Assembly: GCA_018433245.1 (NCBI GenBank)
Contig: JAHDRN010000025.1
Span: forward strand, 1-51,508
Length of the DNA stretch: 51,508 nt
Reading direction: 5' to 3'
Origin: Candidatus Proruminimicrobium quisquiliarum
GTDB lineage: Bacteria > Elusimicrobiota > Endomicrobiia > Endomicrobiales > Endomicrobiaceae
Shown: positions 1 through 51,508 of the stretch, piece after piece
Layout of the letters: every line of letters begins with the position of its first letter
Numbering within the stretch: position 1 is the stretch's first letter
The notes under the pieces: generated by a model
Databases searched by the model: none
What the model saw: the letters and a program-made list of their open reading frames with translations, nothing else
Told to the model about the DNA's origin: nothing
Translations under genes and position numbers: made by a program

Positions 1-1082
1 GAAATCGCCGACGCTTTTGTTAAAAAAAATTTGCTACGGTCGCTTCCCGCAAGGGAAGCGTGGATTGAAATCTTTCAACATACTAGCATCATGTAAATTG
101 CTTGATAGTCGCTTCCCGCAAGGGAAGCGTGGATTGAAATTGCATCTGCAATTATGCAGTCTATATCTGATTTGCGTCGCTTCCCGCAAGGGAAGCGTGG
201 ATTGAAATAACGAAAATTAGCCAGACCATAGAAGCCATTGAGAGTCGCTTCCCGCAAGGGAAGCGTGGATTGAAATTCTTTGTGGACTATTTTGTTTTAT
301 TTTTAGTTTAGTCGCTTCCCGCAAGGGAAGCGTGGATTGAAATGAAAAAGATATATTTTTAATAAAAGAAAATTTAAGTCGCTTCCCGCAAGGGAAGCGT
401 GGATTGAAATATTCCATATCAGAGCATACATCCTGAACGGGATAGTCGCTTCCCGCAAGGGAAGCGTGGATTGAAATATTTTGCCTCCGTACAAATTTCT
501 TTTGTAAACCGGTCGCTTCCCGCAAGGGAAGCGTGGATTGAAATACGAGATAGCCCACGTTTTAAATCCAAGACAAAAAGTCGCTTCCCGCAAGGGAAGC
601 GTGGATTGAAATATCAATCGGCTCTCCGTTGTTTCCTAGTCTCTCAGTCGCTTCCCGCAAGGGAAGCGTGGATTGAAATGCTAGGTCTGATACTGCTGAT
701 ACTACGGGATAACGTCGCTTCCCGCAAGGGAAGCGTGGATTGAAATAACAGGAACTTTCACAGGAATTGACACGAGTTTTGTCGCTTCCCGCAAGGGAAG
801 CGTGGATTGAAATTGTTGAAGTTATTTATGAGAATACAACTATATTTGTCGCTTCCCGCAAGGGAAGCGTGGATTGAAATTAAAACATACAAGGAAGAGA
901 TTATATTTAACTGGGTCGCTTCCCGCAAGGGAAGCGTGGATTGAAATAAAAATTAATCCGCAAAACAATAAAACAATTAAAGTCGCTTCCCGCAAGGGAA
1001 GCGTGGATTGAAATTTTATATGTTTTAGAACTTCTATGTTTTTTATAAAGTCGCTTCCCGCAAGGGAAGCGTGGATTGAAAT
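1..1082 (+). CRISPR. Type I-C-like CRISPR array, continues past left edge
   Basis: Sixteen complete, essentially identical 33-bp repeats start at 39, 108, 176, 244, 311, 378, 445, 512, 580, 647, 714, 781, 848, 915, 982 and 1050. The first five bases (GAAAT) are the tail of one more repeat, so the array extends leftwards. Spacers are 33-36 bp. The repeat begins GTCGCTTCCC and ends GTGGATTGAAAT. CGCTTCCC and GGGAAGCG form an 8-bp stem capped by GCAA, a GNRA tetraloop. The ATTGAAA(T/C) 3' end and the hairpin are typical of type I-C (Cas5d-processed) repeats, which sets transcription on the + strand. Every repeat is intact up to the last, at 1050-1082, so there is no decayed trailer end. No cas genes are in the window; leader and cas genes would be expected left of base 1. 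Confidence 0.97.
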
Positions 1083-1102
1083 AATGTATCAATTTTTTAC
1101 AA
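1083..1102 (+). other. 20-bp junction between the I-C and V-A arrays
   Basis: These AT-rich bases are all that separates an intact type I-C repeat (ends 1082) from an intact type V-A repeat (starts 1103). The stretch is shorter than any spacer of either array (33-36 and 25-27 bp). It could be a spacer remnant left by a deletion or recombination that removed the I-C trailer and the V-A leader. This is inference; the lengths are directly seen. Confidence 0.8.
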
Positions 1103-1550
1103 GTCTAACAGATATATTTAATTTCTACTATTGTAGATTCGTGGATAGACAGATTTAAACAGTGTCTAACAGATATATTTAATTTCTACTATTGTAGATA
1201 CATAAACGTTATGCATAGTCGGAAGTCTAACAGATATATTTAATTTCTACTATTGTAGATGTACAATATCCTTACAGTAAAATAAAGTCTAACAGATATA
1301 TTTAATTTCTACTATTGTAGATTTTTAAACTCTCGCTGAATTGCAACCGTCTAACAGATATATTTAATTTCTACTATTGTAGATCTTAATCCTGTTGCTA
1401 ATCCTATTCGTCTAACAGATATATTTAATTTCTACTATTGTAGATTTGTATTTGTTTTTTGATACAGATTGTCTAACAGATATATTTAATTTCTACTATT
1501 GTAGATACTTTTTTATTTGATAATTTCAAAAATGTCTAACAGCTGTAGAT
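1103..1550 (+). CRISPR. Type V-A (Cas12a) CRISPR array with a degenerate last repeat
   Basis: Seven identical 36-bp repeats start at 1103, 1164, 1225, 1287, 1349, 1410 and 1471. Spacers are 25-27 bp. Each repeat starts GTCTAACAG and ends AATTTCTACTATTGTAGAT, the characteristic Cas12a crRNA handle (TCTAC/GTAGA stem, TATT loop), which sets transcription on the + strand. An eighth repeat, at 1534-1550, is internally deleted to GTCTAACAG-C-TGTAGAT and has lost the 5' arm of the crRNA stem, so it marks the trailer end. The first repeat begins only 20 bp after the last type I-C repeat, leaving no room for a normal leader. No cas12a, cas1, cas2 or cas4 gene is in the window. Confidence 0.96.
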
Positions 1551-1615
1551 ATACAAAAAAATTGCAAGAAATCTAAAAACATAAAAAAGGTTTATTGACT
1601 TTTGACGAAACTAAA

Positions 1616-1683
1616 GCTGGAGAATTGTCCGGAGTAGGCAGTCTAAAAGACCTCTCCATCTCCATTCTGGACAACTCTTCAGC
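1616..1683 (+). ncRNA. Long imperfect hairpin, possible structured RNA
   Basis: The left arm at 1616-1633 and the right arm at 1666-1683 pair over 18 positions with one mismatch. Two of the pairs are G-U on the + strand and would be C-A mismatches on the - strand, so the + strand is the better RNA. An inner GTCT/AGAC stem sits near 1641-1651. The element lies 65 bp beyond the degenerate Cas12a repeat, in a tract with no convincing gene. No promoter is obvious directly upstream. I do not recognise the family; a decayed mobile element end is an alternative. Confidence 0.4.
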
Positions 1684-1754
1684 CAATAGTAATATAATCG
1701 AATTAAAACAAAAAATCAATAGCAAAAATAAAACATATGAATTTTTCATAAATA

Positions 1755-1783
1755 TTGAAGTATTTTTTATTTTGTTATATACT
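1755..1783 (+). promoter_or_regulatory. Candidate sigma-70 promoter for small RNA
   Basis: TTGAAG (1755-1760) is followed after exactly 17 bp by TATACT (1778-1783). A start near 1790 would produce an RNA running to the terminator at 1975-1999. In such AT-rich DNA chance matches are common, so the support comes mainly from the matching spacing and the terminator downstream. Confidence 0.35.
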
Positions 1784-1789
1784 ATCCCT

Positions 1790-1999
1790 AGACTTATCTC
1801 CCTTGAGCAATTGGAGCTTTTGTGGTCGGATAAGTTTAAATATTTTGTGTGAGATATTTTGCATGTAGATGCGAGGAAGCGATTGTAGCTTACCCGTCTA
1901 TATTGCAGACTAGACTGTCCAACGAGTGCGTTATTGCCTTTTGGCAATACTTGGCTGAGCTGGAAAAAATACGGTGCCAGCGCGTTGGCAGTTTTTTTT
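1790..1999 (+). ncRNA. Putative small RNA of about 210 nt, family unknown
   Basis: The tract lies between a promoter-like sequence and a terminator with a run of eight T. It contains many short inverted repeats: ACTTATC/GATAAGT around 1791-1836, GCAT/ATGC at 1861-1872, AAGC/GCTT near 1877-1891, GTCTA/TAGAC near 1896-1915, and a perfect ATTGCC-TTTT-GGCAAT hairpin at 1933-1948. GCTGG (1958-1962) can pair with CCAGC (1977-1981) in competition with the terminator stem, which resembles an attenuator. I see no match to tmRNA, RNase P RNA, SRP RNA or the known 6S sequence. No gene follows on the + strand, so a free small RNA is more likely than a riboswitch. Nothing ties it firmly to the CRISPR arrays beyond position. 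Confidence 0.35.
1975..1999 (+). terminator. Intrinsic terminator, + strand
   Basis: TGCCA (1975-1979) pairs with TGGCA (1986-1990) around a GCGCGT loop and is followed by G and eight T (1992-1999). This is a classic rho-independent terminator for a transcript from the left. Confidence 0.7.
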
Positions 2000-2061
2000 G
2001 TTTATCGTAATATAAAATAACAATACTTGATATTTTTTAATCTTTTGGCTACACTGACAGT

Positions 2062-2125
2062 GTCCTATGACGCATTTTGAACCGGATAATTGTTTCCGGC
2101 CGCGTCACGGGGCATTTTTTATTTT
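2062..2125 (+). terminator. Two-tier hairpin with T-tract, second + strand terminator or RNA
   Basis: An outer stem pairs 2062-2073 with 2102-2113 (11 of 12 positions counting two G-U pairs). An inner CCGGA (2082-2086) pairs with TCCGG (2095-2099). T-runs follow at 2115-2120 and 2122-2125, so the element works as a terminator on the + strand. A six-base palindrome around 2051-2063 (ACACTG-A-CAGTGT) overlaps its left flank and could form an alternative fold. On the - strand, where the dehydrogenase gene ends at 2161, there is no T-tract after the hairpin, so it is less likely to serve that gene. Confidence 0.5.
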
Positions 2126-2160
2126 ATGTGGGAATTTAGTTTATTGTATAAAAATAATTG

Positions 2161-3456
2161 TTAAAGCCTTACAATTTTGTCGGATTTTAAAGATTTCGTA
2201 GCATTTCTAGTATCAAATACAAGTTTGGCTTTTTTTACCACTTCGGCATAATCTATAGAAGAATGATCCGTAAGTATGACGACAATATCGTATTTTGAAA
2301 TATTGTTTAAGTTTTTTTCGGATTTAAACATTTTTTTGCCGATTGAAAAGTTTTTTATATAAGGGTCAAAGTAAGATATTTTTGCCATTTTTTCAATTAA
2401 CCCCGATATAACGTCAAGAGCGGGAGATTCTCTCAAGTCGGCGACATCTTTTTTATATGCTACGCCGAGCACAAGTATTTTTGAATTTTTTATTGATTTT
2501 TCATTTTTATTTAAGGCATCAGCAAGTTTGATTACAGCAAACTTCGGCATTTTTGAATTTATGTCTCCCGAAAGCTCTATAAATCTTGAATAAAAATTTA
2601 ATGTTTTCAGTTTCCATGACAAATAATGAGGATCAAGAGGTATGCAGTGTCCTCCTATTCCGGGACCGGGCGTAAACTTCATAAATCCGAAAGGTTTTGT
2701 TGAAGCCGCATCTATAATTTCCCAGACATTAAGATTGAGGCTGTGGCACATCAAAGCCACTTCGTTTACAAGACCTATATTGACCGCTCTGAAAGTATTT
2801 TCAAGAAGTTTAACCATTTCAGCCGCCTCAGACGATGATACTTTGTAAACTTTTGTAAATGAACCGTATAAAGCCGAAGCAAGAAGTAATGATTTTTCGC
2901 AAAGTCCGCCGACAACTTTTACAGTATTTGCTATGGTAAATTTTTTATTTGACGGGTCAATCCTTTCCGGGCTGAACGCCAGAAAAAAATCAAAGCCGGC
3001 TTTTAATCCGGCACTTTCAAGTTTTGGCAGAACAATTTCTTTTGTAGTTCCGGGATATGTTGTTGATTCAAGAATAATAAGCTGTCCTTTTCTTAACGTT
3101 TGTTTTATTTTTTCCGCAGCTGAAATAATATAAGAAACGTCAGGGTCTTTTGATTTTCTTAAAGGGGTAGGGACGCATATTATTATTACGTCCATATCCG
3201 CAAGCCCGATAAAATCAGTTGTCGCAAAAAGTTTTTTATTTCTTACAAGCTTTTCAATTTCTTCGGATTTAATATCTCCTATATAAGAACGTCCGTTTTT
3301 TATGCTGTTTGTTTTTTTTACGTCTATTTCAAAGCCTGTGACGCTGAAATTTTTTTTTGCAAGTTCAACAGCCAAAGGAAGACCAACATATCCGAGTCCG
3401 ATAATACCGACGGATGCTTTATGTGAATTAATTTTTTTAAGGAGTTGTTTATACAT
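2161..3456 (-). CDS. Nucleotide-sugar dehydrogenase (UDP-GlcNAc/UDP-glucose 6-dehydrogenase family)
   Basis: This 431-residue protein matches the UDP-glucose/GDP-mannose dehydrogenase family, which oxidises a nucleotide sugar to its uronate with NAD+ for surface polysaccharide. The N-terminal Rossmann motif GLGYVGLPLAVELA lies near residue 20. The middle has ESTTYPGTT and FSPERIDPSN, and the catalytic cysteine is in PGIGGHCIPLDPHYLSWK. The C-terminal domain has LGVAYKKDVADLRESPALDV. IGDI near residue 58 and the DPSN variant resemble WbpA-type UDP-N-acetylglucosamine dehydrogenases more than Ugd, but the exact sugar cannot be settled by eye. It starts at ATG 3456 with a weak ribosome site. Its immediate neighbours give no pathway; the LPS genes start 7.6 kb away. 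Confidence 0.9.
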   Translation of the reverse strand: MYKQLLKKINSHKASVGIIGLGYVGLPLAVELAKKNFSVTGFEIDVKKTNSIKNGRSYIGDIKSEEIEKLVRNKKLFATTDFIGLADMDVIIICVPTPLRKSKDPDVSYIISAAEKIKQTLRKGQLIILESTTYPGTTKEIVLPKLESAGLKAGFDFFLAFSPERIDPSNKKFTIANTVKVVGGLCEKSLLLASALYGSFTKVYKVSSSEAAEMVKLLENTFRAVNIGLVNEVALMCHSLNLNVWEIIDAASTKPFGFMKFTPGPGIGGHCIPLDPHYLSWKLKTLNFYSRFIELSGDINSKMPKFAVIKLADALNKNEKSIKNSKILVLGVAYKKDVADLRESPALDVISGLIEKMAKISYFDPYIKNFSIGKKMFKSEKNLNNISKYDIVVILTDHSSIDYAEVVKKAKLVFDTRNATKSLKSDKIVRL

Positions 3457-3610
3457 TTTTTTATTCCGTTTAGTTTTAATAATTTGCTTGAAAACACACG
3501 GATAATATCATAATTATGTTGTTTTATGATTCTTAATCCTGGTTTAAGATGACTTTTATTCTACTAAAAAAAACAAAATTATACAAGTGTATAATTTCTA
3601 TTCAAAAAAT

Positions 3611-3640
3611 ACAGGGATATCTTTTTCAAGATACCCCTGT
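3611..3640 (-). terminator. Intrinsic terminator after small lipoprotein gene
   Basis: A 12-bp stem pairs 3611-3622 with 3629-3640. The single imperfect pair is G-U on the - strand and A-C on the + strand. A T-run (- strand) follows at 3605-3609. It ends the lipoprotein transcript and separates it from the dehydrogenase gene. Confidence 0.75.
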
Positions 3641-3664
3641 TGATTTTTTTAAATAATTTGTTGA

Positions 3665-3853
3665 TTAGTTCCCTGCAACAGCTGCTGCTTCAGGTGCTAC
3701 TACTGTTTCTGTTGATGTAGCAACTTCAGGTGTTGTTGCTGCGGTTTCTGCAACTGCAACTTCTTCGGTAGTTACCGGAGCAGCTGCTTCTTCCTGCTTA
3801 CATCCCAATACGAATAATGACAAACAAACAAATGCAAACAATGCTTTCTTCAC
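3665..3853 (-). CDS. Small Ala/Thr/Glu/Val-rich lipoprotein
   Basis: This 62-residue product has a Lys-Lys N-terminus, a hydrophobic stretch and a lipobox ending LFVLGC, so Cys18 would be lipid-modified. The mature 45 residues are almost all Ala, Val, Thr and Glu and carry no recognisable domain. It may be a tether or spacer-like envelope peptide. The start is GTG at 3853, preceded by AAGGAG about 11 bases away. An ATG inside the ribosome-site region reads into a stop after four codons and is not the start. It has its own terminator downstream and an AT-only hairpin upstream, so it may be a separate transcript. Its function is unknown. Confidence 0.8.
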   Translation of the reverse strand: MKKALFAFVCLSLFVLGCKQEEAAAPVTTEEVAVAETAATTPEVATSTETVVAPEAAAVAGN

Positions 3854-3896
3854 TTTTTACTCATCTCCTTTTTTTGAAACATATTACATTTTCTTT

Positions 3897-3926
3897 AAAT
3901 TTTAATTTTGAAAAAAATTAAAATTT
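3897..3926 (-). terminator. 13-bp perfect AT-only hairpin after pheT
   Basis: AAATTTTAATTTT (3897-3909) is perfectly complementary to 3914-3926, with a 4-base loop. It sits between the pheT stop and the lipoprotein gene. Lacking G-C pairs, it is at best a weak terminator, or it may be a protein-binding or DNA-structure element. Confidence 0.4.
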
Positions 3927-3939
3927 ATTATTTAAAAAA

Positions 3940-6303
3940 TTAACTTCTGAGCGTAATCGCCAAATCTTTTTCAAATTTATCAATCAGGGCTTTAAAATCG
4001 GCGCTAACTTCGGCGTCATTAAGAGTTTTATCGTCATGTTTGTAATATAATCTTAACGAATAGCTTATTTTATCGTCGCCAAGTTTTTCATTTTCATAAA
4101 CCGAAAATAAGTTAAAATCTTTTAATATTCCGCCTGATTTCATAATTTGTTTTATAATCTTTTCAATTTTTTCAAACGGAACTTTTTTATCGCATACTAT
4201 TGAAAGATCTCTTTTTACGGCCGGGAATTTTGAAATATGTTTATAAAAATTCAGTTTGGCCGGCGAATCAATATTTACAGCGTCGGCGTTAATTTCAGCA
4301 TAAATAACTTCATTTGTAAAGTCTGCAGTTATGTCCGGTCTTAAAACACCGAATTGCCCTGCGACTTTTCCTCTGTACATAATTGAGGCTGTTTTACCGG
4401 GATGATAGTATTTTTCAGGCGATTTATTATTATCAACCGTAAATCCTTTTGGAAGTACCGCGTTTATAATGCCCGAAGCGAAATTAAAGTCAAAAATTGT
4501 TTCTGTTTTTGTTCCTTCCCATCTCCACCAGTTTTGCCATACGCTTCCGTACATCAGAATGCCCACGGCTTTGTGTTCGCCTGTTTCGTCAAATATTTTT
4601 CCTGTTTCAAAAAGTTTTAAATCTGTTGTTCCCTGTCCGGCGTTGAAATGCAAATTTTTCATAAGGCCGGCAAGCAGAGACGGTCTTAAAACTTCATTTT
4701 CTTTTGAAATAGGGTTTGCTATTTTATAAGAATGTTTAAGATATAATTTGTCCAGGTCTTTTATTTCGGCGAAACTGTAATTTACGGCTTCACAAAATCC
4801 GAGTCCTATAAGCGTATCGCTTAATGCGTTTATAAATTCGGCGGTATTTTTATCCTGCTGTTTATCTGCAAGCACCACTTTGTTTTCCGCAAGAAGTGGA
4901 ATATTGTCGTATCCGTCAATTCTGGCTATTTCTTCTATAAGGTCAATTTCCTGTTTTATGTCGTTGCGCCATGAAGGTATTTCAGCTATTAAAACATTTT
5001 GTACTTTTGAACTTATTTCAATGCCTAAAAATCTTAAAATGTTGGCTATTTTCTTTTCGTCAACCGAATATCCGAGAATTTTTTTGACTCTTTCAACTCT
5101 TAACTGAATAATAAGTTTTTCGTTATCTTTTGAATTTACGTCTTCTCTTGTTTCAAGACGTCCGCCGGCAAGTTCCGTAATTAAATTTATCGCTCTCCAC
5201 GATGCTTTTTCAGCGACTTTCCATGAAGTTCCTCTTTCAAATCTGTAAGAAGAATCGGTTGACAAATTTAAAATTTTAGATGTTTTCCTTATATTGCCCG
5301 GTTCAAAAACTGCGCTTTCTAAAAATATGTCTTTTGTGGAATCGCTTATAGCTGAAAAAGATCCGCCTATAACGCCTGCCACCGCCAATGCTTTTTCTTT
5401 ATCCGCGATAACAAGCATATTATCGGTTAATTCGTAAGTTTTATTGTCCAATGTTGAAATCTGTTCTTTATCAAAGGCTTTTCTTACGATTATTTTTTCG
5501 CCGCTTACTTTTGAACTGTCAAAAGCATGCATCGGATGTCCTAGTTCAAGCATAACGTAATTTGTTATGTCAACAATATTATTAATTGATTTGATTCCGC
5601 AGTTTTCAAGTCTGTCCTTCATCCATTTCGGAGCCGGAGCGACTTTAACGTCCTTTATATTGCATCCTATATATCTTGAACACAGTTCTTCAGCTTGAAC
5701 GTCAACAATATTTTTTTCGGTAAACTTAGATTCTTTTACCGTAGGCAGATTTATCACTTTTTCCAATTTTGCGCTTATTTCTCTTGCTATGCCCCAATGG
5801 CTGAGACAGTCGCCGCGGTTTGAAGTTATTTCTATTTCCAAAATAGTATCGGTATCCAGAACGTCTTCCAGTTTTTTCCCTAACGGGATATCCGGATTTA
5901 AAACCATTATGCCGTCGGATGAATCTTTTAATCCGAGTTCCTGTTCGGAACAAATCATGCCTTCTGAAGATATGCCTCGTATTTTTGTGGGTTTTATTTC
6001 AAAATTTCCCGGTAAAACCGCTCCGATAAGAGCAAGGGGAACAATTTGTCCGGCCTCAACGTTTGCGGCTCCGCAGACTATTTCGTAATCTTTTGTGCCG
6101 TCGTTAACTCTGCACAATGAAAGTTTATCGGCGTTTGGATGCTTTTGTTTTTCCGTAACCTTTGCCGTTATAACGCCGGTCCACTTCATTCCGCCTGAAG
6201 CGATTGATGTTTCAACTCCCAAAAAAGTAAGTGTCGTCGCCAATTCTTCCGGCGACAAATCAAAATCTATAAGTTCTTTCAACCAATTATATGAAATCTT
6301 CAT
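3940..6303 (-). CDS. pheT: Phenylalanyl-tRNA synthetase beta subunit
   Basis: At 787 residues this is the normal bacterial length. The N-terminal tRNA-binding (EMAP/Arc1p-like) domain covers roughly residues 40-150, with HPNADKLSLCRVN and the GMICSEQELGL motif. B3/B4 and B5 domains follow (TSNRGDCLSHWG; YVMLELGHPMHAFD). The last about 95 residues form the FDX-ACB anticodon-binding domain (KFPAVKRDLSIV to the end). With PheS it forms the alpha2-beta2 enzyme that charges tRNA-Phe. It is the last gene of the infC-to-pheT run, 39 bp after pheS, and starts at ATG 6303. Confidence 0.97.
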   Translation of the reverse strand: MKISYNWLKELIDFDLSPEELATTLTFLGVETSIASGGMKWTGVITAKVTEKQKHPNADKLSLCRVNDGTKDYEIVCGAANVEAGQIVPLALIGAVLPGNFEIKPTKIRGISSEGMICSEQELGLKDSSDGIMVLNPDIPLGKKLEDVLDTDTILEIEITSNRGDCLSHWGIAREISAKLEKVINLPTVKESKFTEKNIVDVQAEELCSRYIGCNIKDVKVAPAPKWMKDRLENCGIKSINNIVDITNYVMLELGHPMHAFDSSKVSGEKIIVRKAFDKEQISTLDNKTYELTDNMLVIADKEKALAVAGVIGGSFSAISDSTKDIFLESAVFEPGNIRKTSKILNLSTDSSYRFERGTSWKVAEKASWRAINLITELAGGRLETREDVNSKDNEKLIIQLRVERVKKILGYSVDEKKIANILRFLGIEISSKVQNVLIAEIPSWRNDIKQEIDLIEEIARIDGYDNIPLLAENKVVLADKQQDKNTAEFINALSDTLIGLGFCEAVNYSFAEIKDLDKLYLKHSYKIANPISKENEVLRPSLLAGLMKNLHFNAGQGTTDLKLFETGKIFDETGEHKAVGILMYGSVWQNWWRWEGTKTETIFDFNFASGIINAVLPKGFTVDNNKSPEKYYHPGKTASIMYRGKVAGQFGVLRPDITADFTNEVIYAEINADAVNIDSPAKLNFYKHISKFPAVKRDLSIVCDKKVPFEKIEKIIKQIMKSGGILKDFNLFSVYENEKLGDDKISYSLRLYYKHDDKTLNDAEVSADFKALIDKFEKDLAITLRS

Positions 6304-6342
6304 TTTATTAAAATCCTTTTCATTTCCGTTCTTATGCCGTTT

Positions 6343-7362
6343 TTAAAACTGTTTTAAAACTCTTATGTCATTTTCGTACAGTACTCTCATATCGTCAATT
6401 CCGTTTTTAAACATAGCAAACCGTTCAACTCCCATTCCGAAAGCGTATCCGGTATATTTTTCGCTGTCATAATTGACCGATTTAAAAACGTTAGGGTGCA
6501 CCATTCCGCATCCGAGAACTTCAAGCCATCCGCTTTGTTTGCATACTCTGCATCCTTTTCCGCCGCAGATAACGCATTTTATGTCTACTTCGGCCGACGG
6601 CTCCGTAAACTGGAAATGAGAAGGCCTGAATCTCAGATCAATTTCCTGTCCGAATAATCTGTGTATAAATAACGAAAGAGTTCCTTTAAGTTCAGCAAAC
6701 GTTATATCTTCTCCTACTACCAAACCTTCAATCTGATGAAACGTCGCCGAATGTGTTGCGTCGGTTGCTTCGTTTCTATAAACTCTTCCCGGGACTACTA
6801 CTCTTATTGGAGGTTTTGTCTGTTCCATAATATGTATCTGGGCGGGCGAAGTATGAGTTCTCAAAAGATTTTGCGAACCTTCCAGATAAAACGTATCCTG
6901 AGTATCTCTTGCAGGATGGTCTTTAGGTATATTTAAAGCTTCAAAATTATACCAGTCGGTTTCAATTTCTTTTCCTTCTGCCACGTCAAAACCCAAAGAA
7001 ACAAAAATATCCGTCATTTCCCGTATGGTTTTTGTTATTATATGCTTGTGTCCTTTTGAAAAAGGAAATGCGAAAGCCGGTGAAATGTCAATCTTTTCGT
7101 TTTTCATTTTCTCTTCCAAAAGCCGGGCTGTTATTTCCTTTTTTTTGTTTTCAACCGCTTCGTTTAATTTTGTTTTAGCGGTATTTATTTCGGCTCCGAA
7201 CTGTTTTTTTTCTTCTATTGAAAGTTCGGAAAGGTTTTTAAGCATCTCGGTAATCTTGCCTTTCTTGCCGAGATATTCAATTCTTATCGTTTCTATATCG
7301 TTGAGCCCCGCGTTTTGAAGTTTTAACAGAGCTTCGTCTAAAATAGGTTCAATCTTGCTCAT
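6343..7362 (-). CDS. pheS: Phenylalanyl-tRNA synthetase alpha subunit
   Basis: This 339-residue protein is the catalytic class II subunit. An N-terminal coiled-coil of about 85 residues binds tRNA. The catalytic core carries ETDWYNFEALNIPKDHPARD, the LLRTHTSPAQ motif, the motif-2 region GRVYRNEATDATHS, and the motif-3 region ending GYAFGMGVERFAM. Cysteines in CVICGGKGCRVC form a CxxC-CxxC cluster seen in a subset of bacterial PheS proteins. The start at 7362 overlaps the 3' end of the TPR gene by 14 bp, implying translational coupling. It pairs with pheT downstream. Confidence 0.97.
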   Translation of the reverse strand: MSKIEPILDEALLKLQNAGLNDIETIRIEYLGKKGKITEMLKNLSELSIEEKKQFGAEINTAKTKLNEAVENKKKEITARLLEEKMKNEKIDISPAFAFPFSKGHKHIITKTIREMTDIFVSLGFDVAEGKEIETDWYNFEALNIPKDHPARDTQDTFYLEGSQNLLRTHTSPAQIHIMEQTKPPIRVVVPGRVYRNEATDATHSATFHQIEGLVVGEDITFAELKGTLSLFIHRLFGQEIDLRFRPSHFQFTEPSAEVDIKCVICGGKGCRVCKQSGWLEVLGCGMVHPNVFKSVNYDSEKYTGYAFGMGVERFAMFKNGIDDMRVLYENDIRVLKQF

Positions 7363-7648
7363 CGTCTTTAATTCCTATAAGTTTATTTAAATGTTCTTTT
7401 GCCACTTTATTATTTTTGTCAAGAAGAAGCGTTTTTTCGTACATTTTTTTTGCTTCTTCAGGCTGTTTTTTATTCTCGTATATCAAACCCAAACTGCAAT
7501 AAGCCTCTATGTTTGCCGGATTAAGTTTTAAAACTTTTTTAAACTCATCTATGGCTTCGTCAAACTTGCTGTTTAAAAAATAAAATGTCGCAGTTTCCTG
7601 CACAAGTTCTTCCTGGGTTTTTTTATTTTTTTCTTTAATGTTCATCAT
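7349..7648 (-). CDS. Small TPR-repeat protein
   Basis: This 99-residue protein is mostly two tetratricopeptide repeats, one near residues 20-53 (FYFLNSKFDEAIDEFKKVLKLNP) and one near 54-87 (AYCSLGLIYENKKQPEEAKKMYEKTLLLD). There is no signal peptide or membrane segment, so it should be a cytoplasmic adaptor. It sits between the potassium channel regulator (15 bp away) and pheS (14-bp overlap). Two adjacent ATG codons begin the frame; the Shine-Dalgarno sequence is weak. The partner is unknown. Confidence 0.85.
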   Translation of the reverse strand: MMNIKEKNKKTQEELVQETATFYFLNSKFDEAIDEFKKVLKLNPANIEAYCSLGLIYENKKQPEEAKKMYEKTLLLDKNNKVAKEHLNKLIGIKDDEQD

Positions 7649-7663
7649 ATAATTTCTTAACCT

Positions 7664-8359
7664 TTAATTATTATCCTTAAATTTTTCAATATCATTCTGT
7701 TTTCCTACAACTACTAAAATATCATGTTCTAAAATATCGTCTTCCGGTCCGGGAGCGACATTAACCTCTTCAACTATATCCGTCTTTCCTTCATCGTTTA
7801 TAAAAGGAGTCTGTCTTTTTATGGCTATTACGTTTAATCCGTGTTTGTTTCTTATTCCGGATTCTTTTATTGTTTTTCCGCAAAAATCTTTAGGAGCCAG
7901 TATTTCAACAAGATTGTAATCTTTTGAAAATTCAATCTGTTCCAAAATATTCGGAGACACCATGCTGTCGGCAAGTTTTTCCGCCATTTCAAGTTCGGGA
8001 TATACTACTTTATCGGCTCCGATTTTTGCCGCTATTTTTGAATGCCATTGGCTTACGCATTTTACAACAACGTTTTTTACTCCGAAATCTTTAACTATAA
8101 GCGTCGCGAGAATGCTTGTTTCAATATCTTCGCCTATTGAAATAATCACGGTATCGCAGTCTTTGACGCCTGCGTTTTCAAGCGATTTTTCATCCGTGGC
8201 GTCGGCAACGATCGCCTGCGTTACGGAATCGCTTATTTTATTGACGATTGTTTCATCAATATCTATCGCCAAAACCTGAGCATTTTTTTTAAACAGTTCT
8301 TTGGCAATGCTTGATCCGAAAGTTCCAAGACCGATTACTCCGAATTGTTTTTTTGCCAT
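7664..8359 (-). CDS. ktrA: Ktr/Trk potassium uptake regulatory subunit
   Basis: This 231-residue protein has an N-terminal RCK Rossmann domain (GVIGLGTFGSSIAKEL; acidic residue after strand 2 in AIDIDE) and a C-terminal TrkA-C domain from about residue 140. One RCK plus one TrkA-C matches KtrA (about 220 aa) rather than the doubled TrkA of enterics. Family knowledge says it forms a cytoplasmic ring that binds ATP/ADP or NAD(H) and gates the KtrB channel. A strong GGAG ribosome site precedes ATG 8359. It lies 11 bp downstream of the membrane subunit gene, with which it should be cotranscribed. Confidence 0.92.
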   Translation of the reverse strand: MAKKQFGVIGLGTFGSSIAKELFKKNAQVLAIDIDETIVNKISDSVTQAIVADATDEKSLENAGVKDCDTVIISIGEDIETSILATLIVKDFGVKNVVVKCVSQWHSKIAAKIGADKVVYPELEMAEKLADSMVSPNILEQIEFSKDYNLVEILAPKDFCGKTIKESGIRNKHGLNVIAIKRQTPFINDEGKTDIVEEVNVAPGPEDDILEHDILVVVGKQNDIEKFKDNN

Positions 8360-8370
8360 AGATTCTCCTT

Positions 8371-9690
8371 TTAGGCTATAAGCACTTTTGCATCAGGATA
8401 TTTTATGTTACCCTGCATGGATTTGCTGTTCATTAAATATATAAGAACGGTTACCGTTCCGACTCTTCCTATAAACATTGACAATATCAGCACTATTCTT
8501 CCTATATCCGATACTGATGACGTAATTCCGAGCGAAAGACCAACAGTGCAGCATGCGGATACCGATTCAAATATGACTTTAAGCGGCTCAAGATTTCTTT
8601 CAGTCCAAAGCAACGCAGTCATAGACGCCAAAACAAAAGCAGCCATCAATATAAATACAGCCAAAGATTTTTTGATTAAATCAATATCAATATTTCTTCC
8701 GGCAAAAGGATATGAAGAGTCGCCTTTTAAAAGGCTTCTTACAAATACAAAGATCAAAGGAAGCGTTGTTATCTTAACGCCTCCGGCCGTACTTCCGGGG
8801 CCTGCGCCTATAAACATAAGTATAATTATAACAAATGCTCCGAAATTTGTTATTAATCCGGTAGGGATTGAGTTAAATCCCGCGGTTCTGGCGCTTACTA
8901 TTTGAAAAAAAGCATTATTCGTCATGTAAAACCATGAATTATCGTTTAGAGACAATGCTATAAATTCGCTTAAAAAGAAAGAACAAAAACCTAAAACTAT
9001 AAGTCCGGCCGTCATCCACAGAACAACTTTTGAATGGAACGTCAGCCTTATATTTTTGCCTCTGAATTTGTCAATCAAGTCAACAAGCACAAAAAAACCG
9101 AGTCCGCCTAAAATTATAAGTAAGGCAAGCGTATACAACAACGGCGCATTTTGCGAAAAGCCTTCAAGATTTGTTGAAAATACGCTGAATCCGGCGTTAC
9201 AGAATGCCGAAATGGAATGAAATAACGCATAATATGCGGATTGGCCGAGAGGATAAGTTTTTAAAAAAATAAATGTTAAAACAACCGCTCCGGCTAATTC
9301 TATTCCAAGTGAAATCAGTATTATTTTTGTTAACAGTTTAAATAATTCATTGAAGGAGCTTATATCAAAAAGTTCCTGCATTATTTTTCTGTCTTTTAAA
9401 GCTATTTTACCGAGCAAAATACCTATACCCGTTGAAACCAACATGTATCCGAGTCCGCCTACCTGTATCAGGAACAATATAACCCATTGACCGAAAGTTG
9501 TATAGTAAGTCCCTATGTCAACAACGGATAACCCCGTCACGCATACCGCTGAAGTGGCGGTAAAAAGACAGGTTAACACCGAAAAAACGGCTCCGCTTTG
9601 TCTTGAAAAAGGCAGACATAACAACAGCGTTCCTATTAATATGACAGCTGTGAAAAATAATATTATCGCCCTTACAGGTGACGAATTCAT
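8371..9690 (-). CDS. ktrB: Ktr/Trk potassium uptake membrane subunit
   Basis: This 439-residue polytopic protein has the four pseudo-repeats of the TrkH/KtrB superfamily. The selectivity-filter glycines are visible in TGLS (near residue 54), NAGFS, TAGFN and TVGLS. The length fits KtrB. It takes up K+ (often Na+-coupled) across the inner membrane together with KtrA. The start at ATG 9690 lies 7 bp after the rplT stop and has no clear Shine-Dalgarno sequence, suggesting reinitiation from rplT. Finding it inside a translation operon is unusual. Confidence 0.93.
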   Translation of the reverse strand: MNSSPVRAIILFFTAVILIGTLLLCLPFSRQSGAVFSVLTCLFTATSAVCVTGLSVVDIGTYYTTFGQWVILFLIQVGGLGYMLVSTGIGILLGKIALKDRKIMQELFDISSFNELFKLLTKIILISLGIELAGAVVLTFIFLKTYPLGQSAYYALFHSISAFCNAGFSVFSTNLEGFSQNAPLLYTLALLIILGGLGFFVLVDLIDKFRGKNIRLTFHSKVVLWMTAGLIVLGFCSFFLSEFIALSLNDNSWFYMTNNAFFQIVSARTAGFNSIPTGLITNFGAFVIIILMFIGAGPGSTAGGVKITTLPLIFVFVRSLLKGDSSYPFAGRNIDIDLIKKSLAVFILMAAFVLASMTALLWTERNLEPLKVIFESVSACCTVGLSLGITSSVSDIGRIVLILSMFIGRVGTVTVLIYLMNSKSMQGNIKYPDAKVLIA

Positions 9691-9697
9691 TTTTTAA

Positions 9698-10045
9698 TTA
9701 AGAAGCTTTTGCAATCTCAACAAGCTGTTTAAACGTGGCGTTATCGTTTATCGCTATTTCCGCAAGCATTTTTCTGTCAATTATAACATTAGCTTTTCTC
9801 AATCCTGAAATAAATCTGTTATAAGACATGCCTTCTTCTCTTACGGCGGCATTAAGTCTTACTATCCACATACTTCTGAAAGTTCCTTTGCGGTCCTTTC
9901 TGTCATTATATGCATAAACAAGAGACTTTTCAACCTGCTGAATAACCATTCTCCAACGGTTTTTCTTTGTCGCATAATAGCCTTTGGCAAGTCTGAATGT
10001 TTTTTTCTTTCTTTGTCTTGTATAAACAACGCTTTTTGCTCTCAT
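9698..10045 (-). CDS. rplT: 50S ribosomal protein L20
   Basis: The 115-residue length is standard. The basic N-terminal tail (RQRKKKTFRLAKGYY) and the conserved core (RDRKGTFRSMWIVRLNAAVR, YNRFISGLRKA) identify L20, a primary 23S rRNA binder needed early in 50S assembly. In other bacteria L20 also represses the infC-rpmI-rplT operon by binding its mRNA. AAGGGAG precedes ATG 10045. It is third in the infC operon. Confidence 0.98.
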   Translation of the reverse strand: MRAKSVVYTRQRKKKTFRLAKGYYATKKNRWRMVIQQVEKSLVYAYNDRKDRKGTFRSMWIVRLNAAVREEGMSYNRFISGLRKANVIIDRKMLAEIAINDNATFKQLVEIAKAS

Positions 10046-10086
10046 TTTATATCTCCCTTTGAGTTTGCTCTAATTAAAAATTTTTA

Positions 10087-10287
10087 TTAAACGGAATAAG
10101 GCATAAATTTCTTCATTCTGTTCATATCCGTATCATTTACTATATCTGATTTTCTGAGCGCTCTTCCTTTTTTTGACTTCATTCCGGTCAATAAATGTCT
10201 CTGGCCGGGTTTTTTATACTTTATTTTACCTGTGCCGGTAACCTTAAACCTTTTTTTTGCGCCGCTGTGGGTTTTCATTTTAGGCAT
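10087..10287 (-). CDS. rpmI: 50S ribosomal protein L35
   Basis: This 66-residue basic protein begins [21 protein letters not shown], the L35 signature, and includes [17 protein letters not shown]. Its start overlaps the end of infC by 8 bp, and an AGAGGAG ribosome site lies inside infC, as in the conserved infC-rpmI-rplT arrangement. It is part of the 50S subunit. Confidence 0.98.
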
Positions 10288-10837
10288 TTTTTATCTCCTC
10301 TTTATTATTTTTATTTTTTGATTCTTTTTTTCTCGGATTTAAAGTAAGAAAAGATCTTGTTCCCATTGAAGAAATCCTTCCTTCCGCGCCTGCGATATCT
10401 GAAACCTGTTCTTTTACTTTCTCTAAAATGGCAAATCCTAAATCTTTATGCTGCATTTCTCTTCCGGAAAACATAACCGTCAGCTGTACGTTGTCTCCGT
10501 CGGTTAAGAATTCTCTGATTCTTTTAATTTTTACGTCCAAATCATGTTCGGCGATTCTTGTTCTTAAACGAACTTCTTTTAATTGTATGGTTTTTTGTTT
10601 TTTTCTGGATTCTTTTTCTTTTTTTGCAATCTCATAACGGAATTTTGAAAATTCGGTTATTTTGCATACCGGGGGTTTTGCCATCGGTGAAATTTCAATC
10701 AAATCTTTTCCCGCAGCCTGCGCCCGCGACAATGCTTCTGCAATAGGAACAATTCCCGCCGCAACTCCGTTTTCGTCAATAAGTCTTACTTCAGGAACTC
10801 TTATGTACTGGTTAGTACGATATCTCCTAGTATCTAT
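10280..10837 (-). CDS. infC: Translation initiation factor IF-3, probable AUA start
   Basis: The obvious ATG-type start at 10732 would remove much of the N domain. Reading upstream in frame gives [18 protein letters not shown], the conserved IF-3 N-terminus. The first sensible start is ATA at 10835-10837, preceded by GGGAGG at 5-base spacing. No ATG, GTG or TTG in frame fits. The product is then 185 residues, a normal IF-3 length, with the N domain, a basic linker ([11 protein letters not shown]) and the C domain binding the 30S subunit. Noncanonical infC starts (AUU, AUC, AUA) are known from other bacteria and give autoregulation, because IF-3 itself rejects such codons. It leads the operon; a structured leader precedes it. 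Confidence 0.93.
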
Positions 10838-10990
10838 GACATCCTCCCTGTAGTTTTAGCTACATAAAAATAAAAAATAGAACGGATAAAAACCCGTCCC
10901 ATACGATATAACAAACGCTATACAATATATATTTAACCTTTTTCCCAGAGGGTGAAGGTGAGCCGGGACGGCTGCTTCAATATCCAACTT
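10838..10990 (-). promoter_or_regulatory. infC operon leader with attenuator-like alternative folds
   Basis: The roughly 150-nt leader (- strand) holds three stems. P1 is AGCCG-TCC-CGGCT at 10961-10973. P2 is ACCTT...AAGGT with an inner CCC/GGG at 10936-10959. P3 is ACGGG/TCCGT at 10882-10897, followed by the T-rich tract at 10865-10879, which is a terminator. CCGTCCC within P1 (forward 10965-10971) is also perfectly complementary over 7 bp to GGGACGG overlapping P3 (forward 10894-10900). That long-range pair would disrupt both P1 and the terminator. The layout fits an L20-type or similar attenuation leader; the ligand is inferred only from operon content. Confidence 0.65.
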
Positions 10991-10996
10991 TGCAGT

Positions 10997-11025
10997 ATTC
11001 TATATAAAATATATTAAATTGTCAA
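10997..11025 (-). promoter_or_regulatory. Promoter of infC operon
   Basis: On the - strand, TTGACA (11025-11020) is separated by exactly 17 bp from TAGAAT (11002-10997). Expected start near 10990. This is a near-consensus sigma-70 promoter. Its -35 shares the same bases as the -35 of the divergent promoter. Confidence 0.8.
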
Positions 11026-11047
11026 TATTTGTTATATTTGATAAAAT
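11019..11047 (+). promoter_or_regulatory. Promoter of LPS gene run, back-to-back with infC promoter
   Basis: TTGTCA (11019-11024), a 17-bp spacer, then TAAAAT (11042-11047). Expected start near 11054, leaving about 30 nt before the first ATG. The -35 lies on the same heptamer TTGTCAA as the opposing promoter. Confidence 0.7.
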
Positions 11048-11083
11048 ACGAAACGGCATTTACTTTAATTTATCGGAAAAACT

Positions 11084-12049
11084 ATGAAAATTTTAATTGT
11101 CAAACCCAGTTCTTTCGGAGATATTATACAGGCAAATCCAATATTACAGGCTGTTAAAACGGTATGGCCCGTAAGTAAAATAGACTGGCTTGTTTTTAAA
11201 CAATGGGAACAGGTTGTAAAATTATTTCCCAACGTAAATAATGTAAAAGTTTGGGATAAAGACGGCGGAATAAAAGCTTTTTTTGATATTTTGAAAGAAT
11301 GCAATAAAGAAAATTACGATATTGCCATAGATTTACAGGGGCTTTTGAGAACCGCATTGTTTACAAGACTGTTGAAGGCAAAACAGAAAATCGGGGTAAG
11401 CGGAATGAAAGAATTCAGCTGGCTTCTTATCAAACAGCCTTATAAAAGAGATCCAAAACAAAATGCCGTTATCAGAAATTTAAAGTCTTTAACGTATCTT
11501 ACCGGACAGCAGTACCGTGTTGAATTTAAAATTAAAACGGAAGATAATACCGATGTTTTTGAAAAATACAAAATAAAAAATGATGAAAAAGTTATAGCTT
11601 TTGTGCCGTTTTCAAGAGGTAAAACAAAAAATTGGAACGTACAGAATTATTTAAAACTTGCCGGGATGATAAAAAAATATGACGACGTTAAAATTATTGT
11701 TTTAGGTTCAAAAAACGATTACGGTAAACTAAGGTCTAAATATACCGTTGATTTATGCGGAAGGACTGACATAAGCGGATTAGCCGATATTTTAAAAAGA
11801 TGCGCTTGTGTTGTCGGCGGAGACACCGGCCCGATGCACCTTGCAAACGCGATTGGAATAAAAAGTCTTTTTATATTCGGAGGATCGGACATTAACGAGA
11901 CGGCTCCGTACGGCGGAAATTCAATAGTTTTAAATTCCGGATTAAAATGCAGTCCGTGCAGGGGCAGATGCAAATATACTATTGAAAGATGTCTTGAAGA
12001 AATAAAACCCAAAACGGTATTTGAAAACATAAAAAAATGGATAAAATAA
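11084..12049 (+). CDS. Heptosyltransferase-like glycosyltransferase, family GT9 (first)
   Basis: This 321-residue protein begins MKILIVKPSSFGDIIQANPIL, the KPSSLGD donor-binding start of ADP-heptose:LPS heptosyltransferases (WaaC/WaaF, GT9). The C-terminal half carries VVGGDTGPMHLANAIGIKSLFIFG, the other family signature, then clustered cysteines (CSPCRGRC). It should add heptose to the Kdo-lipid A core on the cytoplasmic face. It is the first gene of a long + run and overlaps the next GT9 gene by 13 bp. Acceptor (first or second heptose) cannot be told. Confidence 0.88.
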   Translation: MKILIVKPSSFGDIIQANPILQAVKTVWPVSKIDWLVFKQWEQVVKLFPNVNNVKVWDKDGGIKAFFDILKECNKENYDIAIDLQGLLRTALFTRLLKAKQKIGVSGMKEFSWLLIKQPYKRDPKQNAVIRNLKSLTYLTGQQYRVEFKIKTEDNTDVFEKYKIKNDEKVIAFVPFSRGKTKNWNVQNYLKLAGMIKKYDDVKIIVLGSKNDYGKLRSKYTVDLCGRTDISGLADILKRCACVVGGDTGPMHLANAIGIKSLFIFGGSDINETAPYGGNSIVLNSGLKCSPCRGRCKYTIERCLEEIKPKTVFENIKKWIK

Positions 12050-12978
12050 TTTTATTTCATATGAATCAATTGGGCGATTTGTTGTTTTCTCTGCCCGTAT
12101 TGAAAGCAGTAAGAGAACAATATCCCGATATAAAAATTTATTCCGTTGTCAGGCCGAATTTAGCCGGTCTTTTGAAATCTGCAAAACTTACCGATAAAAT
12201 TTTTATAAAAGAAAAGAATTTTTTTAAAAGAATAAAATTGATAAAAGATATAAGAAAAGAAAATATCAATACGGCGTTTCTTTTTTCGGAATCTCCCGAA
12301 AGTTTGATAACGGCGTTTTGTTGCGGGATAAAAAACAGGGCCGGATTTCAAACGTCAAGCTTAAATTTTTTATTAACGCTTAAAGCCGGTAAAACCGGCG
12401 TTCCTTCTCTGAAAAACAATATAAATCTTGCCAAAACTGCCGGAATTGACAACGTAAAAACAGATTATACGGGCATTATAAAAGCGGGAGTTCAAAGCGG
12501 TAAAAACGCGGATAAATGGCTTGCCGATAATAATTTGAGAGAAAAAGATTTTATAATCATATCGGTCGGAGCAAGCGCAAGACGCAAGGATAAATGTCTT
12601 AAAAATGAAGTTTGGGTTGAAACGATTGATAAATTGCATGAAATGGATAAAAATGTTGTAATAATAGGGGCAAAATGGGAAAAGGAATACATTAAATCAA
12701 TAACTGTAAAATGTAAAAAAGAACCTAAAATATACTGCCCCGAAAACGGTTTGGAAGATATGGCGGGCTTTATAGAAAAAGCCGGATTTTTTATAGGTAT
12801 AGATTCGGGGCTTATGCATTTGTCGGCAAGTTTGGGAATAAGATGCATAGCATTATACGGCGCTACAGATCCCGGACAGATAGGCCCGCAGCCTTTGGAA
12901 AAACATATTATAATTAAAAAAAATACTACAAAAGATATTGTTTCAAATGATATAATTGAACAGATAAAAAATTTATAA
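12037..12978 (+). CDS. Heptosyltransferase-like glycosyltransferase, family GT9 (second)
   Basis: This 313-residue paralogue of the preceding enzyme begins HMNQLGDLLFSLPVLKAV and has the signature GIDSGLMHLSASLGIRCIALYGATDPGQIGP. Two GT9 genes in tandem suggest successive heptose additions in LPS core assembly, consistent with gmhB downstream. It starts inside the 3' end of the first GT9 gene. Confidence 0.87.
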   Translation: MDKIILFHMNQLGDLLFSLPVLKAVREQYPDIKIYSVVRPNLAGLLKSAKLTDKIFIKEKNFFKRIKLIKDIRKENINTAFLFSESPESLITAFCCGIKNRAGFQTSSLNFLLTLKAGKTGVPSLKNNINLAKTAGIDNVKTDYTGIIKAGVQSGKNADKWLADNNLREKDFIIISVGASARRKDKCLKNEVWVETIDKLHEMDKNVVIIGAKWEKEYIKSITVKCKKEPKIYCPENGLEDMAGFIEKAGFFIGIDSGLMHLSASLGIRCIALYGATDPGQIGPQPLEKHIIIKKNTTKDIVSNDIIEQIKNL

Positions 12979-13010
12979 TCCGCATACATTAATAATAAGA
13001 GGTAAAATTA

Positions 13011-13721
13011 ATGAAATATTCAAATTACAGAAGTATATTCAGAATGTATGAATATATACAGCCTTTTTTAAAATATTCAACTCCCGTTGAAGAGTTATTG
13101 CCGGGTAATAATGTTTTGGTAATCGCGCCTCATCAGGACGACGAATCAATAGGATGCGGCGGCACGATAATAAAACACGTAAAAAACGGCGGGCATCTTG
13201 AAATAGTTTTCTGCACATCGGATAATGACAGAGCGTCCGAAACAGCCGAAGCGGCAAAAATTCTCGGATCAAGCGTAAATCATTTTCTTCAGTTTGAAGT
13301 TGGAACTTTGCATTCAATGGAGTCGGCTTTGGCGTCAAGATTTAATAAGGTATTTGAAAAATATTTGCCTGATATTATTTTTCTTCCGTTTATGCTTGAT
13401 AATCACGCAGACCATATAGCAATATCAAGAGCGTTTGCCGTTGCGTATAAAAAAAATCCGACAGACTGTCTTATATACGCATATCCGGTATGGGGAACTT
13501 TAATGCCGAACGTCATATCTGATATATCGGGAGTATGGGAAGACAAAAAAAAGGCTGTAGAATGTTACAAGTCCCAAACAGCTACAAGGGATTACGTTAA
13601 AATGTGTTCGTCAATTGCACAGTTTTGGGCTGTTGTTAAAGGTAAAAATATTGAATATGCCGAGACATTTTTTAAAGCCACTTCAAAAGAATATGTTTCT
13701 CTTATTAAAAGAGTTTTATAA
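13011..13721 (+). CDS. PIG-L family deacetylase
   Basis: This 236-residue protein has the zinc motif APHQDDE (His41, Asp43, Asp44) and the second His motif NHADH of the PIG-L/LmbE family of N-acetylglucosaminyl deacetylases. In this context it probably deacetylates a sugar of the LPS core or a linked glycan; the substrate is inferred from neighbours. AGAGG lies upstream of ATG 13011. Three bp separate it from the next gene. Confidence 0.9.
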   Translation: MKYSNYRSIFRMYEYIQPFLKYSTPVEELLPGNNVLVIAPHQDDESIGCGGTIIKHVKNGGHLEIVFCTSDNDRASETAEAAKILGSSVNHFLQFEVGTLHSMESALASRFNKVFEKYLPDIIFLPFMLDNHADHIAISRAFAVAYKKNPTDCLIYAYPVWGTLMPNVISDISGVWEDKKKAVECYKSQTATRDYVKMCSSIAQFWAVVKGKNIEYAETFFKATSKEYVSLIKRVL

Positions 13722-13724
13722 TTT

Positions 13725-14828
13725 ATGAACAGAAAAAAAGTTTTATTTATCTTTTCGTCATTTTCTTTCGGCGGAGCCGAAAAGATGACGGCCGCGGCGG
13801 CCGTCGCTTTAAACAAATACAGTCCGGATTTTAAAGCCGTTATGGCCGCTCCCAAAGACAGCAGTCTGAATAAATATTCAAAAGAAAAAGATATTGAAAC
13901 GTTTGATTTTGAGTGCCGCGGTACTTTTACTCCTTCGGGAATATTTAGTCTTATAAAAATTATCCGGAAAGAAAAAATATCAATAATTCACGTTAAACAG
14001 GGAAAATTATTTTGGACGGCCCTTTTTATGAAAATATTTTTTCCTTCCGTAAAAGTCGTTCTTCACAGAACGCAGGATACCAGACATAAGTGGTATTCCA
14101 GATACCATTACAGATTCGCGGATAAAGTTCTTACGGTTTCTGAAGCGATAAGAAAAAATATAATTAATATAGACGGAGCGCCTGAAAAAAACGTTAAAAC
14201 TCTTTATAACGGTTTTGATTTTGAGTCTTTCACAAAAGATACGGATGCTTCCGATGTTATAAAAGAATGCGGTTTGGAAAATAAAATGGTTATAGGAACG
14301 GTCGGGGCAATGGTGTCGCTTGAGGGAAAAGGACAGACATACCTGATTGACGCGGTTGCAGAAATAAGAACCCAATATCCTAATTTGGCGTGTCTTTTGA
14401 TAGGAGACGGACCCGGCAGAAAAGAACAGGAAAAATATGCCGAAATAAGCGGAGCCGGAGATATTGTAATTTTCGCCGGTTATAAAAAAAATGTGGCTAA
14501 ATACATAAACGTAATGGATATTTTTTGTTTATTGTCATGCGATACGGAAGGATTCGGCAACGTGAATGTGGAAGCGCAGGCTTTGGCAAAACCGGTTATA
14601 ACAACAAATATAGGCGGAATTCCTGAAACAGTCATAGCAAATAAAACAGCTTTAATTATTAAACCAAGAGATGTCAAAGCTCTTACAGATGCAATAAAAA
14701 AACTCTTGGAGGACAAAAATTTAGCTTTGAATATGGGGATTGAAGGCAAAAAATTTGTTGAGAATCAATTTCCAGATAAAAAAATGGTTGAGAATCTATC
14801 CGAAATTTACAGAGAAATTTTACAATGA
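13725..14828 (+). CDS. Glycosyltransferase family 4
   Basis: This 367-residue GT-B fold enzyme shows the N-terminal SFGGAEKM loop, a middle SEAIRKNI helix, and the C-terminal nucleotide-sugar motif TEGFGNVNVEAQALAKPVI followed by GGIPETV. It is a retaining transferase, probably acting in LPS core or O-chain assembly given its place between the deacetylase and lpxK. It overlaps lpxK by 4 bp (ATGA). Confidence 0.92.
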   Translation: MNRKKVLFIFSSFSFGGAEKMTAAAAVALNKYSPDFKAVMAAPKDSSLNKYSKEKDIETFDFECRGTFTPSGIFSLIKIIRKEKISIIHVKQGKLFWTALFMKIFFPSVKVVLHRTQDTRHKWYSRYHYRFADKVLTVSEAIRKNIINIDGAPEKNVKTLYNGFDFESFTKDTDASDVIKECGLENKMVIGTVGAMVSLEGKGQTYLIDAVAEIRTQYPNLACLLIGDGPGRKEQEKYAEISGAGDIVIFAGYKKNVAKYINVMDIFCLLSCDTEGFGNVNVEAQALAKPVITTNIGGIPETVIANKTALIIKPRDVKALTDAIKKLLEDKNLALNMGIEGKKFVENQFPDKKMVENLSEIYREILQ

Positions 14829-15838
14829 AAAAATTTTTATATCCGTTGTCTTTTATTTATAACATTATATCCGAATTGAACAGAAAAATTACAAAATCGG
14901 TTAAATTGGATAAACCTGTTATAAGCGTGGGCAATATAACCTGGGGAGGAAGTGCTAAAACCCCTGTTGTTGTAGAAGTTGTAAAATATATTCTATCATT
15001 AAAAAAAACGCCTGTTGTTCTGTCAAGGGGATATGGAAGAAAAATTGTAACAAAAAATTCTGTTATTGTAAGAGATACAAATAAAATATTAAGCAGTCTT
15101 GAAATGGCAGGCGATGAACCGTATATGGTTGCACAAAAAATTTCGTGTCCCGTTATTGTGGGAGCGAACAGAGTAAAATCTGCGGAAGTTGCAAAAAAAT
15201 TTAATCCGGATGTTTTTGTTTTAGATGACGGATTTCAACACTGGAAATTAAAAAGAGATTTAGATATTGTCTGCGTAAACGCAGCAAATCCTTTCGGCAA
15301 TGAAATGATAATACCGGCAGGCATTTTAAGAGAAAGTTTGGATGCTTTAAAAAGAGCCGGAATAGTAATAATTACAAATTCGGATTTGGTGACGAAAGAG
15401 CGGCTTGAACTGCTTGACGGAAGGATATACGATATTACGGGCAAAAAAAGTCTGAAGGCTTGCTATGGTAATTTCAAATTAAAAAACATGTATGACAATT
15501 CTTTTGTCAGACCTGAGGTTTTTAATAAAAATATTTTTACGGTCTGTGCGATAGGTTCTCCGGATAATTTTAAAAACAGCATAATAAAACTGGGATTAAA
15601 AATAAAAAAAGAATTTGTTTTCCGGGATCATTACGGATATTCTGCAAACGATATTGAAAAAATATATAAACAAATGTCGGATTCCGACATTATTCTTACC
15701 ACCGAAAAAGACGGAATAAAAATAAAAGAAATTATAAACGACGGAATAAAGAAAAAAATATTTACTTTGTCCGGAGAAATAATTTTTAATTTTGGAAAAG
15801 AAAAGTTTGAAGAAAAAATAGCGGAGATTTTGCGATGA
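14825..15838 (+). CDS. lpxK: Lipid A 4'-kinase (tetraacyldisaccharide 4'-kinase)
   Basis: This 337-residue protein matches LpxK, which phosphorylates the 4' position of the lipid A disaccharide at the inner membrane. Motifs are VISVGNITWGGSAKTPVV, VLSRGYGRK, GDEPYMVAQ and VLDDGFQHWKL. The P-loop reads GGSAKTP (residues 41-47) where most LpxK proteins have GG(T/S)GKT, so an Ala replaces the second-to-last Gly. Lys45 and Thr46 are kept, so it may still be active. Most LpxK proteins have an N-terminal membrane helix; here the first about 20 residues are moderately hydrophobic. It overlaps both neighbours by 4 bp. Confidence 0.93.
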   Translation: MKKFLYPLSFIYNIISELNRKITKSVKLDKPVISVGNITWGGSAKTPVVVEVVKYILSLKKTPVVLSRGYGRKIVTKNSVIVRDTNKILSSLEMAGDEPYMVAQKISCPVIVGANRVKSAEVAKKFNPDVFVLDDGFQHWKLKRDLDIVCVNAANPFGNEMIIPAGILRESLDALKRAGIVIITNSDLVTKERLELLDGRIYDITGKKSLKACYGNFKLKNMYDNSFVRPEVFNKNIFTVCAIGSPDNFKNSIIKLGLKIKKEFVFRDHYGYSANDIEKIYKQMSDSDIILTTEKDGIKIKEIINDGIKKKIFTLSGEIIFNFGKEKFEEKIAEILR

Positions 15839-16395
15839 AAAAAGCCCCTGCGGTGTTTTTAGACAGAGACGGGACGGTCAATCATGAAAAAGGATATTTA
15901 AACGACGAAAAGGATTTAAAATTATATTCTTACGCTGTAAAATCTATTTTGAAGCTGCAAAAGGCGGGATTTAAAACGGTTATCATAACAAACCAATCCG
16001 GAATAGCGCGCGGATATTTTACGGAAAAAAAATTACAGATTATACATAGAACTCTTTTAAAAATGCTTAAAGTCGTCGGAGTTAAAATAGACGGCATATA
16101 CTACTGCCCGCACGGCACCGACGATGTCTGTGAATGCAGAAAACCGAAAATAGGTATGGGTGTACAGGCTGCAAAAGATTTGAATATTGATTTAAAGCGT
16201 TCATATGTCGTCGGAGACAGTATAAGAGATTACAAAATGGGATATAATTTCGGCGGGAAAGGAATACTTGTTTTGACAGGACACGGTAAAAAACAAGTTC
16301 AAAATATCAAAAATGAGAAACAGAAACCGCTTGCCGTGTCAAAAAATTTATATGAGGCTGTTAAGGTAATTATCAATGATTATAAAAAAAATTAG
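15835..16395 (+). CDS. gmhB: D-glycero-D-manno-heptose 1,7-bisphosphate 7-phosphatase
   Basis: This 186-residue HAD phosphatase has the nucleophile motif FLDRDGTVN (Asp10, Asp12), ITNQSG, the zinc-loop residues CPH...CEC and RKPKIGM, then VGDSIRDYKMG. These are GmhB signatures. It removes the 7-phosphate in ADP-heptose synthesis, which feeds the two GT9 heptosyltransferases at the start of this run. It overlaps lpxK by 4 bp and the next gene by 20 bp. Confidence 0.93.
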   Translation: MKKAPAVFLDRDGTVNHEKGYLNDEKDLKLYSYAVKSILKLQKAGFKTVIITNQSGIARGYFTEKKLQIIHRTLLKMLKVVGVKIDGIYYCPHGTDDVCECRKPKIGMGVQAAKDLNIDLKRSYVVGDSIRDYKMGYNFGGKGILVLTGHGKKQVQNIKNEKQKPLAVSKNLYEAVKVIINDYKKN

Positions 16396-17302
16396 TTTAA
16401 TATCAGCGTTGCTGTTTTTTTCAATTTCGGTTTATTGCAAAGATATCGTTGAAGAGATTAAAATTATAAACGATGTTGCCGTTTCAACACAGAACTTTAA
16501 ATGGAGAACGTTAAAGAGCGAGCTTCCTGCAGAAGAAAATTTAGTTTTTGATATTTACTGGAAAATTATAAAAGTCGGACAGGCTACTCTTGAAATCAAA
16601 GGTTTTGAAGAAATTGACGGTAGAACTGTGTTTCATTTATATTCTCAGGCAAAATCTTCTCCGTTTTTTGATAATTTTTTTAAGGTAAGAGACGTAAACG
16701 AATCATGGATGGATAAAGAAAGTTTATGTTCTTTAAGATATCACTTTGATGTTTCCGAAGGAGGATGGAAAAAACAGGAACAGGCAGATTTTGACCATAT
16801 AAGAAAAGAATTCACTTTAAACGATAACGGGACTATTAAAAAAGGAAAGATACCCACTTTTGTTCAGGATATTATATCGGCATTTTATTATTTTAGAACA
16901 TTGGATTTAGAAGTCGGCGATGAGTATGTGTTTGATGTTCATTCCGGAGAGCATACGTGGCCTTTAAAAACAAAAGTTACAGGCAAAGAAAAAGTAGAAA
17001 TAAAATCCGGAACTTTTGAATGTTTAATTTTAGAGCCCGGAGTAAGGGAAGATGCCGGTATTTTTCGGGCAAAAGGCGAACTTAGAGTATGGCTTACAAA
17101 TGACAAAAACAAAATGCCGGTAATGATGAAAACAAAAACTCCTTTCGGTTCTATAGTTGCCAAACTTGCATCTTACAATTTTAAAATGCCGGATGAAGTT
17201 GATGTCATTCGAAAAACAGATAAACCGGCGGAAGGAAAAAAAGAAGAAATTAAAGATAAAATACAGGGCGAAACAGAGATGCCGAATGATATCAAAAACT
17301 AA
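16376..17302 (+). CDS. Exported DUF3108 protein (first of tandem pair)
   Basis: This 308-residue protein has a signal peptide (hydrophobic residues 7-20) and a long DUF3108-type region: LVFDIYWKIIKVGQATLEIKG, HLYSQAKSSPFFDNFFKVRD and YYFRTLDLEVGDEY. It ends with a charged tail rich in Lys and Glu. The family is periplasmic or outer-membrane-associated, with no settled function. Its place in an LPS gene run suggests an envelope role. The start overlaps gmhB by 20 bp, and it is followed by a clear paralogue. Confidence 0.85.
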   Translation: MIIKKISLISALLFFSISVYCKDIVEEIKIINDVAVSTQNFKWRTLKSELPAEENLVFDIYWKIIKVGQATLEIKGFEEIDGRTVFHLYSQAKSSPFFDNFFKVRDVNESWMDKESLCSLRYHFDVSEGGWKKQEQADFDHIRKEFTLNDNGTIKKGKIPTFVQDIISAFYYFRTLDLEVGDEYVFDVHSGEHTWPLKTKVTGKEKVEIKSGTFECLILEPGVREDAGIFRAKGELRVWLTNDKNKMPVMMKTKTPFGSIVAKLASYNFKMPDEVDVIRKTDKPAEGKKEEIKDKIQGETEMPNDIKN

Positions 17303-18140
17303 AATAATTATAATTTTCATATTTATATCTTTAAATTTATATGCAGAGGATATAAATCAAAAAATATGTTCTAATTTTAATGCAGAAACAGATAATACGG
17401 TAAATTTTCAATGGAGAAATTTGGAAAAAACTCTTCCGAAAGAAGAAAAAATATTATTTGACGTTTATTGGAAATTTGTAAAAGTCGGACGGGCTACGCT
17501 TGAAATCAGAGGATTTGAATATATAAACGGCAGAAAAGCTTATCATTTATATTCAACGGCAAAAACTCTGTCTCTTCTGGATAATTTTTATAAAGTAAGA
17601 GACGAAAACCAGTCATGGATTGACTCCGAAAGTTTTTGTTCTCTGAAATTTTATGCCGATATTCGGGAAGGCGGCTGGATTAAAAAACAAAAAATAGATT
17701 TTGACCATATAAACGAGAAATATGTTTTAGATGAGCAGGGAGAATTTACGGTAGGCAATACAAAAAGATGGGTTCAGGACGTATTATCTTCGCTATATTA
17801 TTTCAGGACCGTGAATTTGGAAGTAGGGGACGAATATTTTTTTGACGCCCACGCCGGAAAGGATACGTGGATTCTTAAAACAAAAGTGACGGGCAGAGAG
17901 ACGTTAAAAACCGATGCGGGAATTTTTGACTGTTTTGTTTTAGAGCCGGCGATGAGAGAAAACGCCGGCATCTTTAAAGCAAAGGGCGAATTGAAAGTTT
18001 GGATAACGGCGGATGCAAGAAGAATGCCGGTTAAAATGAAAACAAAAATACCGATAGGGTCAATAACCGCCGAAATATCGTCATATCGTGATACAAACGA
18101 AATAAAGGAAGATAAAAGTGAAACAGCCGGAAATAATTGA
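17286..18140 (+). CDS. Exported DUF3108 protein (second of tandem pair)
   Basis: An upstream in-frame start at 17157 would extend into the preceding gene with a highly basic, implausible leader. ATG 17286 gives a proper signal peptide (ISKTKIIIIFIFISLNLYA) and a 284-residue protein, overlapping the previous gene by 17 bp. It aligns with its neighbour almost throughout (FDVYWKFVKVGRATLEIRG; YYFRTVNLEVGDEYFFDAH; IFKAKGELKVWITAD), so the pair arose by tandem duplication. The Lys/Glu-rich tail of the first copy is mostly missing here. Function unknown. Confidence 0.85.
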   Translation: MISKTKIIIIFIFISLNLYAEDINQKICSNFNAETDNTVNFQWRNLEKTLPKEEKILFDVYWKFVKVGRATLEIRGFEYINGRKAYHLYSTAKTLSLLDNFYKVRDENQSWIDSESFCSLKFYADIREGGWIKKQKIDFDHINEKYVLDEQGEFTVGNTKRWVQDVLSSLYYFRTVNLEVGDEYFFDAHAGKDTWILKTKVTGRETLKTDAGIFDCFVLEPAMRENAGIFKAKGELKVWITADARRMPVKMKTKIPIGSITAEISSYRDTNEIKEDKSETAGNN

Positions 18141-18600
18141 AAATTTTTTGTCAAAAAAATATAAGACGCTTATTCTGGCCGTGGGTTCGGAACTGAGAAC
18201 CGATGACGCCGTCGGAATGTATATTGCTGATGAATTATTAAAATATAAATATGACGAAGATAAAATCCGCATCATAAAGGGCGCTACCGCGCCTGAAAAT
18301 TTTACGGGCGAAATTAAAAAGTTTAAACCGGAAAGAATGCTTATTATAGATGCGGCCGATACGGGCAAAAAACCCGGCGAAATTGATATAATAAACGCAA
18401 ACGACATAGATGGCGCTTCTTTTTCAACGCATATGATGCCGATAAATATATTCATAGATTATTTGCTTAAGCATTTTGAATGTAAAATTTTAATAATCGG
18501 CATTCAGCCGAAAAATCTTGAATTCGGAACCGTCGTAACTCCTGAGATTAAAAAATCGGCCGATAAACTTGTTAAATTGATAGCCGGAAAAATTTTTTAA
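18118..18600 (+). CDS. [NiFe]-hydrogenase maturation protease, HycI/HybD family
   Basis: This 160-residue protein has AVGSELRTDDAVGMYIADEL (nickel-sensing acid near Asp28), LIIDAADTGKKPGEI (second acid), STHMMPINIFIDYL (His) and IGIQPKNLEFG. These match HycI-type endopeptidases that clip the C-terminus of the hydrogenase large subunit after nickel insertion. No hydrogenase gene is in the window, so its target is elsewhere. The start is GTG 18118 after AAGGAAG, overlapping the previous gene by 23 bp. Confidence 0.88.
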   Translation: MKQPEIIENFLSKKYKTLILAVGSELRTDDAVGMYIADELLKYKYDEDKIRIIKGATAPENFTGEIKKFKPERMLIIDAADTGKKPGEIDIINANDIDGASFSTHMMPINIFIDYLLKHFECKILIIGIQPKNLEFGTVVTPEIKKSADKLVKLIAGKIF

Positions 18601-18624
18601 CGATAAAAGAAGGTTGAAATATAA

Positions 18625-19248
18625 ATGGAAACGAAAGTTTTAAGTACAAAAAAAGAAAATAAAAAAAAACTTGTATCGGAAGTCGCCGCGACGCTGAGCC
18701 AAAAAGGAATAGTGGTACTGCCTACGGATACGGTTTACGGCGTAATGGTAAGTATTTTTAACCGTAAGGGGCAGGAAACGATTTATAAATTAAAAAACAG
18801 AAACGACAGAAAACCGCTGATTCTTTTGGCTCATGATAAAGACATATTGAAACAATTTGTCGTGTTTCCTGAAAAAATTGAAGGCATAATAAAAGATTTT
18901 TGGCCCGGACAGCTGACGCTTATACTTCCGACAACCGAAATAGGCAAAATATTAACCGGAGGCAGAGACAATCTCGGAGTCAGAATTCCTAACTGCAAAA
19001 TTCTTCTTGAAATAATGAGAGAGCATAACCGTCCGTTGATGAGCACTTCGGCGAACATATCCGGCAAAGAAAGCGCCAAGGACGCAAAACTTGCTCTGGA
19101 ATATTTTAATGAAAAGGTCAATATTATAGTTGATGACGGCAAATGTAAATTTTCTTTTGAATCTACCGTAATAGATATGGTAAAATTTCCGTATGTGGTT
19201 ATCCGCAAAGGATGTTTGGATTGTAATAAATTATTAAAATATATATAG
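18625..19248 (+). CDS. tsaC: Threonylcarbamoyl-AMP synthase (TsaC/YwlC/Sua5 family)
   Basis: This 207-residue protein carries [46 protein letters not shown] and [15 protein letters not shown], the Sua5/TsaC signatures. It makes threonylcarbamoyl-AMP from threonine, bicarbonate and ATP, the first step of the t6A37 tRNA modification. Partners tsaE and tsaB lie at 35848-36928; tsaD is not in the window. It has the short form without the C-terminal Sua5 domain. Confidence 0.93.
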
Positions 19249-19271
19249 TAAAAATACGAAAGGGGACTAAA

Positions 19272-20504
19272 ATGGAAGATTTAAAAAAACAGGACAGTGA
19301 AATTTTTAACGTTATTGAAGAGGAACATTCAAGACAGGAAAACACGATAGAACTTATTGCGTCGGAAAATCATACTTCAAAAGCCGTTATGCAGGCGCAG
19401 GGTTCGGTTTTAACTAATAAATACGCCGAAGGATATCCCGGAAAAAGATATTACGGAGGCTGCGAATTTGTAGATAAAATAGAAACGATAGCGATTGAAA
19501 GGGCAAAACAGCTTTTCGGATGCGAATGCGTAAACGTCCAGCCTCATTCGGGAGCTCAGGCGAATATGGCCGCGTTTTTAAGTTTGATAAAACCGGGCGA
19601 TACTATTATGGGAATGGACCTTTCGCACGGCGGACATTTATCGCACGGAAGCCCTTATAATTTTTCAGGCAAATATTTTAACGTAATTGCCTATACGGTT
19701 GATAAAGAAAAAGAAACGATAGATTACGATAATCTTGAAAAACTTGCCAAACAGAATAAACCTAAACTTATTGTTACCGGCGCAAGCGCATATTCAAGAA
19801 TATGGGATTGGAAAAAAATCAGAGAAATTGCGGACTCGGTAGGCGCTTTTCATATGGCTGACGTAGCGCATTATGCGGGACTTATCGCCGCGGGCATTTA
19901 TCCCTCTCCCCTAAAATACGCCGATATCGTAACCACAACGACGCATAAAACATTAAGAGGCCCCAGAGGCGGTATGATAATGTGTTCCGAAAAATATATA
20001 AAAGCCGTAAATTCATCCGTTTTTCCTGGCATTCAGGGCGGTCCTTTAATGCATGTCATAGCCGCAAAAGCGGTTGCTTTTAAAGAAGCGTTGGAACCTT
20101 CATTTGCCGTATATCAAAAACAGGTCGCAAGCAACGCAAAAGCGTTTGCAAAAGCTCTTGCCGAAGGCGGACTGAGAATAGTTTCCGGCGGTACGGACTG
20201 CCATATGTTTTTGGTTGATTTAAGACCGCTTGGCGTAAACGGAAAAGACGCGCAGATTACGCTTGAAAGAGCCGGAATTACGGTTAATAAAAATACAATT
20301 CCTTATGATCCGGAAAAACCGATGATATCGTCCGGAATAAGAATAGGAACGCCTGCCGTAACGACTAGAAAGATGAAAGAGCCGCAGATGGAAAAAATAG
20401 CGGGATATATCATAGAAGTTTTAAAAAATATCAATAATGAAACCGTAATAACAAATGTAAAAAAAGAAGTTACGGCTTTATGCAGACAGTTTCCCGTTTA
20501 CTGA
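19272..20504 (+). CDS. glyA: Serine hydroxymethyltransferase
   Basis: This 410-residue PLP enzyme has [14 protein letters not shown] at the N-terminus, [17 protein letters not shown], the PLP-lysine motif [14 protein letters not shown] (Lys226) and [14 protein letters not shown] near the end. It interconverts serine and glycine with transfer of a one-carbon unit to tetrahydrofolate. AAAGGGG precedes ATG 19272. The length is standard. Confidence 0.98.
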
Positions 20505-20549
20505 TTTTAGTTTTTATTTATAAATATTACGTTTGACAGAGAGAAAAAA

Positions 20550-21455
20550 ATGAAAAATATTTATCGGACGTTTATTATAATATTCTTTCTTTTTTCTTAC
20601 GGAATATGCTTCGGGCAAACATGCAACAATCAGGCATCAAACAGCATATCGGCCGGCGATTTTTATACGGTAGGCGTTAATAAAGACGGTACCGTAAACG
20701 CCGTCGGAGACAACGACAGCGGACAGTGCGGCGTCTTGTATTGGACTGAAATAGTTGCGATATCAGCGGGAAGCATTCATACAATAGGATTAAAAAAAGA
20801 CGGGACCGTAGTCTCAGCCGGAGATAACGAATACGGACAATGCAATGTTTCCGACTGGAAAAATATAGCGGCAGTTTCGGCCGGAGCATCTCATACGGTA
20901 GGACTCTGCAAAGACGGTACGGTAGAAGCCGTCGGCAATAACGACAACGGCGAATGCAATGTTTACAGATGGAGAGATATCGTAAAAGTTTCGGCCGGAG
21001 GCGTTCACACCGTAGGATTAAAAAGCAACGGCAAGGCTGTCGTGTGCGGATATAATCTTAAAGGACAGTGCAATGTTTCGGATTGGGAAGACCTTTCCGA
21101 CATAAGCGCAGGATATTATCATACGGTCGGTTTAAAAAAAGACGGAACGGTAGTCGCGGCCGGAGACAATGAATACGGGCAGTGCGATGTTTCAGACTGG
21201 AAAGATGTTGTTGCCGTTTCGGCCAATATTTTCCATACGGTGGGTTTAAAGAAAGACGGCACTGTTGTTGCCGTTGGGGATAATCAATACGGGCAGTGCG
21301 ATGTTTCTGACTGGAAAGATATCATTGCGATTTCGGCCGGCGATTTGCATACGGTGGGTTTAAAGAAAGACGGCACTGTAACAGCCGCAGGTAATAACGA
21401 ACACGGGCAGTGCGACGTTTCATACTGGCTGAATATTAAAAAGGATAATAAATGA
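20550..21455 (+). CDS. Exported RCC1-like repeat protein
   Basis: This 301-residue protein has a signal peptide (residues 1-24, ending ICFGQ) and then seven near-identical 38-residue repeats of the form S-A-G-x-x-H-T-V-G-L-K-x-D-G-T-V-x-A-x-G-D-N-x-x-G-Q-C-x-V-x-x-W. They match the RCC1/alpha-tubulin-suppressor repeat that builds a seven-bladed propeller. It should be periplasmic or extracellular. Bacterial RCC1 repeat proteins have varied or unknown partners. It overlaps the next gene by 4 bp, so it belongs to the same run. Confidence 0.88.
   Translation: MKNIYRTFIIIFFLFSYGICFGQTCNNQASNSISAGDFYTVGVNKDGTVNAVGDNDSGQCGVLYWTEIVAISAGSIHTIGLKKDGTVVSAGDNEYGQCNVSDWKNIAAVSAGASHTVGLCKDGTVEAVGNNDNGECNVYRWRDIVKVSAGGVHTVGLKSNGKAVVCGYNLKGQCNVSDWEDLSDISAGYYHTVGLKKDGTVVAAGDNEYGQCDVSDWKDVVAVSANIFHTVGLKKDGTVVAVGDNQYGQCDVSDWKDIIAISAGDLHTVGLKKDGTVTAAGNNEHGQCDVSYWLNIKKDNK
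20640..21450 (+). repeat. Seven tandem repeats of about 114 bp inside the RCC1-like gene
   Basis: The conserved block around GGACAGTGC/GGGCAGTGC recurs near 20719, 20836, 20949, 21062, 21177, 21291 and 21405, a period of about 114 bp (38 codons). The last three copies are nearly identical in DNA, pointing to recent duplication or gene conversion. Confidence 0.85.
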
Positions 21456-22624
21456 AGAAAATAATATTAAAAAAGAACGAAGACAAAAGAGTCAGACATG
21501 GGCATAAATGGGTTTTTTCAAACGAGATACAAACTATTTATGATAAACCGCAGGCAGGCGATATTTTGGAGTGTTACGACAGTATGAATAATTTTGTCGG
21601 AACAGGTTTTTATAACCCTCATTCGTTAATTGCATTCAGATTATTGTCGGCCGATAAAAATGATATTATTGATATAAAATTTTGGGAAAACAGAATAAAA
21701 TCCGCGTTAAAATTAAGACGCGAATTATACGGCGATATAAATTCTTTCAGGCTTATTTACGGAGAATCGGACGATATATCCGGATTTATTTTGGATAAAT
21801 ACGAAGATTACTGCGCCGCGCAGTTTATTTCCGCCGGAGCAGATAAAAATAAACATGACATATTGGAAGCGGTTACAAATGTTTTAAAACCGAAAGGGAT
21901 AATGATTAGAAATGATTCCCATTTGAGACAGCTTGAAAATCTCAGCGGAGAATCTGAAGTTTACAGCGGACAAATTCCGGAAAATTTGATTATAAACGAA
22001 AACGGAATAAAATATTACGTTAATCTGCAGAAAGGTCAGAAAACGGGATTCTTTTTTGACCAAAGGGATAACAGAAAAAAATTTCAAAAATATTGCAGAG
22101 ATAAAAAGGTTTTAGATTGTTTTACCCACACGGGGTCGTTCGGATTAAACGCAATGGAAGGAGGCGCAAAAGAAGTCATATTTGTTGACTCTTCCAAACC
22201 GGCTCTTGAAACCGCGCTAAAAAATTATGAGCTGAATAATTTTAAAAACTTTAACGCTATAGAAGCCGACGCGTTGGAATATATGTCTTCCTCGGAAGCT
22301 GCCGGAGAAAATTTTGAAGCCGTAAATATAGATCCTCCTGGACTTATAAAAAGCAAGAAAGATTATTTTGCCGGATATAAACATTACGTTAAAATAAACG
22401 AACAGGCCGTCAGACTTCTTAAAAACGGCGGGATATTTGCGACAAGTTCGTGTTCTCATCACTTACCGTTCGGAGATTTTAAAAAAATGATACAGGAAGC
22501 CTGTTCAAAAGCAAAGAAAAAAGCCGTTTTTTTGGAATTCGGTACACAGGCCAAAGATCATCCCATACTTCTTTCAATGCCCGAGACCGAATATCTGAAA
22601 TTCGCCGTGTTGAGAATTTTTTAA
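21452..22624 (+). CDS. RlmI-like class I rRNA methyltransferase
   Basis: This 390-residue protein has an N-terminal PUA-like domain (RHGHKWVFSNEI) and a Rossmann methyltransferase: FFFDQRDNRKKFQKY, LDCFTHTGSFGLNAMEGGA (SAM site), NIDPPGL (catalytic/substrate motif) and FATSSCSHHL with its cysteine. These are features of the RlmI/YccW family, which makes 5-methylcytosine in 23S rRNA. The exact target is not certain. It is the last gene of the + run that began at 11084. Confidence 0.88.
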   Translation: MKKIILKKNEDKRVRHGHKWVFSNEIQTIYDKPQAGDILECYDSMNNFVGTGFYNPHSLIAFRLLSADKNDIIDIKFWENRIKSALKLRRELYGDINSFRLIYGESDDISGFILDKYEDYCAAQFISAGADKNKHDILEAVTNVLKPKGIMIRNDSHLRQLENLSGESEVYSGQIPENLIINENGIKYYVNLQKGQKTGFFFDQRDNRKKFQKYCRDKKVLDCFTHTGSFGLNAMEGGAKEVIFVDSSKPALETALKNYELNNFKNFNAIEADALEYMSSSEAAGENFEAVNIDPPGLIKSKKDYFAGYKHYVKINEQAVRLLKNGGIFATSSCSHHLPFGDFKKMIQEACSKAKKKAVFLEFGTQAKDHPILLSMPETEYLKFAVLRIF

Positions 22625-22706
22625 AATAATAAAAAAACTCTTTAAAAAAATAAAATGATATTGTATAATCGTTGTATATAATGACAGATTGCGGCGGGTA
22701 TAAAAA

Positions 22707-23084
22707 ATGGTTAAAATTTTATTAGTTGATGATGAAGTTTTTGCTAGAGACGCGATGGCAAAAATAATTAAAAGAAAAGGATTTGAAGTTTTTTTAGCCG
22801 CTACCGGAGAGGAGTGCATATCTGTTTTTAAACAAGAAGACCCCCATGTTGTTTTTTTAGACATAGTTTTGCCCGATATTGACGGAGATCACATACATAA
22901 TTATTTAAGAGAGTTAAAAAAAGACGTCGCGATATATTATGTGACCGGAAGCGAAACTATTTTTACGGAAGAACAAGCTAACAGGGCGGGCGCTGTAGGT
23001 TATCTTCAAAAACCGGTTGACATGACTGAACTTTTCAAAGTTTTAGATAATATTAAGAAAAAATTTGAAGAGGAAAAAATTTGA
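22707..23084 (+). CDS. Stand-alone response-regulator receiver
   Basis: This 125-residue CheY-like domain has the acidic pocket VDDE (Asp8, Asp9), the phospho-acceptor FLDIVLPD (Asp52), Thr80 and Lys102 (LQKPVD). There is no output domain. It is the first gene of a four-gene cassette with a membrane protein, GH81 glucanase and LysM/M23 peptidase; the next gene overlaps by 4 bp. TATAAT sequences at 22664-22669 and 22677-22682 could be -10 elements. No kinase is adjacent in the same orientation; the kinase at 28751-30769 is the nearest. Confidence 0.93.
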   Translation: MVKILLVDDEVFARDAMAKIIKRKGFEVFLAATGEECISVFKQEDPHVVFLDIVLPDIDGDHIHNYLRELKKDVAIYYVTGSETIFTEEQANRAGAVGYLQKPVDMTELFKVLDNIKKKFEEEKI

Positions 23085-23944
23085 AAAAAATAATAAGTTT
23101 GTTCTTGGTTATTTGTTTGTCTGCAAATATTGCGTTTGCTTTTGATCCGTATGCCGGAACTGAAGAAGAGGCAGATAAAAAATCTCCGATTCAGCTTATC
23201 TACGGAATAGTTTTAACTTTAACGGGAGCTTTTCTGACTTATGACGGTTTTTCAAAAGTTGAATATGATACTTCAAAACCGTCGGTTGATTATATGACTG
23301 TTATACATGCAGAGTGGACTTCAAGCGATAAAGATTCACAAGACAAATATGTCTATACATTGACATCGGGACACGGACTTCCGACCAATCCTGCCGATCC
23401 TCCCATAGAATCAAATATTATTTATAACAGCGGTAATGTTGATTTGACAAACGTCAAAGTAGAAGTCAGATACTTTCATGTAAATCAGGATCCGATAGTA
23501 GTATGGCCAACAGCACCTCGCGAAGGTGATGAAACTACGGATATGTACGGCTATCGTATAGTTGATACAATTAGTCTTGCAAAAGGAGAATCAGTTACTT
23601 GGGAAGATACATTTGCATATTATGCAGCGGGCAGTGAAGTTCCGGGCGGTGTTCCAAGAGTGATAGATGAGACCATAGGCCTTTATCTGGGTGAAGCAAC
23701 TTCGATAATAATGGAAGTCAGATTAGATTTATCAAATAGTTATACAAAAATATATGAAAAAAGAAATAAAAGTGATTTAGAAGGTGTAGCCGGAATTGTT
23801 ATAGCAGGTGCAGGAATATATTTTCTAGCTGATTATTTTATAGGGCTTAAGAAATTTGACAGATATATGAAACAAAATCAGATGAACATAATGCTTGCAA
23901 GTTGCCCAAGCGAATATAAATTACTGTTTCAAAAGAGAATATGA
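23081..23944 (+). CDS. Exported/membrane protein with C-terminal helix, function unknown
   Basis: This 287-residue protein starts at TTG 23081 after GAGGAA, overlapping the receiver gene by 4 bp. It has a signal peptide (residues 1-20), a hydrophobic segment near 31-47, a beta-rich middle of about 170 residues (IIYNSGNVDLTNVKVEVRYFH resembles FxLYD-type domains), and a second hydrophobic segment near 237-255. A short basic tail follows. The two membrane segments bracket an outside domain. I do not recognise the family. It overlaps the GH81 gene by 4 bp, so it is probably made with it. Confidence 0.75.
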   Translation: MKKIISLFLVICLSANIAFAFDPYAGTEEEADKKSPIQLIYGIVLTLTGAFLTYDGFSKVEYDTSKPSVDYMTVIHAEWTSSDKDSQDKYVYTLTSGHGLPTNPADPPIESNIIYNSGNVDLTNVKVEVRYFHVNQDPIVVWPTAPREGDETTDMYGYRIVDTISLAKGESVTWEDTFAYYAAGSEVPGGVPRVIDETIGLYLGEATSIIMEVRLDLSNSYTKIYEKRNKSDLEGVAGIVIAGAGIYFLADYFIGLKKFDRYMKQNQMNIMLASCPSEYKLLFQKRI

Positions 23945-26712
23945 AAAAGATAGTAACAGTCTGTTTTCTGCTGTTTCTTTATACTTTTTGCTTTTCGGTT
24001 CCCGACCCTGGAGGAAATGCATCAATAAAACAGGATTTGTCCGGCACAGGCGTAGCAACGCCGGTTATTTCAAGAACCCCTTCTTTTTCAAAACCTTATC
24101 CGACAAACAAATGGTACAATTCTTTAATTTATAATGATTCTTCAAAGCCGTCATTGGGAATGTATACTCAGCCGCAGCTTCATGTTGTATCTTACCAGAC
24201 TGTTGCACAACAAAGATATACGGGTAGCCTTTTAATAGGTTATCCTATATTAACCGCATACAGCGGAGGAGGCTGTTTTACTTACGGCAGTGATTTGGCC
24301 GATCCCACAAGGTCTCAGCTTTGCATAACCGCGACTGATGCGTCTAACAATCCTAAAACAATAAATACAAGCGACGTAAAATTAAAATCTTTTTCCGATT
24401 GGGCTTGTACTATGGATAACGGTCAGTATGAAGCAACTTTCGGACAGGGAATGCTTTTTTCTTATTTTAATTTCAAAAACGGTTCAAACGCAATGATTTC
24501 TTTTCCGAATGCAATTGATGCAAATAATTCTTTTAAAGTTTATACGTCTTCTTCAGTTCAGGTAACAACAACAGATCCTTTTTATGCTGATAAATTAATA
24601 CTTGAAGTTAAATCTTATTATACCGGCAATTCATCATCAAGTACCAGATATTACGGAATATTTCTTCCGCCAGGTTCTCAGATAAAACTGAATGCATATT
24701 CTTCGTCCGTTCCGGCTAATTCAACACAATTTATAAATATAACGTTTCCTTCTTCGGCAAGATATATGTCCGTCGGGCTTATGACTTCAAAAGAAGACTT
24801 AAACGAATGGTATAAATATGCGTACAATTTTGTTACAGACACAAAAGCTTCGTATGATATAGACAGCAGATACAAAGTAACGACGAATTTTCAATTTATT
24901 TTTGACGTAAAAAGAGCTGATGCAGGACTTATTGAAAGCCAGACTCTTTTTGCAGTTATGCCTCATCAGTATAAAAATAACGAGCTTTCTCTGAATTATT
25001 TTAACGCCAAAGAATTTTCTTCAATAAGAGGAAGAATGAAAGCAGTCAGCGGAAATAAATTTTCCACAAAATACGGATTTTACGGCATAGTTCCGTTTTT
25101 AAACCATACTATATCTTCTTCGGTAAAAACACTGATAACAAATGCTCTTGCAACTGATAAAAATGCGAATATAGATCCGGCCGGGTATCAGGCGGACAAT
25201 ACATATTATTACGGTAAAAATTTGGCGAAAATCGCTAATCTTATAACAGTTGCCGATAATGCCGGAGACGCATCGGCAAAGAATTTGTTGATATCAAGAT
25301 TGAGAGCAGAACTTGCAAACTGGTTTACTTATTCAAGCGCCGAGACAAAAAAGTTTTTTGCTTATGATTCAAACTGGGGCGGACTGATAGGAATTAAAAC
25401 CGGATTCGGGACTGAAAAATACAGTGATCATCATTTTCATTACGGATATTTTATTTATGCATCCGCGATTCTTGCGATGTATGACGATGATTTTGCAAAC
25501 CGTTACGGCGGAATGGTTGAACTTCTTATAAAAGATATAGCAAATATTTCCCGTACAGACACGAATTTTCCGTATATGAGAAATTTTGATGTTTATGAAG
25601 GACACAGCTGGGCGGATGGAATGGGCGGTTCGGAAATTTCATCTTATTCTGATTCAATTAATGAAGAATCTTCATCAGAAGCAATGAATGCATGGGCCGC
25701 CATATATTTATGGGGTATGGCTACAAATAAAACTTCATATTCAAATTATTCAAACAGTGAAAATAATATAAAACTCGGAATATGGCTGTATACGAATAAT
25801 TATAATTCGATAAGAGACTACTATTTGGACGTTGATTCCGGAGACAGTGAAAAAGAAATATATCCTTCATCACTTTTAAGTACTTACGGCAACCACGGGT
25901 CAGTAGGAGTTTTGTTCGGAGGAAGAGCGTGGTATTGGGTATGGTGGACCCCGACCCACGGAGCAAGAGAAATAAAAGGCATTCAAATTTTTCCTCTGAC
26001 TCCGTCAATGTTGTATTTGGGGTATGATAAAGATTATGCACAAAATAATTTTTATGCAAAAATGCTTTCAGAAGCTCCGGGAGATTATTACTGGAACGAC
26101 GTTTGGGAAAAATATCACGCGTTGTTTGACCCGGATGCGGCATGGAATAACTTTGTTGCAAATCCGGTTGTTGACGACGGCGGAACAAGAAGTTTTACAT
26201 ATCATTTTATAAATTATTTTAAACAATACGGTGTGCAGGCTGCGGGATATAGTGCTGATTTTCCGTCTTATCTTGTTACGGAAGATTCTTTCGGCAAAAA
26301 AAATTATATGGTGTACAATCCTTTGCCTGTAAATAAAACGGTAAGATTTTACGACGGTAGCGACGCTTATATGGGAAGCGTTAACGTCAACGCCGGAACT
26401 TGCCTGATAACGTCAAATTTAATAACCGATGAAACGCCCGATAATATTTTGGTTTATCCGGTTCCGTATAAACCGGGAAGCGGTGGCAGTTATGACGCAG
26501 ACGGCATAACATTTCAGAATATAGGCGCAAACGCAAAAATAAAAATATTTAATATCGCCGGAGAACTTGTTTTTGAGACTGTTCAGAATTATTTTTTTGT
26601 CTGGGACGCAAAAAACAGATGCGGCAATAAAATCGCTTCCGGCGTATATATATATTACGTAACTTCAAACGGCGGAAAAACATTTAAAGGAAAAATTGCT
26701 GTTGAAAGATAA
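23941..26712 (+). CDS. Secreted GH81 endo-beta-1,3-glucanase with C-terminal sorting-like domain
   Basis: This 923-residue protein has a signal peptide (1-20). The N-terminal part has PYPTNKWYNSLIY, typical of GH81. The catalytic (alpha/alpha)6 part has YSDHHFHYGYFIYA (Asp496), FPYMRNFDVYEGHSWADGM and NEESSSEAMNAW (Glu576 and Glu580), matching GH81 acid/base regions. The enzyme would cut beta-1,3-glucan such as laminarin, callose or fungal wall. The last about 90 residues (VYPVPYKPG... IKIFNIAGELVFET... WDAKNRCGNKIASGVYIYYV) form a FlgD-like/type A sorting-like beta domain that often directs surface or extracellular placement. It overlaps the previous gene by 4 bp. Confidence 0.9.
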   Translation: MKKIVTVCFLLFLYTFCFSVPDPGGNASIKQDLSGTGVATPVISRTPSFSKPYPTNKWYNSLIYNDSSKPSLGMYTQPQLHVVSYQTVAQQRYTGSLLIGYPILTAYSGGGCFTYGSDLADPTRSQLCITATDASNNPKTINTSDVKLKSFSDWACTMDNGQYEATFGQGMLFSYFNFKNGSNAMISFPNAIDANNSFKVYTSSSVQVTTTDPFYADKLILEVKSYYTGNSSSSTRYYGIFLPPGSQIKLNAYSSSVPANSTQFINITFPSSARYMSVGLMTSKEDLNEWYKYAYNFVTDTKASYDIDSRYKVTTNFQFIFDVKRADAGLIESQTLFAVMPHQYKNNELSLNYFNAKEFSSIRGRMKAVSGNKFSTKYGFYGIVPFLNHTISSSVKTLITNALATDKNANIDPAGYQADNTYYYGKNLAKIANLITVADNAGDASAKNLLISRLRAELANWFTYSSAETKKFFAYDSNWGGLIGIKTGFGTEKYSDHHFHYGYFIYASAILAMYDDDFANRYGGMVELLIKDIANISRTDTNFPYMRNFDVYEGHSWADGMGGSEISSYSDSINEESSSEAMNAWAAIYLWGMATNKTSYSNYSNSENNIKLGIWLYTNNYNSIRDYYLDVDSGDSEKEIYPSSLLSTYGNHGSVGVLFGGRAWYWVWWTPTHGAREIKGIQIFPLTPSMLYLGYDKDYAQNNFYAKMLSEAPGDYYWNDVWEKYHALFDPDAAWNNFVANPVVDDGGTRSFTYHFINYFKQYGVQAAGYSADFPSYLVTEDSFGKKNYMVYNPLPVNKTVRFYDGSDAYMGSVNVNAGTCLITSNLITDETPDNILVYPVPYKPGSGGSYDADGITFQNIGANAKIKIFNIAGELVFETVQNYFFVWDAKNRCGNKIASGVYIYYVTSNGGKTFKGKIAVER

Positions 26713-26733
26713 AAAAATTGTCAGAGGCTTTGT

Positions 26734-27678
26734 ATGTTTAGAAATCTAATTATAAGATGGACCGTATTTTTTATAGTTTTAACAGTTGTTTATTTTGTCG
26801 TTAACGCAAAAGTTCATGCCGTCGCCGAGGCAAGTTTAAAATCCGCCATTACGGTTACGCTTCCGGTTTACACAAAAGACGAACTAATCAATAATCTTGA
26901 ATCAAGGCTGAAGTATTTATATTTAAAAACCAAAGGCGTAAAATTTTACGTTTATAAAGTTAAGAGAAGAGAAAATCTTTGGACAATAGCAAAAAAATAC
27001 GGATATTCCGTACATACAATCATAGGCTGTAATCCTCAGATGAAAACTTATAATGTAAACGAAGGGCAAAAACTCCTTATACCTAATGTCGGCGGTACTC
27101 TTCATCCGGTACAGCCTGAAGATACAATAAAAACCATATCGGAAAAATACGGCGTTGAAGAATCAGTTTTAAAAAATACAAATTTTGCTTTAAACGGCGA
27201 TTTGCGCCAAGAATTTTTTGTTTTTGTTCCGGGCAAAAGACCTTTGGTTAATTTATTAAATGAAAAGATGCAGCAAAAATATGCTCTCAGAGAACTTTTT
27301 GTTTCGCCTCTTGCGGGAAGAATTACCAGCGCTTTCGGAAAAAGAAGACATCCGGTTACAGGCAAAGCAAGCAGACACGGCGGCATAGATATAGCCGTTA
27401 AAGAAGGGTCATGGGTAGGAGCTGCGGCAAGCGGAGTCGTTACCGTAGCGAGTTACGACGTCGGACATTACGGCGTTGCCGTTTTTATTGATCATCAAAA
27501 CGGTTATATAACGCATTACGGGCATCTTTCAAAAATTTTGGTAAGAGTAGGCCAGAGAGTAAAACAAGGGCAGCTTATAGCAAGAAGCGGTTCTACCGGA
27601 AGATCAACCGGACCTCATCTTCATTTTACCGTAAAAAGAAACGGCGTGAACGTAGATCCGCTGCAGTTTTTGTGGTAA
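26734..27678 (+). CDS. LysM-M23 murein endopeptidase
   Basis: This 314-residue protein has an N-terminal membrane anchor or uncleaved signal (residues 8-25) and two LysM domains (YKVKRRENLWTIAKKYG and HPVQPEDTIKTISEKYG). A C-terminal M23 peptidase domain has its zinc residues intact: HGGIDIA and GPHLHF. It should cut peptidoglycan cross-links at the periplasmic face. A good AGAGG ribosome site precedes ATG 26734, 21 bp after the GH81 gene. It could help the glucanase pass the wall or serve general cell-wall turnover. Confidence 0.93.
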   Translation: MFRNLIIRWTVFFIVLTVVYFVVNAKVHAVAEASLKSAITVTLPVYTKDELINNLESRLKYLYLKTKGVKFYVYKVKRRENLWTIAKKYGYSVHTIIGCNPQMKTYNVNEGQKLLIPNVGGTLHPVQPEDTIKTISEKYGVEESVLKNTNFALNGDLRQEFFVFVPGKRPLVNLLNEKMQQKYALRELFVSPLAGRITSAFGKRRHPVTGKASRHGGIDIAVKEGSWVGAAASGVVTVASYDVGHYGVAVFIDHQNGYITHYGHLSKILVRVGQRVKQGQLIARSGSTGRSTGPHLHFTVKRNGVNVDPLQFLW

Positions 27679-27708
27679 ATTTAAAATTTTTATTTAAATT
27701 ATTTTGTC
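27678..27708. terminator. Possible bidirectional AT hairpin between convergent genes
   Basis: AATTTAAA (27678-27685) pairs with TTTAAATT (27693-27700) in the 20-bp gap between two convergent genes. T/A-rich flanks lie on both sides. It contains no G-C pairs, so it is weak. Confidence 0.3.
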
Positions 27709-28754
27709 AGATTATCCAAAATTAACTGTTTAATATTCGGCGCAACTTCTCTTTTAGGCAGAGCAAATACGCTTTTTATAATAAAATCAGCTGTTAAATC
27801 TTTTGCCTTTATCAGTTTTATATATTTATTGGCGTTTGAAGTGTCCAATTCCGAAAAATCCGTTGAATCAGTAAAAACTACAAAAGTTTCTATAAAAGGT
27901 CTGAATTTATCGTTTTTATCCGTAAAATTATTGTCTTTAAGTATCTTCTCAATTTTTTTGCTGACCTGTTTAAACTGGTTGTCCGATTGTTCAAAAATAT
28001 TTCTTCTTTTTTCCGAAACCATTTCCGTATTATTTGCCGTAATTTTAAGGGACTCGTTTATGCTTCCTGAAAGTTTTGCGTTAGGAAAATATTTTGTTTC
28101 AAACAATAATACGGTAAAAGGCAGCGGCGCGGCGGTAAAAGCTATAATATCTATTTCCTGCCCGTTAACTATAATATTTTGTTTCGGAGAGTAAGGTTCT
28201 TTCATAAATACCGTCGTCATTTTTGCAAGTCTGTCCGAAATTTCCTTTTCAAACATTCTTCCGGCCCCCAAGGATGCTTGCTTATCATGGTCTAATATTG
28301 AAGATAAAATAGTATTCTGCGACTGCAGATTTTTTATTTTATCGCCTATAGAATCAATAGAAAGCAACGCTTTTTTTATTTTGATTACAAGTTCCGTTTC
28401 GGTTACGGGTTTTGATATAAAATCAAAAATCATGTCTCCCGCAAGATTTGTCACGGATTGTCCGTAAACGCGTTCCATGGCGGTTAAAAGTATAATTTGT
28501 ATTGTCGGAGCGGTCTGTTTTATATAAGGCAAAATATCAAGTCCGGTCTCTCCTATTCCGAAATGAATATCAAGAATCAGCAAATCAATCGTATCGGGAT
28601 TGTTTAAAATAAATTTTTTAAGTTCCGTAGTCGTTCCAAACTGCATAACTTCAATATTTTGAAAATGTCTTAAAATAGTCCTTTCAAGAGATGATCTTAT
28701 ATTTAAATCATCGTCGGTTAAAGCTATTATTTTTTTCTTTTCGTCAGAACTCAT
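27699..28754 (-). CDS. Response regulator fused to a NERD nuclease-like domain
   Basis: This 351-residue protein begins with a complete receiver (acidic Asp14-16, phospho-acceptor Asp62, Thr91, Lys115). A helical linker (130-160) leads to a C-terminal domain with the NERD pattern: GRMFEKEI (Glu169/171), VNGQEIDIIAF (Asp202), TVLLFETKYF (Glu219-x-Lys221), DNQFKQVSKKIEKIL and FVVFTDSTDF. The D...ExK trio is that of the PD-(D/E)xK nucleases and is intact. NERD domains are usually free or fused to helicases or kinases; I know of no common receiver-NERD family. The gene overlaps the histidine kinase gene by 4 bp, so they form one two-component system. Role inferred: signal-controlled nucleic-acid cleavage or binding. 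Confidence 0.8.
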   Translation of the reverse strand: MSSDEKKKIIALTDDDLNIRSSLERTILRHFQNIEVMQFGTTTELKKFILNNPDTIDLLILDIHFGIGETGLDILPYIKQTAPTIQIILLTAMERVYGQSVTNLAGDMIFDFISKPVTETELVIKIKKALLSIDSIGDKIKNLQSQNTILSSILDHDKQASLGAGRMFEKEISDRLAKMTTVFMKEPYSPKQNIIVNGQEIDIIAFTAAPLPFTVLLFETKYFPNAKLSGSINESLKITANNTEMVSEKRRNIFEQSDNQFKQVSKKIEKILKDNNFTDKNDKFRPFIETFVVFTDSTDFSELDTSNANKYIKLIKAKDLTADFIIKSVFALPKREVAPNIKQLILDNLTK

Positions 28755-30769
28755 TTATCCTCCTCGTAAACCGGCAGAACAATAATCGTTTCAAGTCCTT
28801 TTTCGTCGTTAATGCCGGAATTTTTTGCCGAAACGGTTCCGTTTAAAATGCCCGCAAAATACGCGCTGTGCAGCGTTCCTTCTCCCAATCTGTCGCCTTT
28901 TGAACTTTGCAGCTGCTGTTTGTATATTTTTGACAGTGTAAGATCATCTAATCCGCCGGCGTTGTCAATGATTGAAATCATTAAATTCTTTTTATTTTCG
29001 CTTAAATAAACTGATACTTTTATTTTTGCGGAAAAATTATCGTTCATCAGCAGTTTCTGCAAAGCAAACACCGAGTTGTCTATTATATTTCTTACGGCTA
29101 TGAAAATGAGTCTGTTTATATAACAGTATAAACGGTCTTTATCGTTTAATTTTAACGCGTTTATTGAAATTTCAATATGCGGTTTTAATTTATAATTATA
29201 AAATTCTATTTGTTTTACGATAATTTCGTTAATGTAATTCAAATCGGTTTTATGAAGTTTGCCGTTGCTTAAGTCTTCAACGTGTTCTCTTGTCGTTTTC
29301 TGGTTTTCTAAAATTTCATCACTGTAAGGCTTAACTATTTTTTCATATACTTCCGACAGTATATCATTAAATCCCGTATTTGTTTTTTCCAGCTGGTTTA
29401 CAAGATCGTGCCGGGAACTTCTTAGAAGCTCAACGGTGTCTTCAGCCCAGTTTAATTCCAGAGACTGCAGCCTTTGAATCTGCGATTCAAAAGAATCCTT
29501 GATTTCGGATACGGTTTGTTTTTTTATAAGCTCGCTTTCCATCGCCGCGTTATAGGTTAGGTTATTATTGTATTTGTCAATCAATATAAAAATAACAAGC
29601 AGTATTATAAGCCACAAAAAATTGCTTGTATCCACGCTTGATCCGGATATCATTTCATAATATTTAAATGGAGTAATGCCGGTAAGATGTATGATGATTG
29701 ACAGGTATACGGCCACGATAAAAACGGAAAAAATAAAAGATACAAGTATAAATTTTGTGGTGTCTCTCTCAAAATCTTTTTTATTCAAAACGCTTCTGCG
29801 CAGATACAACAGATCGTCATTTATTTTAATGTTACGCAGCGGCAGAATCATTTTTAAAAATAAAATCAAAATAATGATTATAAGAGGAATAGAAATCATC
29901 TCAAGAAATAAAAAATTCTGGAAAGAGTGGATTGAAATCTTTTCCAAAATTTCCGGCAAAACCGTATGCGAAACGGTTTTTACGGTTGATATATAAATAT
30001 AACCGGATAATATAAATAATATAAATTCGGCCTTTGTTATGCTTGTCAAAAATATGTTAAGCCAGGATATATTTTTTTTTGTTAAGTTATACCGGTAATG
30101 TTCGGTCAGCATAACGGTGTTGTATTTTAAAATCGTTACGCAAATAATGCTGCCTATTAAAACCGTAAGTATCATATTCGGGATTTCCACGAAAGTTTCG
30201 GCCGTATAATTTCCTATTAAAGACAGAATTCCGCCTGTATTTTCTATGTTAAAAAGATTTCTGAAAGATTCCGTAAAATAAATGGAATAAGGCTGTTTAA
30301 ATATGGCGTCCTGAAAAACAACGTTCTTTATAATTGAAGAAAAAACGGAAATGACAAGCCCTGTTGCGATTCCGGCGAAAAGAATGAATCTCGCTGATAT
30401 GAAAAAAGTTTTTTTAATATCGTTGTCTACATTTGTTTTTGTATTGAAAATAGTAAGTTTGCCGGATTCGGCAAGCCATCCCCAGAAAAGAGCTCCGGTA
30501 ATGTTTATTACGGCAAAATAAATAAAATGAGGAGAAGTTATATTTGATAAAACGATAGGAGTCGTTATCGCCACAATGACAGCCCATACGCTCCCGATGG
30601 TGACTGCGGCAACAAATGTTCCCAGCATGTCAAAAGTTAAAAACCGGTAGCTGTTTTCATAAACGAAACTGTGTCCCGCCCAGTTTAATAACACTGAAAA
30701 ACACGCTATCAGAAAATAAAATTTCTTTTCGTTGACAGCCTTCAGTAAATTATCAGTAAAATTAGGCAT
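28751..30769 (-). CDS. Polytopic membrane histidine kinase
   Basis: ATG 30769 is chosen because an upstream in-frame start would run over the divergent promoter and gene; the product is then 672 residues. The first about 400 residues contain at least eight hydrophobic segments (for example around 17-30, 50-70, 125-145, 200-215, 247-262, 287-307, 340-362, 382-398). A helical/coiled-coil part has RHDLVNQL, with His454 as the likely phospho-acceptor (HDxxN type as in AgrC/CitA-like kinases). The ATPase domain has RNIIDNSVFAL (N box), IIDNAGG (G1) and GEGTLHSAYFAG (G2). It lies directly before the receiver-NERD gene. The sensed signal is unknown. Confidence 0.88.
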   Translation of the reverse strand: MPNFTDNLLKAVNEKKFYFLIACFSVLLNWAGHSFVYENSYRFLTFDMLGTFVAAVTIGSVWAVIVAITTPIVLSNITSPHFIYFAVINITGALFWGWLAESGKLTIFNTKTNVDNDIKKTFFISARFILFAGIATGLVISVFSSIIKNVVFQDAIFKQPYSIYFTESFRNLFNIENTGGILSLIGNYTAETFVEIPNMILTVLIGSIICVTILKYNTVMLTEHYRYNLTKKNISWLNIFLTSITKAEFILFILSGYIYISTVKTVSHTVLPEILEKISIHSFQNFLFLEMISIPLIIIILILFLKMILPLRNIKINDDLLYLRRSVLNKKDFERDTTKFILVSFIFSVFIVAVYLSIIIHLTGITPFKYYEMISGSSVDTSNFLWLIILLVIFILIDKYNNNLTYNAAMESELIKKQTVSEIKDSFESQIQRLQSLELNWAEDTVELLRSSRHDLVNQLEKTNTGFNDILSEVYEKIVKPYSDEILENQKTTREHVEDLSNGKLHKTDLNYINEIIVKQIEFYNYKLKPHIEISINALKLNDKDRLYCYINRLIFIAVRNIIDNSVFALQKLLMNDNFSAKIKVSVYLSENKKNLMISIIDNAGGLDDLTLSKIYKQQLQSSKGDRLGEGTLHSAYFAGILNGTVSAKNSGINDEKGLETIIVLPVYEEDK

Positions 30770-30775
30770 ATAAGT

Positions 30776-30784
30776 ATTATACCA
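30776..30784 (-). promoter_or_regulatory. Extended -10 promoter of kinase gene, probably leaderless
   Basis: On the - strand the exact extended -10 TGGTATAAT lies at 30784-30776. Only six bases separate it from ATG 30769, so the expected start base is the A of the start codon. No Shine-Dalgarno sequence and no clear -35 are present. Confidence 0.6.
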
Positions 30785-30812
30785 TAAGTAAAACAACTTT
30801 TTCGTTAAAAAA

Positions 30813-30821
30813 TGATAAAAT
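30813..30821 (+). promoter_or_regulatory. Extended -10 promoter of U32 gene, probably leaderless
   Basis: TGATAAAAT (30813-30821) is an extended -10 with six bases before ATG 30828. No ribosome binding site is seen. It mirrors the opposing promoter 29 bp to the left. Confidence 0.55.
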
Positions 30822-30827
30822 GCCTGT

Positions 30828-32798
30828 ATGACAATAGAATTACTTGCGCCCGCCGGCAATTATGAATCTTTTTTTTCTGCGGTAAATGCAGGAGCCGACG
30901 CGGTTTACGTCGGGATGAAAGATTTCAGCGCCCGCTCAAAAGCAAGAAATTTTTCTTATAAAGAATTATATAATATCTGCCTGTATGCAAAAGAGAAAAA
31001 AGTAAAAGTATACGTTGCATTAAATACGCTTCTTCAGCAAAAAGACCTTCTCAGGGCGTTTGAATGTCTTGAGCAGATAAAATCTGCCGGCGCGGATGCG
31101 GTTATCGCACAGGATGCCGGGCTGGCCTGCATGGCAAAAAAATATTTTCCGGAATTAAAACTGCATGCAAGCACGCAGCTTGCGGTTCATAACTCTTCAG
31201 GTGTAAAACAAGCGGTAAAAATGGGTTTTTCCAGAGTAGTGCTGGCCAGAGAACTTTCCTTTGATCAAATTAACGCCATTAAAAATAACACTTTAGCCGA
31301 AATTGAAGTTTTTTGCCATGGAGCATTATGTTTTTCCGTTTCAGGTTTATGTCTGTTTTCAAGTTTTATAGGAGGATACAGCGGGAACAGAGGATTTTGC
31401 ACTCAGCCATGCAGAAGGCTGTGGACCGTAAATAAAAAACAGGGATATTTTTTGTCTCCGAAAGATTTACAATTGTCAGGATATATCGAACGGTTAAAAG
31501 ATATAGGCATAACTTCTTTAAAAATTGAAGGCAGAATGAAAAATTCGGATTATGTATATAAAACGGTCAAAGCTTACAGACTTCTTATAGACGCCGCTAA
31601 AAATGATATGGATAAAGCGGTTTGCGAAGCGGAAAATATTTTGCGTTTTGATTATGCAAGGCAAAAAACGAGTTTTAATTTTAAAGGCAAAGACGAAAAT
31701 ATTTTTGAACCGGAAAAATCAAAAAATACGGGTTTGCCGATAGGCAACATTTATGACGCAAAAGAAGACAGTTTTTGCGTTAAAACCGATTATATTCTCA
31801 AAACAGGCGACGTCATTAGAATTTCAGACGGGAAACGCGACAGCAGCATTGCGTTTGAAATAAAAAGAATTGAAAAGATTTCCGAAGGCTGGAAAATATT
31901 TCACGAAGGTATTTACGCGGAAAACGGTTTTGAGATATTTAAAACGGCCGATTATAATGATAAAGCAGAAATAACCGGCGTATATGAAAAAGAGCCGCCT
32001 CCGGTAAAAAAAACAGAACTGTATATACCTAAATTTAAACAAAAAGCTTCGCTGCCGAATTTGTTTATAAGAATTAATAATTTTAAATGGTTAAAACTGC
32101 TTGGAAACACGAAAGAATCCGTTATTTTAAAATTGACGCCTGATAATTTTGACGGTATAAACAATATTCAACCGGCGGGTTCTCATTATATTGAGCTGCC
32201 TCCGTTTATTGACCAAGAAGATACTGAAAAATACCGTGACAAAATAGATTTTCTTATAAAAAAAGGTTTCGTCAATTTTTTTATAAACAATATAGCGCAT
32301 TTTGAATTTTTTCAAAATAAAAAAGTTTTGCTTTACGCGGGTCAGTTTTTATACACGCTGAATACTTATGCTGCCGAATTGTTCGGTAAATTTAATATAC
32401 GAGCCTTTACGGTTTCATGGGAAGACGATACGTCCAATATTTCAGAAATTGCACGATTGCTTAACGGCGGATTAATCGTATATTTATCGGGATTTCCCGA
32501 GCTTGCGGTTTCAAAAATGACTTTTTATGACGCGGTTAAAAACCAAAATATAAAATCCGCAAGAGATGAATTTAAAATAATAAGCTCGGAAAAACAAAAT
32601 ATAATACTGCCCAGATATCCCGTAACCGCTTTCGGCTTAAAATCTATTTTTTTAAAATTCAAAATAAATTCATTCGCTATAGATTTGTCATATATAGAAC
32701 CTGATAAAAATTATCTTGACGCGGTTTTAAAAGCTTTTTACGGCAGCGCTAATATTAATTCCGTTTCAAAATTCAATTTAGACAGAAAACTAAGATAA
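30828..32798 (+). CDS. U32 family protein, RlhA-like
   Basis: At 656 residues it has the length of RlhA (YdcP), which makes 5-hydroxycytidine in 23S rRNA. The N-terminal U32 part begins ELLAPAGNYESFFSAVNAGADAVYVG. It carries the signature EVFCHGALCFSVSGLCLFSSFIGG plus QPCRR, with cysteines for a possible Fe-S cluster. KIEGRMKNSDYVY follows, then a long C-terminal part. The family is historically called collagenase-like peptidase, but known members modify RNA or cofactors. The gene has a very short upstream gap and no ribosome site. Confidence 0.85.
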   Translation: MTIELLAPAGNYESFFSAVNAGADAVYVGMKDFSARSKARNFSYKELYNICLYAKEKKVKVYVALNTLLQQKDLLRAFECLEQIKSAGADAVIAQDAGLACMAKKYFPELKLHASTQLAVHNSSGVKQAVKMGFSRVVLARELSFDQINAIKNNTLAEIEVFCHGALCFSVSGLCLFSSFIGGYSGNRGFCTQPCRRLWTVNKKQGYFLSPKDLQLSGYIERLKDIGITSLKIEGRMKNSDYVYKTVKAYRLLIDAAKNDMDKAVCEAENILRFDYARQKTSFNFKGKDENIFEPEKSKNTGLPIGNIYDAKEDSFCVKTDYILKTGDVIRISDGKRDSSIAFEIKRIEKISEGWKIFHEGIYAENGFEIFKTADYNDKAEITGVYEKEPPPVKKTELYIPKFKQKASLPNLFIRINNFKWLKLLGNTKESVILKLTPDNFDGINNIQPAGSHYIELPPFIDQEDTEKYRDKIDFLIKKGFVNFFINNIAHFEFFQNKKVLLYAGQFLYTLNTYAAELFGKFNIRAFTVSWEDDTSNISEIARLLNGGLIVYLSGFPELAVSKMTFYDAVKNQNIKSARDEFKIISSEKQNIILPRYPVTAFGLKSIFLKFKINSFAIDLSYIEPDKNYLDAVLKAFYGSANINSVSKFNLDRKLR

Positions 32799-32808
32799 GA
32801 AACTCTTT

Positions 32809-34365
32809 TTAAAATCTTCCGCCGAACGCAAAAGACACTTCCGCGTTTGACGGTATGCTTTGTCCGTCAAGAGTAGTCGTTTGCGAACTTACGGCTCCGG
32901 CAAAATCCAGGAAAATACATCCGGTAAGTATTCCGAATCCTCCCGTATATGTCCACGAGCCGTTGTCGGCGATATTTTTGTTAAGACCTGCGCGCAGGGG
33001 AATATTAAAGTGTTTTTTATTAAGTATATTATATTCAATACCGAATGCAAGCTGCTGAGAATCAAATCCTTCAACCATAGTTTTATTTTTAACGATATCC
33101 AAATCGCATGCGAATATGAGATTTTTTAACGGAGTTAAAGCCATGCCCGCGCGTATTTGCCTGTCCAAAGAATAGGAATCATTTTTCCACATCAGATAAT
33201 CGGGAGCGTCCAGAGGTTTTTGAGGCCTGTTGAAAGACGGATTGTTTATGTTTTTTATGACAAGCGCAAATTTCGGCTGAAACATTATATTTTTTTCAAA
33301 AAATCTTGAAAAATCAAAAGTTGTTCCCAAGTCAACGGACAGCTGAGTGGTAGTTCGTCTTGTTTTAAGGGCCTCGTCAATCGCGTTTCCGATGTTTTCA
33401 TTATCTTTTAATATCATTATTGAAGTCTGCGCCATTTGTCCCTGAATAATATTTAAATTTGCGCCTACCAGTATTCCTTTGTAAACTTCTTCTCCGTATC
33501 CTACGGAACATTCCGCAAAAACTCCGGCATCCACAAGAACCTGCGTTTCATTTTTATCATAGGTTTCTGATTCGCTTCCAAAGGCATTGATAAGATCTGC
33601 CGCATTTGGCAACTTGGCAACAATAATATCTGTCATTTTAGAGATAGCATTTTCAGTGGCGCCTACATCTAAAGCCATGTTAATCAGAGCAGCGGCCATT
33701 TGTTCGGAAGTTGTAGTGCCAGACAATCCTAACAGTGTTGTAAGCGCAGACTGAATGCCGGCATTATCTATAGCCGCTGATATATCATCCGCATATTGTT
33801 CATATCCTGAACGCACATCAAAATCATCAAGAGGCAATCCGCTTGAATCAGGTGACCCGATACCTATGTTTGATGTATCAACAAAAGGAGTTATTCCTGA
33901 TGTTCCGAATGTTCTAAAAGAAAAAGAGAGTTTTTTAAATCTGGAGAAAATTCCGGCGTTTAAATCAATAAGAGCGCCGGTTTTTGATTTTTGTAATTCG
34001 GCTATTAAAGCAAATCCCTCAAAAATAGCGGCCACATCCTGAGCTGTGGCTTTTAAGTTATTATCTATTTTTTCAGCCAGTTGGTTGTATTTGTCAGCCA
34101 TTTGCGTAAGTTTGTCAATTAAGGACAATGTTTTTCCGGTTGTTTCAATTTCAGCGCCGAGTAAAAGAGCTATTTCATTATTATTCTTGTCGCTTATTAT
34201 CGCAAGATTTGCAGGATTCCAGTATTGTGTGTCGGCGCCGTTAGCGACCGCGACTCCGGCTCCCCCCATGGCAACCGCCCGCGCGCCTACATTCTGCCAT
34301 TTATCGGCGTAACCTGCCGGAACAAAAAATATGATTGCAAAAAACATCAGAATACTTTTTTTCAT
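32809..34365 (-). CDS. Outer-membrane beta-barrel protein, TraF/FadL-like
   Basis: GGAGG lies 4 bases before ATG 34365, so this start is preferred over TTG 34380; the product has 518 residues. A signal peptide ends near PAGYA. WQNVGARAVAMGGAGVAVANGADTQYWNPANLA is the hallmark of the FadL/PorV-like and TraF_2 outer-membrane families. A helix-rich insertion (about 80-300) is followed by alternating beta strands, and the protein ends in Phe, as barrel proteins do. Role in transport or secretion is unknown. Convergent with the U32 gene (10-bp gap). Confidence 0.78.
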   Translation of the reverse strand: MKKSILMFFAIIFFVPAGYADKWQNVGARAVAMGGAGVAVANGADTQYWNPANLAIISDKNNNEIALLLGAEIETTGKTLSLIDKLTQMADKYNQLAEKIDNNLKATAQDVAAIFEGFALIAELQKSKTGALIDLNAGIFSRFKKLSFSFRTFGTSGITPFVDTSNIGIGSPDSSGLPLDDFDVRSGYEQYADDISAAIDNAGIQSALTTLLGLSGTTTSEQMAAALINMALDVGATENAISKMTDIIVAKLPNAADLINAFGSESETYDKNETQVLVDAGVFAECSVGYGEEVYKGILVGANLNIIQGQMAQTSIMILKDNENIGNAIDEALKTRRTTTQLSVDLGTTFDFSRFFEKNIMFQPKFALVIKNINNPSFNRPQKPLDAPDYLMWKNDSYSLDRQIRAGMALTPLKNLIFACDLDIVKNKTMVEGFDSQQLAFGIEYNILNKKHFNIPLRAGLNKNIADNGSWTYTGGFGILTGCIFLDFAGAVSSQTTTLDGQSIPSNAEVSFAFGGRF

Positions 34366-34385
34366 ACGGCCTCCGTACAATAAAA

Positions 34386-34799
34386 TTATTTTAACTTTTT
34401 CTTATATTTTATAATTTTTACTTTTAATTTTTTAGGATTTGAAGTGACGTTTGAATTTTCATCAAATTCAAGAATCATCTCATAGTTTTTTAATTCATTT
34501 ACTCCGAATATGCTTATTGCATTTTTATTGTTTTTTAATTTATAAACCGAAAAAGACGGAAAAAACAGATTGTTTCTGCTGTCTATCATTAATTCATCGT
34601 CAAACGACGTTCTGTCAATGTATTTAAATTTGTTGTTATGAGAATAATAATTTATTTCGGCGTTTAAAATTGTGCTGCAAAGAATGCGGCCGGTTGTAAA
34701 TTTTACGTTTAAAACTCCGCTTTTGTAGGCGTACAGAAGTACAAAAAAAGATATAACACAGAGCATGAAGACGATAATATAATTTTTCACAAAAAACAA
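34386..34799 (-). CDS. Small anchored protein, pilin-like C-terminal part
   Basis: This 137-residue protein starts at TTG 34799, with AAGGAAGG seven bases upstream; the GTG three codons later is too far from it. It has one N-terminal membrane segment (residues 8-24). The pattern GRILCSTILNAEINYYSHNNKFKYI followed by SRNNLFFPSFSVYKL resembles the variable part of type IV pilin-like proteins. However, there is no Gly/Phe-Thr-Leu-Ile-Glu prepilin cleavage motif, so a true pilin is unlikely. A basic tail closes it. Function unknown; probably cotranscribed with the downstream barrel protein gene. Confidence 0.65.
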   Translation of the reverse strand: MFFVKNYIIVFMLCVISFFVLLYAYKSGVLNVKFTTGRILCSTILNAEINYYSHNNKFKYIDRTSFDDELMIDSRNNLFFPSFSVYKLKNNKNAISIFGVNELKNYEMILEFDENSNVTSNPKKLKVKIIKYKKKLK

Positions 34800-34845
34800 G
34801 ATAGCGCCTTCCTTTGAGATAATATAAAAACTTCCTTAAAAATAG

Positions 34846-34851
34846 TATAAT
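34846..34851 (+). promoter_or_regulatory. -10 box of thiL, short or no leader
   Basis: A perfect TATAAT ends eight bases before ATG 34860 and no ribosome site lies between. Transcription should start within a few bases of the ATG. No convincing -35 is seen. Confidence 0.5.
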
Positions 34852-34859
34852 CTTTGCGT

Positions 34860-35867
34860 ATGGCTATTTCAAGTAAAAAATCATTATCTTTTTTAGGCGA
34901 ATTCGGATTGATTGAGCATATAAAAAACAATAATACAAAAGCGGGTCCGGCGCATAATGTAGTTTTGGACATAGGCGACGATTGTTTTGTATTTTCTTCT
35001 TTGAAAAATTCAAAATATGCCGTAACCGCCGATATTTTAATAGAAGATACGCATTTTAAAACAAAATGGGCGACTCCGGAACAAATAGCGAAAAAAGCAG
35101 TTGAGGTTAACGTAAGCGATATCGTTTCAATGTGCGGAGCCAAACCGTTATATTTATTTATATCAATCGGAATTCCGAAGAATACGGAATTATCATATGC
35201 CAAACGGTTATTTGCGGCGATTAAAAAAAATTGCGATAAATACGGCATTCACATTTCCGGAGGAGATACCGTCAGTTCCGAGAAACTTACAATTTCAGTT
35301 ACGATAATAGGAATAAAAGCCGGTAAACTTATAACACGTTCCGGAGCCGAGACCGGAGATATTGTATGCGTAAGCGGCAATTTTGGCGATTCCGGAGCAG
35401 GATTTGATATCTTAAATTCAGACAAAAAAAACTTAACCTGTTATGAAAAAAAACTTGTTAAAAAACACCTGGAACCGGAAGCAAGATTTGATATCGCAAA
35501 AATTCTTTGCGGAAATAATATTAAAATAACTTCAATGACCGATTCTTCCGACGGATTATTTAAGTCAGTTGAGCTTCTTACGGCAGATTATAATAAAGGA
35601 GCCGTCGTATATCTTGATAAAATCCCGGTTTCCGACGAGCTTGTTAAATTTGCAAAAAACGATAAAAATAAAATATACCGTTATGCCTTAAACGGAGCGG
35701 AAGAATTTGAATTGGTTTTTACGATAGCGCCTAAAGATAAAATAAAATTACAAAAACTGATTCCGGAAATTTCATATATAGGTTATGTAAACAAATCAAA
35801 AGGAATTAAGTATTTTTACAATAATAACGAAACGGCAATAAAATACAATGGCTACAAACATTTTTGA
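34860..35867 (+). CDS. thiL: Thiamine-monophosphate kinase
   Basis: This 335-residue protein has the ThiL pattern: VVLDIGDDCFVF, VTADILIEDTHF, KKAVEVNVSDIVSMCGAKPLYLFISIGIP, ISGGDTVSSEKLTISVTIIG and ITSMTDSSDGLFKS. It phosphorylates thiamine monophosphate to the cofactor thiamine diphosphate. ATG 34860 is preferred to the in-frame TTG two codons upstream because the -10 box is so close. It overlaps tsaE by 20 bp. Confidence 0.93.
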   Translation: MAISSKKSLSFLGEFGLIEHIKNNNTKAGPAHNVVLDIGDDCFVFSSLKNSKYAVTADILIEDTHFKTKWATPEQIAKKAVEVNVSDIVSMCGAKPLYLFISIGIPKNTELSYAKRLFAAIKKNCDKYGIHISGGDTVSSEKLTISVTIIGIKAGKLITRSGAETGDIVCVSGNFGDSGAGFDILNSDKKNLTCYEKKLVKKHLEPEARFDIAKILCGNNIKITSMTDSSDGLFKSVELLTADYNKGAVVYLDKIPVSDELVKFAKNDKNKIYRYALNGAEEFELVFTIAPKDKIKLQKLIPEISYIGYVNKSKGIKYFYNNNETAIKYNGYKHF

Positions 35868-36285
35868 AAATAAAAAATTTCTTACTGACAGCGCGGAACA
35901 AACGAAAAAACTGGGCAAAGATTTTGCGTCCGTGTTAAAAAAAGGAGACGTTGTTTTTTTTAACGGTGATCTCGGAGCCGGCAAGACGACTTTTATTCAG
36001 GGCATAATGTCAAAATTCGGAATAAAAAAATTCGTAAGAAGCGCAAGTTTTATGCTTGTAAGCGAATTTGCCGCAAAAGACATAAGTCTGTATCATATTG
36101 ATTTATACAGGCTCGGAAAGACTGATGTTTACGATTTGGGGCTTGATGAATATTTGTTCGGAAAAGGAATAGCGCTTGTTGAATGGAGCGAAAGACTTAC
36201 CGGATGCAAAGATCAAAAAAGATGGGAAATAGATATAGAATATAAAGATGAAAACAAAAGAAACATTATAATAAAGAGGATATAA
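35848..36285 (+). CDS. tsaE: tRNA threonylcarbamoyladenosine complex ATPase TsaE
   Basis: This 145-residue P-loop protein has GDLGAGKTTF (residues 40-49), then ISLYHIDLYRLG and LVEWSERL, all TsaE signatures. It works with TsaB and TsaD to make t6A in tRNAs. Overlaps thiL by 20 bp; tsaB follows 1 bp later. Confidence 0.95.
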   Translation: MATNIFENKKFLTDSAEQTKKLGKDFASVLKKGDVVFFNGDLGAGKTTFIQGIMSKFGIKKFVRSASFMLVSEFAAKDISLYHIDLYRLGKTDVYDLGLDEYLFGKGIALVEWSERLTGCKDQKRWEIDIEYKDENKRNIIIKRI

Positions 36286-36286
36286 A

Positions 36287-36928
36287 GTGAAAATTTTAGC
36301 GGCTGAATCTTCGGGTTTGTCTTTAAGCGTTGCCGTAAGCGAAAACGGCAGAATTATATGCGAGTATTTTTTTAACGCCGGAATGATTCATTCCGAAACA
36401 TTGCTGCCCGTAATCAAAAATATATTAAAAGAAGCCGGGTGGAAGCTTGAAGATATCGATCAGTTTGCCGTTTCAAGCGGGCCGGGAAGTTTTACCGGAA
36501 TAAGAGTCGCTATGACAACAGTTAAAACATTGGCGCAAAGTCTAAATAAACCGGCGGTTTCCGTTGACTGTCTTTCAATACTTGAAGAGAGTATAAAACT
36601 TCCGAAAATAAAGATAGTAGCCGCGATAGACGCTTTAAGAAACGAAGTTTTCGTAAAACAAAATAAAGAAATTATAATAATGCCGGTTGCAAAATTTGCG
36701 GAGAGAAACAAAAAACATAAAAATAACATAATCGTAATAGGCAGTGCCGTTAACGCTTATAAAACCGTACTGTCAAAAAATCTCGGCAATTTTGCCGTTA
36801 GTATTCCTGAAAAATTTAATTTTCCTCAGGCTTCGGTTCTTGCCCTTATGGCTGAAAAAATAAAAGGCAAATCATTTGAAAAAATAGAACCTTTGTACGT
36901 AAGAAAATCCTGGGCCGAAGAAAAATAA
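36287..36928 (+). CDS. tsaB: tRNA threonylcarbamoyladenosine complex subunit TsaB
   Basis: This 213-residue protein starts at GTG 36287 after AGAGG. It has ILAAESSGLSLSVAV, GMIHSETLLPVIKNIL and AVSSGPGSFTGIRVAMTTVKTLAQ, the TsaB (YeaZ) signatures. It is an inactive ASKHA-fold paralogue that scaffolds TsaD. The C-terminal part (LPKIK... to YVRKSW) is normal. Confidence 0.95.
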   Translation: MKILAAESSGLSLSVAVSENGRIICEYFFNAGMIHSETLLPVIKNILKEAGWKLEDIDQFAVSSGPGSFTGIRVAMTTVKTLAQSLNKPAVSVDCLSILEESIKLPKIKIVAAIDALRNEVFVKQNKEIIIMPVAKFAERNKKHKNNIIVIGSAVNAYKTVLSKNLGNFAVSIPEKFNFPQASVLALMAEKIKGKSFEKIEPLYVRKSWAEEK

Positions 36929-36933
36929 TATAA

Positions 36934-37485
36934 TTATTTATTTAACAGGTATATTATCTTTGAAGCGTTTTCAATTACCGAAATATACATGCATGCTTCC
37001 TCAAGCGTTTGTCCTGCGGCAAAAATTCCGTGGCCTTTTACGACAACGGCTTTATGTTTTGATATCAGCTTCGGTATTTTTTCGGCGACTTCATCGGAAC
37101 ATACCGTTTGAGCGCAGGAAAGCACCGGAATTTCTCCGAGATAAAGCTGTCCTTCGGAATCAACCGGTTTAATGGAATTGTTTTTAAAAGAAAGTATAGT
37201 GGCGTAAAGCGCGTGAGCATGCGCGACGGCTTTAATGCCGGGATTGTTCAAATATATGGCTCTGTGCACTTTTGCTTCAACTGAGGCGAGTTTATCTTTT
37301 TTTGAATCTTTAAGGTTTATTGAAACTATGTCCTTTTCAGTCATATATCCGGTCATAACGCCGTGTTTTTTTATAAATATTTCTTTATTTTTCAGTATGC
37401 TCAAATTTCCGGAATGAGAATGATTTAATCCCTGTTCACATAATATTTTTCCGAATTTTAATATCTCTTTTTTTTCTTTTGACAT
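36934..37485 (-). CDS. Class II aldolase/adducin-family protein
   Basis: Using ATG 37485, preceded by GGAG at 8 bases, gives 183 residues; an upstream in-frame ATG would overrun the next gene's spacing without a ribosome site. SHSGNLSILKN, the likely metal ligands HAHALYATIL and KGHGIFAAG, and the acid in SVEAKVHRAIY match the fuculose-phosphate aldolase/adducin fold. The enzyme would cleave or epimerise a sugar phosphate or a methylthioribulose-like substrate; which one cannot be told. Confidence 0.85.
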   Translation of the reverse strand: MSKEKKEILKFGKILCEQGLNHSHSGNLSILKNKEIFIKKHGVMTGYMTEKDIVSINLKDSKKDKLASVEAKVHRAIYLNNPGIKAVAHAHALYATILSFKNNSIKPVDSEGQLYLGEIPVLSCAQTVCSDEVAEKIPKLISKHKAVVVKGHGIFAAGQTLEEACMYISVIENASKIIYLLNK

Positions 37486-37504
37486 TATGGATTCTCCGTT
37501 AAGT

Positions 37505-38338
37505 TTAATATGTTTTTGATTTATCAAGTATATATACGATAACTTCTCTGTGCATCCATGATTTTTCTTCCGCCGCATTATTGACGCCTAAATCAATTCT
37601 GTTGCCTATAATCGCCGAACCGGTGTCTCCGGCATAGCCGTATCCGTATCCGGATATGTAAAGTCTTGTTCTCAAAGGAATGACTTTCGGATCAACGGCT
37701 ACGATTCCGCGCTGCATTTTTTGTCCTAAAAAAGTAATTGTGCCGTCTCGCCATGCCAAAGGATCGCCGGGATAATATGCGGTCGCTATCATTTTCATTC
37801 TTTTTGCCTTTGACAAATCAAAAGTTTTTTCAATATTGCCGCGTTTATCAAGCAAAAGCAGTCTGTAAAAAGTTTTTGAAACGGTATTTTCTTTGTTGTA
37901 TACGACGCTTTTTAATACGTTGTCGTGGTATGTGTTAACTGATTCCCGTTTTGTGGTTTTTACTACGCCTTTTTGTAATTCCACTTTTCTTAAGTTTGTA
38001 GCGTATGTTTTGCGCCAAATAGGTCTGAAAGCCGTTTCGGTTTTTTCTTTGCCTTTTGTTATTTTTACTCTTGTGATTTTTATTTTTGAATCGGCTTTTA
38101 CGGGCTGCGAAAGGTCGGCCGAAATCAGATCGTCGGGATTTAAACGGATATTGTTTTCTTTTAAAATTTCGGACAATAATTTGTTTTTTTCGTATTTTAT
38201 GGGGATTATTTTATTGTCGGTTAAAATAAAAGCTTTCTGCGATAATATATTATTCACGTTAAAAAAAAGAGCTACGAAAAATATTATGACCGGAATATAT
38301 AAAAATCTTGTGATATTTTTTATTTCAATTTTCTTCAT
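37505..38338 (-). CDS. Anchored cell-wall protein with DUF348-like and 3D domains
   Basis: ATG 38338 (product 277 residues) begins with a basic end and a membrane segment (residues 10-27), so an upstream start inside the neighbour is not needed. The N-terminal part (LTDNKIIPIKYEKNKLLSEILKENNI) resembles DUF348. The C-terminal 3D domain shows MIATAYYPGDP, GIVAVDPKVIPLRTRLYISGYG, AGDTGSAIIGNRIDLGV: three conserved Asp of the RpfB/MltA-like fold. It probably cuts or binds peptidoglycan. Overlaps the radical SAM gene by 14 bp. Confidence 0.83.
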   Translation of the reverse strand: MKKIEIKNITRFLYIPVIIFFVALFFNVNNILSQKAFILTDNKIIPIKYEKNKLLSEILKENNIRLNPDDLISADLSQPVKADSKIKITRVKITKGKEKTETAFRPIWRKTYATNLRKVELQKGVVKTTKRESVNTYHDNVLKSVVYNKENTVSKTFYRLLLLDKRGNIEKTFDLSKAKRMKMIATAYYPGDPLAWRDGTITFLGQKMQRGIVAVDPKVIPLRTRLYISGYGYGYAGDTGSAIIGNRIDLGVNNAAEEKSWMHREVIVYILDKSKTY

Positions 38339-38930
38339 ATTCGTCAAGATAAGGCCTTGATCTGAACGACACTCCGAGAGAATCGGCAATTTTTTTAATT
38401 TTTTCCGTATCAAGTCCGGGCAGTTCAACGGCCGTTACCGTTACCGAAGGTATGTATATCTTCGCCTGTTTTATGAAATCTATGACTTCATCAAAAGATT
38501 TTTCTTTAAACGCCGGATTATTTAATTTATTGTGTTCCTGGGGATTTGAACCGTTTAAACTTACCGATATAATATCAACCAGACCTTTAAGTTCCGGCAA
38601 AATGTTTCTGTTATGGTATTTATTTGCAAGCCCTGCCGTATTTATTCTTACTTTTGCGCCTTTTGACTTTATCCAGGCGGCGATAGTTTTAACTTCGTTA
38701 AGCCTGATAAGCGAATCGCCGTAACCGCAGAATATTATTTCATCATATTTTTTAGGATCGCCTATTGAAGCGATTACTTCCTGCGCCGTAGGTTCTTTTG
38801 AGAGGTTTAAAGAGTTTCCTCTGAATTTACCGGCCCATTTTTGTTTTATGCAGTAAGGGCATGACATCATGCAGCGGTTTGTTATGTTAAGATAAAGGCT
38901 GTTGCCGTATTTATAAGATAATGTATCCAT
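38325..38930 (-). CDS. TatD-linked radical SAM protein
   Basis: This 201-residue protein has LYLNITNRCMMSCPYC, with Cys20, Cys24 and Cys27 as the CxxxCxxC [4Fe-4S] site, and a partial TIM barrel (IIFCGYGDSLIRL; VRINTAGLANKY; DIISVSLNG). Small radical SAM proteins of this type are described next to tatD genes. It starts 2 bp after tatD. The reaction is unknown. Confidence 0.88.
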   Translation of the reverse strand: MDTLSYKYGNSLYLNITNRCMMSCPYCIKQKWAGKFRGNSLNLSKEPTAQEVIASIGDPKKYDEIIFCGYGDSLIRLNEVKTIAAWIKSKGAKVRINTAGLANKYHNRNILPELKGLVDIISVSLNGSNPQEHNKLNNPAFKEKSFDEVIDFIKQAKIYIPSVTVTAVELPGLDTEKIKKIADSLGVSFRSRPYLDEYEEN

Positions 38931-38932
38931 TT

Positions 38933-39697
38933 TTAATTTCCCATGTTAAACAGTTTTACCGTATTTGACGACGTTATTTTGCAAACTTCATCAAACGGCA
39001 TATTTTTGATTTCCGATATTTTTTTTGCTATTTCAACCACGTAAGCAGGCTCATTTCTTTGGCCTCTGTACGCCTGAGGTGCAAGATAGGGACAATCGGT
39101 TTCAACAAGAAGTTTTGATATATCCGTATTTGCAATAACTTCTTTCAGTTTGTCGGATTTAGGATACGTACACGGTCCGTCAATACCTATTAAAAAATCC
39201 AAATCCAAAACTCTTTTTGCGTCATCAAGATTTCCGGAAAAACAATGGATAACTCCCTTCGGCAATTCTTTGAGTTCGTCAAAAAATTTAAACAAATCGT
39301 CATAAGCCGAACGGCAGTGTATGCATACCGGTTTATTAATCCGCAGCGCGAGTTTCATTTGCTCAATAAAAACTTTTTTTTGCACGTTTCTTGGCGATAG
39401 ATCGTAGTGATAATCAAGACCGATTTCACCCACGGCGACGCAATTTTTGCCGCTTAGCAATGTTTCAAGTTTTGATTTTGTATTATCGTTAAATTTAACC
39501 GCGTCGTGAGGATGTATCCCGAACATTGAAAATATACCGGGATTTTTTGAAAATTCCGATACTTTGTCCCATTCGTCAGGGTCGCAGCCTACTTCAATAA
39601 TATATTTAACGCCGTTTTCAAAAGCCCGTTTTACGGTTTCTTGTCTGTCAGCGTTAAATTTTCCATCGCTTATATGGGCATGTGAATCTATAAGCAT
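38933..39697 (-). CDS. tatD: TatD family metal-dependent hydrolase
   Basis: This 254-residue TIM-barrel hydrolase has the metal motifs LIDSHAHISD (His6, His8), VGEIGLDYH, VCIHCRSA, GVIHCFSGN and LVETDCPYL. TatD proteins are 3'-5' DNases/RNases involved in nucleic acid repair or turnover. It follows metG by 8 bp, a common order, and precedes the linked radical SAM gene by 2 bp. Confidence 0.95.
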   Translation of the reverse strand: MLIDSHAHISDGKFNADRQETVKRAFENGVKYIIEVGCDPDEWDKVSEFSKNPGIFSMFGIHPHDAVKFNDNTKSKLETLLSGKNCVAVGEIGLDYHYDLSPRNVQKKVFIEQMKLALRINKPVCIHCRSAYDDLFKFFDELKELPKGVIHCFSGNLDDAKRVLDLDFLIGIDGPCTYPKSDKLKEVIANTDISKLLVETDCPYLAPQAYRGQRNEPAYVVEIAKKISEIKNMPFDEVCKITSSNTVKLFNMGN

Positions 39698-39705
39698 ATT
39701 TTCCT

Positions 39706-41262
39706 TTACTTCTTATCCGTTTCAATTCTGGGAAACATTATTCCAAAATTTCCGATTTTATTGCCTCTTGGGCAAAAACCGTTTTCCGGTATTATTTTAT
39801 CGGCGAAATATTTTTTTGAAACGGTTTCAAAATCGCCGTCGGCCCCCGCCAGTGTCCATATTTTTTTTGAAAGGGCCGGCATAAAAGGAGCAATATACAT
39901 GGCGATAAGCGCAGTTGACTGGAAATATGAAAACAGGCATTGGGCAAGTTTTACGGTATCTGTTTTTGCAAGTTTCCACGGAGCATCGTTTTCTATCTGC
40001 TGGTTTATTAAAGTAATGGCCTGCTGAAATATTTCGGCGGCTTTATGAAACTGCATTGATTCTATCGCCTGTCCGTATCCGTTTTCAAGAATTGCAGCCA
40101 CTTTTTTCGTAAGAATGTCGTCAAAATTTTGGCAATCCGGAATTTTGCCTTCAAAATATTTTTCGGTCATTTTGTTTGTTCTTGAAATTAAATTTCCTAG
40201 ATTGTTTGCCAAATCAATGTTATATTTATGGCTTAAAGCCTGCATGCTTATATCGCCGTCCGGGCCGAAAGGAATTAAAGATACCGCAAGGTATCTGCTT
40301 GCGTCTGTTCCGAATTTGTCAACGAGTTCTTTGGGAGTTATTATGTTTCCTATTGTTTTTGACATTTTTTCGCCGTTTATCGTAAAAAATCCATGGGAAT
40401 AAACGCTTTTATGAACGGGAATGCCTGCGCCCATCAGAATAGCGGGCCATATTACGCTGTGAAACCACAAAATATCTTTAGCCATTAAATGTATTTCTGC
40501 CGGCCAGTATTTTTCAAAAGTATTAGTATCATCGCTGTACCCTATCGCCGAAATATAATTTATAAGGGCGTCAACCCATACATAAACAGTCTGAGTTGCG
40601 TCAAACGGCAGAGGAATTCCCCATTGGAGATTTGCTCTGGAAATGCTGATGTCTTCAAGCCCGAGTCTTAACTTGCCGAGTATCTCGTTTCTTCTTGCCT
40701 CGGGCAGCACTTCAAGATGCTGCGGATGTTTTGGATCTTCTATCATTGATATCAATTTTTCCGTAAAATCCGACAATTTAAAAAAGTAATTTTCTTCGCT
40801 CTGTATAACCGGCGGTTTTTTATGGTCGGGACAGCATCCGTTTTCGTCAAGATCTTTTTCGGCGAGAAATTTTTCGCAGTGAACGCAGTATAATCCTTCA
40901 TATTGTTTTTTGTAGATAAGCTGTTTGTCAAAAAGTTTCTGGGTTATAAGCTGTACGGTTTTTTCATGTTTTTGGTCGGTTGTTCTTATAAAACCGGAAT
41001 AATCTATATTCAAAAGAGCCCATGCGTCTTTAAAATATTGGCTTGTTTCATCGCATAATTCTTTGGGAGTTTTTCCTTTTGCCTGTGCGGATTGGACTAT
41101 TTTCGCCCCGTGTTCATCTGTTCCGGTAAGAAAAAAAACGTCAAATCCCTGCAGTTTTTTCCAACGAGCCGCTATATCGGCCGCTATAGTCGTATAGGCA
41201 TGGCCTATATGCGGTTTGTCGTTTACGTAATAAATAGGAGTAGTAATGTAATACTTTTTCAT
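39706..41262 (-). CDS. metG: Methionyl-tRNA synthetase
   Basis: This 518-residue class I synthetase shows TPIYYVNDKPHIGHAYTT (HIGH), FLTGTDEHGAKI, the zinc knuckle CVHCEKFLAEKDLDENGCCPDH and KMSKTIGN (residues 299-306). It lacks the C-terminal tRNA-binding EMAP extension of the long forms. AAGGGA precedes ATG 41262, and a good promoter lies just upstream. Confidence 0.97.
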   Translation of the reverse strand: MKKYYITTPIYYVNDKPHIGHAYTTIAADIAARWKKLQGFDVFFLTGTDEHGAKIVQSAQAKGKTPKELCDETSQYFKDAWALLNIDYSGFIRTTDQKHEKTVQLITQKLFDKQLIYKKQYEGLYCVHCEKFLAEKDLDENGCCPDHKKPPVIQSEENYFFKLSDFTEKLISMIEDPKHPQHLEVLPEARRNEILGKLRLGLEDISISRANLQWGIPLPFDATQTVYVWVDALINYISAIGYSDDTNTFEKYWPAEIHLMAKDILWFHSVIWPAILMGAGIPVHKSVYSHGFFTINGEKMSKTIGNIITPKELVDKFGTDASRYLAVSLIPFGPDGDISMQALSHKYNIDLANNLGNLISRTNKMTEKYFEGKIPDCQNFDDILTKKVAAILENGYGQAIESMQFHKAAEIFQQAITLINQQIENDAPWKLAKTDTVKLAQCLFSYFQSTALIAMYIAPFMPALSKKIWTLAGADGDFETVSKKYFADKIIPENGFCPRGNKIGNFGIMFPRIETDKK

Positions 41263-41286
41263 AAAAAGTCCCTTGATTTTTTTATC

Positions 41287-41295
41287 ATTATACCA
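41287..41295 (-). promoter_or_regulatory. Extended -10 promoter of metG operon
   Basis: On the - strand TGGTATAAT (41295-41287) is an exact extended -10, 24 bases before metG. It lies in the 38-bp gap after the methyltransferase gene, so the metG-tatD-radical SAM-3D run has its own start. No clear -35. Confidence 0.6.
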
Positions 41296-41300
41296 AAAAA

Positions 41301-42665
41301 TTATGTTTTGGATAACAAAACTACTGTTTCAATGTGGTAAGTCTGAGGAAACATATCTACCGGAATTATTTTTTTAGCAAAATATCCGCCGGCCGCGTAT
41401 ATTATTTTTAAATCTCTTGCCAGAGTTGAGGGATTACATGAAACATAAACTACTTTTTCCGGAGCAAGAGTCAAAATATGTTCTATTACGGGCTGCGTAA
41501 GCCCCATTCTCGGAGGATCAATTATTACGGCGTCAAATTTTTGAGTATTTTGTTTAATCCAGTTTTCCGCCGTTGAAGCGGAAAAAGAAACGTTATTTAT
41601 CGCGTTTAAAACGGCGTTTTGGCGCGCGCTTTTTATGGAGTCTTCAATTTGTTCCACTCCCGTGACGTGTTTAACGTGAGGAGCCAGACATATTCCTATG
41701 GATCCTGTTCCGCAGTACATATCAAGAACGCAGTCTTCTTTTTTAGGATCAAGGCATTTTATAACCGTATCGTAAAGAATTTCTGCGGCTTTTGTATTTG
41801 TCTGGAAAAAGGAAAAAGGCGCGATTGAAAATTTAAGAGTATTGCCGTAAACGGTAAGACTTTCCGTTATATTCGGACTGCCGTATAAAAGAGAAGATAT
41901 TTCTGAATTTACCGCGTCGGAAAATTTTGAATTGTGAGTCCAGTATACGCTTGACGCATAATTTTTTAATTCTTCCGTAAGTTCCGACCAGAATTCGTCT
42001 TTTATCGTTTCAGTTTTATTTGTAACAAGATTTACCGAAAGATCGCCCGTATTAATTCCTTTTCTAAGCACAAGATGCCTGAAAAAACCTTCGTGGGATT
42101 TATTATTGTACGGTCTTAATTCCGTTTTTATGCAAAACTCTTTAACGATTGCCGCAGTTTTTACTATGTCTTGATGGGCTATAAAACAAGGAGGAATGCC
42201 TATGTATTTGTAAAAGCTGCCTTTTTCGTGCAGACCCATGTCAAGTTTGCCGTTATCGTCAAAAAAACTGAATTCCATTTTATTCCTGTAATGCCATTGC
42301 CGGGGGCTTTCAATAATGTCCGGAATTTCGGTTTCGGTAAAATTTAAAAGTTCGCGCACGCATTCTGTTTTAAATTTTAGCTGGGTTTTATAATCGGTAT
42401 GCTGAAAGGAACATCCGCCGCATTTTCCGAAAGACGGACACTCCGGTTCTTTTCTGAGAGAAGATTTTGAAAGAATGTTTTTTAGTTTTCCTTCTCTGAA
42501 AGTTTTTTTATCGCGCGTAACGAAAACTTCGGCTGTTTCACCCGGCAAAAGCCCTTCGCAGAAAAGAGCGATACCGTCCGTGCATCTGCACAAAACATTG
42601 CCGGGGAAAACGATTTTTTCGGCTAGTACTTCAATAACTGTGTTTTTTTTTGAAGTTTTAGTCAT
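41301..42665 (-). CDS. RlmD/TrmA-family RNA 5-methyluridine methyltransferase
   Basis: This 454-residue protein has a TRAM-like N-terminal domain. A [4Fe-4S] cysteine set follows (CPSFGKCGGC, then a fourth Cys in GIPPCFIAH). The SAM domain has FFQTNTKAAEILYDTV, LDMYCGTGSIGICLA, VIIDPPRMGLT and VVYVSCNPSTLARDL with its catalytic Cys. Members make m5U in 23S rRNA or tRNA; the Fe-S set favours an RlmD-like enzyme. Its ATG shares a base with the stop of the gene upstream. Confidence 0.93.
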   Translation of the reverse strand: MTKTSKKNTVIEVLAEKIVFPGNVLCRCTDGIALFCEGLLPGETAEVFVTRDKKTFREGKLKNILSKSSLRKEPECPSFGKCGGCSFQHTDYKTQLKFKTECVRELLNFTETEIPDIIESPRQWHYRNKMEFSFFDDNGKLDMGLHEKGSFYKYIGIPPCFIAHQDIVKTAAIVKEFCIKTELRPYNNKSHEGFFRHLVLRKGINTGDLSVNLVTNKTETIKDEFWSELTEELKNYASSVYWTHNSKFSDAVNSEISSLLYGSPNITESLTVYGNTLKFSIAPFSFFQTNTKAAEILYDTVIKCLDPKKEDCVLDMYCGTGSIGICLAPHVKHVTGVEQIEDSIKSARQNAVLNAINNVSFSASTAENWIKQNTQKFDAVIIDPPRMGLTQPVIEHILTLAPEKVVYVSCNPSTLARDLKIIYAAGGYFAKKIIPVDMFPQTYHIETVVLLSKT

Positions 42666-43135
42666 TATTTGATCGGAATATTTTTATTTTTTTTGTCTTT
42701 TTTTTGTTTTTTTAAAAATTTTAAATATTCCGCAAAAGACATAATCTGTTTTTCTTTGCTCAGCCATACAAAAGCGCTTGAATTATCCGATAATTCAATT
42801 TTTGTCAGATTATCGGAGATTCCGTCGTCAGACCATGCCGAAGCTATGATGTTGTTTGACGCGCCCTCTTTTTTTGCCGATATTTTCAACTCTTTATAAA
42901 TTAAGTTTTTAATATCGCCGGCTGACGGAATTTCCGTTCCGAATATCAGATATAATACGACGGGATAATCTTTTTTGTATTGTTTTATTTCAACTTTGTA
43001 ATTGGATCTTTCCGCGGTTTTAATGTCTGCGGTGTAATCTTTCGGATGAACGATTTTTTCTTTCTCGGTTTCGGCGAAGAGAAGTCCGGCCGAGGCGAAT
43101 AAAATAATAAATAAAAAAAACGTATTAATTTTCAT
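42665..43135 (-). CDS. Small exported protein, function unknown
   Basis: This 156-residue protein has a cleavable signal peptide (SAGLLFA, near residue 21), then a mixed alpha/beta core (VVLYLIFGTEIPSAGDIKNLIYKELK) and a Lys-rich tail. It has no lipobox Cys. It overlaps aroK by 11 bp and shares one base with the methyltransferase gene. I do not recognise a family. Confidence 0.75.
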   Translation of the reverse strand: MKINTFFLFIILFASAGLLFAETEKEKIVHPKDYTADIKTAERSNYKVEIKQYKKDYPVVLYLIFGTEIPSAGDIKNLIYKELKISAKKEGASNNIIASAWSDDGISDNLTKIELSDNSSAFVWLSKEKQIMSFAEYLKFLKKQKKDKKNKNIPIK

Positions 43136-43673
43136 TTACATCCTGTTTTGTCAAAGATAAAATTTTTCTAATATCTTCGTTATTGAGCATTGTTATTATA
43201 ACCTGTTCCGGAGTCAATCCGTCTGTGCATACGGCAATATCGCAGTTTGAATATGCGGCTTTGCGTTCATCCATCAATTTTTTAACACCTTCAAGCGGAT
43301 TTAGCAATTTTTTTATCAAAGGCCTGTGGTCTTGGCAGGCTATTCTGTCCAAAATTTGTTTCGGAGAAGCGAATAGATTTATTATTATTCCGTTTTTTCT
43401 CAATAAATCAATGTTGTTTTTGTCCAAAACGACTCCGCCGCCGCATGCTATAACGCAGGAATCCATTGACGACATTAATTTTATGACATGCGATTCGTAT
43501 TCACGAAATTGTTTTTCGCCTACGCTTTTAAAAATATCCGATATTGACGCCGATAATTGTTTTTCTATCATATCATCAGTGTCAAAAAATGTTCTGTTAA
43601 GCTTTTTTGCCAGCAACTTGCCTACTGTTGTTTTGCCGGTTCCCATAAATCCGGTAAGTACGATATTTTTCAT
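43125..43673 (-). CDS. aroK: Shikimate kinase
   Basis: This 182-residue P-loop kinase has TGFMGTGKTTVGKLLA (Lys14), FFDTDDMIEK, FREYESHVI, ACGGGVVL and DHRPLIKKL. It phosphorylates shikimate in the chorismate pathway. AGAGG precedes ATG 43673 and a near-consensus promoter lies upstream. Confidence 0.95.
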   Translation of the reverse strand: MKNIVLTGFMGTGKTTVGKLLAKKLNRTFFDTDDMIEKQLSASISDIFKSVGEKQFREYESHVIKLMSSMDSCVIACGGGVVLDKNNIDLLRKNGIIINLFASPKQILDRIACQDHRPLIKKLLNPLEGVKKLMDERKAAYSNCDIAVCTDGLTPEQVIITMLNNEDIRKILSLTKQDVNEN

Positions 43674-43703
43674 TAAACCTCTAAATATAAGTTCTGAAAC
43701 AAC

Positions 43704-43732
43704 ATTCTAGATTATTTTCCGTATTTTCGCAA
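43704..43732 (-). promoter_or_regulatory. Promoter of aroK run
   Basis: On the - strand TTGCGA (43732-43727), 17 bp, then TAGAAT (43709-43704). Start expected near 43697, leaving about 24 nt of leader. Confidence 0.6.
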
Positions 43733-43751
43733 ATTTTTTACAAATAATTTA

Positions 43752-43780
43752 TTGACAGAAGAGGACATATTAGATAAAAT
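43752..43780 (+). promoter_or_regulatory. Promoter of Tol-Pal cluster
   Basis: Consensus TTGACA (43752-43757), a 17-bp spacer, and TAAAAT (43775-43780). Start near 43787; GGGAGG stands 5 bases before the pal ATG. Confidence 0.85.
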
Positions 43781-43817
43781 ATGAAAATATAAAAATATAT
43801 TATAAAAGGGAGGAAAA

Positions 43818-44354
43818 ATGAAAAAAAATTTTACAATGGGGTTATTATTTTTAATAGCCTTAAGTTTAGGAGTCAGCGCCTGTGCAAAAAAACAAACCGT
43901 TGCTCCCGAACAGCAGGAAGCAGCGCTTGAACAGCCTCAGGATCCGCAAATAACGGTTGAGGATATAAAATTTACGGAAGAACCGTCAATAAGAGACGCC
44001 AATATAGAACAGAAAACAACTTTGGATACCATTTATTTTACGCTTGACAGCAGTTCTTTAGATGATGCCTCAATGAATACGCTGAAAGAAAATGAAAAAT
44101 ATCTCAAAGAAAATCCTGCGGTCAATATTGTGATTGAAGGACATTGCGACGAAAGAGGAACTACCGAATATAATTTGGCTTTAGGACAGAGAAGAGCTTT
44201 GAAAGTGAAAGAATATTACGTCCAGCTCGGAATTGCTCCTAACAGAATAGCGACGATTTCTTACGGCGAAGAAATGCCGGTCGTTAAAATGAGCACAGAG
44301 TCGGCATGGGCTAAAAACAGAAGAGCCGAAACAAAAATTATTACAAATAAATAA
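43818..44354 (+). CDS. pal: Peptidoglycan-associated lipoprotein
   Basis: This 178-residue lipoprotein has lipobox LGVSAC (Cys22), a Gln/Glu-rich linker and a C-terminal OmpA-like domain with TIYFTLDSSSLDD, VIEGHCDERGTTEYNLALGQRRA and NRRAETKI. It binds peptidoglycan non-covalently from the outer membrane and works with TolB and the TolQRA motor. It leads the cluster behind a consensus promoter. Confidence 0.95.
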   Translation: MKKNFTMGLLFLIALSLGVSACAKKQTVAPEQQEAALEQPQDPQITVEDIKFTEEPSIRDANIEQKTTLDTIYFTLDSSSLDDASMNTLKENEKYLKENPAVNIVIEGHCDERGTTEYNLALGQRRALKVKEYYVQLGIAPNRIATISYGEEMPVVKMSTESAWAKNRRAETKIITNK

Positions 44355-44356
44355 TA

Positions 44357-45040
44357 ATGAAAATTAAAATAACAGCATTATTTTTTGGCGTATTTTTATT
44401 TGCCGGCTGCGCTACGGTTCCGCAGACTGAAATTACCGATCTGAAAAAAGAGCTTGCTCAATTGCAGATTAAATTTAACCAGCTTGAATCAAGGCAGGCT
44501 GATTTATTTGCAAAATATGAATCCGGTCAGGTTACAAACGACGCAATAAACGCTTCCAATCAGGAGCTTTTTAAAAAAATATCTCAGCTGTCTCAGAAAA
44601 TTCAGGATTTGGAAATCATTCAAAAGAAGTCAGCTTCTTCGTCAGGCGGCGCTGTTTCAGTGCAGACTCCGACGGTAATTTATCAAAACGCATATAATGA
44701 TTATCTTGTAGGCAAATATGAGCTTGCTTTGACGGGTTTTAAGTCTTTTATAAAAAAATATCCCGAACATGAACTTGCGCCGAAAGTGCAGTATTACATA
44801 GGCGAATGTTTGTATTCGCAAAATAATTGGAAAGACGCGTATGAAGAATACAAAACAGTTGACAGTATGTATAACGGTTCCGAGTTCAGTTCTTCCGCAA
44901 GACTTAAAATGGCATTGTGCCTTGAACTTTTGGGCAGAAAACAGGACGCGCAGGTCGTATTTAAATCTATTTTAGTTGATTACCCTAAAAGTCCGGAGTC
45001 TTTTACAGCTAAAGAAAAATTGAAAATGTATGCAAAATGA
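44357..45040 (+). CDS. cpoB: Tol-Pal associated lipoprotein CpoB/YbgF
   Basis: This 227-residue protein has lipobox LFAGC (Cys19), a coiled coil (about 25-85, ELAQLQIKFNQLE...LSQKIQDLEII), and TPR repeats to the end (AYNDYLVGKYELALTGFKSFIKKYPEHELAPKVQYYIGECLY). This is the CpoB/YbgF layout, though the E. coli protein is not a lipoprotein. It begins 2 bp after pal and overlaps the next gene by 4 bp. Confidence 0.9.
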   Translation: MKIKITALFFGVFLFAGCATVPQTEITDLKKELAQLQIKFNQLESRQADLFAKYESGQVTNDAINASNQELFKKISQLSQKIQDLEIIQKKSASSSGGAVSVQTPTVIYQNAYNDYLVGKYELALTGFKSFIKKYPEHELAPKVQYYIGECLYSQNNWKDAYEEYKTVDSMYNGSEFSSSARLKMALCLELLGRKQDAQVVFKSILVDYPKSPESFTAKEKLKMYAK

Positions 45041-45747
45041 CAGAACAAGGTAAGAGTAATATTTTCCCGTTTTTCGTTTTATCTGTAATAATTCATCTTG
45101 CGGTATTTTATGCGTTTTTTTATCAGGCAAAAAAAAATGTATTTATTCAGATTCCGGTAGAGGTTTCTTTTTATTCTCCGGTTCAGGAAATCGTTGCTGC
45201 TGCCGAAACGGTCAGCAGCAAAAAAACGGAAGAAATAAAAAAAGAGCAGCCGGAACAAAAAATAAAGAAAGAAGAAATAGTCATCAATAAAAAAGAAGCA
45301 AAGAAAGAAGAGAAGAAAAAGAAACCGGAAAAAACCGAAAAAAAAGACGAAAAGAAAATCGTAAAAGACGATGTTTTCGGAAAAAGAACCATAATAGACG
45401 CCACGGATATTAAGAACTTGTCGGAAAACGCGGCTGTTTCGCAGAACAGAAACATAATGTTTGACGACGCGAATTTTAAATATAATTATTATACGAACGC
45501 AATAGTAAAAAAAATAGGCAAATACTGGCAGTGGTCAAGTTCTTACGCTTCGTTCAGAGCCGTGGTTTATTTTAAAATTGACAGAAGCGGAGCGGTTCAT
45601 TCCGTTAAAATAAAAGAATCCTCCGGTGACGATGATTTTGACCAAAACGCATTAAGGTCGGTGCAGCTTGCAAGTCCTTTTGCTCCGCTGCCTGACGGAT
45701 ACGGCGAAAAAGATTTAGGAGTATATTTTGAATTTAAATTCCGTTAA
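45037..45747 (+). CDS. tolA: TolA/TonB-like energy transducer
   Basis: This 236-residue protein has one N-terminal membrane helix (residues 10-28), a long Lys/Glu-rich middle (about 64-112), and a C-terminal TonB/TolA-type domain (YTNAIVKKIGKYWQW... AVHSVKIKESSGDDDFDQNALRSV). Position between cpoB and tolB makes TolA the likely role, linking the TolQR motor to Pal/TolB. It overlaps both neighbours. Confidence 0.85.
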   Translation: MTEQGKSNIFPFFVLSVIIHLAVFYAFFYQAKKNVFIQIPVEVSFYSPVQEIVAAAETVSSKKTEEIKKEQPEQKIKKEEIVINKKEAKKEEKKKKPEKTEKKDEKKIVKDDVFGKRTIIDATDIKNLSENAAVSQNRNIMFDDANFKYNYYTNAIVKKIGKYWQWSSSYASFRAVVYFKIDRSGAVHSVKIKESSGDDDFDQNALRSVQLASPFAPLPDGYGEKDLGVYFEFKFR

Positions 45748-47035
45748 TTTAATTATAAAAACATTTGCGGTTGCAACAATTCTGTTTTTTAACGTTTTTC
45801 AGTTTGCCTATGCGGCTGAAAACGAAGTCTTTTTGTCGTTGTCAAGCAGCGGCGGCAAATCAAGAATAGGGCTTGCCGATTTTATTCCCGTTAACGCTTC
45901 AATGGAAGAAATGGGAATGTCAAGAGACATTAAAGCCGTTTTGGAAAACGATTTAATACTGTCAAGGCAGTTTAACGTGGCGACTGCAAACACTTCGTAT
46001 AAATTTGACTCTGATTCTCAGTTTTCTTTTTGGGAAGATAAAAATATTTCCATTTTGATAGTCGGAGAACTATCCGTAACGGAACAGACAAAATTAACGG
46101 TTGTAGTAAAACTGTATGATTTTAAAAGCAAAGAATTTATATGGAGCAAAAAATATTCCGGTAATTTAGGCAGTTACAGATATATAGCCCACCAGATACA
46201 CGATGAAATAATAAAAAATATAGTCGGCGAAGACGGAATAGCGTGTTCAAAAATAGCTTTTATAAATAACACTACAAAATTTAAAGAAGTGTACGTTATA
46301 GACTATGACGGTTATAATCTCAGAAGACTGACAAAGGATAATTCAATCAACATTCTGCCCAAATGGGTGCCCGGCGCAAACGGCCTGATATATACTTCTT
46401 ATCTCTACGGAAATCCCGATCTTTTTCTCATAGATTTGACAAACAGCAAAAGAAAGGCTGTTTCAACTATACAGGGACTAAATTCTCCGACGGCTTTTTC
46501 TCCGGACGGAAAAACTATGGCCGCAACATTGTCAAGAGGCGAATATCCTAATTTATATTTATTAAATGCCGACGGAGTCGTTCAGAGAAGGCTTACGCAG
46601 GGCAGATATATTGACACAAGTCCGTGTTTTTCTCCCAGCGGCAGAGAAATTTCTTTTATATCCGACAGGGCAGGCTATCCTCAGATATATATAATGGATA
46701 TAGACGGGGTTAATTTAAGAAGGCTTGCGACGAAAGGAAATTGCGATACTCCGGCATGGTCTCCGAAAGGCGATAAAATCGCTTTTACGATGAAACTGGA
46801 CAATAATTTTGATATTTTTATATATGATCTTCCCAAATCTCAGGTTATAAGATTAACCGAAAAACAGGGAGACAATGAAAATCCGACGTGGTCTCAGGAC
46901 GGCAGATTTATAGCTTTTTCATCAACGCGTTCGGGCAAAGCGGAAATTTACATAATAGGATTGGACGGTTATACCAGAAAACTTGTTGAAATGCCGGGAA
47001 GTTCTTTTACTCCGTCATGGTCAAGCGGTTTATAA
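45728..47035 (+). CDS. tolB: Tol-Pal system beta-propeller protein TolB
   Basis: This 435-residue protein starts at TTG 45728, with AGGAG six bases upstream, overlapping tolA by 20 bp. A signal peptide ends near FAYA. The N-terminal domain (DIKAVLENDLILSRQFNVA) is followed by a WD-like propeller with repeated SP(S/D)G-x-x-I-x-F motifs (FSPDGKTMAATLSRG, FSPSGREISFISDRAG, WSPKGDKIAFTM). These are standard TolB features. Confidence 0.95.
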   Translation: MNLNSVNLIIKTFAVATILFFNVFQFAYAAENEVFLSLSSSGGKSRIGLADFIPVNASMEEMGMSRDIKAVLENDLILSRQFNVATANTSYKFDSDSQFSFWEDKNISILIVGELSVTEQTKLTVVVKLYDFKSKEFIWSKKYSGNLGSYRYIAHQIHDEIIKNIVGEDGIACSKIAFINNTTKFKEVYVIDYDGYNLRRLTKDNSINILPKWVPGANGLIYTSYLYGNPDLFLIDLTNSKRKAVSTIQGLNSPTAFSPDGKTMAATLSRGEYPNLYLLNADGVVQRRLTQGRYIDTSPCFSPSGREISFISDRAGYPQIYIMDIDGVNLRRLATKGNCDTPAWSPKGDKIAFTMKLDNNFDIFIYDLPKSQVIRLTEKQGDNENPTWSQDGRFIAFSSTRSGKAEIYIIGLDGYTRKLVEMPGSSFTPSWSSGL

Positions 47036-47051
47036 AATAAAGGGGTTTAAA

Positions 47052-47687
47052 ATGTTTGAGGGGAAAAGTTTAATAGAAATTCTTAATATGGGAGGCTGGA
47101 CTCTTTATACGCTTTTAATATGTTCCATAGTATCGGTAACGATAATAGTATTTAAAATATTTGAATTCAAAAAGAAAGGAAGGATAGACGCAAAATCATT
47201 TCTTAAAACAATTAAGAAAAAAATACAGGATGAACCCGTAAGTTTTGCGGTGCTTTATTGTGATAAAATAAATACTCCGGTATCTAATGTGGTTAAAGCG
47301 GGGCTTGCAAAATATGCCGATACTTCATCAACAAATGTTGAAGAAACAATGAACAGGGAAGTCCTTATAGAAACAATAAAACTTGAAAAATATACGACAA
47401 TAGTAGGTACGATAGGAAGTATAGCCGTATACATAGGCTTATTCGGCACGGTGCTCGGTATTATCCGTTCTTTCCATGATATATCAAAAGTGGGGTCCGG
47501 CGGAATTTCAGTAGTTATAGGCGGAGTTTCAGAGGCGCTTATAGCGACTGCTGCCGGTCTTTGCGTGGCGATCCCGGCTGTCGCCGCTTATAATTTTTTT
47601 ATGAAAAGAATAGATAATTTTGTCGTTGAAATGGAATATGCCGTTTCGGCGCTTGAAGAACTTCTTAAAACCGGTATTCAAAAATGA
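47052..47687 (+). CDS. tolQ: TolQ/ExbB-type proton channel
   Basis: ATG 47052, preceded by AAAGGGG, is preferred over an upstream start inside tolB; the product has 211 residues. Three membrane segments (about 15-35, 110-135, 155-180) and ETIKLEKYTTIVGTIGSIAVYIGLFGTVLGIIRSF and GGVSEALIATAAGLCVAIPAVAAYN are the MotA/TolQ/ExbB signatures. It powers TolA with the proton motive force. It overlaps tolR by 4 bp. Confidence 0.93.
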   Translation: MFEGKSLIEILNMGGWTLYTLLICSIVSVTIIVFKIFEFKKKGRIDAKSFLKTIKKKIQDEPVSFAVLYCDKINTPVSNVVKAGLAKYADTSSTNVEETMNREVLIETIKLEKYTTIVGTIGSIAVYIGLFGTVLGIIRSFHDISKVGSGGISVVIGGVSEALIATAAGLCVAIPAVAAYNFFMKRIDNFVVEMEYAVSALEELLKTGIQK

Positions 47688-48097
47688 GTAAGAACAAAAG
47701 AAATAAAGTCGTTGCCGATATAAATATAACTCCTTTTACCGATGTCGTATTGGTTTTGCTTATTATATTTATGATAACCACTCCTATGCTTTCCCAGCAT
47801 GAAATCAAAGTAAATCTTCCAAAAGCAGAAAAAATGGAAACAGACGACGCGAAAAATATAGAGGTTACTATTGACAAAGACGGGCTTGTCTATTTGAACG
47901 GATCGCAGATTCATATCGCTTATTTTGAGGACGCCGTAAAAAATTTGATTTCAAAAAATCCGGAAAAACCGGTAATTATAAAAGGCGATAAAACGGTGCA
48001 GTATGATCTGGTTATCCAGGTAATGGATAAGGCAAAAAAAGCCGGAGCGTCTAAATTCGCGCTTGCCGTTGAGATGCCGGATAAAAAATCAATATGA
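47684..48097 (+). CDS. tolR: TolR/ExbD-type protein
   Basis: This 137-residue protein has VVADINITPFTDVVLVLLIIFMITTPML, with the essential membrane aspartate (Asp22), and a periplasmic domain. It pairs with TolQ as the proton-channel stator. It is the last core gene of the cluster and overlaps the PHP gene by 4 bp. Confidence 0.95.
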   Translation: MSKNKRNKVVADINITPFTDVVLVLLIIFMITTPMLSQHEIKVNLPKAEKMETDDAKNIEVTIDKDGLVYLNGSQIHIAYFEDAVKNLISKNPEKPVIIKGDKTVQYDLVIQVMDKAKKAGASKFALAVEMPDKKSI

Positions 48098-49425
48098 GAA
48101 AAATCTACATTTTTTTATCGTTTCTTTTATGTTCTCTGGCTTTAAATTATTTTTTATATTCAAATAAGTTAATTGATATCATAACAAACAGCGCGGTATC
48201 GTTTTTTTATATTCAATGGCCCGTTGAAAGACTGTTTATTGAACCGTTTTATGCGTTTGCGTATTATATTTTAACAATGGAAAGAACCGGTTATATTTTT
48301 GCGTTAGTTTCATGGGCTTTATGGATAGTTATATTTACGGCGGCGGTTTCAAGATATAAAAAAATGAGTTTAAGACAAACGCTTATAAATTCTTTTTTCG
48401 GCGTATTGTTATTTGTTTCGGCTGTAATGGCGGTTATACTTCTTCCGGTTCCCGGCCCTAAGTTGGCAAATACAGATGCATATAAAGTTTTTGATATACA
48501 TTCTCATACCGTTTCTTCAAGAGATGCGATAGCAAGCATAAATTCAAACATAAGACTGCACAAACAACACGGATTCACAAATTTTTTTATTACCGAACAT
48601 GATAACGTTAAAGGATACGGGACTATTCCGTATAATATAAAAAACATAGATTTTATTTATCCCGGAATACAGATAAGAACAACCGACGGAGTGTCGGTTT
48701 TGCTGCTGGCGGATAAAAAATTCAGTTATGATTATTTTAAGGATAAAAGCATAAAGCAAATTATAAATTTAGCGCATGATAAAGGAATGCTTGCAGTAAT
48801 GCCTCACTGGTGGAAATGGAATGACCCGCCTTTGCAGAAAATAGTTGAATACGGAATAGACGGGTTTGAAATATATAATTGCGGATACAGATATATAAGC
48901 GACGAAAAAAGAAAAGACATAATAGACGTATGCAAAAAAAACAATTTAATGATGTTCGGCACGATAGACTGGCACGGGTACGGCAATATGACGAATGTAT
49001 GGACCGTGACCGAAAGACGCGACGGAAAAACTTTATTTGAAATATTGAAATCAAAACCCGAGCTTAAAATTATCGTTCATGATACTAAAGGTTCTCAGTC
49101 TTTATTAAGATATATTTTTGAACCTTTCTCCGCATTTTATTTTTACATTGTGAATACCGAAATGATATATATATTGAGTTTTTATATGATTTCGGGAGTT
49201 TTGATCGCGATGTTTTTTTATTTTCATATAAAAATACTTGTAAGATTTTTCAGTTTGTTTTTTTCTTCGTTTTTTATGTTTGCGACTCTGTACTATTTTA
49301 ATACATATATATATATAGCGGCTAAAAATATAGTTATCCCCGAGATGATCCTTCCTCTTGCGGCAGGATTTTCTGTTTTATGGCTTATTGTTTGGATTAT
49401 AAATGGAAAAAATATTAAATCTTAA
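48094..49425 (+). CDS. Membrane PHP-domain phosphoesterase
   Basis: This 443-residue protein has N-terminal membrane segments (about 5-30, 45-60, 68-90, 105-125). A PHP domain follows with VFDIHSHTVSS, FFITEHDNVKG, AVMPHWWKW and FGTIDWHGYG metal residues. Three C-terminal membrane segments follow. It should hydrolyse a phosphate ester at the membrane; substrate unknown. It overlaps tolR by 4 bp and the next gene by 23 bp, tying it to the Tol-Pal transcript. Confidence 0.82.
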   Translation: MRKIYIFLSFLLCSLALNYFLYSNKLIDIITNSAVSFFYIQWPVERLFIEPFYAFAYYILTMERTGYIFALVSWALWIVIFTAAVSRYKKMSLRQTLINSFFGVLLFVSAVMAVILLPVPGPKLANTDAYKVFDIHSHTVSSRDAIASINSNIRLHKQHGFTNFFITEHDNVKGYGTIPYNIKNIDFIYPGIQIRTTDGVSVLLLADKKFSYDYFKDKSIKQIINLAHDKGMLAVMPHWWKWNDPPLQKIVEYGIDGFEIYNCGYRYISDEKRKDIIDVCKKNNLMMFGTIDWHGYGNMTNVWTVTERRDGKTLFEILKSKPELKIIVHDTKGSQSLLRYIFEPFSAFYFYIVNTEMIYILSFYMISGVLIAMFFYFHIKILVRFFSLFFSSFFMFATLYYFNTYIYIAAKNIVIPEMILPLAAGFSVLWLIVWIINGKNIKS

Positions 49426-50848
49426 AAACACGGTAATTTTTGTATTCGTTGCTATTATCTGGAAGATATTTCTTGCAGGAACGCTTTTCCTGCATCCGGA
49501 TGAAGCGTATTATTGGCTTTGGTCAAAACATCTTGAATTAAGTTATTATGACCATGCTCCCATGATTGCCTATTTTATAAAACTTACAACAATATTCTCG
49601 GATTCAGAACTTGCAGTCAGGTTTTCGGCGATAATAGCGATGGCGGTATTAAGCGTGGTTATCTGGAAATTTGTAATAAAATTATTTGGAAGCGAACTTA
49701 TTGCGTCGGCTTCCGTCATTCTGCTTCATTCAATGCCTATTATATTCTCGGCTTCATTTATTATGACTCCCGATACGCCGCTATTTTTGTTTTTGTCAAT
49801 TACAACGTTTTTTATATGGAAATTTATAGAAACTGAAAACGGAAATTATTGGTATCCGGCGGGTTTATTTTTCGGGCTGGCTCTTTTGTCTAAGTATACC
49901 GCGGTGCTGCTGCTTCCGGGGTTAGCCGTATATATTATCGTTTTTAAAAAATATTATTGGTTTAAAAAATATCAGATTTATTTAAGTTTGTTAATAGCAT
50001 GTGTATGTTTTTTTCCTGTTGTTTACTGGAATTATCAAAACGGATGGATATCATTTGCTTATCAGCTCGGGCACGGTCTTTCAAGCAGCGGATATAAAAT
50101 AAACTATGTGTTTGATTATCTTGGATCGCAGATGCTGATTTTCAGCATAATTTTATTTTTGCCGACATTGGTTGTGTCATTCGGATATTTATTTTCAAAA
50201 GATCCAAAGAAAGTTTTTTTGGCTTCAGTATCATTGTCAACGATATTATTTTATTGTTTTACGGCTTTAAAAAAAAGTCCTGAAGCAAATTGGCCGGTAC
50301 CGGCATATTTTACTTTTGCGGTAATATCCGCGAAATATTTTATGGAAGGCGGCAAAGCAAAAAAAATATTATTCATTTCCGCGGTAATTTTTAATGTAGC
50401 CGTATCGGTAATTGCGGGACTGCATGCTAAATTTACAATAATACCTCTGGAAAAAATATCAAAAAATATAGCTAAGGCCGAAGCTACAAACTGGTTTTAC
50501 GGTTATGATAAACTTGCCGATAAATTAACCGCTGAAAATATAAAATACGTATTAACTCCTTCCCATCAGACATCTTCCGAGATAGCCTTTTATTCAAAAA
50601 ATAAAATCAAAACGTTTGCCGATTCAAAATCTTCAAAAAAAAGCCAGTATGATATATGGGGCAAACCGGAAATTTTTAATTCAAACGAGCAGGGAGCATT
50701 TGTTTATGAAGTTTTTGATGATAATAAATCGGCTCCGTATGGTATAAACGAGTTGTTTAGGCATATTTCAAAAGAAATTGATGAATTTGAAATTATAAGA
50801 CACGGCGTTATTGTACGGCAATTCAAAATAGAAAAAGTATCAAATTAA
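49403..50848 (+). CDS. GT39/ArnT-like membrane glycosyltransferase
   Basis: This 481-residue polytopic protein has FLHPDEAYYWLWSKHLELSYYDHAPMIAYFIK in its first loop, with the acidic pair (Asp/Glu) of the PMT_2/GT39 family, and about ten membrane segments. A soluble C-terminal tail has HQTSSEIAFYSKNK. It moves a sugar from a polyprenyl-phosphate carrier to a lipid or protein at the outer face of the inner membrane. Glycan and target are unknown. It overlaps the PHP gene by 23 bp. Confidence 0.88.
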   Translation: MEKILNLKNTVIFVFVAIIWKIFLAGTLFLHPDEAYYWLWSKHLELSYYDHAPMIAYFIKLTTIFSDSELAVRFSAIIAMAVLSVVIWKFVIKLFGSELIASASVILLHSMPIIFSASFIMTPDTPLFLFLSITTFFIWKFIETENGNYWYPAGLFFGLALLSKYTAVLLLPGLAVYIIVFKKYYWFKKYQIYLSLLIACVCFFPVVYWNYQNGWISFAYQLGHGLSSSGYKINYVFDYLGSQMLIFSIILFLPTLVVSFGYLFSKDPKKVFLASVSLSTILFYCFTALKKSPEANWPVPAYFTFAVISAKYFMEGGKAKKILFISAVIFNVAVSVIAGLHAKFTIIPLEKISKNIAKAEATNWFYGYDKLADKLTAENIKYVLTPSHQTSSEIAFYSKNKIKTFADSKSSKKSQYDIWGKPEIFNSNEQGAFVYEVFDDNKSAPYGINELFRHISKEIDEFEIIRHGVIVRQFKIEKVSN

Positions 50849-50940
50849 AAATTCACAAAAAATTCACAAATATTTTAATAGAATTGAAGAAGTAAGATGT
50901 ATAATAATAATGCGAAAGAGTGGGGGATATAAAAAAAGCG

Positions 50941-50969
50941 TTGAAAAGATATGATAAATGATGTATAGT
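50941..50969 (+). promoter_or_regulatory. Promoter of right-edge gene
   Basis: TTGAAA (50941-50946), 17 bp, TATAGT (50964-50969); expected start near 50976. A second TATAAT lies at 50900-50905 without a -35. The 144-bp gap before the gene also holds two copies of ATTCACAAA (50851-50870), role unknown. Confidence 0.65.
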
Positions 50970-50992
50970 TTTAACAGTACAAAGGCGGGCAA

Positions 50993-51508
50993 ATGAAGAG
51001 GATTGTTGTAAGGCAATCAATATTTAATTTGTTTGAAACCGGTGTGGCGAGAAAGACACTGGTAGCCTTTGTATTTTTATGTATGCTTGTAAACGGATTT
51101 ACGCCGAGGAGTGAGGAAGGGCGAAACAGTTTTGTAGTAGTGATGGCGTGCGCGATGGAGAATGCGGTGAGCGAGATATTTGTGAGCTGCAACGAGGCGT
51201 TGACGGCGATATCAAATAAGATAACGAAGGATTTGTACGCGCTGTTGCTGGGCAAAGACGTAAAGACGAGCGCGCCTGTTAATAATGAAGAGAAGAAAAG
51301 CCCTGATCCTGTAAATACGACGAGTGACAGCGGAATAATGAGTGAGAAAAGGCAGGATATAAAGACTTGGAGCAATAAGACGCAAGACAGTAAAGGATAT
51401 ATAAGTTTTGTAATGACAGGGAAGTTGTATCGTTTGTATGAGAACATGAAGGTAAGCGGCCAAGACATAAGAAGTATGATTATATTATCGTTTTTAGTAT
51501 TTATAATA
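50993..51508 (+). CDS. Exported protein of unknown function, cut by right edge
   Basis: An open frame of 172 codons runs from ATG 50993 to the window end with no stop. GGCGG stands just upstream, and a good promoter lies 24 bases before the ATG. The N-terminus (MKRIVVRQS... VAFVFLCMLVNGF) is a signal peptide or anchor. The next part (RNSFVVVMACAMENAVSEIF) is partly hydrophobic, followed by a Lys/Asp/Ser/Thr-rich section (residues about 90-130), then KLYRLYENMKVSGQDIRSM and another hydrophobic start. Codon use favours GAG, AAG, GTG and GCG, unlike the neighbours (GAA, AAA, GTT). I recognise no family; it may be a long surface protein. Confidence 0.7.
   Translation, partial: MKRIVVRQSIFNLFETGVARKTLVAFVFLCMLVNGFTPRSEEGRNSFVVVMACAMENAVSEIFVSCNEALTAISNKITKDLYALLLGKDVKTSAPVNNEEKKSPDPVNTTSDSGIMSEKRQDIKTWSNKTQDSKGYISFVMTGKLYRLYENMKVSGQDIRSMIILSFLVFII

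Follow-up and report, generated by a model that had tools for sequence, protein, structure and literature searches.

A type I-C CRISPR array is joined head to tail, across only 20 bp, to a type V-A array that lacks a leader. We consider it likely that a recent rearrangement placed this leaderless V-A fragment in the same orientation behind the last repeat of a living I-C array and ahead of the 3' flank of that array, so that the V-A part is now an orphan. The join lies near the left end of the window, the whole analyzed stretch of 51,508 nucleotides, which corresponds to contig C27 of a 1.94-Mb bin with 35 contigs from an uncultured bacterium. The features of this region are collected in Table 1. 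Two relatives were central to their interpretation: G024, a member of the same family with a complete V-A locus, and G011, a member of another genus with the same I-C locus.

At the join, an intact I-C repeat (GTCGCTTCCCGCAAGGGAAGCGTGGATTGAAAT) and the first V-A repeat (GTCTAACAGATATATTTAATTTCTACTATTGTAGAT, 1103-1138) follow each other on the same strand. This apposition at 1050-1138 of the plus strand had been described in the initial annotation together with a decay of the V-A array at its right end; both were seen again, the eighth V-A repeat being reduced to 17 nt. Searching for the end of an I-C repeat, 16-46 nt and a V-A hairpin resulted in one match in the window and none in 100 shuffled sequences. 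The junction itself was compared with the V-A leader, the I-C leader, the G011 trailer and I-C spacers, using the I-C array cut before the junction. None of these sources was accepted, as the best match consisted of 12 low-complexity bases (0.05). It bears no likeness to the V-A leader of G024, and no plasmid match was found for it.

Table 1. Features at the joined arrays and in their right flank (window positions).
Feature	Position	Strand	Description
I-C array, leader-distal part	1-1082	+	16 perfect 33-nt repeats; 112-bp overlap with contig C3
Last I-C repeat	1050-1082	+	33/33 to the family consensus
20-bp junction (AATGTATCAATTTTTTACAA)	1083-1102	+	Chance-level likeness only to the V-A leader of G024 and the trailer of G011
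V-A array, leaderless	1103-1506	+	Seven identical 36-nt repeats; 35/36 to the cas12a-linked array of G024
Decayed leader-distal V-A repeat (GTCTAACAG...TGTAGAT)	1534-1550	+	17 nt left; about 20 nt lost inside
3' gene fragment	1569-1721	+	Homology to the C-terminus of a G034 protein
Hairpin/terminator-like element	1915-2006	+	91% over 92 bp to the 3' flank of the G011 I-C array

The remainder of the I-C array is located on contig C3 (5,043 bp), which also carries the leader, cas2 and an I-C type cas1 that runs off the contig end, so that only its C-terminal part is present. Joined across the two contigs, the array comprises 74 repeats, 73 of them perfect, and 73 spacers, of which 71 are different; the V-A array marks its end. 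Cas1 is best matched by TIGR03640 (I-C) and Cas2 by TIGR01573; both are encoded beside the leader, and the I-C repeat thus lies next to an I-C Cas1-Cas2 pair and a leader, as defines the type. The initial annotation had pointed to the sequence left of base 1 as the place to look for cas3-cas5-cas8c-cas7 and cas12a. The partial cas1, cas2 and the leader are indeed found there on C3, but neither the operon nor cas12a was detected in the bin. A query with the G011 operon matched cas1-cas2 only, leaving cas3-cas5-cas8c-cas7-cas4 absent from the bin, and C3 ends within cas1. This contrasts with the 96% identity between the cas1-cas2 pairs of the bin and G011, and at least one contig must be missing.

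Judged by its sequence, the I-C part is most likely a normal, acquiring array. Not a single I-C spacer is common to the window genome and G011 despite 96% identical cas genes, which fits ongoing acquisition. Because nearly all I-C repeats are perfect, the perfect last repeat alone is no mark of truncation; in G011, the last I-C repeat contains a mismatch. Two spacers occur in duplicate (counted from the leader, 7 = 9 and 12 = 42; C3/L024). Two stem positions distinguish the I-C repeats of the window genome (G000, L024) from those of G011 (L043/L044), CCCGCAAGGGAAGC versus CCCGTAAGGGGAGC, despite cas1-cas2 genes of 96% identity. Spacer queries against 90 genomes (the own genome and relatives), from which a few low-complexity I-C spacers were excluded, recovered the arrays themselves and otherwise only weak matches above E 6e-4; in the own genome, no match was found outside the arrays.

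The V-A array consists of seven intact repeats with spacers of 25-27 nt and corresponds to type V-A in its 36-nt repeat, the UCUAC...GUAGA hairpin and the spacer length (25-28 nt in this type). Its complete counterpart in G024 comprises cas12a, a Cas12a3-like gene, cas4, cas1, cas2 (assigned by position and length only), a 118-bp leader and an array of 19 repeats; most of these show a single mismatch to the window repeat. Repeat, spacer length and orientation are thus alike in both, whereas the leader and all of the genes are present in G024 and neither was found in the window genome. Since the G024 repeats have the same sense relative to the direction from cas2 to the array, the left, fused end of the window array corresponds to the leader end, in line with the earlier assignment. 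The lack of space for a leader was likewise borne out, with just 20 bp ahead of the first repeat. Single V-A-like matches in G017, where the match is isolated, and G074 were taken as chance. The second large nuclease gene of G024 (C26, L045:4068-7379) lies immediately behind cas12a and has Cas12a3 as its best solved relatives (E 9e-95 to PDB 21we and 1.7e-86 to 9hlx). As the locus has one array, both nucleases may share its crRNAs.

The effector of this system is likely absent from the organism, as far as the assembled sequence allows a judgement. Cas12a (TIGR04330) was not found in the host bin by a search that matched G024 and G012, and it was found in only two of 100 relatives. A Cas12a3-like protein was not found in the bin either (a search without positive control), and the V-A Cas1 query recovered the I-C Cas1 only. 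Consequently, the bin shows neither the Cas12a effector nor, given this Cas1 result and the 20 bp before the first repeat, the V-A Cas1-Cas2-Cas4 set with its leader. The bin has a completeness score of 100% and is incomplete near the I-C locus; with cas3-cas5-cas8c-cas7-cas4 missing, cas12a could sit on the same missing contig. Without a V-A leader and with no V-A cas1 in the bin, normal V-A acquisition should be lost, as the initial annotation had anticipated.

A comparison with G011 places the V-A fragment within an otherwise familiar locus. There, cas1-cas2 are 96% identical over 903 bp, cas8c, cas7 and cas4 were identified, and leader and repeat are similar. About 290 bp beyond its I-C array, G011 carries the element found at 1915-2006 in the window, so that relative to G011 the V-A fragment separates the I-C array from its 3' flank. 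In contrast to the window, G011 has no V-A repeats and its mismatched last I-C repeat runs directly into the flank. The comparison with related genomes that had been suggested therefore yielded an I-C locus without V-A repeats, but no unfused ancestor holding both arrays. The shared element (L043:10069-10159 in G011) has a perfect core of about 50 nt across two genera, ends in a terminator-like stem with a T run, folds better than shuffled sequences (z -3.3) and has no Rfam match. Since the nearest host gene in the window shares only 77% identity with its G011 counterpart and the same-genus genome G001 gave a single weak match to the array-and-flank query, the I-C block probably moved horizontally.

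Several rearrangements took place at the 3' flank, as read from its alignments. The gene fragment encodes about 50 C-terminal residues with an in-frame stop upstream, its 5' part is gone on the V-A side, and it is homologous to the C-terminus of an uncharacterised protein of G034 (L046:5422-5760; score of 109 in the protein alignment). At 1794-1895, pieces of sequence have the opposite orientation to that in G011. Farther to the right (23941-26712), the window encodes a protein that combines a glycosyl hydrolase family 81 domain with a CHU_C domain (type IX secretion signal).

Could the join be an artefact? A chimera of arrays from two genomes might be suspected in a metagenome-like bin of 35 contigs, the more so as a contig break falls inside the I-C array. 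However, the 112 identical bp shared by C3 and the window start exceed the length of either repeat and the two repeats have no long common word, which makes a repeat-driven assembly error unlikely. The junction is unique sequence. At 1915-2006, the right flank corresponds to that of the I-C array in G011, which argues that array and flank are parts of one locus, interrupted by the V-A insert. We therefore regard a chimera as extremely improbable. A working composite array, in which one transcript starts at the I-C leader and Cas5d processes its I-C part while Cas12a encoded on a missing contig or a plasmid processes its V-A part, is a more serious alternative, albeit an unlikely one. It would account for the seven identical V-A repeats, and it agrees with the demonstrable lack of the neighbouring I-C genes in the bin and with a predicted terminator at 1972-1990 and none between the arrays. 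It is opposed by a bin scored as 100% complete in which no Cas12a, Cas12a3-like protein or V-A Cas1 was found, and by the detection of Cas12a in only 2 of 100 relatives. The dual processing of one transcript by Cas5d and Cas12a, as initially envisaged, finds no support, as no Cas12a was found in the bin by the search with G024 and G012 as positive controls. That the locus represents a natural two-type array with one leader and one precursor RNA, served by Cas5d and a Cas12a encoded elsewhere and placing class 1 and class 2 under one promoter, appears to us decidedly improbable.

Transcription signals bear on a further reading, in which spacer-plus-repeat promoters express the V-A array independently of the I-C leader. 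The V-A repeat carries TATATT, and one promoter-like match (10/12) was found at 1459-1486, within the V-A array. A single match means little, though, as the region contains 11 compared with 6.4 ± 2.8 in shuffled sequences, and such expression would be pointless without Cas12a; we hold this reading to be very doubtful. Nevertheless, the suggestion that the array is transcribed solely by read-through was not borne out, due to this weak match. No terminator-like site is predicted between the two arrays, the first one on the plus strand lying inside the element common to G011. With no terminator predicted until 1990, the I-C precursor RNA would end in the V-A part, and co-transcription by read-through from the I-C leader is probable on the basis of these predictions.

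Returning to the favoured reading, a DNA rearrangement would have placed the leaderless V-A fragment directly after the last I-C repeat. The I-C part would work as usual, using the leader on C3 and the adjoining Cas1-Cas2 and taking up new spacers at its far (left) end. The V-A part would be an orphan, gaining no spacers and most likely lacking an effector in the cell. Read-through would add it to the I-C precursor as a 3' tail, which would presumably be left unprocessed without Cas12a and have no function. The V-A repeats show no change over 7 x 36 = 252 sites, which suggests that the orphan state is young (upper bound near 1% divergence). Seven unmutated repeats are also expected under selection on a working array, and this counts against a relic. 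On balance, the V-A piece is probably a recently stranded relic and not a new two-enzyme system. The route of the join may have been a deletion, an insertion or a recombination; a simple deletion between tandem loci does not by itself explain the I-C flank (1915-2006) beyond the V-A array.

The fusion is real and rare, and its V-A part probably non-functional. A pattern scan of 84,980 genomes (a repeat ending in GATTGAAAY, 16-46 nt and a V-A hairpin), which may omit records near this genome, yielded no second I-C/V-A fusion. All 13 matches were false, with the V-A repeat end GTAGAT and a spacer start TGAAAY mimicking the end of an I-C repeat. Viral contigs contained neither the fusion nor copies of the V-A repeat, and no viral match was found to four V-A spacers (exact 20-21-mers). 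Exact-phrase searches in the open literature did not turn up any description of fused or composite arrays.

The locus offers a snapshot of how arrays of different CRISPR types get spliced together and suggests that an unrelated active array can take over the transcription of an orphan one. It is also a natural experiment on whether read-through by itself keeps spacers of a foreign type usable if the effector returns. For the Endomicrobiaceae (Elusimicrobiota), published work describes II-C and I-C systems in 15 genomes and does not mention V-A (PMC11257099). Orphan CRISPR arrays without cas genes are known in substantial numbers (PMC12814883), and the V-A array is probably one of them, as no V-A effector or Cas1 was found in the bin, which misses at least one contig. 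Unlike these, it is not isolated but lies in sense, 20 bp behind the last repeat of an apparently active array that belongs to another type.

Follow-up and report, generated by a model that had tools for sequence, protein, structure and literature searches.

A response regulator with a divergent NERD nuclease-type output domain and its co-inherited histidine kinase in the Endomicrobiaceae

Introduction

Can a two-component system act on nucleic acid itself, through a nuclease domain carried by its response regulator? The question is raised by a locus in Candidatus Proruminimicrobium quisquiliarum (Elusimicrobiota; Endomicrobiaceae), found in a 51,508-nt stretch of contig JAHDRN010000025.1 that is called the window below. 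A minus-strand gene (27699..28754) encodes a 351-residue response regulator, for which the open reading frame, Pfam matches, orthologues and a predicted model delineate a receiver, a putative coiled coil and a NERD domain. Its partner is a histidine kinase gene on the same strand (28751..30769). An initial annotation proposed that phosphorylation-controlled nuclease activity would be a new type of output, possibly serving stress, DNA-uptake control or anti-phage defence.

Among the open-licence papers searched, we found no report of a receiver–NERD protein, and a text search for 'NERD' found nothing in PMC7159879 or PMC7824862. Enzymatic outputs are treated in one section of a survey of archaeal response regulators, whose main text does not contain the word 'nuclease' (PMC5847659). 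The Response_reg_2/HEF_HK elements are a two-component-like pair linked to restriction-modification genes by neighbourhood only (PMC8011034); they use another receiver family, whereas the regulator described here joins a receiver and a nuclease-type domain in one protein.

Results

The regulator and kinase genes share four bases in an ATGA overlap (28751..28754, minus strand), where the kinase stop meets the regulator start, and a ribosome site resembling GGAGGA precedes this overlap. Over the whole regulator gene, dN/dS was 0.03-0.08 in five of the seven pairs compared, which indicates strong purifying selection and thus a reading frame that is more than chance. The other two pairs, both from Endomicrobiellum, had values of 0.43 and 0.35 and few synonymous changes, which would fit relaxed constraint in these protist endosymbionts. 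A plasmid search returned partial matches in three records, none covering 80% of the query at one place.

The receiver (residues 10-126; 28377..28727, minus strand) matches Response_reg (PF00072) with an E-value of 1.2e-10 and 42 bits against a curated cut-off of 30.2. This domain was found in all 29 sequences of our regulator alignment, which comprises the window copy and 28 orthologues that are 56-85% identical to it. Asp14 and Asp15 of the acidic pocket, the phospho-acceptor Asp62 (codon 28569-28571, minus strand) and Lys115 are invariant in 29/29, and position 91 (Thr in the window copy) is always Thr or Ser. Because all of these positions are kept, the receiver looks phosphorylatable, and both the score and the residues are those of a response regulator.

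Beyond the receiver, the predicted model runs as a single extended helix (residues 119-154; 28293..28400, minus strand), with low confidence from residue 145. Conservation is low in the inter-domain linker (residues 131-163; mean 55%), with the exception of Leu143, Asn147 and Leu150, which are 100% conserved, and Leu154 (97%; n=29). The L143-N147-L150-L154 spacing resembles that of a parallel coiled coil. Foldseek matches the receiver and long helix to the diguanylate cyclase DgcR, which differs in carrying another enzyme domain. The coiled-coil relay of DgcR-type proteins is reportedly a way to pass phosphorylation on to an enzyme.

The output domain spans residues 164-351 (27702..28265, minus strand), as delineated by profile, alignment and model. 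In the window copy, residues 165-295 match NERD (PF08378) with an E-value of 2.6e-5 and 25.1 bits, above the curated cut-off of 22.1. The coexistence of receiver and NERD in one regulator, which the initial annotation had proposed, is thereby confirmed with both domains above their cut-offs. The catalytic trio named there, Asp202 (codon 28149-28151), Glu219 (28098-28100) and Lys221 (28092-28094, all minus strand), is intact and correctly numbered, and the full set adds Glu169 (28248-28250, minus strand), Asn252 and Gln256. All six residues are invariant in 29/29 regulators and, when aligned to 13 canonical NERDs, fall on the G-x3-E, D, E-x-K and N-x3-Q (N-P-x-x-Q) signature positions. A short insertion, Pro210-Leu-Pro-Phe213, is invariant in the 29 regulators and absent from the 13 canonical NERDs.

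Sequence similarity to NERD is weak. PF08378 reached E <= 0.01 in 12 of the 29 regulators and missed 17, and a small local NERD profile scarcely separated the window copy (E 0.068) from the best of 2000 shuffles (0.078). A profile-profile comparison matched the domain to NERD with an E-value of 3.2e-4 and a probability of 39%. In favour of the assignment, the domain's best match in a viral library was a 'Nuclease-related domain protein' (E 4.3e-4). A profile search of the NERD part against solved structures gave chance-like matches only.

We modelled the NERD part separately from the rest of the regulator, since receivers filled the whole-protein fold search. The resulting model (pLDDT 87.4, pTM 0.86) has the PD-(D/E)xK core fold with an E/D/ExK active site, and its 50 best structural matches are mostly PD-(D/E)xK nucleases. 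The top match was Upx (Z 9.7, rmsd 3.5 over 125 residues), followed by Can2 (Z 8.9), Nt.BspD6I (8.7), Cdn1 (8.5) and FokI (8.0), with Z-scores under 10 being middling values that can reflect a common arrangement. McrC, NucC, EndoMS and SfsA were also among the matches, and we take all nine proteins to be members of the PD-(D/E)xK superfamily. Foldseek with the same model found no solved structure in the PDB at E <= 0.001. Judged by sequence, motif and fold jointly, the output domain is best assigned as a divergent NERD of the PD-(D/E)xK superfamily.

The nearest functional precedent is PorX, which works with PorY in type IX secretion of Bacteroidota. PorX consists of a receiver and a PglZ-type, metal-dependent phosphodiesterase output and dimerises on activation (PMC10951265). 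The likeness to our regulator lies in a phosphodiesterase-type enzyme as output, but the PorX output is an alkaline-phosphatase-like PglZ behind a three-helix bundle, and the Endomicrobiaceae output is a NERD. The NCBIfam PorX model matches our regulator in the receiver only (26.1 bits against a cut-off of 300), and PglZ has no Pfam match in the regulator at E <= 10. The idea of a new type of output is fair for the NERD domain and not for enzymatic output as such: response regulators with enzymatic outputs were already known, as the PorX phosphodiesterase illustrates, and NERD would be new among them.

PorX also lends weight to the possibility that the Endomicrobiaceae output is a phosphodiesterase on small substrates, such as cyclic or short linear oligonucleotides, and signals in a PorX-like manner without degrading DNA or RNA. 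The structural neighbours of the NERD-only model include the cyclic-nucleotide-linked Can2, Cdn1 and Card1, in line with this possibility. However, the match is to their C-terminal part, presumably the nuclease domain; both fold and motif belong to PD-(D/E)xK nucleases that cut polymers, and among the families listed beside the cassette none is recognisably a cyclic-nucleotide synthase or sensor. We consider a small-substrate enzyme unlikely.

Most response regulators act on transcription. An equally unlikely alternative is that the NERD no longer cuts and instead binds DNA, RNA or a partner, making the protein an unconventional regulator of transcription or of later steps. The output domain is basic (pI 9.1), as a nucleic acid-binding role would allow, and Staphylococcus aureus SmdA indicates that NERD domains can do other work: SmdA has a NERD-type cytoplasmic domain and a role in the envelope and cell division, but is missing a number of the best-conserved NERD residues (PMC9040797). 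According to the same report, no earlier work had addressed what NERD does in a bacterial protein. SmdA has no receiver, unlike the Endomicrobiaceae regulator. The loss of cutting is countered by the catalytic positions, which are all invariant in the 29 orthologues at 56-85% identity, where drift would be expected after loss of function.

To place the regulator among other NERD proteins, 60 PF08378 loci were fetched from Elusimicrobiota and the phylum of one deltaproteobacterial locus; 58 gave a scannable frame, and two (L145 and L210) that failed the local profile were left out. Among the families listed for these best-scoring loci, none of the 58 proteins carries a receiver; protein kinase domains occur in 23 and helicase domains in a few. 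These proteins have the domain and its signature positions in common with the Endomicrobiaceae regulator. The kinase-fused NERDs form a second link between NERD and phospho-signalling; if they are regulated, it would be through phosphorylation on Ser/Thr. Whole-genome searches with PF08378 missed the window's own regulator, the sole match in genome G000 being a 121-residue frame elsewhere, and many similar short frames, presumably YraN-like, were reported instead; such searches therefore undercount divergent NERDs.

The kinase (672 residues counted from its ATG) has seven or more hydrophobic peaks. The phospho-acceptor His454 (codon 29408-29410, minus strand) lies in a conserved HD box on the dimerisation helix, and His454, Asn561/Asn565, D602xGG and GEGT, corresponding to the HD, N, G1 and G2 boxes, are invariant across 18 kinase orthologues. 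HATPase_c falls below the Pfam cut-off in the window copy (E 0.0075) and reaches E <= 0.01 in 16/18 orthologues (best 9.3e-9). Judged by its conserved boxes, the protein is a genuine histidine kinase although the window copy is under the cut-off, and the overlapping polytopic kinase gene of the initial annotation is upheld. In its N-terminal membrane part the kinase shows a weak likeness to an ECF transporter S component (28.7 bits, with the cut-off at 180).

A kinase profile matched 32 of 76 genomes of the Endomicrobiaceae, and a profile of the NERD part matched 32 of 340 Elusimicrobiota genomes, the identical 32, with no match in the 288 genomes outside its listed rows. The two genes are adjacent in 18 of the 20 regions fetched; the exceptions are genomes G002 and G008, where both genes are kept but on separate contigs. 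The G002 kinase has one in-frame stop. Many stops interrupt the G047 kinase, and the regulator of that genome matches from residue 94 only, so that the two appear to be decaying together. Kinase and regulator thus appear to be a dedicated pair, and their co-occurrence in the same 32 genomes indirectly supports phosphotransfer from one to the other.

We then scanned 84,980 species genomes with two receiver peptide patterns, a search that a distant receiver–NERD protein with another receiver would escape. It returned 37 loci, comprising 28 full-length regulator orthologues and nine receiver-only matches. All 28 belong to Endomicrobiaceae or to uncultured Elusimicrobiota bins from termite gut, rumen and other samples, and with these patterns no orthologue was found outside the Endomicrobiaceae. 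The family NERD-part profile, run with no positive control, had no match in five assorted genomes or in 282 genomes from the phylum to which one Myxococcales locus belongs. The regulator is single-copy within this one bacterial family, and because its tree broadly groups by host genus, its descent is apparently vertical. On this distribution, the two genes are long established in the Endomicrobiaceae.

A recurrent neighbour is a LysM-M23 murein peptidase gene (26734..27678, plus strand, in the window), which may be linked to the cassette. It adjoins the kinase or the regulator in 23 of the 32 genomes, a count over related genomes and not independent events: 10 have it converging on the regulator, 11 have it diverging from the kinase, and in two it is co-directional. 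The peptidase is clearly elsewhere or was not found in four genomes (G004, G008, G015 and G019), and in five others (G021, G024, G032, G034 and G040) its position is cut by contig ends or has no match. The gene is present in 30/32 genomes with the pair, as against 16/44 without it. Adjacency kept through rearrangement hints at an envelope connection, but the link may also be inherited synteny.

Among 87 of the 135 neighbouring frames (kinases, M23 genes, a GH81 run and some others were set aside), the recurrent families are housekeeping only: Metallophos (7), DUF4416 (5) and HhH-GPD (4). PADLOC gave no consistent defence signal on these 87 and no recurrent defence family beyond likely housekeeping cross-hits; its matches were four REase_II beside the four HhH-GPD repair proteins and single-member matches to other models, which we read as mainly housekeeping look-alikes. 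We therefore rejected a defence island, and the anti-phage role once suggested for the locus finds no backing in its surroundings.

NERD nucleases are reported to occur in defence systems, which would accord with a chromosomal system against phages whose nuclease, either suicidal or directed at the phage, is activated by envelope stress during infection. The regulator itself has a weak PADLOC match to MkoA (residues 252-340, 17.2 bits). Neither a defence neighbourhood nor a strong match to a defence model was found, however, and defence genes usually turn over rapidly, which is at odds with an apparently vertical, single-copy regulator. We regard this role as improbable.

Least probable is that the regulator destroys or processes incoming DNA during natural transformation: comEC, dprA and others are reported to be kept and expressed in Endomicrobium species, but competence genes do not track the pair, since comEC, found in 52/76 family genomes, occurs in 27/32 with the pair (it was not found in the other five) and in 25/44 without it, and the recurrent neighbours listed do not include a competence family. 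Among the good family genomes, comEC is present in 30/31 and the kinase in 17/31. Competence control, and with it the earlier suggestion of DNA-uptake control, was rejected on this distribution and on the neighbours.

Discussion

The anatomy of the system, a receiver, a helical linker, a NERD output and a co-inherited kinase, is well supported. From sequence and model, we put at about one half the probability that the kinase and regulator form a dedicated two-component system acting directly through a nuclease. In such a system, the membrane-embedded kinase would sense a signal from the cell envelope or its vicinity, autophosphorylate on His454 and hand the phosphate to Asp62 of the regulator, as the conserved residues suggest. 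The receiver would then dimerise, and the coiled coil, suggested by the extended helix and the conserved L-N-L-L heptad, would relay this change to the C-terminal domain. There, the PD-(D/E)xK NERD, with Glu169, Asp202, Glu219, Lys221 and Gln256 placed round a metal site, would become able to cut nucleic acid.

The signal is probably envelope-related. The conservation of the system throughout the lineage, with a murein peptidase gene beside it, points away from defence and towards a chromosomally fixed housekeeping function in envelope or cell-cycle physiology.

Should the predicted activity prove real, DNA or RNA would be a direct target of two-component signalling, and transcription would be bypassed. 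NERD, which the SmdA report presents as widespread with its biochemistry hardly studied (PMC9040797), would gain a switchable, testable model. The regulator also recalls the kinase-fused NERDs (23/58 among the best-scoring loci), which suggests that NERD may often be an effector of phospho-signalling.

For the Endomicrobiaceae, our fuller proposal is tentative, and we hold it at somewhat less than even odds: this would be the first two-component pathway to end directly in nucleic acid cleavage, in which an envelope signal, a dedicated kinase, and aspartate phosphorylation with dimerisation switch a PD-(D/E)xK nuclease on or off. It would be a conserved housekeeping circuit of the family, perhaps coupling the state of the cell wall to chromosome or RNA processing.

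Ahead of the murein peptidase (LysM-M23) gene lies a run of three genes on the forward strand of the window (22707-26712, +). The first encodes a CheY-like receiver that stands alone (Response_reg match, 1.3e-25); next come genes for a protein of 287 residues that matched no Pfam family and for a GH81 glycosidase bearing a CHU_C tail. Because this run also adjoins the kinase-regulator pair in the regions fetched from several related genomes, the histidine kinase could have a second target in the stand-alone receiver. Within the kinase itself (28751-30769, -), residues 22-107 score 28.7 bits against the model of an ECF transporter S component, a weak match well short of the cut-off and a possible hint that the N-terminal membrane part senses a ligand inside the membrane. 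A protein with a 65.6-bit match to TraF_2 (PF13729) is encoded at 32809-34365 (-), downstream of the U32 peptidase gene.

NERD domains are often fused to protein kinase domains, which a domain scan found in 23 of 58 other NERD proteins from the best-scoring PF08378 loci of the window's phylum and that of one deltaproteobacterial locus.

In the endosymbiont genome G047 (Endomicrobiaceae; contig C19, 28962-31306), many stops interrupt the kinase reading frame and the regulator is truncated at its N-terminus; the two genes are decaying jointly.
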